A stretch of 41,126 bases of DNA, from assembly GCF_002149035.1 (NCBI RefSeq), contig NZ_NGFP01000049.1, positions 242 through 41,367 on the forward strand. The letters run 5' to 3'. The stretch comes from Streptosporangium minutum. GTDB lineage: Bacteria > Actinomycetota > Actinomycetes > Streptosporangiales > Streptosporangiaceae. Positions 1-41,126 of the stretch are shown piece after piece. Position 1 is the first letter of the stretch; each line of letters begins with the position of its first letter. The translations under genes were made by a program, and so were the position numbers. Under the pieces are notes generated by a model. It did no database searches. It saw nothing but the letters and a program-made list of their open reading frames with translations, and had not been told where the DNA came from.

Positions 1-38
1 CCAAGGGCGCCCGGACGGTGCGGTCCCCCGTACGGCGA

Positions 39-72
39 AGCGGGGGCGACCGGTCGCCCGGTCGCCCCCGCT
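39..72 (-). terminator. Hairpin terminator downstream of sepH
   Basis: A perfect 15-bp inverted repeat (arms 39-53 and 58-72, loop TCGC) lies just past the sepH stop codon. It is GC-rich and has no clear U-tract, as is usual for actinobacterial terminators. I infer that it ends sepH transcription. Confidence 0.6.
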
Positions 73-85
73 CTCAGCGGTGCGG

Positions 86-1711
86 TCAGTCCTGGCGGCG
101 GGCGCCGAACATGATCTCGTCCCAGGTCGGCACGGACGCGCGCCGCCCACGGGCCTTCTTCGCGGGCCGGGCGGGCGCCGGCGCCGCCTTCGGCGGCTCG
201 GCGGGTTTCGGCGGCTCGACGGGCTTCGAGGGCTCCGCGGGCTTCTCCGCCGCGGGCTTGCCCGCCTCACTCTCCTGCGCCTCCGCCCTGTCGGCCTGTC
301 GCGGCCCTTCCTTGACCGGCTCGGCCTGGGCGGGCCGCTCGTCGACGCTGACGCGCGCCGCCGGCACGGCTATCGAGGGCTCCTGGGCCGGGTCCTTCTC
401 GGCTGCGGGCTCGGGAGCGGCGGGCTCCTCCGCCTCGGACGCCACCTCGGCACTCTCGGGCTCCGGTTCGGGCCGCTCCCCGATGGGCTCGGCCGGCTCA
501 GGGCCGGTCTCGGCGACGGCGGGGACGATCTCGGGAACCTTCACGACGACCGGCTCGGGCTCGGCGGGCGCCACCTCGGCACTCTCGGGCTCGGGCTCGG
601 GGGAACGGAACTGCTCGCGCGCGGCGGGCTCGGGTACGGCCGGCGCCGTCTCGGACGCCTTCTCCTGCTCCGGCGCGTCAGCCGGTGCGACGGGGTCGAC
701 CGGCTCGGGGGCCTTGACCTGCTCACGCACAGCGGGCTCGGGCGCCTTGGCCGGCTCTTGCGCGGCCGCGGGCTCGGGTGGCCCGACCTGCTCACGCACG
801 GCGGGCTCGGGCGCCCTGACCTGCTCACGGGCGGCGGGCTCGGGCGCCCTGACCGGTGTGTAGCCGACCGGGTCCGGGGCGCGCAGTGGCGGCACCGAGG
901 GCCTGGGCGCCTCGTATCCGGGCGGGATGGGCGGCATCGGCGGCTGCTCGTAGGCGGCCGGGGGCTCGGGCTGGGCGTAGGCGGGCCTGGCCGGGGCCGG
1001 CGGCTCGTTGCGCACCACCGAGGGGAACGACACCGGCGGCTGGTTCAGCGGCTCGGGCGCCAGCGGCGGCACCGGCGCGAGCTTGGCCACGCGCGGCACG
1101 AACGGCGTGACGATGGAATCCTCCACCGGCTCGACGTACTCCCCGGCGGACAGGCGCATGGCCTCCTCGTCGTGCGGTGTGATGTGGCGCCGTCGCGGAT
1201 CGAAGATCCATTCCGCGTTGCGGCTGTGACCGTTCCAAACGAAACCGAGCTTGATCCGCCACAGGTTGTCGTCACGCTTGGCGGAGTCCCAGTCGATCTC
1301 GTCGGCGGGCACGCCGCGACGGGTCAGCCGCTCGGCGACCAGGTCGCCGAGGGTGGGACCGGGAGCGGAGTCGCCCGGCAGCCGCACGGCGCAGCGCTGC
1401 GCCTGCTGAGCCATGTACTCACGTTCCTGGAGCACGGGGCCCTCGAACCAACGCACGCGCTCGACCGGGATGCCCGCCGTGGCGGCGATCTCCTCCGCGG
1501 TCTCGCCGGCACGGATCCGGGCCTGGATCTCCTTGGGGCGCAACGGACTCTCCACTTCGATCTCGTACTGGCCGAGACGGGAGAAGTTGCCGCGGACGGC
1601 AGCACGGAGCCGGTCGTCGACGGGCAGCGTGAACCGGGTACCCCGGCCGGCTGTCGCCAGCACGAGATAGGTCCCGTCCTCACTCACCGCGACGAGTCGG
1701 AGCTCCTGCAT
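86..1711 (-). CDS. sepH: SepH, FtsZ-binding cell division regulator (DUF3071)
   Basis: SepH binds FtsZ and promotes Z-ring assembly in Actinobacteria. The N-terminal DUF3071 domain (about residues 1-200) contains a helix-turn-helix at about 59-90. The last 18 residues carry the conserved SepH tail (RASVPTWDEIMFG followed by ARRQD). The start is MQELRLVAVSEDG at 1711, which matches the family; an upstream in-frame extension to 1867 has no family support. The protein is 541 residues, much longer than the Streptomyces protein as I remember it (about 340). The excess is a Pro/Glu/Ala-rich linker at about 210-515 with repeats such as APEPAVREQV. The gene is monocistronic with a terminator hairpin behind it. 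The identification is firm; the effect of the long linker is unknown. Confidence 0.93.
   Translation of the reverse strand: MQELRLVAVSEDGTYLVLATAGRGTRFTLPVDDRLRAAVRGNFSRLGQYEIEVESPLRPKEIQARIRAGETAEEIAATAGIPVERVRWFEGPVLQEREYMAQQAQRCAVRLPGDSAPGPTLGDLVAERLTRRGVPADEIDWDSAKRDDNLWRIKLGFVWNGHSRNAEWIFDPRRRHITPHDEEAMRLSAGEYVEPVEDSIVTPFVPRVAKLAPVPPLAPEPLNQPPVSFPSVVRNEPPAPARPAYAQPEPPAAYEQPPMPPIPPGYEAPRPSVPPLRAPDPVGYTPVRAPEPAAREQVRAPEPAVREQVGPPEPAAAQEPAKAPEPAVREQVKAPEPVDPVAPADAPEQEKASETAPAVPEPAAREQFRSPEPEPESAEVAPAEPEPVVVKVPEIVPAVAETGPEPAEPIGERPEPEPESAEVASEAEEPAAPEPAAEKDPAQEPSIAVPAARVSVDERPAQAEPVKEGPRQADRAEAQESEAGKPAAEKPAEPSKPVEPPKPAEPPKAAPAPARPAKKARGRRASVPTWDEIMFGARRQD
702..860 (-). repeat. 33/36-bp tandem repeats inside sepH
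   Basis: Five in-frame units start at 702, 735, 771, 804 and 837, each opening with GGCTCGGG on the plus strand. They are 33 or 36 bp long and the last is partial. They encode the APEPAxREQV repeats of the SepH linker. Lengths in multiples of three fit slippage-driven growth of a disordered linker. Confidence 0.8.
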
Positions 1712-2288
1712 GCGAGTCCCTTCGTCGTCGTGCTCAATCTTCCCCCGGACCCTTGAGTCTCTCGCGTGTGCCGGTTGCCTGCCAGCACCGTACCCGGCAT
1801 GTCCGAACATCGCCTTCCTGGATGGGGCTCGCAGCGATGTGACGCCGGTCACATTTGCTCCATTCATCTACTTACGGGTACCGGTGTGGAGCAGCACGTT
1901 CAGGGTCCTCGACGGATTCTCCCGAATAACTTCCGGTGCCGTCGTGGACTTGGGACAAGAGCCGGGAGATGACGTCGAGGCCTGCCCGCCGGTCTCCGGG
2001 CGGCGGGCCGGGACCCCGCAGGCGCGCGGAGGCGAGCCGGTGGGGTGCGTGCCGTCACCGCGGCCGGCGGTCACGGCTGCCGGTGTGGCGTAGAGCGGCG
2101 GTCGGTGCGAACGGCGGGAGAATGTCATCTCCGGCGTACTCCCTCGGGGTTGGGCGGCGCGGGGCGTCTGCGAATCTGCCTGTCGCACAGGTCACAGGAA
2201 CAACAGGACACGCGGATGCGTCATTCTTCGGAGGGAGCCTTTACGCACCCCTTTACCGAAAGCTTGTGAGAAGGGACTGATTCGGGGA
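1712..2288. other. Gene-free divergent intergenic region of 577 bp
   Basis: This lies between the divergent sepH and the membrane protein gene at 2289. I see no ORF with coding character. It holds a Crp-type palindrome (1839-1854) nearer to sepH, a GC-rich middle, and a short AT-richer stretch before 2289. Promoters for both genes should lie here, but I cannot place them with confidence. Confidence 0.6.
1839..1854. promoter_or_regulatory. Crp-type palindrome upstream of sepH
   Basis: TGTGA-N6-TCACA with perfect arms, extended to 7-bp arms ATGTGAC/GTCACAT at 1838-1855. This is the classical CRP/FNR consensus, also recognised by mycobacterial Crp. It lies 128 bp upstream of the sepH start codon. 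Binding by a Crp-family regulator is inferred. Confidence 0.55.
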
Positions 2289-3248
2289 ATGGGCGGCCAG
2301 CAGAGGTTCGATCTGAGCGTGCCGCAGATCGTGGGAGGCGCCCTGGCCACGATGACGGCCGCGGTGGCCGCGTCGTACCTGGGGGTCGCCGGGACGGTGA
2401 TCGGTGCGGCCGTGATGAGCGTGGGCAGCACGGTCGGCGGGGCCGTCTACACCCACTACCTCAAGCGCACCGGCAGCCAGCTCACCCTCCTGGTGACGAA
2501 CGAGACCGACGACGATCCGCCCAAGAAGGTGGAGGGCAAGGGGGAGCTGGCGACGGCCGTGCAGGCCACCGTACGGGAGGAGGCCCCGGCGGGGAAGGCC
2601 GGCAGGCCCGCCCCGGTGGACCCGGACGCCCCGACCTCGGTGTTCCCGGCCGTCGGCGCCACCTCGGCGGAGAGTGTCGGCGACCTCGGCGACCTCGTCG
2701 TGGTGGACGTGAACCCGGCCACCGCCGAGCTGCCCAGGATCACCCGCGGCCCCCGCGTCAAGGTCTGGATGCTGGCGGTGACGGCGGTGGTGACCTTCGT
2801 GGTCAGCATGGGGGTCATTCTGGGGTTCGAGGGGCTCACCGGGCAGCCCGTGTCGAGCACGCTCAAGGGTGAGAAGAGCTCGGGCACCAGCCTCAACCCG
2901 GGCGCGGGGGAGCGGAAGAAGGGCCCCGAGCGGGTCAAGACGTCCAGGCCGGCCAGCCCGGTCCCCCCGCCGGCGACGACGGAGAGGACTCCCGAGCCGG
3001 CCTCGACCGCGGACTCCGGGCCGACGCGACAGCCGACGACGGAGCCCACCTCGGGATCCACCCCTCCTCCGACGCCCACCCAGGCCCCGACCTCGGTCCC
3101 GACGTCCGGCCCCACCCATGTCGACCCGTCGCCGGAGCCCAGTGAGAAGCCGAGCGTCCCGTCGCCTCCGGGCGAGACGGTCGCCCCCGAGCAGGGCGGT
3201 CTCCCGAGCGACGTGCCGGACCAGCAGGGCCTTGACGGCGACCAGTGA
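2289..3248 (+). CDS. Membrane protein with Pro/Thr-rich C-terminal tail
   Basis: I do not recognise a named family. Residues about 10-55 form a Gly/Ala-rich hydrophobic stretch, probably one or two membrane passes. A polar segment with a charged DDDPPKKVEGKGE patch follows. A second clear membrane helix spans about 158-180. The remaining 130 residues are Pro/Thr/Ser-rich and probably disordered; by topology they could lie outside the cell near the wall, since wall-spanning linkers often have this composition. A possible ribosome site (AGAAGGGA) sits somewhat far upstream of the ATG at 2289. The gene ends 12 bp before the convergent lactone oxidase gene. No enzymatic motif is visible. Confidence 0.8.
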   Translation: MGGQQRFDLSVPQIVGGALATMTAAVAASYLGVAGTVIGAAVMSVGSTVGGAVYTHYLKRTGSQLTLLVTNETDDDPPKKVEGKGELATAVQATVREEAPAGKAGRPAPVDPDAPTSVFPAVGATSAESVGDLGDLVVVDVNPATAELPRITRGPRVKVWMLAVTAVVTFVVSMGVILGFEGLTGQPVSSTLKGEKSSGTSLNPGAGERKKGPERVKTSRPASPVPPPATTERTPEPASTADSGPTRQPTTEPTSGSTPPPTPTQAPTSVPTSGPTHVDPSPEPSEKPSVPSPPGETVAPEQGGLPSDVPDQQGLDGDQ

Positions 3249-3260
3249 GGCCCGGCGGGA

Positions 3261-4577
3261 TCAGCCCAGGACGGTGTCCAGGTAGTCGTTGGTGAACACG
3301 CGGTCCGGGTCCAGCCGGTCCCGCAGGGTCCGGAAGTCGCCGAAGCGGGGATAGACCGTGGCCAGGTAGCCCGCGTCGCGGGTGTGGAGTTTGCCCCAGT
3401 GGGGACGGCCGCCCAGCCTGGTCATGACCTCCTCGACGCCCTCGAAGTAGGCCGGGTTCGGCGTCGGCCGGTAGATGTGGCAGGCGACGTAGGCCGTCTC
3501 CCGGCCGTAGGCGGTGGACAGCCAGGCGTCACTGGCCGGGGTGACCCGCACCTCGATCGGGAAGGTGATCTTCCAGTCCCGCCGTTCCACGAGGTCGCGG
3601 GTCTCGCGGAGGGCCTGGCCGAGGAGCTCGCGCGGGACGGCGTACTCCATCTCCAGGAAACGCACGTCCCGCACGCTTGTGAAGATCTTGTACGAGGTGT
3701 CGGTGTGGGTCGAGGCCGACAGCGCCGCCGCCGAGATCGCGTTGAGCCGGGGGATCGCGCCGGGGAAGCGCCCGCCGACCCCGCACAACGCGCCGAACAG
3801 GGTGTTCTCCAGGAACTTGTTGTCCAGCCAGTGCCTGAACGCGCTCGGCGGGTCGGCCGGTCCCGGGCTCCGGTTGTTCCGCTTGGTCAGGCAGGTGTCG
3901 GTGTGCGGCAGCCAGAAGAAGTCCAGGTGCTCGTTGTCCGAGGTGATCGCGTCGAGCGAGTCGAGGATCTCGGTCAGCGGCATCGGCTGCCGGGTGCTGC
4001 GCAGCAGGAACGACGGCTCCACCCGGAAGGTCACCGCGGTCACCACGCCGAGCGCGCCCAGGCCGACCCGGGCCGCGTCGAACAGGTCCTGCTCGCTCAC
4101 CCCGTCACGGATCTTCCCCGTGCCGCCGCGGGAGACCGTGACGACCTCGCCGTCGGCGAGCACCAGCTCCAGCGCCGTCACCTGGTCGGCCAGCCCGCCG
4201 ACGTCCCTGCCGGTGCCGTGGGTGCCGGTCTGGATGGCCCCGGCCAGGGTCTGGGCGGTGATGTCGCCCATGTTCGCCAGGGCCAGGCCCATCCGGTGGA
4301 GTTCCTCGTTCAGAACGCTGAGGGGCGTCCCGGCCGCCGCCGTCACCCAGCCGTCGCCGACCTCCCGGATGCCGGTCAGCGCGTGCGGCCGCAGCAGCAG
4401 GCCGTCGGTCAGCGCGACCCCGGTGAAGGAGTGCCCGGTGCCGACCATGCGCACCCGGCGCCCCGACGCGGCGGCCTCCCGTACGGCCCGCGCCACCTCC
4501 TCCGCCGAAGAGGGCGCGCGGACCTCCGCCGGAGTGACGGACTGGTTGCCGGCCCAGTTGCGGAAGACCTCGTTCAT
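3261..4577 (-). CDS. FAD-linked D-arabinono-1,4-lactone / L-gulonolactone oxidase family protein
   Basis: A VAO-type flavoprotein of 438 residues. The N-terminal FAD-binding domain contains GTGHSFTG; His49 is the residue that usually carries covalent FAD in this family. The C-terminal ALO domain ends with the HWGK signature (RPHWGKLHT) and a DPDRVFTNDYL tail. Family members oxidise sugar lactones or alditols with O2, producing H2O2; the substrate here is not predictable. The start at 4577 is chosen because AAGGAG lies 8 nt upstream, whereas an upstream start at 4610 lacks a site. An MFS transporter gene lies 98 bp upstream on the same strand, so the two may be expressed together. Confidence 0.85.
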   Translation of the reverse strand: MNEVFRNWAGNQSVTPAEVRAPSSAEEVARAVREAAASGRRVRMVGTGHSFTGVALTDGLLLRPHALTGIREVGDGWVTAAAGTPLSVLNEELHRMGLALANMGDITAQTLAGAIQTGTHGTGRDVGGLADQVTALELVLADGEVVTVSRGGTGKIRDGVSEQDLFDAARVGLGALGVVTAVTFRVEPSFLLRSTRQPMPLTEILDSLDAITSDNEHLDFFWLPHTDTCLTKRNNRSPGPADPPSAFRHWLDNKFLENTLFGALCGVGGRFPGAIPRLNAISAAALSASTHTDTSYKIFTSVRDVRFLEMEYAVPRELLGQALRETRDLVERRDWKITFPIEVRVTPASDAWLSTAYGRETAYVACHIYRPTPNPAYFEGVEEVMTRLGGRPHWGKLHTRDAGYLATVYPRFGDFRTLRDRLDPDRVFTNDYLDTVLG

Positions 4578-4675
4578 GCATGCTCCTTGCCTGTCGGCGT
4601 CAAGAAGCACGCATGTTCATGCGGTGGCTACCTGTCCACCCTCGCTTCTCTCGCGAATGTGAACAATACTCATGA

Positions 4676-5866
4676 TTATTGCTGCGGAATAGGGGTCCGC
4701 AGCCAGGCGGAGCCGCCGATGCCGATGATCACAGCGAGTATGGCGCAGGCGAAGGAGAAGCCGTAGGCGTTGGAGGCGCCGAACGCGTCGGTGAGCCGGC
4801 CGCCCGCCCAGGCCCCGAGCGCCACGCCGAAACCGACCGCGGTCGAGACCCACGACATGCCCTCGGTGAGCAGGCGGGCCGGGACCAGCTGCTCGATCAG
4901 CGTGTAGCCGGTGATGATCGTGGGGGAGATGGCCAGCCCGGCGAGGAACAGCGCCGGAGCCATGACCCTGACGTCGCCGATCAGGGCGATCGGGGTCAGG
5001 CCGACCGCGAACACCCCGATGGCGCGGACGAACCGGCCGCGCAGCGAGAGCTTCCACCGCCGCGCGCCGTACCAGAGGCCGGAGACCAGGCTGCCGCCCG
5101 CGAACGCGGCGAGCAGCAGGCCGGCGGCGGGTTTGGCCCCGTGCTCCTCGGCGAAGGCCACCGTGATCAGGTCGACCGAGCCGAAGACCGCGCCCATCGC
5201 CAGGAAGACGCACGACAGTAGGGCGACCCCGGGAATGGTGATCGGGCTGCCGGAGCGCCTCTCGCCCCGGTTGACCGGCGGCTCGGTGCCGCGCTGCATC
5301 GCGAAGGCGAGGGTGCCCGCGATCGTGCAGACCAGGGCGACGATCAGGCCGGCGTAGGGGTTGACCATGGTGGCCAGGGCGGTGACCAGCGCCGGCCCGG
5401 CGACGAAGACGACCTCGTCGGCGACCGACTCGAAGGAGAACGCCGCGTGCAGCCTGGCCGACCCCGCGAGCAGGTGGGACCAGCGGGCCCGCACGAGCGA
5501 GCCGAGCGACACCGCGCTCGCGCCGACCAGGACGCCGGTGGCGAACAGGCTCCACGCGGGCGCCCGGAACTGCGCGCAGAGCATCAGGCCCGTCAGCGCG
5601 GTGCCGTGTGCCAGGGTGAGCGGGACGATTACCCTGGCCTGGCCGAACCTGTCCACCAGGCGTCCCGTCAGGGGCGCGGCGACGGCGTAGGAGATGTTGA
5701 CGGTGGCCGCGACCGCGCCCGCCATGGCGAAGGAGTCGGTGAGGGCCTCGATGAGCAGGATGATGCCGAGGCCGAGCATCGACATCGGCATCCGCCCGAC
5801 GAATCCGGCGATCACGAAACCTTTGACACCGGGCGTGCTGAACAGTCCCCGGTACGGCCCGACCAC
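4676..5866 (-). CDS. MFS transporter
   Basis: A 396-residue polytopic membrane protein with about 12 hydrophobic helices. The MFS loop motif between helices 2 and 3 reads GRLVDRFGQARV. A GTG start at 5866 is preferred: GAGGGGGAG lies 6 nt upstream, and the family core PYRGLFSTPGVKGF follows directly. The longer reading to 5959 adds an unlikely basic leader that overlaps the divergent promoter. It resembles drug/sugar efflux-type MFS proteins of actinomycetes; the substrate is unknown. It is divergent from the lytic transglycosylase and sits upstream of the lactone oxidase. Confidence 0.8.
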   Translation of the reverse strand: MVGPYRGLFSTPGVKGFVIAGFVGRMPMSMLGLGIILLIEALTDSFAMAGAVAATVNISYAVAAPLTGRLVDRFGQARVIVPLTLAHGTALTGLMLCAQFRAPAWSLFATGVLVGASAVSLGSLVRARWSHLLAGSARLHAAFSFESVADEVVFVAGPALVTALATMVNPYAGLIVALVCTIAGTLAFAMQRGTEPPVNRGERRSGSPITIPGVALLSCVFLAMGAVFGSVDLITVAFAEEHGAKPAAGLLLAAFAGGSLVSGLWYGARRWKLSLRGRFVRAIGVFAVGLTPIALIGDVRVMAPALFLAGLAISPTIITGYTLIEQLVPARLLTEGMSWVSTAVGFGVALGAWAGGRLTDAFGASNAYGFSFACAILAVIIGIGGSAWLRTPIPQQ

Positions 5867-5983
5867 TGACGACTCCCCCTCGCGCGTTTCAAGCGTAGAT
5901 CGTACCGACAGTTTCCGACCGAACCGGTGCTCGGCAAGCCATTTTCCACGCGATGGCACACATCATGGCTTCTTGGAGCTAAC

Positions 5984-7273
5984 GTGAGCGCGGTGTCGCA
6001 TCTTCCCCGGTTGTGGGCGTTCGTCACGATGCTGGCCATCGTGGCCGCGCTCGCGGTCGTCGTCGGCGCGGTGTTCCTCGCCACCCGTCCCGCAGGCTCC
6101 CTCACGGCCACCGCCGCCGAGTCCGACCTCCCCGACCTGGCCGGACTCGCCCCGCTGGCCGGCCCTCCGACGGTCAGGCCGACCCCGGCGCCCTCCGCGG
6201 CCCCGGTGACCTCGGCCACCGGCGGTCCCGGGATCACCCTGACCCCGCCCCGGCTGCTGGTGATCTCCCAGACGGGCCTGCCCCAGCAGACCAAGGAGGA
6301 CATCTCCCAGCTCAAGCACGTCGAGAAGGTCGACTCCTTCGACGGCGGAGCGGTCAGGATCTCCGGGGCCGGGCTCAACCTGCTCGCGGTCGACCCGGCG
6401 CGCTTCCGGGCCTGGGCGCCGAAGGCCGTGGCCGAACAGCCCAGGGTGTGGAGCGCGCTGACCCAGGGGGAGTTCGTCGCCGACAGCTCGGCGGTGCGCC
6501 GCTTCGGGCTGGTCCTCGGATCGGAGTACCAGGTGGACGGCGGCCCCCGGCTCCGGGTCGCGGCGTCCGCCTCGTTCGGCCTGCCCGGCGTGGACGGCCT
6601 GGTCGGCATGGAGACCGGCCGGCGGCTCGGGCTGCTGCCGGGCGTGGCACTGCTGGTGCACGGCCCGGAGAAGGCGGCGACCACCCTGAACGCCGGGGTG
6701 CGCAGGCTGCTCGGCTCGGGCGCGCAGGTGATCGCGGTGGGCGGCGGCCGTACGGCGCGGGCCGCCGCGGACAAGAGCGCCGCGGACAGGGCCGCCACCG
6801 GCAAGACCAAGACCAAGACCACGGCCAAGACCACTGTTAAGACCAAGACCACCGGCAAGCAGTCGCGGGCGGTCCGGCAGGTGGCGGTCGGACGGCCCGG
6901 CAGCTACCTGGATCTGTACCGCAGGTCGGCCGCCGTCTGCCCGGGCCTGTCATGGACGGTGCTGGCCGCGATCGGCCAGGTGGAGAGCTCGCACGGGCGC
7001 AACAACGGGCCGTCCTCGGCGGGCGCGCAGGGCCCCATGCAGTTCATGCCCGCCACCTGGAAGGCCTACGGGGTCGACGGCGACGGCGACGGCGTCGCCG
7101 ACATCTGGAGCCCGTACGACGCCGTCCCCTCGGCGGCCAACTACCTGTGCGCCAACGGCGCCGGGCAGGGCGGCAAGAAGCTGGAGAAGGCCATCTGGTT
7201 CTACAACCACTCCTGGTCGTACGTCAGCAAGGTCATGTCCATCTCCCAGGGCTACGCCCGCGCCTACCCGTGA
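5984..7273 (+). CDS. Membrane-anchored lytic transglycosylase with an extra extracytoplasmic domain
   Basis: 429 residues. One N-terminal membrane helix (about 11-33) anchors the protein with its bulk outside. The C-terminal 110 residues are an SLT/MltB-type lysozyme-like domain that cleaves peptidoglycan glycan strands: GQVESSHG with catalytic Glu334, then [13 protein letters not shown], a [11 protein letters not shown] loop and the ANYLCANG helix. Between them, about residues 95-250 resemble the extracytoplasmic domain of MacB/FtsX-type permeases (inference from the pattern). A Lys-Thr repeat linker (about 273-290) joins the two parts. The start is GTG at 5984 with GGAG upstream; the ATG at 5927 is less likely. 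Its 3' end overlaps the convergent hemH by 10 bp. Confidence 0.82.
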
Positions 7274-8253
7274 CGGCCCGCCCCCGGCGCCTGGGCGGTA
7301 CGGCGGGCCGGGGCGGGGCAGCAGGTGGCCGCGCAGGCGACCGGCTCCGGCTCGGCCAGCAGCTCGCCGACCATCGCGACGAACCGGGGGTGGGTGCCCG
7401 CGGTGGCGGCCCTGGCCAGCGGCAGGCCCATCTTCCCGGCCAGCTCCGCGGCCTCCACGTCGAGGTCGTAGACGACCTCCATGTGGTCGGAGACGAACCC
7501 GATCGGCACCAGCACCACCGCGGGGGCGTCGATCCCGGCCAGATGGTCGCAGACGTCGGGCTCCAGCCACGGGATGTGCGGGGCGCCGCTGCGGCTCTGC
7601 CAGACCAGGTCCCACGGCCGGTCGCCGCCCACCCCGGCGGCGATCAGCGAGGCCGTCCGGCGTAGCTGCGCCTCGTACGCCCCGCCGCCCGGCCCGGACG
7701 TCTCCGCCATCGAGACGGGGATGCTGTGCGCGGTGAAGACCAGGCGCGCGGCGTCCCTGTGCTCGGCCGGCAGCTCCTCCAGGGCCGCGCGGGTGTGGTC
7801 CACCATGGCCGCGACGAAGCCGGGATGGTCGAAGTAGTGCCGGAGCTTGACGACCTCCGGCGCGCCCTCGACCGCGGCCCTGGCCAGGGAGATGTCATCG
7901 ATGTACTGCCGGCAGGCCGAGTACGAGCTGTAGGCGGCGGTGACGAAGGCCGCCGCCCGGCGGACGCCGTCGGCGGCCATCTGGCGGAGCGTGTCCTCCA
8001 GGTAGGGGTGCCAGTTGCGGTTCCCCCAGTAGACCGGCAGGTCGATGGTCGGCTCGATCGCGGCGATCAGGTCGCGGCACTGCTGGTTGATCGGGCTCAT
8101 CCCGCCGAAACGCTGGTAGTGCGCCTCGACCTCCAGCAACCGCTCGCGCGGGATCCCCCGGCCCCGCACCACGTTCTCCAGAAACGGCATCACGTCGTCG
8201 GGCTTCTCCGGCCCTCCGAACGAGACGACGAGCAACGCGTCGTAAGTCCCCAT
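7264..8253 (-). CDS. hemH: Ferrochelatase (actinobacterial coproporphyrin ferrochelatase)
   Basis: Inserts Fe2+ into the porphyrin ring; in Actinobacteria the substrate is coproporphyrin III and the gene is also called cpfC. The 329-residue protein has the family opening [13 protein letters not shown], catalytic His176 in FTAHSIPV and the metal-site Glu259 in [11 protein letters not shown]. Cys114 together with the C-terminal CAATCC cluster (Cys307, 311, 312) fits the [2Fe-2S] centre of actinobacterial enzymes. The start is uncertain: ATG at 8253 fits the family best, and ATG at 8262 is in frame just upstream; neither has a strong ribosome site. Its stop overlaps the convergent transglycosylase gene. 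Three 34-bp repeats lie about 50 bp upstream. Confidence 0.92.
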
Positions 8254-8304
8254 GGCATTCATCAAACCGCATGCCAGGGCATTCTCTCGCACGGTCACCC
8301 TCGG

Positions 8305-8406
8305 TGTCCGGACAGAGGCGTCCAGCAGGACGCGCGATTGTCCGGACAGAGGTGTCCAGCAGGGCGCGCGATTGTCCGGACAGAGGTGTCCGTCAGGATG
8401 CGCGAC
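8305..8406. repeat. Three tandem 34-bp repeats with palindromic core
   Basis: Units 8305-8338, 8339-8372 and 8373-8406 follow head to tail without spacers. Each begins with the perfect palindrome TGTCCGGACA, followed by GAGGtGTCC and a GCGCGA end. Units 1 and 2 differ at only two positions; unit 3 has diverged in its second half. They fill the intergenic region between divergent hemH (start 8253) and the S9 peptidase (start 8434). A role as clustered operators is inferred. Confidence 0.8.
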
Positions 8407-8433
8407 CGGGGACGACGTCCGAGGTAGGTTCGG

Positions 8434-10419
8434 ATGGTGACCCCTTTCAATGACATTCGCGATTATGTCGGCGTACCGCGGGTGGCATCCCTGCGGCTCT
8501 CCCCCGATGGAACCCGCCTGGTCAGCGTGGTGCAGGCACTGAACCCCGACGGCAAGTCCTACGGGACCTCGCTGTGGGAGATCCCCTTCGACGGGCGCAG
8601 GCCGTACCGGCTGACCAGGTCCGTCAAGGGCGAGGCCGGAGCGGAGTTCACCGCGGACGGCGACCTGCTCTTCGGCTCGCGCCGTCCCGACCCGACCGTC
8701 AAGGACGCCGACGAGGAGACCCCGGCGCTCTGGCTGCTGCCCGCGGCCGGCGGCGAGGCCCGGCAGATCGCCTCCAGGCCCGGCGGTGTGGCCGGATTCG
8801 CCGTCGGCGGCCAGAGCGTGGTCTTCGGCTCCGACGTCCTGCCCGGTGACGAGGCCACCGAGGACGAGCGGCGCAAGGCCCGCAAGGAGACCGGGATCAG
8901 CGCGATCCTGCACGAGAGCTCCCTGGTGCGCTACTGGGATCACGACCTCGGCCCCGGCGAGCCCAGGCTGTTCGCCGGGATCCTCGGCGAGGACGACCGG
9001 CTGGCCGAGGTCAGGGACCTCACCCCGCAGCCGGGCAAGGCGCTGACCAACGCCTCCTACGACGTGACCCCCGACGGCGGGACGGTCGTGACGACCTGGT
9101 CGGTGCCGCTGCCGGCGGGCGAGATCCGCTCCCGGCTGGTGGCGATCGCGACGGCCGACGCCGGAGCCCAGCGGATCCTGGCCGAGCAGGACGGCTACGA
9201 CTTCGACGGCCCCGTCAGGGTCTCTCCGGACGGCCGCCTGGTCGCGTGCGTGCGCAGCGTCCAGGCCGACACCTCGCGGATCCCCGAGACCACCCTGTGG
9301 ATCGTGGACCTGGCCACCGGCGAGGGGCACGCCGCGGGTGGCGGACTGTGGCCGTCGGACATCGCCTGGGCCCCCGACTCGCGCTCCCTGTACGTGGCCG
9401 CCGACCACCAGGGCCGCCGCCCGATCTTCCAGGTCCCGGCCGACGGCTCCGAGCCGGTGCGGCTCACCCCGGACGACGCCGCCTACCTGTCGCTCAACGT
9501 CGCGCCCGACGGCGCCGTCTACGCGCTGCGCAGCGCCGTGGACCGCGCCGCGGGACCGGTCCGCGTCACCGCCGGCGGCACGGTCGAGGAGCTGGCCTCC
9601 CCGGCCCCCGAGCTGGAGCTGCCCGGAACGCTGACCGAGGTGACCGCGACCGCCGACGACGGCGCGACGGTCCGGGGCTGGCTGGTGCTGCCGGAGGGGG
9701 CCTCCGCGGAGAACCCGGCGCCGTTCCTGCTGTGGATCCACGGCGGCCCGCTGTCGAGCTGGAACGACTGGTCCTGGCGGTGGAACCCGTGGATCATGGC
9801 GCAGCACGGCTACGCCGTACTGCTGCCCGACCCGTGCCTGTCCACCGGTTACGGCTCGGAGATGATCCGGCGCGGCTGGGCCAACTGGGGCCCGCGCACC
9901 CACGCCGACCTGATGTCGATCACCGACGCCGCGCTGGAGCTGCCGGAGGTCGACGCCACCAGGACCGCCGCCATGGGCGGCTCGTTCGGCGGCTACATGG
10001 CCAACTGGGTCGCCGGGCACACCGACCGGTTCAAGGCGATCGTCACCCACGCCTCGCTCTGGCACCTGGACCAGTTCGCCGGCACCACCGACGCGCCCAT
10101 GTACTGGCAGCGCGAGTTCGGCACCCCGGGCGGCGAGCTGTACGCCAGCCTCTCCCCGCACCTGTCCCTGGCGGAGATCTCCACGCCGATGCTGGTCATC
10201 CACGGCGACAAGGACTACCGGGTGCCGATCGGCGAGGGCCTGCGCCTGTGGTGGGACCTGCAGCGCTCGGGCGTGGAGTCGAAGTTCCTGTACTTCCCCG
10301 ACGAGAACCACTGGGTGCTCAAGCCCGGCAACGCCGTGGTCTGGTACGAGACCGTCCTCGCCTTCCTGGACCAGCACGTTCTCGGCCGGGAGTGGAAGCG
10401 GCCGGAGTCGCTCTCGTGA
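8434..10419 (+). CDS. S9 family (prolyl oligopeptidase-like) serine peptidase
   Basis: 661 residues with no signal peptide, so probably cytoplasmic. The first 390 or so residues form a WD40-like beta-propeller with repeated SPDG motifs ([31 protein letters not shown]). The C-terminal alpha/beta-hydrolase domain carries the triad: Ser517 in GGSFGGYM, Asp594 in HGDKDYRVP and His626 in ENHWVLKP. Members of the acylaminoacyl-peptidase/DPP-IV-like group cleave short peptides. The start at 8434 has GAGGTAGG upstream. It lies 40 bp before the inositol-monophosphatase-family gene and may be cotranscribed with it. Confidence 0.9.
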
Positions 10420-10459
10420 GCCCGGCGGAGCGAGGGGCGACGAGGAGGAGGGCGGGACG

Positions 10460-11254
10460 ATGGAGACCCTAGGCACCTTCGCCCACCTGGCCGAGGAGAT
10501 CGCCCGGGAGGCCGGGGAGATGCTCCTGGCCAAACGCCCGGCCCGGCCCGAGGTGCTGGCCACCAAGTCCAGCCCCACCGACGTGGTGACCGCGCTGGAC
10601 AAGGCCTCCGAGGAGCTGATCCGCGCCAGGCTCAAGGCGGTCAGGCCGGACGACGCGATCCTCGGTGAGGAGGGCGGATCGACCGGCGACGGCCGCGTCC
10701 GCTGGATCGTGGACCCGATCGACGGCACGGTCAACTTCCTGTACGGCCTGCCGGACTGGGCGGTCAGCATCGCGGTCGAGGTCGACGGCGAGGTCGTCGC
10801 CGGGGTGGTCAACGTCGTGCCCCGCGGCGAGGTCTTCACCGCGGCCAGGGGCGAGGGCGCGTGGCTGTCGGGGGAGCGGCTGCGCTGCAACACCGGCGTG
10901 CCGCTGAACCGGGCCCTGATCGCCACCGGGTTCGGCTACGAGACGGGACGGCGGAGGGTGCAGGCGGAGGTGCTCGCCCACGTGGTGCCGCGCGTGCGCG
11001 ACATCCGCCGGGCCGGCTCGGCCGCCGCGGACCTGTGCTCGGTGGCGGCCGGCCGGGTGGACGGCTACTACGAGCGGGGCCCGCAGGTCTGGGACTACGC
11101 GGCCGGCGGCCTCATCGCCACCGAGGCCGGAGCCAGGCTGGGCGGGCTGAACGGCGGACCGGCCAGTCCGGAGCTCACGCTCTGCGCGGCGCCGGGCCTG
11201 TTCGAGGAGCTGCACGACCTGCTGGCGCCGCTGGACCCCGAGCGCGACGCCTGA
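10460..11254 (+). CDS. suhB: Inositol monophosphatase family protein
   Basis: A 264-residue Mg2+-dependent phosphatase of the IMPase/SuhB family. The metal ligands are visible: the Glu pair in GEEGG, DPIDGT (Asp85, Asp88) and WDYAAG (Asp212). These enzymes hydrolyse myo-inositol-1-phosphate or related phosphates, giving inositol for phosphatidylinositol and mycothiol in actinomycetes. The gene occupies the same neighbourhood as suhB in Streptomyces and Mycobacterium, near cutRS/DUF4193/dut. A purine-rich leader, GGAGGAGGGCGGGACG, precedes the ATG. A strong hairpin 117 bp after the stop ends the unit. Specificity for inositol phosphate rather than histidinol phosphate or PAP is likely but not proven by the sequence. 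Confidence 0.87.
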
Positions 11255-11273
11255 GGAGCGCGTCCCGGAGCCG

Positions 11274-11327
11274 GGGCGTCCGGAACGCGGGCACCCGGCT
11301 GAGGGCGTCCGGAGCGCGGGCACCCGG
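11274..11327. repeat. 25-bp direct repeat pair
   Basis: Two copies of GGGCGTCCGGaaCGCGGGC followed by ACCCGG (11274-11298 and 11303-11327), with one mismatch and a 4-bp spacer, lie between the suhB stop and its terminator. The function is unknown. Confidence 0.65.
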
Positions 11328-11370
11328 GACGCCGGGGACGCGCGGTGGGAGAACGTCAGGGACACCTGAC

Positions 11371-11407
11371 GCGAGGAGGCCCCGGCGTGACGCCGGGGCC
11401 TCCTCGC
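11371..11407. terminator. Bidirectional hairpin terminator
   Basis: A perfect 17-bp inverted repeat (arms 11371-11387 and 11391-11407) with a 3-nt TGA centre lies between the convergent suhB and small-protein genes. It probably ends transcription from both sides. Confidence 0.8.
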
Positions 11408-11414
11408 GCCGGCG

Positions 11415-11573
11415 CTAGAGGGAGAGGCCGTTGTCTGTGGCCAGACGACGGAGGTCCTCGATCTCGGCGGCGAAGGTGTCGGCGAGGTAGTCGTCGCCTG
11501 CGGACCTGGCCTCCTGCAGATTCTTGTAGGCCTGGTCGAGGCGGTGTCCGATCGTGGTCGTGAACTCGCCCAT
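11415..11573 (-). CDS. Small conserved-type protein of 52 residues
   Basis: I recognise no named family. From ATG at 11573 (AGAAGGTGAA directly upstream) the product is 52 residues, acidic and helical in character, with heptad-like hydrophobics (HRLDQAYKNLQEA, LADTFAAEIEDLRRLA) and no Cys or membrane segment. It could form a short coiled-coil. A longer in-frame reading to 11678 adds an implausible Ser/Pro-rich leader. The gene is divergent from cutR, 216 bp away, and convergent with suhB across a shared terminator. A single small soluble protein transcribed next to a two-component system could be a regulatory partner, but nothing in the sequence proves this. Confidence 0.7.
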   Translation of the reverse strand: MGEFTTTIGHRLDQAYKNLQEARSAGDDYLADTFAAEIEDLRRLATDNGLSL

Positions 11574-11662
11574 TTCACCTTCTTTCTCAACGGGGGATGA
11601 AGGGTAGGGCTGGGAGGACTGGCTTCGGGCTGTACCCAGCAATCGGCATCGGCTAAACCTGG

Positions 11663-11675
11663 ATGTGTCACACAT
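11663..11675. promoter_or_regulatory. Palindrome in the cutR divergent promoter region
   Basis: ATGTGT-C-ACACAT has perfect 6-bp arms around one central base. It lies between the small-protein gene and cutR, 114 bp upstream of the cutR GTG. It is a candidate operator; its regulator is unknown. Confidence 0.4.
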
Positions 11676-11789
11676 CACGGACGGTGTCTATCGTGGCAGT
11701 GGCCTTACCGCCGGCTTACGGAGGGTGTGGCGACAATGGGTAGCCGTTCCAGCGGCTCTTTCCATATTTCACGGGAGGTACCAGAGGCC

Positions 11790-12443
11790 GTGCGGGTGCT
11801 TGTGGTTGAGGACGAGCGGGTGCTCGCCGACGCGATCGCGACGGGGCTTCGGCGTGAGGCCATGGCCGTGGATGTGGCCTACGACGGCGCCGGCGCGCTG
11901 GAACGGACCGGTTACATCGACTACGACGTGATCGTTCTGGACCGGGACCTGCCCGTGGTCCACGGGGACGAGGTCTGCCGCCGCCTGGTGGCCGAGCGGA
12001 CCGCGTCGCGGATCCTGATGCTGACCGCCTCGGGTGACGTGGACGACAAGGTGGAGGGGCTGGGCCTGGGCGCCGACGACTACCTGGCCAAACCCTTCGT
12101 GTTCATCGAGCTCGTGGCGCGGGTGCGGGCCCTCGGCCGCCGTTCCGCCCCGGCGCTGCCGCCGGTGCTGGAGCGGAACGGGGTCCGGCTGGATCCGGGC
12201 AAGCGGCTGGTCAGCAGGGACGGCGAGGAGATCGCGCTCACCAAGAAGGAGTTCGCGGTCCTTGAGGAGCTGATGCGCGCCGAGGGCGCCGTCGTCAGCC
12301 AGGAGGACCTGCTGGACAAGGCGTGGGACGAGAACATCGACCCGTTCACCAACGTGGTGCGGGTCACCATGATGACCCTGAGGAAGAAGCTGGGCGAGCC
12401 TCAGGTGATCGAGACGGTGCCCGGAGTCGGATACAAGTTGTGA
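11790..12443 (+). CDS. cutR: CutR, OmpR-family response regulator
   Basis: 217 residues. The receiver domain carries the acidic pair in VEDER, the phospho-acceptor Asp51 in VLDRDLP, and Lys101 in AKPF. A winged-helix DNA-binding domain follows (ALTKKEFAVLEELM, DPFTNVVRVTMMTLRKKLGE, ETVPGVGYKL). The sequence is close to what I recall of Streptomyces CutR, and the position beside suhB and DUF4193 agrees. The start is GTG at 11790 (RVLVVEDE), with GGGAGG upstream; the upstream ATG at 11727 gives a non-family leader. Its stop overlaps the cutS start, so the two are translationally coupled. CutRS has been linked to secretion/envelope stress in Streptomyces. Confidence 0.9.
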   Translation: MRVLVVEDERVLADAIATGLRREAMAVDVAYDGAGALERTGYIDYDVIVLDRDLPVVHGDEVCRRLVAERTASRILMLTASGDVDDKVEGLGLGADDYLAKPFVFIELVARVRALGRRSAPALPPVLERNGVRLDPGKRLVSRDGEEIALTKKEFAVLEELMRAEGAVVSQEDLLDKAWDENIDPFTNVVRVTMMTLRKKLGEPQVIETVPGVGYKL

Positions 12444-13822
12444 GTTTTCCAGCAGGCGGGGGAGAGGAACGGCCCGGGTCCGCTCCGGCGGACGGGCCGC
12501 GCGAGTCGGTGCCCACCCATCCGATGATCAGCCCGCACTCCGAGAGGGAGGCGAGGAAGGGCGCCCCGCCGGCCTTCGCCGCTCCGGCGCGGCCCCAGCC
12601 GCCGCCGCCGACCGGCCCGCCGGTGTGGGACGGGCCGCCTCCGCAGGGTGCCTCCCCGCAGCGGCCCTCGGTCCTCGACCAGGTGAGAGCGCTCATGGAC
12701 CGGATCAGCATCCGGTGGCGGCTGACCATCACCTACGGCGTGCTGTTCTTCGTGGCCGGGATGCTCCTGCTGTTCGTGATCTACATGCTGGTGGGCTGGG
12801 CCATCAACGATGCCTGGCCGCCCATCAGCCTGCCGGACGCGCCGCTCGCCTACCAGCAGAAGTTCCAGGAGGAGTGGACCGGGTTCCGGCATCTCGCGAT
12901 CGACGAGGCGCGTAAAGCCCTGCTCAGGCGCTCGCTGCTGGCTCTGGCGGGCGTGGGCATCCTGGCGGTCATCATCGGCTATCTCGTCGCCGACCGGGCG
13001 CTCAAGCCGATCCAGCAGATGACCACGACGGCCCGCAAGCTCTCCGGGACCACGCTCGCCCACGAGCGGATCGACCTCAAGGGGCCCAACGACGAGCTCA
13101 AGGAGCTGGCCGACACCTTCGACGCCATGCTGACCAGGCTCAATGTGGCGTTCGACACACAACGGAGGTTCGTGGCCAACGCCTCGCACGAGCTCCGCAC
13201 ACCGTTGACGATCAACCGGACGGTCCTGGAGATCGCGCTGGGAGACCCCGAGGCGTCGGGGGATCTCAAGGCGCTGGGCCGTACGCTCCTGGAGGTCAAC
13301 GCCCGTAACGAGCACCTGATCGAGGGCCTGCTGCTGTTGGCCCGCAGCGAACGCGAGCTGAGCGTGCGCAAGCGGGTGGACGTGAAGGACGTCGCCGAGA
13401 CCGCCGTGGAGCAGCTGACCTCACGTGCCGAGGAGGCCGGGGTCACCATGACCACCGAGCTCCGCAGCGCCGAGACGGAAGGCGATCCGGTCCTGCTGGA
13501 GCGCTGCGTGGCGAATCTGGTGGAGAACGCGATAAAACACAACCTCCCCGAAGCCGGACGTCTCTGGGTGCGGACGGGAATGGTGGAGGGGGCCCTGGTT
13601 GTTCAGGTGGCCAACACGGGGCCGCATGTGCCCGCATACGAGGTGAACAGCTTGTTCGAGCCGTTTCGGCGGCTCAACGCCGACCGGGTCGAATCGGCCA
13701 AGGGGGCGGGGCTCGGGCTGTCCATCGTCCGTGCGGTCGTGCGCGCTCACGGAGGCAACGTGACCGCCGTCCCCAGGGACGGAGGAGGTCTCGTGGTGAC
13801 CGTGAGACTCCAATCACGTTGA
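12440..13822 (+). CDS. cutS: CutS, membrane sensor histidine kinase
   Basis: 460 residues from a GTG overlapping the cutR stop (GTGA). Order: a cytoplasmic Pro-rich head of about 90 residues; TM1 (LTITYGVLFFVAGML and onward); a short extracytoplasmic loop of about 42 residues; TM2; a HAMP linker; the HisKA box with His250 in NASHELRTPL; and an HATPase domain with N-box NLVENAIKHN and G-box KGAGLGLSIV. The usual D of the G1 box is replaced (VANTGP). In-frame ATGs at 12524 and 12695 are alternative starts; the last has AGGTGAG upstream and would remove the Pro-rich head. The loop has no Cys. It phosphorylates CutR; the signal is not readable from the sequence. Confidence 0.88.
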   Translation: MSFPAGGGEERPGSAPADGPRESVPTHPMISPHSEREARKGAPPAFAAPARPQPPPPTGPPVWDGPPPQGASPQRPSVLDQVRALMDRISIRWRLTITYGVLFFVAGMLLLFVIYMLVGWAINDAWPPISLPDAPLAYQQKFQEEWTGFRHLAIDEARKALLRRSLLALAGVGILAVIIGYLVADRALKPIQQMTTTARKLSGTTLAHERIDLKGPNDELKELADTFDAMLTRLNVAFDTQRRFVANASHELRTPLTINRTVLEIALGDPEASGDLKALGRTLLEVNARNEHLIEGLLLLARSERELSVRKRVDVKDVAETAVEQLTSRAEEAGVTMTTELRSAETEGDPVLLERCVANLVENAIKHNLPEAGRLWVRTGMVEGALVVQVANTGPHVPAYEVNSLFEPFRRLNADRVESAKGAGLGLSIVRAVVRAHGGNVTAVPRDGGGLVVTVRLQSR

Positions 13823-14093
13823 TCCGGCGGGGGGCGTCTCGTTCACGCCGTACATGTGGTTGGATGTGCCGTCGAACACGGTGGTTCATGTCGCCAATGC
13901 TGTGGTTTACGCCATATTTGGCTAACCATGCCCATTGGCGGGAGGTCCCTCACGTGTGGGGAGGTTCAGCGACCATTCCGGCGGGGTACCGAGCAGGAAT
14001 CTCTCTGTCGGATTGGGCACAACTTGGGCCTCTCGGACGTTACACACGCGCGAGCCGGCGCAGACAGATAGATGAGGGGGATGGAGCAGACCG

Positions 14094-14393
14094 ATGGCTA
14101 CCGATTACGACAGCCCACGCAAGACCGATGACGACCTCAACGAGGACAGTCTTCAGGAACTGCAGGCACGCCGTACCGACAAGTCCTCGGGCAGTATCGA
14201 CATCGACGAGACGGATCTCGCCGAGTCGCTCGAACTGCCGGGTGCCGACTTGTCCAACGAGGAGCTTTCGCTCCGGGTGATTCCTCGTCAGGCCGACGAG
14301 TTCACCTGCGCGCGCTGCTTCTTGGTGCATCACCGCAGCCAGCTCGCCGTCGAAAGGAACGGCCAGCAGATCTGCCGGGAGTGCGCGGCCTGA
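14094..14393 (+). CDS. DUF4193 family zinc-ribbon protein
   Basis: A 99-residue acidic protein conserved in Actinobacteria (the Rv2699c family in mycobacteria). The first 70 residues are Asp/Glu-rich and likely flexible. The C-terminus holds a probable zinc site, CARC and CREC, in the context FTCARCFLVHHRSQLA and GQQICRECAA, reminiscent of the DksA/TraR or RpoZ-like zinc ribbon seen in transcription-associated proteins. Function is unknown. The 271 bp between cutS and this gene contain no ORF, so it probably has its own promoter. The start at 14094 has GGAG about 8 nt upstream. Its order after cutRS is the same as in Streptomyces. Confidence 0.85.
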   Translation: MATDYDSPRKTDDDLNEDSLQELQARRTDKSSGSIDIDETDLAESLELPGADLSNEELSLRVIPRQADEFTCARCFLVHHRSQLAVERNGQQICRECAA

Positions 14394-14476
14394 CGATCGT
14401 TCCGATGGCCTGTCCGATGTGTGCCCTCCGATGGAAGGGTAGGGCCCAAGGACAAGCCTTGAGGAGGTTCCGAGAC

Positions 14477-15283
14477 ATGCCGTCAGAGAACAGACAGACC
14501 GGTGTCGAGCCGGACGACTCCACGGCCGAGGAGTCGGCCGGCACGCCGGAGAACGAAGTGGCCGAGATCGTCGGCAGGCTCGCCGAGCCTGGCGACATGG
14601 ATGGCGCCGAGCGGCGACGGCTGCTCGGCCGCCTGTCCACCACCCTGGCCGACGGCGCCAGGAAGGCCAAGGCCTCCGGGACGGGCCGGGGCCGCTGGCT
14701 GGCCGACGTGTTCATGGCCGTGGCGCCCCGCATCCCCATCCGCGACCTCGCCACCCTCTCCGAGCACCACCACGGACTCACCGCCGAGCCGCTGGCCGAC
14801 GACCTGGCGCGGACCGCGTCCAAGGCCACCATGACGGTCGGCGCCATCGGGGGAGCCCTCGCCGCCGCCGAGTTCGCCGCCCCGCCCCTGCTGCTGTCGG
14901 CCCCCGCCCAGCTCGTGGCGGAGACCCTCGTGGTCGCCGCGATCGAGGTCAAGCTCATCGCCGAGCTCCACGAGGTCTACGGCATAGCGGTGCCCGGCAC
15001 CGGCTCCCAGCGGGCGGTGGCCTACGTGACCGCCTGGTCCAAGCAGCGCGGGGTCGATCCCATGTCCCCCGGCTCGGTCACCGTCGCCCTGGGCGCGGCC
15101 ACCAAGACCGCCCTGCGCAACCGGCTGATGCGCACCCTCGGCCGCCATCTGACCACGCTGGGCCCCTTCCTCACCGGTGCCGTGGCCGGAGGGATGCTCA
15201 ACCGCGCCGCCACCAGGAAGCTCGCCGACATCGTCCGGGCGGATCTGCGGGCTCATCGGGGACTTCCACGTGGAAAGTCATAG
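14477..15283 (+). CDS. EcsC-like hypothetical protein
   Basis: 268 residues from ATG 14477, which has GAGGAGG 8 nt upstream; the upstream reading from 14381 is not supported. The N-terminal 60 residues are acidic and flexible. A central Ala/Leu-rich hydrophobic region, about residues 110-190, includes AETLVVAAIEVKLIAELHEVYG, here broken as AETLVVAAIEVK then LIAELHEVYG. That helix pattern recalls the EcsC family of membrane-associated proteins of unknown role. A C-terminal glycine-rich hydrophobic helix (FLTGAVAGGMLNRAA) may contact the membrane. A 12-bp palindrome, TTCCACGTGGAA (15264-15275), sits over the last codons and could form part of a terminator hairpin. Function is unknown. Confidence 0.7.
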   Translation: MPSENRQTGVEPDDSTAEESAGTPENEVAEIVGRLAEPGDMDGAERRRLLGRLSTTLADGARKAKASGTGRGRWLADVFMAVAPRIPIRDLATLSEHHHGLTAEPLADDLARTASKATMTVGAIGGALAAAEFAAPPLLLSAPAQLVAETLVVAAIEVKLIAELHEVYGIAVPGTGSQRAVAYVTAWSKQRGVDPMSPGSVTVALGAATKTALRNRLMRTLGRHLTTLGPFLTGAVAGGMLNRAATRKLADIVRADLRAHRGLPRGKS

Positions 15284-15299
15284 AAACGCCCGAATTGGG

Positions 15300-15323
15300 T
15301 AGTCGTTATGGGTAAGACGACTA
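15300..15323. promoter_or_regulatory. Inverted repeat in the otsA leader
   Basis: TAGTCGT (15300-15306) and ACGACTA (15317-15323) are perfect 7-bp arms around a 10-nt spacer. They end 4 nt before the otsA Shine-Dalgarno GGAGG. This could be a repressor operator or an RNA hairpin next to the ribosome site. Confidence 0.5.
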
Positions 15324-15336
15324 TCTGGAGGAATCT

Positions 15337-16710
<1,374 letters not shown>

Positions 16711-16745
16711 GGCCCCGGGGCTCCCTCGCACCGCCCTCCCCGCCG

Positions 16746-17042
16746 TCAGGAGGCGATCTCCTTGGCCGTGCTCTTCACGGCCTTCCAGGCGTCGTAGCGC
16801 CTCCTGGCGGTGCGGGCCACCACGATCTGGGCGACCTGCATGCCCACGCCCATCACCACGGCGTAGCCGATCGCCTCGCCGAGGCTGATGTCCAGCGACT
16901 CGTTGTCCGCCGGCGGCTTCCTGCCGGTCGTCTTCTCCCAGGCGAACCCGATGACCTTCCTGGCGCCCCAGGCGGTGGCCAGGCCTACCAGGCCGCCGAT
17001 GGCCCGCCATGCCATGTCCTGCTTCTCGGTCTTGTCGGCCAT
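16746..17042 (-). CDS. DUF4235 small membrane protein
   Basis: A 98-residue protein of the actinobacterial DUF4235 type. Two hydrophobic segments are visible: about 12-32 (WRAIGGLVGLATAWGARKVI) and about 53-74 (LGEAIGYAVVMGVGMQVAQI). They are separated by a polar loop with WEKTTGRKPPADN. The C-terminus is basic and amphipathic. It probably sits in the cytoplasmic membrane as a hairpin; no function is known. The gene is convergent with otsA and divergent from valS, so it is a single-gene unit. The start at 17042 has AGGGGAGGA about 5 nt upstream. Confidence 0.8.
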   Translation of the reverse strand: MADKTEKQDMAWRAIGGLVGLATAWGARKVIGFAWEKTTGRKPPADNESLDISLGEAIGYAVVMGVGMQVAQIVVARTARRRYDAWKAVKSTAKEIAS

Positions 17043-17126
17043 ATGGGTCCTCCCCTTTTTTCGCTCCGCACAGGAACACTAGTCTCCAACAGCGTCGCAC
17101 CGCGTGAAGCCATACCATAGGGAGGC

Positions 17127-19664
17127 ATGACACAGCAGCGACCGCGCCATGCGCCCATGCCCGAGAAACCGACTCTCGACGGGCTGGAAGCCGTATGCGT
17201 AGCCCGCTGGGAGACCGAGGGCACCTACCGTTTCGACAGGTCGCGCACGCGGGACGAGATCTACTCGATCGACACCCCGCCGCCGACCGTCTCCGGGTCC
17301 CTGCACGTCGGCCACGTCTTCTCCTACACCCACACCGACACGATCGCCCGTTTCCAGCGCATGCGGGGCCGCGAGGTCTTCTACCCCATGGGCTGGGACG
17401 ACAACGGACTGCCCACCGAGCGCCGGGTGCAGAACCACTTCGGCGTGCGCTGCGACCCCTCCATCCCCTACGACCCGCGGTTCGAGCCGCCGGACAGGCC
17501 CGACGCCAAACGGCAGATCCCCATCTCGCGCCGTAACTTCATCGAGCTGTGCGAGCGGCTCACGATCGAGGACGAGAAGGCGTTCGAGGAGCTCTGGCGC
17601 CGCCTGGGCCTGTCGGTGGACTGGTCGCTCACCTACGCCACCATCGACGGCGGCGCGCGGGCCGCCTCCCAGCGCGCGTTCCTGCGCAACCTGGCCCGCG
17701 GCGAGGCCTACGTGGCGGAGGCGCCCACGCTGTGGGACGTCACCTTCCGTACGGCCGTCGCCCAGGCCGAGCTGGAGGACCGGGAGTGGCCCGGCGCCTT
17801 CCACCGGCTCGGCTTCACCCTCTCCGAGGAGCAGCGGGCCAAGGGGTTCGGCGACCGCGTCTGGATAGAGACGACCCGTCCCGAGCTGATGCCCGCCTGC
17901 GTGGCGCTGGTGGCGCACCCCGACGACGAGCGCTACCGGCCGCTGTTCGGGACCACGGTGCGCACGCCGCTGTTCGGCGTCGAGGTGCCGGTGCTGGCCC
18001 ATCACCTGGCGGAGCCGGACAAGGGCTCGGGAATCGCGATGATCTGCACCTTCGGCGACATCACCGACGTCACCTGGTGGCGCGAGCTGAACCTGCCCAC
18101 CCGTGCGGTCGTCGGCTGGGACGGCCGGATGCTCCCCGAGGCGCCCGAGGGCGTCCCGGCGGAGCCGTACGCCGAGCTGGCGGGCAGGACCCTGCACGGC
18201 GCCCGCGAGCGGATCGTGGAGCTGCTGCGCGGATCCGGCGACATGGAGGGCGAGCCGCGGCCGGTCAAGCGCGCGGTGAAGTTCTACGAGAAGGGCGACC
18301 GGCCCCTGGAGATCGTCACCACCCGCCAGTGGTACGTCCGCAACGGCGGGCGCGACCACGCGCTCAGGGACGAGCTGTTGGCGCGCGGCGAGGAGCTGTC
18401 CTGGCACCCGCCCCACATGAAGGTCCGCTACGACAACTGGGTGGAGGGCCTGGCGGGCGACTGGCTGATCTCCCGGCAGCGGTTCTTCGGCGTGCCGATC
18501 CCGGTGTGGTACCCGCTGGACGGCGCGGGCGAGCCCGACCGCTCCTCGCCGATCGTGCCGGAGGAGTCCACGCTGCCCATCGACCCCTCCAGCGACGTGC
18601 CGCCCGGCTACACCGAGGACCAGCGCGGCAAGCCGGGAGGCTTCGCCGGTGACCCGGACGTCATGGACACCTGGGCCACCTCCTCGCTGAGCCCGCAGAT
18701 CGCGGGCGGCTGGGAGCGGGACGAGGACCTGTTCGAGCGGGTCTTCCCCATGGACCTGCGCCCGCAGGCCCACGAGATCATCCGGACCTGGCTGTTCTCG
18801 ACGGTGGTCCGGGCGCACCTGGAGCGGGGCACCCTGCCCTGGCGCAACGCCGCGATCTCCGGGTGGATCCTCGACCCGGACCGCAAGAAGATGTCCAAGT
18901 CCGTGGGGAACGTCGTCACCCCGCTCGGCCTGCTGGAGCAGTACGGCTCGGACGCGGTCCGCTACTGGGCGGCCCACGGCCGTCCGGGCACCGACACCGC
19001 CTTCGACACCGGCCAGATCAAGATCGGCCGCCGCCTGGCGATCAAGATCCTGAACGCCTCCAAATTCGTCCTGAGCCTGGGGGAGGACGGCGGCGAGGTC
19101 ACCGAGCCGATCGACCTGTCGATGCTGGCCCGGCTGTCGCAGGTGGTCGGAGAGGCCACCGAGGCGTTCGAGGCCTACGACTACACCCGCGCGCTGGAGC
19201 GGACCGAGCGGTTCTTCTGGGAGTTCTGCGACGACTACCTGGAGCTGGTCAAGGCCAGGGCCTACGACGGCGGCGCGGCGGCTCGCTCGGCCCACGCGGC
19301 GCTGCGCGAGGCGCTGGACGTCATGCTCCGGCTGTTCGCCCCCTTCCTGCCGTTCGTCACCGAGGAGGTCTGGTCCTGGTGGCGGGAGGGATCGGTGCAC
19401 CGGGCGCCCTGGCCCACGCCCTCCGAGCGGGGCGGGGAGGCGGAGCTGCTCCCGGTGGTGGCCACGGTCCTCGGCCGGGTGCGCAAGGCCAAGTCCGACG
19501 CCAGACTGTCGATGCGCGGCGAGGTCTCCCGGCTGACCGTCACCGGCGCCCAGGCCGACCTCGTACGGCAGGCGCAGGACGACCTGTGCGGCGCGGGCGT
19601 CATCGAGGAGTTCGTGCTCCGGCCCGGCGAGGGCGACCTGCTGGTGGAGGTCACCCTGACCTGA
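17127..19664 (+). CDS. valS: Valyl-tRNA synthetase (compact, archaeal-like type)
   Basis: A class I aminoacyl-tRNA synthetase that charges tRNA-Val. Of 845 residues, HVGH at 60-63 is the HIGH motif and KMSKS is at 588-592. The CP1 editing domain follows [20 protein letters not shown], and [11 protein letters not shown] is the usual pre-KMSKS signature. The helical anticodon-binding domain starts at about 665. The protein ends soon after LVEVTLT, without the long C-terminal coiled-coil of E. coli-type ValRS; this resembles the archaeal/rickettsial subtype. The ATG at 17127 has GGGAGG only 1 nt away, unusually close; the next in-frame ATG at 17157 lacks any site. No T-box or attenuator is obvious in the 84-bp leader. 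Confidence 0.92.
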
Positions 19665-19676
19665 TCCCACACAAGT

Positions 19677-19738
19677 CTGTCCTCCCGGTCGGGCGGTCCT
19701 GCCGTACGGTCGGAACACGACAGGTGAGGGGAGGACAG
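19677..19738 (+). promoter_or_regulatory. SD-sequestering leader helix of the micropeptide gene
   Basis: CTGTCCTCCC (19677-19686) is perfectly complementary over 10 bp to GGGAGGACAG (19729-19738), which contains the Shine-Dalgarno of the micropeptide ORF at 19742. In RNA, this helix would hide the ribosome site; as DNA it could be an operator. The pairing is seen directly; its function is inferred. Confidence 0.5.
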
Positions 19739-19741
19739 GAC

Positions 19742-19816
19742 ATGACTCCAGGCTGCGGTAGCTGCAGCTGCTACCTCGACGACAGGGTGATCTCCCGGCC
19801 GCCGCAGGAGCGCTGA
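19742..19816 (+). CDS. Cys-rich micropeptide (24 residues)
   Basis: A short ORF, MTPGCGSCSCYLDDRVISRP then PQER, with three Cys in a C-x2-C-x-C cluster near the N-terminus. It has a strong ribosome site, GGGGAGG, 7 nt before the ATG and is followed 20 nt later by a clear intrinsic terminator, so it looks like a complete tiny transcription unit downstream of valS. Clustered Cys codons before a terminator recall the cysteine-responsive attenuator ORFs of mycobacteria; alternatively it may be a small metal-binding peptide. I know no family for it. The AI-2E transporter begins 106 bp downstream and would be the attenuated gene if this is a leader. Confidence 0.55.
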   Translation: MTPGCGSCSCYLDDRVISRPPQER

Positions 19817-19835
19817 TCCGGGCCGCACGACGCGG

Positions 19836-19866
19836 GGAGGGGCCGGTCATCCCGGCCCCTCCTTTT
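19836..19866 (+). terminator. Intrinsic terminator after the micropeptide ORF
   Basis: GGAGGGGCCGG (19836-19846), loop TCATC, CCGGCCCCTCC (19852-19862), then TTTT. This 11-bp GC stem with a U-tract is the most canonical rho-independent terminator in the window. Confidence 0.85.
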
Positions 19867-19922
19867 CGTATCCGGCCGATAACCCCGCGCATTGTCGGCC
19901 GCGGCGTGACAGTCTGGAAAGC

Positions 19923-21203
19923 GTGATCTCCGATCGGGAACGTCTGACGCAGTTGGTGCCGCGCACGCTGCTCCGCCTGGCCGCGTGGAGCCTGTGCCTG
20001 ATCATCATCGGCTGGGCCGTCTTCTACTTCGCGCAGTTCATCGCGACGCTGCGCATCGTGGTCCTGCCCGTGGCCATCGCGCTGTTACTCACCGCGCTGC
20101 TGTTCCCGGTCACCCGCAGGCTCCGGGCGACGGGCATGCGGCCGATCTACGCCACATGGGTCACCCTGCTCATCGCGCTCGCGGTGCTGGGCGGCATCGG
20201 CTGGTTCATCGGGGTGCGGGCCAACGACGAGTTCCCCGGACTGGTCGACCAGGTCCGGGCGACCTCCAAGACCGTGGAGGACTGGCTCTACACCGGGCCG
20301 CTGCACCTGCAGCCCAGCCAGCTCAGCAAGTGGATCGACGAGATCGCCGTCCAGGTCACCACGCAGCGCAACCAGATCACCCAGACGGTGCTCACCGGCG
20401 CCACCGTGGCGCTGGAGGTGCTGGCCTCCATCGTGCTGCTGCTGTTCGTCACGTTCTTCCTGCTCAAGGACGGCGACCGGATCTGGTCGTGGTTCCTGCG
20501 GGCCTTCGGGGAGACCGCGCCTCGCGTGGACCGGGCCGGGCGGGCCGCCTGGGTGACGCTCTCGCACTACGTCCAGGGCACGGTCGCGGTGGCCGCCGTG
20601 CACGGCGTGATCATGGGCATCGTGCTCGCCGGGATGGGCGTGCCGCTCTGGGCGCCACTGGCGGTGGTGATCTTCCTGGCCAGCTTCATCCCCATCGTCG
20701 GCATCTTCTTCGCCGGCGCGGTCGCGACCCTGGTCACCCTCGGCGCCAAGGGCCCGATCTACGCCCTGATCTTCCTGGGCATCCTGGTGGTGGAGCAGCA
20801 GCTGGAGAACCACGTGCTCCAGCCGCTGATCGTCGGCCGGGCGCTGAGCTTCCACCCGCTGGCCATCATCCTGGTGCTGGCCGTGGGCGGCATCCTGGCG
20901 GGCATCGCCGGGGCGGCGGTGGCGGTGCCGGTCGCCGCCGTGATCTACCGGGCTCTGCCCGAGCTCAGCAGTGATCCGCCGATGGCGCTGCCCGCCGTAC
21001 CCGAGCCGCCCGAACCGCCGGAGCGGGACGGGTCGTCGGAGCCGCCCGAACCGCCGGAGCAGGACGGGCCGTCGGAGCAGGACGGGCCGTCGGAGCCGGA
21101 CGAGTCGCCGGGGCGCGACGAGTCGCAGGGGCGGGACCAGCCGGCCGGGGGCGCCGAGCCCTTCGTGCCCGTGAATGAGGGATCACCGCAGCCCAAGGGG
21201 TAA
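19923..21203 (+). CDS. AI-2E family transporter (PF01594-type membrane protein)
   Basis: 426 residues with about eight membrane helices in the arrangement typical of the TqsA/YdiK-like family. Two N-terminal helices (LCLIIIGWAVFYFAQF, VVLPVAIALLLTALLF) come first. A soluble amphipathic stretch with QVRATSKTVEDWLY follows, then the helical block with FVTFFLLKDGDRIW and the conserved VEQQLENHVLQPLIVGR. Members export autoinducer-2 or other small solutes, or act in Na+/H+ exchange; the substrate is unknown. The last 75 residues are a repeat-rich acidic Pro/Glu/Asp tail absent from the core family. The GTG start at 19923 has only a weak ribosome site (GGAAAG). Confidence 0.85.
   Translation: MISDRERLTQLVPRTLLRLAAWSLCLIIIGWAVFYFAQFIATLRIVVLPVAIALLLTALLFPVTRRLRATGMRPIYATWVTLLIALAVLGGIGWFIGVRANDEFPGLVDQVRATSKTVEDWLYTGPLHLQPSQLSKWIDEIAVQVTTQRNQITQTVLTGATVALEVLASIVLLLFVTFFLLKDGDRIWSWFLRAFGETAPRVDRAGRAAWVTLSHYVQGTVAVAAVHGVIMGIVLAGMGVPLWAPLAVVIFLASFIPIVGIFFAGAVATLVTLGAKGPIYALIFLGILVVEQQLENHVLQPLIVGRALSFHPLAIILVLAVGGILAGIAGAAVAVPVAAVIYRALPELSSDPPMALPAVPEPPEPPERDGSSEPPEPPEQDGPSEQDGPSEPDESPGRDESQGRDQPAGGAEPFVPVNEGSPQPKG
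21003..21110 (+). repeat. 36/18-bp tandem repeats in the transporter tail
   Basis: Two 36-bp units (21003-21038, 21039-21074) and two 18-bp half units (21075-21092, 21093-21110), all in frame. They encode the PPEPPEqDGpSE-type acidic tail. Confidence 0.75.
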
Positions 21204-21214
21204 CGTTCTGCTCC

Positions 21215-21769
21215 GTGACCCGTTCCACCGTAACAACCCCTCCCCCGGGAGCGACCCGGCCGCAGGCGCACCCCGGCGCGCCCGCTCCCGGCACCCCGCT
21301 CGGCCCGCACTACAGCCGCTGCTTCGGCTGCGGCGACCAGCATCCGACCGGCCTGCACCTGAAGGCCACCTCGCCTGACGGGACCACGGTGGTCGCCGAG
21401 TTCACCGTGGGGGAGGCGCACCAGGGTGCGCCGGGCCTGGCCCACGGCGGTGTGCTGGCCGCGGCGATGGACGAGGTCATCGGCATGTCCATCTGGCTCT
21501 TCCAGCGCCCCTACGTCACCGGACGGCTGGAGACCGACTATCTGGCGCCGGTCCCGGTCGGCACCACCCTGCATCTGCGCGCCTGGTGCACCGGGATGTC
21601 CGGCCGGAAGGCGTACCTTGAGGCTGAGGGGCGGATCGGCTCCCCGGACGGCCCGGTCGCCGTGCGAGCCGCCGCGCTCTTCATCGAGGTTGGCATGGAA
21701 CACTTCGCCAAGCACGGTGATGCCCAGGCCATCATCGACGAACATCACGAGTACGAGGTGAATCCGTGA
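21215..21769 (+). CDS. PaaI-like hotdog-fold thioesterase
   Basis: 184 residues. A Pro-rich leader of about 30 residues is followed by the [15 protein letters not shown] motif, common at the start of this family in Actinobacteria. The hotdog core contains [20 protein letters not shown], with the catalytic Asp/Glu-type helix, and [15 protein letters not shown]. Members hydrolyse acyl-CoA or other thioesters; the natural substrate is unknown. The GTG start at 21215 has a distant AAGGGG, so translation may depend partly on the upstream gene, which ends 11 bp earlier. Its stop overlaps the dut GTG by 4 bp (GTGA), indicating an operon with dut. Confidence 0.85.
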
Positions 21770-22209
21770 CCGACAACGTCGAGGTGCTGATCCACCGGCT
21801 CGACGCCGGGCTGCCGTTGCCGTCCTACGCCCATCCGGGCGACGCGGGCGCGGATCTCCACGCCGCCGAGGACGTCGAACTGCTCCCCGGGGAGCGGGTC
21901 ATGGTGGGCACCGGGGTGGCGATCGCCCTGCCCGATGGTTATGCCGCGTTCGTCCACCCGCGTTCCGGCCTGGCCACCAAGCACGGTGTGACGCTCGTGA
22001 ACGCGCCCGGCACCGTGGACGCGGGCTACCGGGGCGAGATCAAAGTGACGCTGCTCAACACCGACACCAAGGACGCGCTACGGCTGCGCAGGGGGGATCG
22101 CATCGCGCAGCTCGTGATCCAGCGGGTGGAGAAGGCGGTGTTCCACGAGGTGGACCGGCTGCCCGGATCGGCGCGAGGCGCCGGCGGGTTCGGCTCCACC
22201 GGACGTTGA
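21766..22209 (+). CDS. dut: Deoxyuridine 5'-triphosphate nucleotidohydrolase (dUTPase)
   Basis: Hydrolyses dUTP to dUMP and PPi, keeping uracil out of DNA and feeding dTMP synthesis. The 147-residue protein has all five trimeric dUTPase motifs: [26 protein letters not shown] with the catalytic Asp, [10 protein letters not shown], and the C-terminal P-loop-like [10 protein letters not shown]. The GTG start overlaps the thioesterase stop. The neighbourhood (DUF3710, OB-fold and DUF3159 genes downstream) is conserved with the mycobacterial dut region. Confidence 0.95.
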
Positions 22210-22318
22210 CAGGGAGCGAACCCGACGGAGCGAGCGGAGTGGACGGTGAGGGACGGGCCGGCCGCGAAGCGAGCGAGGAGTGGTGAGCGACCAGCGAATC
22301 TCAAGGAGCGTGAGGAAA

Positions 22319-22993
22319 GTGTTCGGACGTCGCCGTCGCGAGGAGTCCCCGGCCGTGGCCGAGGAGGTCGAGAAGGTCGAGCAGGTGCAGGCCCGTGAGT
22401 CCGGTCCGTGGGACTCGGGTGAGCCCTGTTCCGAGCGGGAGCGGGTCGATCTGGGCGGTATGCGCCTGCCGGTCGACCCCGGTTTCGAGGTGCAGCTCAA
22501 CCTGGCCGGTGACCACATCGTCGGTGCGGTCATCATGGTCGGTGAGAGCGCCCTTCAGGTGCACGCGTTCGCGGCGCCCAAGCGCAACGGCATCTGGGAC
22601 GAGGTGCGGGACGAGCTCGCCGAGGGCGTCAAGGGTGCCGGCGGCACCGCCGAGGAGCGGGAGGGGCCGTTCGGCGTCGAGCTGGCGGCCCGGGTCCCGG
22701 CGGACGGGGTCGCCCAGCCGGTCCGCTACATCGGTGTCGACGGCCCGCGCTGGTTCCTCCGGGCGGTGATCAGCGGGCGTGCCGCGCTGGACGCCGAGGC
22801 GGCCGCGACGCTGGAGGGCGTGATCCGCGACATCGTGGTGGTCCGCGGAGACGAGCCGATGGCCCCCAAGGAGGCGATCGAGCTGCGGCTTCCGCCGGAG
22901 GCCAGGCAGGCCATGGAGCAGCAGGCCGCCGGAGGCGACGTGCCCGACCTCAACCCCTTCAAGCGCGGTCCGGAGATAGCCGAGCTTCGCTGA
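22319..22993 (+). CDS. DUF3710 family protein
   Basis: 224 residues from GTG 22319 (FGRRRREES), the usual opening of the family; AAGGAG lies 10 nt upstream. A second in-frame GTG at 22280 also has a GAGGAG close by and is the alternative. A basic N-terminus (FGRRRR) is followed by an acidic Val/Glu segment, then a globular domain with LGGMRLPVDPGFEVQLN, LQVHAFAAPKRNGIWDEVR and RWFLRAVISG. The C-terminus ends with PDLNPFKRGPEI. It is conserved in actinobacterial genomes next to dut (Rv2696c in M. tuberculosis). The function is unknown; there are no membrane segments. The 109 bp before it hold a GAGCGAGCGGAG-type repetitive purine-rich sequence. Confidence 0.85.
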   Translation: MFGRRRREESPAVAEEVEKVEQVQARESGPWDSGEPCSERERVDLGGMRLPVDPGFEVQLNLAGDHIVGAVIMVGESALQVHAFAAPKRNGIWDEVRDELAEGVKGAGGTAEEREGPFGVELAARVPADGVAQPVRYIGVDGPRWFLRAVISGRAALDAEAAATLEGVIRDIVVVRGDEPMAPKEAIELRLPPEARQAMEQQAAGGDVPDLNPFKRGPEIAELR

Positions 22994-23041
22994 CGTGGGG
23001 GATCGCGTACGCTGATTCGACACGTATGTGAAGGAGAGGTC

Positions 23042-23434
23042 GTGGGTTCTCAGGAACCGCATAAACAGGGCGGATTTCGGGGCTTTTTCCGGCGGCTGAC
23101 GACGAGTCAGGCCGAGCTGGAAGCCAGCGAACTCCAGCAGGACCTCGATCGTCATGGCGCCACCCCCATCGTCTCGTGCGGCGGGCGCCGCCGGTTCTGC
23201 GTTACCGGTACGCTACGGACCGTGACCTTGCGGCCCCGTGGGGGCGCGCCCGCGCTTGAGGCGGAGCTCTATGACGGTTCGGATGTGATCGACCTGATCT
23301 GGCTGGGCCGCCGGAGGATCGCCGGGATCGAACCGGGCCGGATGGTGCTGGCCGAGGGGCTCGTCAGCGTGCAGGATGGGCGCAAGGTGATGTTCAATCC
23401 TCGATACGAACTACGTCCGGCGGGCGGTGCGTGA
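23042..23434 (+). CDS. OB-fold nucleic-acid-binding protein
   Basis: 130 residues. A basic N-terminus (GGFRGFFRRLTTSQAELEASE) precedes a small beta-barrel domain, CVTGTLRTVTLRPRGGAPALEAELYDGSDVIDLIWLGRR split over the strands, ending with DGRKVMFNPRYEL. The pattern matches the tRNA-anti/OB-fold proteins found downstream of dut in actinomycetes (Rv2694c type). It probably binds single-stranded DNA or RNA; its partner is unknown. The GTG start at 23042 has GGAGAGG 2-3 nt upstream. It lies 48 bp after DUF3710 and 21 bp before the DUF3159 gene, consistent with one operon. Confidence 0.8.
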   Translation: MGSQEPHKQGGFRGFFRRLTTSQAELEASELQQDLDRHGATPIVSCGGRRRFCVTGTLRTVTLRPRGGAPALEAELYDGSDVIDLIWLGRRRIAGIEPGRMVLAEGLVSVQDGRKVMFNPRYELRPAGGA

Positions 23435-23455
23435 GCCATTGACGACCACAGAACG

Positions 23456-24133
23456 GTGAGCGAGAACATGACCACCACCGATGAGACCGTCGCGCACGAC
23501 ACGGTGGAGGCGGCGATGCGCGTTCAGCTCGCCAAGGCCTTCGGGGGAGTGCGCGGCATCATCGAGGCAGCCGTGCCCACGATCACCTTCACCGGGATGT
23601 GGATCGGCACCTCCGACCTGAGGATGTCCCTGGTCGTCAGCATCTCGGCGGCGGTGCTGCTGCTGGTCGTGCGGCTGCTGCAGCGCTCCTCGCCGCAGTT
23701 CGTGATCAACAGTCTGATCGGCATCGGCATCGGCGCGTTCTTCGCCTCTCGCACCGGCGACGCCCGTGACGTCTACCTGCCCGGCATCCTCTACAACGCC
23801 GGCTACTCGGTGGCGATGCTGCTGTCGATCGTCACCCGGTGGCCCCTGGTGGGCTTCCTGATCGGGTCCGTCACCGGCGACCCGACGGGCTGGCGCAAGG
23901 ACCCGGCCGTCGTGCGGCTCTGCTCCAGGCTCACCTGGATGCTGATGATCCCGTGCGTGGTCCGGGTGGCCGTGCAGCTGCCCGTCTACCTGATCGGCGG
24001 GAACGACGCGGTCGCCGAGCTGGGCATCCTGAAGATCGTGATGGGCTGGCCGCTCCAGGTCGCGGCCCTCGCCGCCATGGTGTGGCTGCTGACCAGAGGC
24101 CGGACCCCGGTCCGGCCGCCCGCCATTCCCTGA
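23456..24133 (+). CDS. DUF3159 family membrane protein
   Basis: 225 residues with five to six hydrophobic helices. The family pattern is clear: a soluble N-terminal helix ending AFGGVRGIIEAAVPTITFTG, then SLVVSISAAVLLLVVRLLQR, INSLIGIGIGAFFASRTGDARDVYLPGILYN, GSVTGDPTGWRKDP and a C-terminal helix before RGRTPVRPP. The Rv2693c group is the mycobacterial equivalent; function is unknown. The start is ambiguous: GTG 23456, or ATG 23468, which has GGTGAGCGAG upstream and may be the real one. It is the last gene of the dut operon, ending at a tandem repeat and a perfect palindrome. Confidence 0.82.
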   Translation: MSENMTTTDETVAHDTVEAAMRVQLAKAFGGVRGIIEAAVPTITFTGMWIGTSDLRMSLVVSISAAVLLLVVRLLQRSSPQFVINSLIGIGIGAFFASRTGDARDVYLPGILYNAGYSVAMLLSIVTRWPLVGFLIGSVTGDPTGWRKDPAVVRLCSRLTWMLMIPCVVRVAVQLPVYLIGGNDAVAELGILKIVMGWPLQVAALAAMVWLLTRGRTPVRPPAIP

Positions 24134-24178
24134 AACGGACGCCATTCCCTGAAACGGGTGTCGGATCCTGAAGCAGAC
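24122..24178 (+). repeat. 19-bp tandem repeats across a stop codon
   Basis: GCCATTCCCTGAAACGG occurs at 24122 and again at 24141 with 19-bp spacing. A degenerate third unit begins at 24160, and a fourth (24179) may merge into the palindrome. The first unit contains the DUF3159 stop codon TGA. Confidence 0.7.
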
Positions 24179-24189
24179 GCCGGATCCGG

Positions 24190-24237
24190 GACGGGCGCCG
24201 GTCCCGTACGGCATGCCGTACGGGACCGGCGCCCGTC
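24190..24237. terminator. Perfect 48-bp palindrome, bidirectional terminator
   Basis: Every base from 24190 to 24237 pairs with its partner about the centre (GGCATGCC), giving 24-bp arms. It ends exactly next to the ceoC stop and follows the dut operon on the other strand, so it should terminate both convergent transcripts. Confidence 0.85.
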
Positions 24238-24909
24238 TCAGTGGATGGACCGGTGCGCGGACAGGAGGCGGGCCAGTTCCTCCTCGACCTCCTGGCTGGC
24301 CACGAACATCAGCTCGTCCCCGGCCTCCAGCGGGTCGTCGGCGGTGGGCACCAGCACCCGCCCCTCGCGGAGGATCGCGACCAGGGCGGTGTCGGTCGGC
24401 CACGGCACCGAACCGGCGCGCTGGCCGACGACCGGCGCGTCCTCGGGCAGGGTGAGCTCCACCAGGTTGGCCTGCCCCTGACGGAAGGTCATCAGCCGGA
24501 CCAGGTCGCCGACGCTCACCGCCTCCTCGACCAGCGCGCTCAGCAGGCGGGGGGTCGAGACGGCCACGTCCACGCCCCACGACTCGTTGAACAGCCACTC
24601 GTTCTTGGGGTGGTTGATCCTGGCGACCACGCGCGGCACGCCGTACTCCGTCTTGGCCAGCAGCGACACGACGAGGTTGACCTTGTCGTCGCCGCTGGCG
24701 GCGACGACCACGTGGCAGTCGGCCAGAGCCGCCTCGTCCAGCGAGGAGATCTCGCAGGCGTCGGCGAGCAGCCACTCCGCGCGCGGCACCGTGTCGATCT
24801 TGATGGCCTTGGGGTCGATGTCGATGAGCAGGACCTCGTGGCCGTTCTCCAGGAGCTCGGCGGCGATCGACCTGCCGACGGCTCCGGCACCCGCGATGGT
24901 GACGCGCAT
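24238..24909 (-). CDS. ceoC: TrkA/RCK-type potassium uptake regulatory protein (CeoC)
   Basis: 223 residues: an N-terminal Rossmann RCK-N domain with the dinucleotide motif GAGAVGRSIA, IDIDPKAI after the second strand, and a C-terminal TrkA-C (RCK-C) domain (NLVELTLPEDAPVVGQ, AGDELMFVASQEVEEE). RCK proteins gate potassium channels or transporters in response to NAD(H), ATP or c-di-AMP. It is the second gene of a pair: its ATG overlaps the ceoB stop in TGATG, so translation is coupled. No TrkH/KtrB membrane subunit is in the window; the neighbouring KimA-like permease is the only K+ transporter candidate here. Naming follows the M. tuberculosis ceoB/ceoC pair. Confidence 0.88.
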   Translation of the reverse strand: MRVTIAGAGAVGRSIAAELLENGHEVLLIDIDPKAIKIDTVPRAEWLLADACEISSLDEAALADCHVVVAASGDDKVNLVVSLLAKTEYGVPRVVARINHPKNEWLFNESWGVDVAVSTPRLLSALVEEAVSVGDLVRLMTFRQGQANLVELTLPEDAPVVGQRAGSVPWPTDTALVAILREGRVLVPTADDPLEAGDELMFVASQEVEEELARLLSAHRSIH

Positions 24910-25574
24910 CAGTGGCCCTCCTCCGGCGCACCGGACAGCACCTTGTTGATGCGGTCCATGTCACTTTCGACCGCCATGACGTGCAGGATGTCGCCCTCCT
25001 GCACCACGGAGTCGCTCTTGGGCAGCAGGGTCTCGCCCATCCGGTTGACGAACGCCATGCGCGTGCCCGCGGCCTCCTCCAGGTCCTTGCTCCTGGTGCC
25101 GATCCAGCCGGGGTGGTAGGCCACCTCGGCCAGCACGACGGACCCGGTCGGGTCGCGCCACAGCGGCTCGGCCCCCTCGGGCAGCACCCTGCGCAGGATC
25201 TGGTCGGCGGTCCAGCGGACCGTGGCGACGGTGGGGATGCCCAGCCGCTGGTAGACCTCGGCGCGCCGGGAGTCGTAGATGCGGGCCACCACGTTGTCCA
25301 CGCCGAACGTCTCGCGTGCGACCCGGGCGGAGATGATGTTGGAGTTGTCGCCGCTGCTCACCGCCACGTAGGCGCCCGCCGACCCGATCCCGGCCTCTTC
25401 CAGGACGTCCCGGTCGAAGCCGATCCCGGTGACCCGGCGACCGCGGAAGCCGGCCCGCAGGCGGCGAAAGGCCTGCGGGTCCCGGTCGATGATCGCGACC
25501 GAGTGGCCGCTGTCCTCAAGGATGTGCGCCAGGGTCGAACCCACTCGGCCACACCCCATGATCACGATATGCAT
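24909..25574 (-). CDS. ceoB: TrkA/RCK-type potassium uptake regulatory protein (CeoB)
   Basis: 221 residues, RCK-N plus RCK-C like its partner. The glycine-rich motif is GCGRVGSTLA, followed by IIDRDPQAF, the acidic end of the second strand that contacts the nucleotide ribose. The C-terminal half shows VVLAEVAYHPGWIGTRSKDL and VQEGDILHVMAVESDMDRI. CeoB and CeoC probably form a hetero-oligomeric ring. It diverges from the KimA-like permease gene across 116 bp, so a shared regulatory region may set K+ uptake. I see no c-di-AMP (ydaO) riboswitch in that gap. An AT-richer stretch near 25616-25632 is the likely promoter region. Confidence 0.88.
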   Translation of the reverse strand: MHIVIMGCGRVGSTLAHILEDSGHSVAIIDRDPQAFRRLRAGFRGRRVTGIGFDRDVLEEAGIGSAGAYVAVSSGDNSNIISARVARETFGVDNVVARIYDSRRAEVYQRLGIPTVATVRWTADQILRRVLPEGAEPLWRDPTGSVVLAEVAYHPGWIGTRSKDLEEAAGTRMAFVNRMGETLLPKSDSVVQEGDILHVMAVESDMDRINKVLSGAPEEGH

Positions 25575-25690
25575 GCTCCCCCGCCGGTCGCGTTGAGGCG
25601 GATCTTCTTCCCGATGTACTTAGCCAGTATGGCCCGCTCAGGGAGTGCCGTGTCAGCGGGGCGGACGGATGGGGACTAGCATCGACAGAC

Positions 25691-27826
25691 GTGTCAAAGG
25701 TGATGGACCTTGTCAAGCGCCTGTTCATCGGGCGGGCGCTGCGCAGCACGCAGCTGCATGAGCAATTGCTCCCCAAACGCATCGCATTGCCGGTTTTCGC
25801 AAGCGACGCGCTCTCCTCGGTGGCCTACGCCCCGCAGGAGATCCTCGTCATCCTCTCCATCGCCGGCCTCTCGTTCTACAGCTTCGCCCCGTGGGTCGCC
25901 GTCGCCGTCGTCGTCGTGATGCTCACGGTCGTGGCGTCCTACCGGCAGAACGTGCACGCCTATCCCAGCGGCGGCGGCGACTACGAGGTGGCCACCGTCA
26001 ACCTCGGCCAGAACGCCGGCCTCACCGTCGCCAGCGCCCTGATGGTCGACTACGTCCTCACCGTCGCGGTGTCGGTGGCCAACGGCGTCGACTACGTCGG
26101 CGCCACGATCCCCTACGTCGCCGAGCACAAGCCGCTGGTCGCGATAGCCATCGTCGTCCTGCTGACGCTGGTCAACCTCCGCGGCATCCGCGAGTCCGGC
26201 GGAGCCTTCGCGATCCCCACCTACGCCTTCATGTTCGCGGTCATCGGCCTGATCGTGTGGGGCGGCTTCCGGCTGCTCGTGCTCGGCGACGAACTGCGCG
26301 CCCCCACCGCCGGCTACGAGATCCTCGCCGAGCAGGCCAACATGACGTCCTTCGCGGCGGCCTTCCTCATCCTGCGGGCGTTCTCCTCCGGCTGCGCCGC
26401 GCTCACCGGCGTGGAGGCGATCAGCAACGGCGTGCCCGCCTTCCGCAAGCCCAAGAGCAAGAACGCCGCGACCACGCTGCTGATGATGGGCCTGGTCTCG
26501 GTCGTCATGTTCGTGGGCATCATCTCGCTCGGCATGGCCTCCGGCGTCAAGCTCGCCGACCCCGCCAGGGCCGCCTACGACGTGCTCATCGACGGCAGGC
26601 CCGCGGGGCCCGACTACTACCAGCAGCCGATCATCGCCCAGGTCGCCGAGGCGGTCTTCGGCCACGGCTCGCTGTTCTTCTTCGCCATCGCCGCGGTCAC
26701 CGCGCTGATCCTCTTCCTCGCGGCCAACACCGCCTTCAATGGGTTCCCGGTGCTCGGCTCCATCCTGGCCCAGGACCGTTTCCTCCCCCGCCAGCTGCAC
26801 ACCCGGGGTGACCGGCTGGCCTTCTCCAACGGCATCATCTTCCTGGCCGCCGCCGCGTGCCTGCTGCTGTGGGGCTTCGATGCCGACGTCAGCCGCCTGC
26901 TCAACCTCTACATCGTGGGCGTCTTCGTGTCGTTCACGCTGAGCCAGATCGGCATGGTCCGGCACTGGACCCGGCATCTGAAGACCGAGACCGACTCCTC
27001 GGTCCGCCAGCAGATGAGACGTTCGCGGGCCATCAACTTCTTCGGCGGCGTCATGACCGGCGTGGTGCTGGTGGTCGTGCTGCTCACCAAGTTCACCCAC
27101 GGCGCGTGGATCGTCTGCGTGGCCATGCCGCTGCTGTTCCTGATGATGAAGGCCATCCACCGCCACTACGAGAAGGTGGCCCGCGAGCTCGCCGTCTCCG
27201 AGGACGCCCAGATGGACGAGTCGATGCTGCCGGCCCGCAACCACGCCGTCGTCCTGGTCTCCAAGATCCACAAGCCGACCCTGCGCGCTCTCGCCTACGC
27301 CCGCGCCACCCGGCCCTCGACCCTGGAGGCGCTCACCGTGGGCGTGGAGGGCGAGGAGGCCCGCGCCCTGCAGGAGGAGTGGGAGCGGCGGGGCATCCCG
27401 GTGCCGCTGAAGATGCTCGACTCGCCCTACCGCGAGATCACCCGGCCGATCCTGGAGTACGTCAAGTCGCTGCGCCGCCGCTCGCCCCGCGACGTGGTGA
27501 CCGTCTACATCCCCGAGTACGTCGTCGGCCACTGGTGGGAGCACCTGCTGCACAACCAGAGCGCGCTGCGGCTCAAGGGCCGGCTGCTCTTCCAGCCCGG
27601 AGTGATGGTCACCAGCGTGCCCTGGCAGCTCCACTCCTCCGATCGCCTCAAGGGCCGCCCCGAGCGCTACGCCCCCAACGCCGTCCGCCGCCGGCATCGT
27701 GAGGCGCCCGCGGGGGAGGCGCGCCACGATGAGGCGCTCCGGGAGGAGGAGGCCGCCGTGGAGGAGGCCGTCCGCGACGCGGTGGTCCGTGACGAGATGG
27801 CCCGGGGCGAGGACGGCAAGGCATAA
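25691..27826 (+). CDS. KimA-like APC superfamily potassium transporter
   Basis: 711 residues. About twelve membrane helices fill residues 30-490. The opening LPKRIALPVFASDALSSVAY, followed by APQEI, is the signature seen in B. subtilis KimA (YdaO) and mycobacterial Rv2690c. A C-terminal cytosolic domain (about 500-650) with HAVVLVSKIHKPTLRALAYA resembles the USP-like domain of KimA, which binds c-di-AMP there. The last 45 residues are a charged Arg/Glu tail. KimA is a high-affinity K+/H+ symporter; divergent placement from ceoBC supports a K+ role here. The GTG start at 25691 (SKVMDLVKRLFIGR) fits homologues, though the ribosome site is weak; ATG 25703 is possible. Confidence 0.85.
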   Translation: MSKVMDLVKRLFIGRALRSTQLHEQLLPKRIALPVFASDALSSVAYAPQEILVILSIAGLSFYSFAPWVAVAVVVVMLTVVASYRQNVHAYPSGGGDYEVATVNLGQNAGLTVASALMVDYVLTVAVSVANGVDYVGATIPYVAEHKPLVAIAIVVLLTLVNLRGIRESGGAFAIPTYAFMFAVIGLIVWGGFRLLVLGDELRAPTAGYEILAEQANMTSFAAAFLILRAFSSGCAALTGVEAISNGVPAFRKPKSKNAATTLLMMGLVSVVMFVGIISLGMASGVKLADPARAAYDVLIDGRPAGPDYYQQPIIAQVAEAVFGHGSLFFFAIAAVTALILFLAANTAFNGFPVLGSILAQDRFLPRQLHTRGDRLAFSNGIIFLAAAACLLLWGFDADVSRLLNLYIVGVFVSFTLSQIGMVRHWTRHLKTETDSSVRQQMRRSRAINFFGGVMTGVVLVVVLLTKFTHGAWIVCVAMPLLFLMMKAIHRHYEKVARELAVSEDAQMDESMLPARNHAVVLVSKIHKPTLRALAYARATRPSTLEALTVGVEGEEARALQEEWERRGIPVPLKMLDSPYREITRPILEYVKSLRRRSPRDVVTVYIPEYVVGHWWEHLLHNQSALRLKGRLLFQPGVMVTSVPWQLHSSDRLKGRPERYAPNAVRRRHREAPAGEARHDEALREEEAAVEEAVRDAVVRDEMARGEDGKA

Positions 27827-27887
27827 CCTTTCGTATGTACTCCTGACGACAGGGAGGCTCGACGACGACGGACTGTGGGGGCATGGC

Positions 27888-29126
27888 ATGGCGGTTGAAC
27901 TGACGGTGGGACCGGTCGCGCACGGCGGCTGGTGTGTCGCCCGCCACGACGGCCGGGTGGTCTTCGTACGGCACGCGCTCCCCGGCGAGCGCGTCCTCGC
28001 GGAGATCACCGAGGAGACCAGCCGTTTCCTGCGGGCCGACGCCGTCGAGATCCTGGAGCCCTCCGCCGACCGGGTGACCCCGCCGTGCCCGTTCGCCGGG
28101 CCCGGCCGCTGCGGAGGCTGCGACTGGCAGCACGCCTCCCTCGACGCCCAGCGCCTGTTGAAGACCGACGTGGTCGCCGAGCAGCTCAGGCGGCTGGCCG
28201 GAATCGAGTGGAAGGGCGTCGTCGAGGAGGTGCCCGGCGCCCCCGACGGCCTCGGCTGGCGCACCCGCGTGCAGTTCGCCGTCGACCGTGAGGGCGTCCT
28301 CGGCCTGCGCCGTCACCGCTCCCACGACATCCAGCCGGTGGACGCCTGCCTGATCGCCCATCCGGAGGTGGAGAACGTCGGCGCCGAGGTCATGAACTGG
28401 CGCAACGCCTCCTCGGTCGAGGTCATCGCCTCCAGCGCCGGGGAGCAGGCCGTCGTGGTCGCCCCCCGGCCCCGCCGTACGGTGGCCGTGCCCGACCTCG
28501 ACACGAGCGTGGCCGTCTTCGTCGACGAGGGCAAGGGCCGCACCCGCGTGGTCCACGGCCGCAACCACCTCACCGAGCGCGTCGGCGACCGGGACTTCCA
28601 GGTCACCGGGAGCGGTTTCTGGCAGGTCCACCCGGGCGCCGCGGCCACGCTGCTCGCCACGGTCCTGGAGTTCGCCGCCCCGCAGCCGGGGGAGTGGGCC
28701 CTGGACCTCTACTGCGGTGTCGGCCTGTTCGCCGCGGGCCTGGCCGAGGCCGTCGGCCCCGAGGGCGCCGTGTTCGGCGTCGAGTCCGAGGCCGTGGCCG
28801 TGCGCGACGCCGAACGCAACCTCCGTGACCTGCCCCAGGCCCGCTTCGCCCGGGGCCGCGTCGAGAACGCCCTCGACCGCTTCGGCATCGAGCGCGCCGA
28901 CCTGGTCGTCGTCGACCCGCCCCGGGCCGGTCTGGGACGCGACGTCGTCGGCCGCATCGCCACCCTCCAGGCCGGCCGCATCGTCTACGTCTCCTGCGAC
29001 CCGGCCACCCTCGCCCGTGACATCGCCTGGCTCGCCGACCACGGCTACAGCCTCGCCGACCTGCGCGCCTTCGACGCCTTCCCGATGACCCACCACGTGG
29101 AGTGCGTGGCCCTGCTGGTCAAATAG
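27888..29126 (+). CDS. TrmA/RlmD-family 23S rRNA or tRNA uracil-5 methyltransferase
   Basis: 412 residues. An N-terminal TRAM domain (about 1-55, GGWCVARHDGRVVFVRHALP) binds RNA. Cys67, Cys75, Cys78 (CPFAGPGRCGGC) and Cys154 should hold a [4Fe-4S] cluster. The SAM domain contains LDLYCGVGLFAAGLAEAVG and VVDPPRAGLG, with catalytic nucleophile Cys370 in YVSCDPATLARD. It makes m5U in rRNA or tRNA; the exact site cannot be told. The start at 27888 is chosen because family similarity begins there; the in-frame extension to 27699 overlaps the permease gene. It follows the permease as in M. tuberculosis (Rv2689c/Rv2690c). Its last 8 bp overlap the convergent Clp-N gene. Confidence 0.88.
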   Translation: MAVELTVGPVAHGGWCVARHDGRVVFVRHALPGERVLAEITEETSRFLRADAVEILEPSADRVTPPCPFAGPGRCGGCDWQHASLDAQRLLKTDVVAEQLRRLAGIEWKGVVEEVPGAPDGLGWRTRVQFAVDREGVLGLRRHRSHDIQPVDACLIAHPEVENVGAEVMNWRNASSVEVIASSAGEQAVVVAPRPRRTVAVPDLDTSVAVFVDEGKGRTRVVHGRNHLTERVGDRDFQVTGSGFWQVHPGAAATLLATVLEFAAPQPGEWALDLYCGVGLFAAGLAEAVGPEGAVFGVESEAVAVRDAERNLRDLPQARFARGRVENALDRFGIERADLVVVDPPRAGLGRDVVGRIATLQAGRIVYVSCDPATLARDIAWLADHGYSLADLRAFDAFPMTHHVECVALLVK

Positions 29127-29913
29127 CCGATCCGGCTTCCGGCCGGCGCTGTCCCTCGTCGCCGCCGAGCCGTTCCTCCAGCCGTTCCAGCCTCTGGAGG
29201 ATCGGCTGCAGTTCCTGGCGGATGGCGGTGGACAGGGCCGCGGCCGGGGTGGCCGGGGCCGCCGCGGCGGTGCCGGCCTGGCCCTGCGCCCGGAGGTGGA
29301 CGTAGCCGGCCAGGGCGGCCGTGACGGTGCGGCGGGTCAGCCGCGGCTCGGCGCCGAGACCCCGCAGGAGCTGACCGGCGGCCCCGTCGGGTTCGCCGAT
29401 CAGCCCGAGCAGGAGGTGCTCGCAGCCGACGTAGTTGTGCCCCATGCCGGTCGCGTCGGTGACCGTCAGCTCCAGGGCTCCCGCTGCGGATCCGCTGAAC
29501 CGGAGCGGGGCGCCGTCCGGTGGTCCGGCGGGAGGCGCCGCGGGGGCCAGCCGGTCCAGCTCGCGCCGTACCTGCTCGGGGTCGATCTCCATGGCGCGCA
29601 GGATGTGCAGGGCCAGGTTGCCGCCCTCGGCCAGCATGCCGCTCAGCAGGTGCTCGGTGCCGACCTCGGCGGCCCCCTCGGCGCGTGCCTGCTCCACCGC
29701 GAGCTTGACCGCGGTGCGGGTCCGATCGGTGAAATGCGTGAAGCGGGCCGTCGGGTCGTCGAGGTCGGGGGCGCTCAGCGCCGTCTCCCGGATGGCGGTG
29801 ACCCGCCGTACGGCCTGCTCCAGGGCGCGCTGGCAGATGGCCGAGACCGGCACGCCCGCCTCCTTGACGGCTTCGGCCAGTTCGTCGGGCAGATAGACAT
29901 TGATCTTCGGCAT
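29119..29913 (-). CDS. Ribbon-helix-helix protein fused to a Clp-N domain
   Basis: 264 residues. Residues 1-45 (KINVYLPDELAEAVKEAG and the following helix) look like a CopG/Arc-type ribbon-helix-helix DNA-binding unit. Two Clp-N repeats follow: about 60-125 (AVKLAVEQARAEGAAEVGTEH, broken here as AVKLAVEQARAEG then AAEVGTEHLLSGML) and about 150-215 (GHNYVGCEHLLLGLIGE). Clp-N normally binds substrates or adaptors of ClpA/C, but no AAA+ ATPase is attached. The C-terminus has an Ala-rich linker and a short coiled-coil (LQPILQRLERLEERL). It may act as a transcription factor controlled by Clp-type ligands, or as a Clp adaptor. A palindromic promoter sequence suggests autoregulation. Confidence 0.8.
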   Translation of the reverse strand: MPKINVYLPDELAEAVKEAGVPVSAICQRALEQAVRRVTAIRETALSAPDLDDPTARFTHFTDRTRTAVKLAVEQARAEGAAEVGTEHLLSGMLAEGGNLALHILRAMEIDPEQVRRELDRLAPAAPPAGPPDGAPLRFSGSAAGALELTVTDATGMGHNYVGCEHLLLGLIGEPDGAAGQLLRGLGAEPRLTRRTVTAALAGYVHLRAQGQAGTAAAAPATPAAALSTAIRQELQPILQRLERLEERLGGDEGQRRPEAGSAI

Positions 29914-29937
29914 TGGCCCCCCTGTGGGGTTAGTGAA

Positions 29938-29961
29938 GGGTTATAACCCAGTTATAACCCC
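29938..29961. promoter_or_regulatory. Tandem palindromic operator upstream of the RHH/Clp-N gene
   Basis: GGGTTATAACCC (29938-29949, perfect 12-bp palindrome) is followed after one A by GTTATAACCCC, a second palindrome core. TTATAACCC therefore repeats with an 11-bp period. A third half-site, GGGGTTA, lies at 29926-29932. It sits 25-48 bp upstream of the start codon; paired sites one helical turn apart suit RHH dimers. Confidence 0.65.
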
Positions 29962-29976
29962 GCCTGGGGGGCCTGT

Positions 29977-31050
29977 CTAGCGGGACATGGCCGTCAGCAG
30001 CCGGGCGACGTCGGAGGTGGGGGCGGCGCCCCGGGTGGACAGCCAGGCCAGCCCGTTGCGGGCGGTGAAGGCGACGAGCTTGCGGGCGTCGGCCGCGGTG
30101 AGATCCCGGGAGCCGGCCAGGACGGGGGTGAGGGCGATCCGGTGCCAGGCGGTGGGCACGCCCAGGGAGCGGGCGACCTGGGCGTGGGCGGCGCGGACGG
30201 CCGAGGCGACGGGCCGCAGGTCCGCCTGGCCGGCGGGGGTGCGCCAGACCGGGGCGAGGAGGTTGACGGCGGTGATCTCGACGCCCGCCTGCCGGCTGGC
30301 GCGGAGCATCGCCTCGTCGCGGGGGGCCAGGCCGGTCCTGGTCACCGGCAGGGTGAAGCTCACGGTGAGCGGACGGCCCCGCGCGGCGGCCTCGCGCTGG
30401 AGGGCCGTGATCGCGCCGGCGCGGCGCAGGACGGTCTCGTCGTCACCCGGATCCTGGACCTCGAAGTCGATGTAGGTGGCGCCGAAGGCTCCGACCGCCC
30501 GGCGGTAGGCGGCGGTGAGGCGGCCGAGGTCGGTGCAGGCGGCGGCCAGCTCGCGGCCGGCCGGACCGCCGAAGGCGAGACCGGCGTCGCCGCCGGCCGC
30601 GCGCAGGCGACCCAGGCGGTTGGCGACCGGATTGCCGTCCTGCTCCTGCCCGCCGCCCCACTCGGGCGTGCAGCCGCGCTGCCCGGCGGTGAGGTGCCCG
30701 AGGGTGAACCAGCGGACGTTGCTCTGCCGGGCGGCCCTGGTCAGGTTGTAGAGCGGATCGCGGACGGTGTCCACGAACGTCACGAAACCCGACGGGCGGA
30801 CGCCGGCGGGGGAGGGCGCCGGTCCGGGCGCCCGGTCGGCCGCGGGCCGGGTGGTCAGATGAGGCGGGCTGACCCTGACGTGGGGCGCCTGGCCGGCCCG
30901 CGCCCAGCCGCCGGTCTCGGCGGGCAGCACCCAGATGGCGAGGCCGGTGCCGGCGACGAGCGCGGCCGACGCGAGCGCGACCAGGGATCGGGGCGGGGTG
31001 CCCGGCTCGCGGGTCCGGCGGGTGGCGGAGCGGTCTGTCGCCACCGACAT
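29977..31050 (-). CDS. Secreted GH18-like (chitinase-related) protein
   Basis: 357 residues. A basic N-terminus and a hydrophobic helix (SLVALASAALVAGTGLAIWVL, about residues 22-41) form a signal anchor or uncleaved signal. A Pro-rich linker to about residue 85 follows, then a TIM-barrel-like domain. Visible GH18-type elements are RWFTLGHLTA, GGDAGLAFGG, and YIDFEV after GAFGAT, which keeps the terminal D-x-E of the catalytic DxxDxDxE signature. Chitin or another glycan is the possible substrate, but the first Asp residues of the motif are absent, so activity is uncertain. ATG 31050 is preferred (GGTGA upstream); GTG 31059 is in frame. Its upstream region is occupied by the right end of the IscB element. 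Confidence 0.72.
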   Translation of the reverse strand: MSVATDRSATRRTREPGTPPRSLVALASAALVAGTGLAIWVLPAETGGWARAGQAPHVRVSPPHLTTRPAADRAPGPAPSPAGVRPSGFVTFVDTVRDPLYNLTRAARQSNVRWFTLGHLTAGQRGCTPEWGGGQEQDGNPVANRLGRLRAAGGDAGLAFGGPAGRELAAACTDLGRLTAAYRRAVGAFGATYIDFEVQDPGDDETVLRRAGAITALQREAAARGRPLTVSFTLPVTRTGLAPRDEAMLRASRQAGVEITAVNLLAPVWRTPAGQADLRPVASAVRAAHAQVARSLGVPTAWHRIALTPVLAGSRDLTAADARKLVAFTARNGLAWLSTRGAAPTSDVARLLTAMSR

Positions 31051-31077
31051 CGGATTCACCAGAATCTGCCGAGGACG

Positions 31078-31097
31078 CCCCGGTCTTCAGGCCGGGG
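31078..31097 (-). repeat. Right-end subterminal hairpin of the IscB element
   Basis: Plus strand CCCCGGTC-TTCA-GGCCGGGG: an 8-bp stem including one T-G wobble. On the iscB strand it follows GATTCCTC, the usual surrounding of right ends in actinobacterial IS605-type elements as I remember them. It ends 18 bp before the GTG of the GH18-like gene. Confidence 0.7.
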
Positions 31098-31146
31098 AGG
31101 AATCGGGAGCGGGAGGGCCGCCAAGGCCCGAGCGTGTCCTGGCCGG

Positions 31147-32454
31147 TCAGTCATTTCGATCAGCTTCTTTCTGAGTCGTGTAGCCGTAGCCGTCCGCGCG
31201 CTGAAGATGACGGACATGCCTGTGGTTGATCCCGGCGACGCGACCGTGCCGGGTAGTGACGTCGAACGAGCCGGAGGATCGGACCAGGACTCGCCCGACG
31301 TGAACCCCGGCTTTCTTGCCTGTCGGGACGTTCGCCCGGACCAGGTCGCCGGTTTGGAAGCCGTGGTGCAATTTGATCCGTGGCCGGAGGAGGCGGGGGA
31401 ACCCGTATCGGTCGGGGGTGGTGCGGGCGTAGGTACCGCGCCCGGTCGCCGTGACCACCAGGACCGTGGACGGCCAGCCGATCACGGTCTCCAGGTGGCC
31501 GACGTGCAGCGCGTCCAACGCGTGCGACTTGGCGGCGCCGGTGCGAGAGCGGTTCCACCTGGTGCGTCCGCCCGACGCCGTCGCGATCGGCAGGCCGGTC
31601 GCCTCCAGCGCCCGCCACAGTGCCCACCGGGTGGCGTTGACGGCGGCGGCGTCGCGCAGCGGAGCCTTGACCTGCCTGAGGATCGTCGCCAGCAGGGCGG
31701 GCCTGGCTTTGAGGAACTCCTCCACGGGGGTGGCGTTCTTGGTCTGGTTGCACGGGACGCAGGCCACGGTCAGGTTGCTGATCCGATCGGAGCCACCTCG
31801 GGAGCGCGGATGGATGTGGTCGATGTTCAGCGGCGCCCCGGAGATTCCGCAGTACGCGCACGCCCGGCCCCATTTGGCCAGTAGGTATTCGCGCACCTCG
31901 TACCCGACGAGGGTGCCCCGCTGGTACTCCGCTCCTGCAAGCGGCCTACCGGCCGACAGGGTATGCGTGTCGAACGCGACCCGCTCCACATGCACGGCGC
32001 TGACGGGTGCCCAGCGCCTCAGGCGGCCCACCCACGACATGGTGGTGTCCACGCGGTGTTTCAGGGACGGCGCGAGCCACCCCTTGGGTTTGGTGCGGTT
32101 GTTGAATCGGGGCGCGCGGTAGCGCAGGTTCCGGGACCTACGTCCCCGGCGCAGCGCAGCCCGCGAGGCGAGCCTGTCGCCGATCGCTGCGCCTCGGTGG
32201 TCGAGCTGGAGCGCGTACCTGCCGGTACGGCTCCCGCCGTGCTCGGTGAACACGGCAATGCCGGTGTGCTTGCTGCCGGGGTCTATGCCGACGTGCACGC
32301 CTGCGACGGTGGAGCCGGCGGCGGTGCGGTCCTTGAGACGGATGACGAACGGGGTGTGACGGTGAACCACAGCCCGGCCTGAGCGCAGGAGTTTCCGCGC
32401 GTAGGCCGGGCTCGTGGGCTGTAGCGGTTGGCCGTGCTTGTCGAGGACGAACAC
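31147..32454 (-). CDS. iscB: IscB, RNA-guided RuvC/HNH DNA nuclease
   Basis: IscB is the transposon-encoded ancestor of Cas9 and uses an omega RNA to cut DNA. Counting from GTG 32454 (435 residues): PLMP-type domain 1-45 (FVLDKHGQPLQP, with Gln for Met); RuvC-I Asp58 in GIDPGSKHTG; Arg-rich bridge helix 100-120 (RRGRRSRNLRYRAPRFNNR); RuvC-II Glu157 in HVERVAFD; HNH 195-240 with CAYCG, IDHIHPRSRGG (Asp212, His213) and CNQTKN; RuvC-III His311/Asp314 in SHALDAL. A C-terminal beta-rich domain likely reads the target-adjacent motif. All catalytic residues are present. A longer reading from ATG 32700 (517 residues, with AAGGAGGTG upstream) is open, but its extra 82 residues lack coding bias. Confidence 0.9.
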   Translation of the reverse strand: MFVLDKHGQPLQPTSPAYARKLLRSGRAVVHRHTPFVIRLKDRTAAGSTVAGVHVGIDPGSKHTGIAVFTEHGGSRTGRYALQLDHRGAAIGDRLASRAALRRGRRSRNLRYRAPRFNNRTKPKGWLAPSLKHRVDTTMSWVGRLRRWAPVSAVHVERVAFDTHTLSAGRPLAGAEYQRGTLVGYEVREYLLAKWGRACAYCGISGAPLNIDHIHPRSRGGSDRISNLTVACVPCNQTKNATPVEEFLKARPALLATILRQVKAPLRDAAAVNATRWALWRALEATGLPIATASGGRTRWNRSRTGAAKSHALDALHVGHLETVIGWPSTVLVVTATGRGTYARTTPDRYGFPRLLRPRIKLHHGFQTGDLVRANVPTGKKAGVHVGRVLVRSSGSFDVTTRHGRVAGINHRHVRHLQRADGYGYTTQKEADRND

Positions 32455-32795
32455 GACCGGGTGGGCTGAACTGCCCGCTCCCTCCCCGGCCGAAGCCAGG
32501 TCGGGGTGACGCCGAGCGGACCGGGTGCCGGTCCGCTCGGTCTCCCCTCGCCCATGTTGAACACCAGGTACCGCCGTGTGGCGGTGTCCATGAGCCGTTT
32601 CGTCCCGACCCTGCGGGGTGTCTGCTCCCACGGATTCCAGAGCGGCAGACTGAGGAAGCACCTGCCGGTGGGTCTGCTGTCTTGTGTTCAACGTAGCCAT
32701 CAAAACGCACCTCCTTGAGCTGATGGCTGGGGCTGGTCAACATGGGGCCATCGGTGCGCGGTGCGGCGCCTCAAGCCCCGGCCTTCAGACCGGGG
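32455..32795 (-). ncRNA. Putative omega RNA scaffold of IscB
   Basis: IscB omega RNAs are encoded just upstream of the ORF, with the guide at the 5' end drawn from sequence outside the left end. This 341-nt stretch is rich in helices: the left-end hairpin (32776-32795); a 10-bp long-range helix between 32737-32746 and 32551-32560 (TCAACATGGG with CCCATGTTGA); a perfect 13-bp hairpin at 32512-32540; and ACCGCC/GGCGGT and GTCTGC/GCAGAC hairpins between them. Codon bias is weak across it although it is open in the iscB frame. The guide would be the 16-20 nt just above about 32795. The exact ends are inferred. Confidence 0.65.
32776..32795 (-). repeat. Left-end hairpin of the IscB element
   Basis: On the iscB strand: CCCCGGTC-TGAA-GGCCGGGG, an 8-bp stem with one G-T pair. 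It differs from the plus-strand form of the right-end hairpin only in the loop. It is probably both the transposition hairpin and the first scaffold helix of the omega RNA. Confidence 0.7.
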
Positions 32796-32942
32796 TCGTT
32801 GACCTTCTCGACGACATCGAATGGTCGCGGAGAGTGTTCGATCCGTTACCAAGCGGACCGAAAGTTTGAACGTTAGCAAGCGGCCGCGACACCGCGCGGG
32901 CTTTCTGTGGATGCCGTCCGGAGTGCCCGGATAATGGGGTTC

Positions 32943-33866
32943 ATGAAGTTGAGGATCTTCACCGAACCGCAGCAGGGTGCCACCTACGACGAGCTGCTGG
33001 CGGTCGCGCAGGCCGCCGAACGTCTGGGTTTCGACGCCTTCTTCCGTTCCGACCACTACATGCGGATCGGGCCGGGCGACCCCGGTCCCGGCCCCACCGA
33101 CGCCTGGGTGACCCTCGCGGCTCTGGCCAGGGAGACCTCCACCCTCAGGCTCGGCACCCTGGTCACCCCGGTCACCTTCCGGTTGCCCGGCCCGCTGGCG
33201 ATCAGCGTGGCCCAGGTGGACCAGATGAGCGGGGGCCGGGTCGAGCTGGGCCTGGGCACCGGCTGGTTCGACGCCGAACACACCGCGTACGGGATCCCGT
33301 TCCCGCCCGTGGGCGAGAGGTTCGGCCGGTTCGAGGAGCAGCTGGAGATCCTCACCGGCCTCTGGACCACGCCCGCGGGCGAGACGTTCTCATTCGAGGG
33401 CGCCCACTACCGGCTGGCGGACTCGCCCGCGCTGCCCAAGCCCGTGCAGAGCCCCAGACCGCCGATCATCATCGGCGGGTTCGGGGCCAAGCGCACCCCC
33501 CGGCTGGCCGCGCGGTTCGCCGACGAGTACAACCTGCCCTTCCACACCCTGGACGACACCGGGCTGGCCTACGGCCGGATCCGGCAGGCGTGCGAGGCGG
33601 AGGGACGTTCGCAGATCGTGCTCTCGGCGGCCCAGACCGTCGCCGTCGGCGCCGATGACGCCGAGATCGCGCGCCGGGCCGAGGCGGCCGGACAGGATCT
33701 CGCCGCGCTCCGCACGAGCGGTCTGGCGGGCACCCCCGCCGAGGTGGTCGACAAGATCGGCCGGTTCGCCGAGCTGGGCGCCGAGCGGATCTACCTCCAG
33801 GTGATGGACCTGTCGGACCTGGACCACCTGGAGCTCATCGCCGCCGAGGTCCTGCCCCACGTGTAG
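32943..33866 (+). CDS. LLM class F420-dependent oxidoreductase
   Basis: 307 residues of the luciferase-like monooxygenase fold. Typical features are KLRIFTEPQQGATYDELL at the start, DAFFRSDHY, LRLGTLVTPVTFRLPGPLAISVAQVD (read as LRLGTLVTPVTF then RLPGPLAISVAQVDQMSGGR), ELGLGTGWFDAEH and PPIIIGGFGAKRTPRLAARFADEYN. The lack of a flavin reductase partner and the actinobacterial setting favour F420H2 as cofactor. The substrate is unknown. ATG 32943 is chosen by family similarity; ATG 32934 is in frame with GGAG further upstream. A bulged 15-bp hairpin follows the stop, so it is probably a single-gene unit. Its upstream side borders the left end of the IscB element. Confidence 0.85.
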   Translation: MKLRIFTEPQQGATYDELLAVAQAAERLGFDAFFRSDHYMRIGPGDPGPGPTDAWVTLAALARETSTLRLGTLVTPVTFRLPGPLAISVAQVDQMSGGRVELGLGTGWFDAEHTAYGIPFPPVGERFGRFEEQLEILTGLWTTPAGETFSFEGAHYRLADSPALPKPVQSPRPPIIIGGFGAKRTPRLAARFADEYNLPFHTLDDTGLAYGRIRQACEAEGRSQIVLSAAQTVAVGADDAEIARRAEAAGQDLAALRTSGLAGTPAEVVDKIGRFAELGAERIYLQVMDLSDLDHLELIAAEVLPHV

Positions 33867-33884
33867 GCCGTGGGCCTCCACGCC

Positions 33885-33919
33885 GACGACGCCGGAGCCG
33901 GCAGGCTCCCGGCGTCGTC
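33885..33919 (+). terminator. Hairpin terminator after the LLM gene
   Basis: Arms 33885-33899 and 33904-33919 pair over 15 bp with one bulged G and a GGCA loop. The hairpin lies 18 bp after the LLM stop and 45 bp before hen1. Confidence 0.65.
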
Positions 33920-33963
33920 TAACCGATGGCGCACATGATCGGATATCGGGCAGACTGAGCCGG

Positions 33964-35505
33964 GTGTTGCTCACGATCTCCACGACCGTACGGCCCGCCA
34001 CCGACCTCGGTTTCCTGCTGCACAAGCACCCGGACCGGGTTCAGGAGTTCGGCCAGTCGTACGGCACGGCCCGCGTCTTCTACCCGGAGGCGGGCGAGGA
34101 GCGCTGCACGGCGGCGCTGATGCTCGATGTCGACCCGGTCCGCCTGGTGCGCTCGCGCGGCCGGTCCACCCCCGACTACGCGCTGGGCCAGTACGTCAAC
34201 GACCGGCCCTACGCCGCGTCGTCGCTGCTGGCCGTGGCGCTGGCGGACGTGTTCCGCACGGCCCGCACCGGCCGCTGCGACAGCCGTCCGGAACTGGCCG
34301 CCGGCCCCATCCCGCTGGAGATCACGCTGCCCGTGCTGCCCTGCCGGGGCGGTCCCGAGATGGCCCACCGGTTCTTCGGACCGCTGGGCTGGACGGTCGA
34401 GGCCCAGGCCGTACCGCTGGACGAGGGGTTCCCCGAGTGGGGCGACTCCCGTTACGTACGGCTGTCGCTGCGCGGCGAGGTACGGCTGGCCGACGCGCTC
34501 AACCACCTCTACGTGCTGCTGCCGGTGCTCGACGACGCCAAGCACTACTGGATCGCCTCCGACGAGGTGGACAAGCTGATCCGGGCGGGCGAGTCCTGGC
34601 TGGCCGCCCACCCCGACAGGAGCCTGATCACCCGCCGCTACCTCGGCCGCCGCTGGGCCCTCGCCCGCACCGCCTTCGCCCGCCTGGCCGAGCTCGGGGA
34701 CGACGTGGAGGAGGACCTCGAACCTCCCGTCGAGGAGGATCCCGCGGCCGACCCCGGGCCGCCGGCGGACGCGCCCCCCTCGGAGGAGCCCGCAGGCGAG
34801 CTTCCGGCGGTGCCCGCCGGTGAGCCTCCGGCGGCGCCCGCAGGGGAGGCGCCGGGGGAGCGGGAGGCCGCCCCCAAGCGGCCCCTGAACGTCCTGCGCC
34901 GGGAGGCGGTGCTCGAGGCGCTGGCGGAGTCCGGGGCGCACAGCGTCATCGACCTGGGATGCGGGTCCGGGCAGCTGGTCGGGGCGCTGCTGGACAGGCC
35001 GGAGTTCACCAAGGTGGCCGGGGTGGACGTGTCGGCGCAGGCGCTGGCGATCGCCGCCAGGCGGTTGAGGCTCGACCGGATGCCCGACCGCCGGCGGGAA
35101 CGGCTGCAGCTGTTCCAGGGGGCGCTGACCTACACCGACGACCGGTTCGCCGGATACGACGCCGCCGTTCTCATGGAGGTCGTCGAGCACGTCGACCCGC
35201 CGCGGCTGAACGCGCTGGAGCGGGTCGTCTTCGGCGCCGCCCGGCCGGGGCACGTGATCGTGACGACCCCCAACGCCGAGTACAACGTGCGCTACGACTT
35301 CCTGGAGGGCATGCGCCACCCCGACCACCGCTTCGAGTGGACGCGGGCGGAGTTCCAGGCGTGGGCGGCGGAGGTCTGCCGCGAGTACGGCTACCACGTC
35401 GCCTTCCGGCCGGTCGGCGACGACGACCCCGAGCTGGGGCCGCCCACCCAGATGGCCCTGTTCGGCAGGGGAAGCGCCGCGAACGCGGGAGGCGGAGATG
35501 ACTGA
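33964..35505 (+). CDS. hen1: Hen1, 3'-terminal RNA ribose 2'-O-methyltransferase
   Basis: 513 residues. Residues 1-245 are the bacterial Hen1 N-terminal domain (LLTISTTVRPATDLGFLLHKHP, GRSTPDYALGQYVNDRPYAASS), which interacts with Pnkp. A Pro/Glu/Ala linker with repeats (PAGELPAVPAGEPPAAPAGE) spans about 250-300. The C-terminal SAM methyltransferase has IDLGCGSGQLVGALL and the Mn2+ site E405-x2-E408-H409 (MEVVEHVD), plus His in HPDHRFEWTRAEF. It methylates the 2'-OH at the 3' end of a broken RNA before sealing, which blocks repeat cleavage by ribotoxins. The start is GTG 33964. Its last 8 bp overlap pnkp, so the two are cotranslated. Confidence 0.93.
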   Translation: MLLTISTTVRPATDLGFLLHKHPDRVQEFGQSYGTARVFYPEAGEERCTAALMLDVDPVRLVRSRGRSTPDYALGQYVNDRPYAASSLLAVALADVFRTARTGRCDSRPELAAGPIPLEITLPVLPCRGGPEMAHRFFGPLGWTVEAQAVPLDEGFPEWGDSRYVRLSLRGEVRLADALNHLYVLLPVLDDAKHYWIASDEVDKLIRAGESWLAAHPDRSLITRRYLGRRWALARTAFARLAELGDDVEEDLEPPVEEDPAADPGPPADAPPSEEPAGELPAVPAGEPPAAPAGEAPGEREAAPKRPLNVLRREAVLEALAESGAHSVIDLGCGSGQLVGALLDRPEFTKVAGVDVSAQALAIAARRLRLDRMPDRRRERLQLFQGALTYTDDRFAGYDAAVLMEVVEHVDPPRLNALERVVFGAARPGHVIVTTPNAEYNVRYDFLEGMRHPDHRFEWTRAEFQAWAAEVCREYGYHVAFRPVGDDDPELGPPTQMALFGRGSAANAGGGDD

Positions 35506-38041
35506 GATCGCTGTGCCGGAGATGTCGCTGGTCGTGCTCGTCGGAGTGTCGGGGAGCGGCAAGTCGACCTTCGCCCGCAAGCACTTCGCACCGACCCAGG
35601 TGGTCTCCTCGGACTTCTGCCGGGGCCTGGTGGCCGACGACGAGAACGACCAGACCGCCACCCCCGACGCCTTCGACGTGCTCAACTACATCGTCGGCAC
35701 CCGGCTGCGGCGGGGCCTGCTCACGGTCGTGGACGCCACCAACGTCCAGTGGGACGCGCGCAAGAAGCTGATCGAGCTCGCCAAGTCCCACGACGTGCTG
35801 GTCGACGCGATCGTCATGGACGTGCCGGAGGAGGTGGCGGCCGAGCGGAACGAGGCCAGGCCCGACCGGGACTTCGGCCCCCATGTGATCCGGCGGCAGC
35901 ACAAGGACCTGCGGCGGTCCATGGCGAAGATCTCCCGGGACGGCTTCCGCCGGGTCCACGTGCTGCGGGGGGCCGACGAGATCGAGGCCGCCACGGTCGT
36001 CCGGGAGAAGGCGTGGTCCGACCGGCGTGAGCTGACCGGGCCGTTCGACATCATCGGCGACGTGCACGGATGCCGCGCCGAGCTGGAGACGCTGCTGCGC
36101 ACCCTGGGCTGGGAGATCGAGCCCGGCGCCACGGGCGCGACCCATCCCGAGGGCAGGACGGCGGTGTTCGTCGGCGACCTGGTGGACCGGGGCCCGGACT
36201 CGCCGGGCGTGCTCCGGCTGGTCATGGGCATGGTCGCGGCCGGGACCGCGCTGTGCGTGTCGGGCAACCACGAGCAGAAGCTGGCCCGCGCGCTCAACGG
36301 CCGCAAGGTCAGGGTCGCCCACGGGCTGCAGGAGTCGCTGGACCAGCTCGCCGCCGAGCCCGAGGAGTTCCGGACGGCCGCCCTGGCCTTCATGGACGGG
36401 CTGATCAGCCACTACCAGCTCGACGGCGGCAGGCTCGTCGTCGCGCACGCCGGGCTGAAGGAGGCCTACCACGGCCGCGCCTCGGGCCGGGTGCGCTCCT
36501 TCGCGCTGTACGGCGACACCACCGGTGAGACCGACGAGTACGGCCTGCCGGTGCGCTACCCCTGGGCACGGGAGTACCGGGGCCGGGCCATGGTCGTCTA
36601 CGGTCACACCCCCGTCCCCGAGACCGAGTGGATCAACAACACGATCTGCCTGGACACCGGGGTCGTGTTCGGCGGGAGGCTGACCGCGCTGCGCTACCCG
36701 GCCAAGGAGATCGTCTCGGTGCCCGCCGAGAAGGTCTGGTACGAGTCGGTCAGGCCGTTCGCCGCCCCGGGCCACCGCGACCCCGGCGTGCTCTCCATCG
36801 AGGACGTCCGGGGCACCCAGCACATCGAGGTGCGCCACGGCGGCGGCCGCATCAAGGTCCGGGAGGAGAACTCGGCCGCGGCGCTGGAGATCATGAGCCG
36901 GTTCGCGGTCGATCCGCGCTGGCTGGTCTACCTTCCCCCGACGATGGCGCCGCCGGAGACCTCCAGGCTCGACGGCTACCTGGAGCACCCGGCCGAGGCG
37001 TTCGAGGAGTTCGCGGCCGCCGGGATCACCCGGGTCGTGTGCGAGGAGAAGCACATGGGCTCGCGGGCGGTGGCCGTACTGGCCAGGAGCCCGCAGGCGG
37101 CGGCGGCGCGGTTCGGGGTCGCCGACGGCACCGCCGGAGCGGTCTACACCCGGACGGGCAGGCCGTTCTTCGCCGACACCACCGAGCTGGTGGACCGGCT
37201 CAGGCGGGCCTGCGCACCCCTCATGGACGAGCTGGGATCGGACTGGCTCGCACTCGACTGCGAGCTGCTGCCCTGGTCGGCCAAGGCGGAGGGGCTGATC
37301 CGCAGCCAGTACGCGTCGGTCGGGGCCGCGGCCCGCACCGCGCTGCCGGAGGCGGTCGCCGTCCTGGAGGCGGCGGCGGGGCGCGGGCTGGATGTGGGCG
37401 ATCTGCTGGACCGCACCCGCCGCCGCCTTACCAACGCTGCCCGGTTCCGGGACGCGTACGCGCGTTACTGCTGGCCGGTCTCCGGCCTGGACGGCGTACG
37501 GCTGGCGCCGTTCCAGGTCCTCGCCTGCGAGGGCCGGGCGACCGCCGCGCGGGAGCCGCACTCCTGGCACCTGGACGTGCTCTCCCGGCTCGCCGATCCG
37601 CTGATCGCGCCCACCCGGCACGTCTCCGTCGACCTGGCCTCGCAGGAGTCCAGGGACGCCGCGACCGCCTGGTGGTCGGCGCTGACCGCCGAGGGCGGGG
37701 AGGGCATGGTGGTCAAGCCGCTGGAGTGGCCGGGCCGCGAGGGGGCGCACGGGCGGGGCGGCGGAACGGGCGCGGCCGTGCCCGAGGGCCGGGTGCAGCC
37801 GGGGATCAAGGTGCGCGGGCGGGAGTACCTGCGGATCATCTACGGCCCCGACTACACCGAGAGCCTGGAGGTCCTGCGCCGCCGTTTCCTGGGCCGCAAG
37901 CGCTCCCTCGCCCTGCGGGAGCACGCCCTCGGCCTGGAGTCGCTGTCCAGGCTGGCCGACGGCGAGCCGCTGTGGCGGGTGCACGAGGCGGTCTTCGCCG
38001 TTCTCGCACTGGAGTCCGAGCCGGTGGACCCGCGTCTGTGA
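35498..38041 (+). CDS. pnkp: Pnkp, polynucleotide kinase-phosphatase-ligase for RNA repair
   Basis: 847 residues, three catalytic parts. The kinase (1-175) has Walker A GVSGSGKS (16-23) and phosphorylates 5'-OH ends. The metallophosphoesterase (about 180-480) has GDVHGC (Asp188, His190), GDLVDRGPDS and GNHEQK, and removes 2',3'-cyclic phosphates. The ligase domain has nucleotidyl Lys518 in EEKHMGSR and late motifs EGMVVKPLEW and QPGIKVRGREYLRIIYG. With Hen1 it seals tRNAs cut by ribotoxins. A low-complexity insertion (GREGAHGRGGGTGAAVPEGR) lies between the last two ligase motifs. The ATG at 35498 has GGGAGGCGG upstream and overlaps hen1. Length is typical of bacterial Pnkp. Confidence 0.94.
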   Translation: MTEIAVPEMSLVVLVGVSGSGKSTFARKHFAPTQVVSSDFCRGLVADDENDQTATPDAFDVLNYIVGTRLRRGLLTVVDATNVQWDARKKLIELAKSHDVLVDAIVMDVPEEVAAERNEARPDRDFGPHVIRRQHKDLRRSMAKISRDGFRRVHVLRGADEIEAATVVREKAWSDRRELTGPFDIIGDVHGCRAELETLLRTLGWEIEPGATGATHPEGRTAVFVGDLVDRGPDSPGVLRLVMGMVAAGTALCVSGNHEQKLARALNGRKVRVAHGLQESLDQLAAEPEEFRTAALAFMDGLISHYQLDGGRLVVAHAGLKEAYHGRASGRVRSFALYGDTTGETDEYGLPVRYPWAREYRGRAMVVYGHTPVPETEWINNTICLDTGVVFGGRLTALRYPAKEIVSVPAEKVWYESVRPFAAPGHRDPGVLSIEDVRGTQHIEVRHGGGRIKVREENSAAALEIMSRFAVDPRWLVYLPPTMAPPETSRLDGYLEHPAEAFEEFAAAGITRVVCEEKHMGSRAVAVLARSPQAAAARFGVADGTAGAVYTRTGRPFFADTTELVDRLRRACAPLMDELGSDWLALDCELLPWSAKAEGLIRSQYASVGAAARTALPEAVAVLEAAAGRGLDVGDLLDRTRRRLTNAARFRDAYARYCWPVSGLDGVRLAPFQVLACEGRATAAREPHSWHLDVLSRLADPLIAPTRHVSVDLASQESRDAATAWWSALTAEGGEGMVVKPLEWPGREGAHGRGGGTGAAVPEGRVQPGIKVRGREYLRIIYGPDYTESLEVLRRRFLGRKRSLALREHALGLESLSRLADGEPLWRVHEAVFAVLALESEPVDPRL

Positions 38042-38150
38042 CCTCCGGGTAAAGACAGGTGAAGCAGGAAGGCATTTTCCCGATTGGGTCGATCGCTCCC
38101 CCCATACAGGTCCATATCGTTGGAGGCCGGACCATCAGGGGGGGAACGTC

Positions 38151-39314
38151 GTGAGATTCGATCGTGCGGCTCTGCGGGAAGTCGTCGCCATCCACGACGA
38201 CCAGGGGGTTCTGTCGTTCTACGTGACCGCCGACCCCCGGGAGGAGGCGGCGGTCCGGCCCGCCTGGCGGATCCGTTTCGGCAACCAGCTCACCGAACTG
38301 CGGGAGCAGGTCATGGCCGACGGGGACCGGGCGCGGCGGACGGCCGTCCTCAAAAGGCTGGAAGGGCTCGACCAGGATCTCGGGCTGCTGCTCAACCCGA
38401 CCGAGTCCGGGCTGGGGCGGGTGCTGTACGCCCCGATCGGCAGTGACGAGGTGTGGACCTTCTCCTTCCAGCTGCCGGTCGCCGACCAGATCGTGCTGGA
38501 GTCGACCGCCTACGTCCGCCCGCTGGTCAACACGGTCGAGACCGCGCCGCCGGCCGGGATCGTGCTCGTCTCCCGGGACGGACTGCGCATGATCGACTAC
38601 CGGTACGGCATGGCCGAGGACGCCGACAGGAAATACTTCGAGGTCAGCGCCGAGGACTGGCGGCAGATGCGCGGCCCCGCCGCCTCGGAGCTCGCCCGGC
38701 AGGGCGCGGCGCACCGGGACAGGTTCGAGCGCCGGGTCGAGGACAACCTCACCAGGCTGCTGCGCGCCACCGTGCCGGACATCACCGAGCAGGCCGAGAG
38801 CCGGGGCTGGACCACGGTCGTGCTGATCGGCGACGTCCAGCTGACCGAGGTCGTGGCGGCGGAGCTGAACGGCGACGTCATCCAGATCGACGCGGTGGTG
38901 GACTCGCTGCCCCCGGCGAAGATCGCCGAGTATGCGGAACCCCAGCTGCTGGCCGCCCGGACCCGGCGCGGCGTCGAGCTGGCGGAGCGGGTCAAGGACG
39001 CCGCCCTGTCCGGCGGGCGCGGGGCCCTCGGCCTGGAGGAGACACTCACCGGGCTCAACGAGAGCCGGGTGGCTCAGCTCCTGCTGGCCGAATCCCGCGA
39101 GTGGAGCGGCAGCCGTACCGCCGGCGGATGGCTCTGCCCGCCCGGCCAGGTGCCGCAGGGGGAGACGGCGCAGTCGCTCGTGCAGGAGCCCAGGATGGGG
39201 GAGCGCATGATCGAGCGCACTCTGGACATCGACGCCGAGGTGATCGTCCTGGACCAGAAGGCCTCCGAGGCCCTCGCCGACTTCGACGGGGTCGCCGCGG
39301 TCCTGCGCTGGTAG
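38151..39314 (+). CDS. VLRF1/aeRF1-type release-factor-like protein
   Basis: 387 residues. The N-terminus (LREVVAIHDDQGVLSFYVTADPREEAA, here LREVVAIHDD then QGVLSFYVTADP) and the order of domains match the actinobacterial VLRF1 group, relatives of archaeal/eukaryotic release factor 1, Vms1 and the hibernation factor Balon. The central domain contains ARQGAAHRDRFERRVED in the place of the catalytic loop; there is no GGQ. The C-terminal L7Ae-like part holds NESRVAQLLLAE, GGWLCP and EVIVLDQ. It probably acts on ribosomes, releasing peptide or protecting them. The GTG start at 38151 has GGGGGGGAACG upstream. It lies 109 bp behind pnkp on the same strand, possibly in the same repair unit. Confidence 0.75.
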   Translation: MRFDRAALREVVAIHDDQGVLSFYVTADPREEAAVRPAWRIRFGNQLTELREQVMADGDRARRTAVLKRLEGLDQDLGLLLNPTESGLGRVLYAPIGSDEVWTFSFQLPVADQIVLESTAYVRPLVNTVETAPPAGIVLVSRDGLRMIDYRYGMAEDADRKYFEVSAEDWRQMRGPAASELARQGAAHRDRFERRVEDNLTRLLRATVPDITEQAESRGWTTVVLIGDVQLTEVVAAELNGDVIQIDAVVDSLPPAKIAEYAEPQLLAARTRRGVELAERVKDAALSGGRGALGLEETLTGLNESRVAQLLLAESREWSGSRTAGGWLCPPGQVPQGETAQSLVQEPRMGERMIERTLDIDAEVIVLDQKASEALADFDGVAAVLRW

Positions 39315-39658
39315 GAGAGACGAGTCCCCCAGGCGGATGCCCGCACCTCTTCCCGGGGCTTCCCGGGGCCGGGCCTCTCGCCGTCCCGGGCCGCCGGTCG
39401 CGGGCGGGATCCCGCGACGGCCGCGCGGCTCGTGACGGCGGTGCGCGGCCCGGGACGATCACGCGCGGCGCGCGGCGCCCGGACGCGGGTCCCGTGACGA
39501 GAGCCGCGCTGATCCACGGCGAGACGCTGTGAGACACTCTTCATTAAGTCGAATTATGTTTTCGCAGCTCATGACATGAACAGCCCCCCGAACCGGATCG
39601 GGTGCGATCTCCTGTGCCGATCCAGGGATACCTACGTTCTTCGGGGGAAAGGACGGTC
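39315..39658. other. Intergenic region before the sugar transporter, 344 bp
   Basis: No convincing gene. The first 200 bp are extremely GC-rich with several hairpins, the best being GTCGCGGG/CCCGCGAC at 39397-39404 and 39411-39418, a likely terminator for the upstream gene. From about 39530 the sequence turns AT-richer (CTTCATTAAGTCGAATTATG), which suits a promoter for the transporter gene. I cannot name an operator. Confidence 0.55.
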
Positions 39659-41068
39659 ATGGTCGGTACCGCTTCTTCGGGCACTTCCAGTGAGCATCTC
39701 GGGCATGTCGTCTTCATCACCGCGGCGGCGGCACTGGGCGGGTTCCTCTTCGGTTACGACAGCGCGGTCATCAACGGCGCCGTCACCGGAATCCAGAAGC
39801 ACTTCGGCGTCGGCCCTGTCCAGATCGGCGTCGTGGTGGCCATCGCGCTGCTGGGCTCGGCGGTCGGCGCGTGGATCGCCGGAAGCATAGCCGACCGCTG
39901 GGGGCGCACCAGGACCATGCAGGTGGCCGCGCTCCTGTTCGCGGTCAGCTCCGTCGGCCAGGCGCTGCCGTTCGCGATCTGGGACCTGGCCTTCTGGCGG
40001 GTGCTCGCCGGCGTCGGGATCGGCATGGCCTCGGTGATCGGGCCCGCCTACATCGCCGAGGTCGCCCCGCCGGCCTACCGGGGGCGCCTGGGATCCTTCC
40101 AGCAGCTCGCGATCGTGCTGGGCATCGCGGTCTCCCAGCTCGTCAACTACGCGATCGCGCAGACGGCCGGGGGCAACGTCAACAACGTGCTGTTCGGGCT
40201 GCAGGCCTGGCAGTGGATGCTCGGAGCCTGCCTGATCCCCGCCCTGCTGTACCTGCTCTTCTCGACGATCATTCCCGAGTCGCCGCGCTTCCTCATCGCG
40301 GTGGGGAAGACGGACCTGGCGCGCCAGGTGCTCAGGGAGGTCGAAGGCGACAAGATCGACCTGGACGCGCGGGTGACGGAGATCTACAACCTGCTGCGCA
40401 GCGAGCGCCCGCCCCGGATACGGGACCTGCGCGGCCCGGCGCTGGGACTGCTGCCGATCGTCTGGATCGGCATCCTGCTCTCGGTCTTCCAGCAGTTCGT
40501 CGGCATCAACGTCATCTTCTACTACTCCGCGTCGCTGTGGCAGTCGGTCGGCATCAACCAGAGCGACTCACTGCTGATCAGCTTCTCCACCTCGATCATC
40601 AACATCATCGGCACCTTCATCGCCATCGCGCTGGTCGACCGGATCGGCCGCAGGCCGCTGCTGCTGATCGGTTCCGCGGGCATGGCGATCGCGCTCGCCA
40701 CGGCCGCGTGGGCGTTCAGCGCGGGGGTCCGCACCGGCGAGGCCGTCAGGCTGCCGGAGACGCAGGGCACCGTCGCCCTGGTCGCCGCACACGTCTTCGT
40801 GCTGTTCTTCGCGCTGTCGTGGGGTGTCGTCGTCTGGGTGCTGCTCGGCGAGATGTTCCCCAACAGGATCAGGGCCGCCGCGCTGTCGGTGGCCGCCGCG
40901 GCCCAGTGGGTGGCCAACTGGCTGATCACCGTCTCGTTCCCGTCCCTGGCGGCGTGGAACCTGTCCGGAGCCTACGTGGGCTACGCCTTCTTCGCCGTGC
41001 TGTCCTTCGTCTTCGTGCTGTTCAAGGTGAGGGAGACCAAGGGGCGCAGGCTGGAGGAGATGGGGTAG
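39659..41068 (+). CDS. Sugar porter family MFS transporter
   Basis: 469 residues with 12 membrane helices. Sugar-porter signatures are all present: GGFLFGYDSAVINGA in helix 1, GSIADRWGRTR in the 2-3 loop, RVLAGVGIGMASV, YIAEVAPPAYRGRLGSFQQL, PESPRFL after helix 6, QQFVGINVIFYYS in helix 7, DRIGRRPLLLIG and a C-terminal RETKGRRLEEM. Such proteins (GlcP, XylE, AraE types) take up hexoses or pentoses by proton symport; QQFVGIN favours glucose, xylose or arabinose. The ATG at 39659 has AAAGGA 7 nt upstream; the in-frame start at 39602 is less likely. It probably has its own promoter in the long upstream gap. No sugar kinase or regulator gene is seen beside it. Confidence 0.9.
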   Translation: MVGTASSGTSSEHLGHVVFITAAAALGGFLFGYDSAVINGAVTGIQKHFGVGPVQIGVVVAIALLGSAVGAWIAGSIADRWGRTRTMQVAALLFAVSSVGQALPFAIWDLAFWRVLAGVGIGMASVIGPAYIAEVAPPAYRGRLGSFQQLAIVLGIAVSQLVNYAIAQTAGGNVNNVLFGLQAWQWMLGACLIPALLYLLFSTIIPESPRFLIAVGKTDLARQVLREVEGDKIDLDARVTEIYNLLRSERPPRIRDLRGPALGLLPIVWIGILLSVFQQFVGINVIFYYSASLWQSVGINQSDSLLISFSTSIINIIGTFIAIALVDRIGRRPLLLIGSAGMAIALATAAWAFSAGVRTGEAVRLPETQGTVALVAAHVFVLFFALSWGVVVWVLLGEMFPNRIRAAALSVAAAAQWVANWLITVSFPSLAAWNLSGAYVGYAFFAVLSFVFVLFKVRETKGRRLEEMG

Positions 41069-41126
41069 GACCGTGCCGATGCCTCCCGTGAACCCCGCGC
41101 CCCGGCGCGTTCCGCGCCTCCCCCGC

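What the first reader, a model, noticed from the sequence alone, without database searches (positions are those of the whole stretch)
31078..32795. Intact IscB RNA-guided nuclease on a non-autonomous IS605-type element
The protein keeps every catalytic residue of both RuvC (Asp58, Glu157, His311/Asp314) and HNH (Asp212, His213), has a bridge helix and a C-terminal recognition domain, and is framed by two near-identical subterminal hairpins without TnpA. IscB elements are far rarer than TnpB. An intact copy in the core chromosome of an actinomycete, with its presumed omega RNA, is a candidate for an uncharacterised high-GC IscB.
Basis: partly seen in the sequence, partly recalled or inferred. 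Interest (0 to 1): 0.92.

Follow-up and report, generated by a model that had tools for sequence, protein, structure and literature searches.

The report
IscB mobile element targeting start codons
An intact RNA-guided DNA-cutting element (IscB) sits in a soil actinomycete genome; related copies tend to land right at the start codons of ordinary genes, and the nuclease gene itself appears to begin inside its own guide RNA.

Summary
Window 31060-32803 (1744 bp, minus strand) is a complete, TnpA-less IS200/IS605-type IscB element. A same-genus relative has the empty site without target duplication, which fixes guide (…CGATGTCGTCGAGAAG) and adjacent motif (GTGAA). It is the only full copy in its genome. 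Related copies added three things. (1) The motif is RTGA; 37 of 53 distinct insertion sites are start-codon-like, against 317 of 5264 control RTGA sites; targets include dnaN, ruvA, hisB, pth and IMP-dehydrogenase genes. (2) In the window's lineage the end facing the host gene carries a Shine-Dalgarno in 24 of 26 copies; the window copy's is decayed, and a second lineage lacks it. (3) In actinomycete loci the iscB frame opens inside the ωRNA, behind GGAGG: 77 of 80 loci are in one frame (23 of 26 distinct lengths), although the encoded extension is unconserved. Likely mechanism: insertion behind a host promoter makes the host transcript supply the guide; one RNA is both guide and message. New variant of a known kind; nothing was tested experimentally.

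The parts
31060..32803 (-). Whole IscB element, 1744 bp, between host sequences; no target-site duplication
   Evidence: Empty site in G005 (L145) and homologous copies ending at the same bases; +/-1 base ambiguity because both junctions are followed by C
32536..32803 (-). ωRNA scaffold (HEARO, RF02033); its first base is the first base of the element
   Evidence: cmscan 89.9 bits, model 1-211 complete
32804..32819 (-). Guide, about 16 nt of host sequence 5' of the scaffold (CGATGTCGTCGAGAAG)
   Evidence: Flank of the element; guide length taken from OgeuIscB (PMC9640706 passages); expression not tested
31055..31059 (-). Target-adjacent motif GTGAA next to the 3' end (TTCAC on + strand)
   Evidence: Junction; RTGA in 10 of 10 rows whose 3' end came from alignment alone
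31078..31097 (.). Subterminal hairpin at the iscB 3' end
   Evidence: Inverted repeat; end region similar to those beside Y1-transposase genes in the same genome
32776..32795 (.). Subterminal hairpin at the ωRNA 5' end
   Evidence: Inverted repeat; first hairpin of the HEARO model
31147..32454 (-). Conserved iscB coding part (435 aa from GTG, as the family is normally annotated)
   Evidence: NF040563, PF14239, HNH; residues
31147..32700 (-). Proposed full iscB frame (517 aa from ATG inside the ωRNA)
   Evidence: Open frame; frame and start kept in relatives
32710..32716 (-). AAGGAGG Shine-Dalgarno in an ωRNA hairpin loop (arms 32721-32727 and 32696-32702), 9 nt before ATG 32700
   Evidence: GGAGG before the landmark in 76 of 80 loci; GGAGGTG invariant in 19 of 19 aligned; hairpin read
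31060..31073 (-). 3' tail CTCGGCAGATTCTG, decayed form of the Shine-Dalgarno tail CTCGGGAGGTTCTG of close relatives
29977..31059 (-). Host gene next to the motif (360 aa, no Pfam or NCBIfam match at 1e-5); relatives suggest its real start is the ATG 9 nt after GTG

Best explanation
This is an intact OMEGA/IscB element moved by Y1 (TnpA) transposases acting in trans. TnpA inserts it as a single strand next to TTCAY, so in the iscB direction the host sequence before the element becomes the guide and the sequence after it is the RTGA motif. The IscB-ωRNA complex cuts copies of the empty site (guide + RTGA) and spares the filled site, where RTGA is replaced by GTCA; repair from the filled copy retains or spreads the element. 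Because the guide is the 5' end of the RNA, a promoter must lie outside the element; insertion at start codons places it behind a host promoter in the right orientation. In Actinomycetota the same transcript is message and guide: ribosomes start at a Shine-Dalgarno/NTG inside an ωRNA hairpin and read an unconserved extension into IscB, so folding or IscB binding would be expected to shut off translation (autoregulation). In the window's lineage the other end re-supplies a Shine-Dalgarno to the host gene. Shown by sequence: identity, ends, motif, empty site, start-codon bias, frame keeping. Inferred: cutting, TnpA in trans, promoter capture, translation start, autoregulation, rescue of the host gene.
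For: Identity. Ends and empty site; a second case at a hisB start, six genomes fetched without the element. Start-codon bias: 37 of 53 distinct sites vs 317 of 5264 controls (p 3e-32), and 37 of 52 vs 204 of 1936 after dropping coding interiors (p 8e-24); kept over 15 threshold settings with the window left out; native Shine-Dalgarno of 4+ nt before the motif in 35 of 55 vs 938 of 5264. Pfam domains starting at residue 1 (dnaN, ruvA) and other housekeeping families downstream. Tail Shine-Dalgarno 24 of 26 vs shuffle mean 5.3, highest 11. Frame: 77 of 80 loci, 23 of 26 distinct lengths in frame (p 9e-9), NTG in frame at the exact place in 75 of 80. Internal control: 5' end to landmark, 15 distinct lengths split 6/5/4 over the frames. 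Outside Actinomycetota 27 of 28 loci, by eye, have a start codon within 24 nt before the conserved part. Self-protection: the only match to guide+NTGA in the own genome with fewer than 2 mismatches is the element's own junction, which has GTCA.
Against: The extension shows no codon-position signal (ωRNA part 5077/6531/5406, linker 4358/4641/4856, iscB 11661/9641/24603), so no selection on its residues. NCBI annotates a Streptomyces plasmid relative from the later start, though that locus lacks the CTACGTT landmark and is not among my 80. Only 2 of 40 relatives pass Rfam's HEARO cut-off, so in most loci 'ωRNA' rests on position, end motifs and the landmark. GGAGGTG could be a structural RNA element. 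The second lineage (5' end GTA) has a tail Shine-Dalgarno in only 4 of 27, not beyond shuffles (mean 1.6, highest 6), yet sits before genes such as pth; the rescue idea does not cover it. In the window copy the tail Shine-Dalgarno is decayed and GTG is probably not the native start. The guide has two differences from the G005 empty site, 5 and 6 nt from the motif, so that relative may not be cut. Survival bias could produce the start-codon bias. Relatedness of copies is not corrected for.
Confidence: 0.72

Rival explanations
1. Ordinary IscB translated from GTG 32454 with a purely non-coding ωRNA upstream; the upstream frame is open only because the DNA is GC-rich and the RNA is conserved.
For: NCBI annotation of one Streptomyces relative uses the later start; another frame is also long (mean 75 vs 99 codons); no codon-position signal in the extension; published curation picks the downstream start (PMC13180657 passage).
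Against: GC content does not explain lengths differing by multiples of three (23 of 26), nor an in-frame NTG at one exact place in 75 of 80. No Shine-Dalgarno is seen before GTG 32454. In the alignment, 8 of the 9 sequences with the GTCGATC arm keep TTG at the cost of a wobble pair, one has the fully paired TCG.
Confidence: 0.2
2. The start-codon bias is survival, not choice: TnpA hits RTGA anywhere and only insertions that spare coding sequence persist; tail Shine-Dalgarnos are kept because copies with them hurt less.
For: 52 of 53 sites lie outside coding interiors. RTGA is a natural start-codon motif.
Against: Among non-interior RTGA sites the start-like fraction is only 204 of 1936, against 37 of 52; survival would have to favour start codons over other non-coding sites, e.g. 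because only there is the guide transcribed. Not exclusive of the main explanation.
Confidence: 0.4
3. A domesticated or dead relic acting as a guide-directed repressor rather than a mobile nuclease.
For: Single full copy, tail Shine-Dalgarno decayed.
Against: Catalytic residues intact, frame open, site empty in relatives.
Confidence: 0.05

Closest known systems
IscB OMEGA nucleases with solved structures (OgeuIscB, TbaIscB, HfmIscB)
   Same: Split RuvC with inserted HNH, bridge helix, 5'-guide ωRNA, motif 3' of the target; best PDB sequence matches and, by E-value, best Foldseek matches (TM 0.35-0.49 by query length) (PMC9640706 passages)
   Different: Different adjacent motif (RTGA here; NWRGNA for engineered OgeuIscB and NTAAA for OrufIscB per PMC13180657 passages); start codon inside the ωRNA; an extension of about 76-104 aa, predicted disordered in the window protein
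HEARO RNA RF02033
   Same: Full-length match of the window copy, same place relative to the ORF
   Different: Carries an inserted Shine-Dalgarno loop and start codon relative to the Rfam consensus. Passages of PMC9755519 place HEARO in the 5' UTR. I recall, without having seen it here, that Weinberg et al. 2009 reported HEARO elements next to ATGA or GTGA; if so the RTGA rule is not new
IsrB nickases (DtIsrB)
   Same: NTGA adjacent motif (PMC9581776 passages)
   Different: IsrB lacks HNH; ours has an intact one
TnpB / ωRNA of IS200/IS605
   Same: Shared transposon end region in this genome; guide RNA made from the nuclease's own transcript (PMC10278001, title and abstract start only)
   Different: Mirror image (recalled): TnpB's guide RNA is at the 3' side of its message; here the overlap is at the 5' side
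IStrons (PMC4227781, abstract start only)
   Same: A mobile element with a device that makes insertion harmless
   Different: Self-splicing there; here a replaced ribosome-binding site at a start codon (proposed)

Membership tests
IscB (NF040563) | Family profile over curated cut-off | tested here: met
   424.1 bits vs 175
IscB (NF040563) | RuvC and HNH catalytic residues | tested here: met
   D58, E157, D212/H213, H311, D314; alignments; OgeuIscB residues D61, E193, H247, H340, D343 from PMC9640706 passages
IscB (NF040563) | Cognate ωRNA upstream with 5' guide | tested here: met
   RF02033 89.9 bits over 83; only presence, not expression
IscB (NF040563) | RNA-guided cleavage with 3' adjacent motif | not testable with these tools
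   Motif inferred from empty site and copies; no cleavage data
IS200/IS605 element | Precise insertion without target duplication next to a short fixed motif | tested here: met
   Empty site in G005; second case at hisB
IS200/IS605 element | Subterminal hairpins recognised by TnpA | tested here: inconclusive
   Hairpins present; iscB 3' end region 88% identical over 66 nt to the end region of a tnpA-tnpB locus; recognition not tested
IS200/IS605 element | Own Y1 transposase | tested here: not met
   None of the genome's 14 Y1_Tnp hit stretches (several are pieces of one gene) is on the window's contig; the element is non-autonomous
Cas9 | Cas9 profile over cut-off | tested here: not met
   Cas9d 47.7 vs 375; no search for a CRISPR array was made

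The most novel reading that the evidence does not exclude
Actinomycete IscB elements are start-codon parasites that turn a host gene's 5' leader into a guide and use one RNA molecule as both guide scaffold and nuclease message: the ribosome starts inside the folded ωRNA, so each transcript must be either guide or message and the IscB complex represses its own synthesis, while in one lineage the far end of the element re-supplies a ribosome-binding site so that even essential genes tolerate it.
Probability: 0.5. Interest if true: 0.78.

Novelty: new variant of a known kind. Interest (0 to 1): 0.62.

Why it matters
If right, it answers where a promoterless 5'-guide RNA gets its promoter (from the host gene whose start codon is the adjacent motif), shows a guide RNA scaffold that is itself translated, and suggests how such elements persist in front of genes such as dnaN and ispE-like kinases. 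It also warns that expressing actinomycete IscBs from the annotated start, or trimming 'N-terminal insertions', removes the native coupling, and that the native ωRNA contains a ribosome-binding site. All of this is directly testable with one plasmid in Streptomyces or E. coli.

Tried and rejected
Considered and rejected. Plain HNH endonuclease or Cas9 (profiles). Immobile relic (empty site). Upstream-gene stop restoration as the main rule: the 5' ends GTAA or GTCAAC…TGA do close an upstream frame that ended at the TGA of RTGA, but only 6 of 55 sites look like stop-start overlaps (105 of 5264 controls), so it is a side remark. Conserved protein function of the extension (codon-position counts; pLDDT about 26 for residues 1-70). 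MFE folding as evidence for the ωRNA (z -0.35). Rfam at gathering threshold to find 5' ends in 40 relatives gave HEARO hits in only 2, so I used end motifs instead. That 5'-end finder is a heuristic, and L261's 3' junction is probably misplaced.

Limits of the counts. 117 locus ids were given, 103 distinct loci came out; 62 got a 3' junction from a finder that requires RTGA 13-28 nt after a hairpin, so RTGA in those 62 is by construction. The independent check is (10 of 10 rows). Of the 41 without a junction, 8 do not reach query residue 425; among the other 33 at least eight show ATGA on reading. 55 copies (54 loci and the window) had both ends; L231 and L267 were dropped as duplicate sites. 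The frame test used 80 of 89 loci with a full N-terminus; 9 had no CTACGTT-like landmark. Controls and codon model come from the same loci. Pfam was run on 40 proteins: 39 of the 45 downstream ORFs, plus the window gene (at 1e-5; 89, 90 at 1e-8); 35 of the 40 had a match, and L048, L213, L217, L266 and the window gene had none. Relatedness among copies is not corrected for.

Literature: 10 searches showed me no title, abstract start or passage reporting start-codon targeting, a tail ribosome-binding site or an iscB start inside the ωRNA; many listings were cut and only four papers were opened, as passages. The founding papers are not held, so this is weak evidence of absence.

Full report
WHAT IS THERE. 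The ORF on the minus strand (stop at 31147) matches RRXRR and HNH in Pfam and 'RNA-guided endonuclease IscB' at 424.1 bits against a cut-off of 175. Solved IscBs are its best matches by sequence and, by E-value, by fold (the model is modest, mean pLDDT 61.5). At gathering threshold Rfam finds one RNA in the 41 kb window, HEARO (the IscB ωRNA), complete, at 32536-32803 on the same strand.

ENDS, EMPTY SITE, GUIDE AND MOTIF. A search of 16 genomes of the genus, own included, showed the flanks contiguous in G005 (96% identity). The joined window flanks align to it without a gap and without duplication, which gives element ends 31060 and 32803. Eight relatives were fetched and aligned at this site: seven have no element (small indels only) and G011 has a 46-nt insert there, which reads as 5' end, one hairpin and 3' end, a likely deletion derivative. 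In the iscB direction the junctions are …CGATGTCGTCGAGAAG | GTCAACGACC…CGGCAGATTCTG | GTGAATCC. The guide is therefore …GTCGTCGAGAAG and the adjacent motif GTGAA; the filled site carries GTCA after the guide. In its own genome no other guide + NTGA match has fewer than 2 mismatches. The relative G005 differs from the guide at two bases, 5 and 6 nt from the motif.

COPIES AND MOVERS. The genome (9.58 Mb, 548 contigs) holds one full IscB and one weak HNH-only hit below the cut-off, 14 Y1-transposase hit stretches, some of them pieces of one gene, and 11 OrfB_IS605 hits, 9 over the cut-off. Seven other places share the iscB 3' end region; the best (88% over 66 nt, C261) lies beside a Y1 transposase and a TnpB. 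Mobilisation in trans is therefore plausible but inferred. Of 297 same-family genomes 47 have an IscB over the cut-off.

START-CODON TARGETING. Where the 3' end came from alignment alone, the next bases are RTGA in 10 of 10 rows. I then fetched more copies, found 3' junctions in 62 of 103 loci (RTGA is required there) and both junctions in 55 copies including the window. I scored each joined empty site with a codon model trained on long ORFs of the same loci: 'start-like' means coding after the RTG and not before it. Result: 37 of 53 distinct sites against 317 of 5264 RTGA control sites in the flanks; after removing coding interiors, 37 of 52 against 204 of 1936. The excess holds over 15 threshold settings with the window left out. 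A native Shine-Dalgarno of 4 or more bases precedes the motif in 35 of 55 against 938 of 5264. Downstream proteins include DnaN and RuvA, with their Pfam domain starting at residue 1, HisB (twice), a histidine-biosynthesis enzyme, IMP dehydrogenase, homoserine dehydrogenase, fumarase, peptidyl-tRNA hydrolase, a protein with a thymidylate-kinase domain and GHMP kinases (names other than Pfam's are my reading). Two GHMP-kinase genes are hit by elements with different 5' ends (L233, L256). For L202, six fetched genomes, including the window's own, have the hisB start without the element; the alignments need gaps of about 12-15 nt a few codons inside hisB. Several proteobacterial IscBs also end at ATGA followed by plausible gene starts (read by eye, not counted).

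A SHINE-DALGARNO AT THE END. In copies whose 5' end is GTC/ATC (the window's lineage) the last bases before the host RTG hold a Shine-Dalgarno in 24 of 26 (mean of 500 shuffles 5.3, highest 11), 4-7 nt from the RTG. In copies with a GTA 5' end it is 4 of 27 (mean 1.6, highest 6). The window copy is one of the two exceptions: GGCAGA instead of GGGAGG. In relatives the GTG at the window's motif is not always kept, and an ATG 9 nt further is, so the window insertion probably lies just before the true start, inside the ribosome-binding region.

A START CODON INSIDE THE GUIDE RNA. In the alignment of 19 ωRNAs GGAGGTG is invariant and lies in a hairpin loop whose 3' arm holds ATG, TTG or, once, TCG. 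This NTG opens a frame running into iscB. Over 80 actinomycete loci (of 89 with a full N-terminus) the landmark-to-iscB distance takes 26 values from 223 to 344 nt, 23 of them in one frame (binomial p 9e-9); 77 loci are in frame, 78 open and 75 have NTG in frame at the exact place. The stretch from the element's 5' end to the same landmark, in 51 copies, has no frame preference (15 lengths: 6, 5, 4). In 28 loci of other phyla the frame before iscB is open for 56 codons or fewer in 26, and 27, by eye, have a start codon within 24 nt of the conserved part. Against: the extension is unconserved by codon position and, in the window protein, predicted disordered; only 2 of 40 relatives pass Rfam's HEARO cut-off. 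Reading: ribosomes do start in the ωRNA and need the frame, but not the peptide. Published curation replaced such starts by downstream ones (PMC13180657, passage), and NCBI annotates a Streptomyces plasmid copy from the later start (that locus lacks the landmark).

MECHANISM. Shown: identity, ends, motif, empty site, start-codon bias, frame keeping. Inferred: TnpA in trans; transcription from the host promoter, which a 5' guide requires; translation from the ωRNA hairpin and its likely shut-off when IscB binds; cleavage of empty sites and repair from the filled copy; rescue of the host gene by the tail Shine-Dalgarno. The last does not explain the GTA lineage.

KNOWN AND NEW. IscB, HEARO/ωRNA and the guide + motif logic are known; NTGA is a published motif of IsrB (PMC9581776, passages). 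I recall that ATGA/GTGA next to HEARO was noted in 2009, and that ATGA was reported for a proteobacterial IscB; neither paper could be seen. The start-codon statistics, the tail Shine-Dalgarno and the in-ωRNA start did not appear in what I saw of 10 searches of an open-licence library that lacks the founding papers. Papers were seen as search listings, abstract starts or passages only.

Noticed in passing
L148 (G011:C1:1358300-1360700), about 1245-1292: A 46-nt insert at the same site as the window element: 5' end, a single hairpin and a 3' end with a Shine-Dalgarno, i.e. a likely minimal deletion derivative that may act as a ribosome-binding site.
   Followed up: partly
G000:C261, C503, C401, C28, C90, C212, C515 (L002-L008): The iscB 3' end region recurs at seven other places in the genome, some beside Y1 transposase and TnpB genes, one (C261) ending in GGGAGGAACTG before an ATG.
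   Followed up: partly
L202 and L236; L233 and L256: Elements at the start of hisB in two genomes, and elements with different 5' ends at the start of GHMP-kinase (probably ispE) genes: possible repeated targeting of the same gene starts.
   Followed up: no
L162 (G001:C1:2904300-2905900), 505-1050: A 546-nt internally deleted IscB element that keeps both ends and GTGAA.
   Followed up: no
window 33964-35505: Bacterial Hen1 RNA 2'-O-methyltransferase gene (TIGR04074, 692 bits) close to the element.
   Followed up: no
window 32907-33866 and 27699-29126: F420-dependent LLM oxidoreductase (TIGR03560) and RlmD-like methyltransferase (TIGR00479): ordinary neighbours.
   Followed up: no
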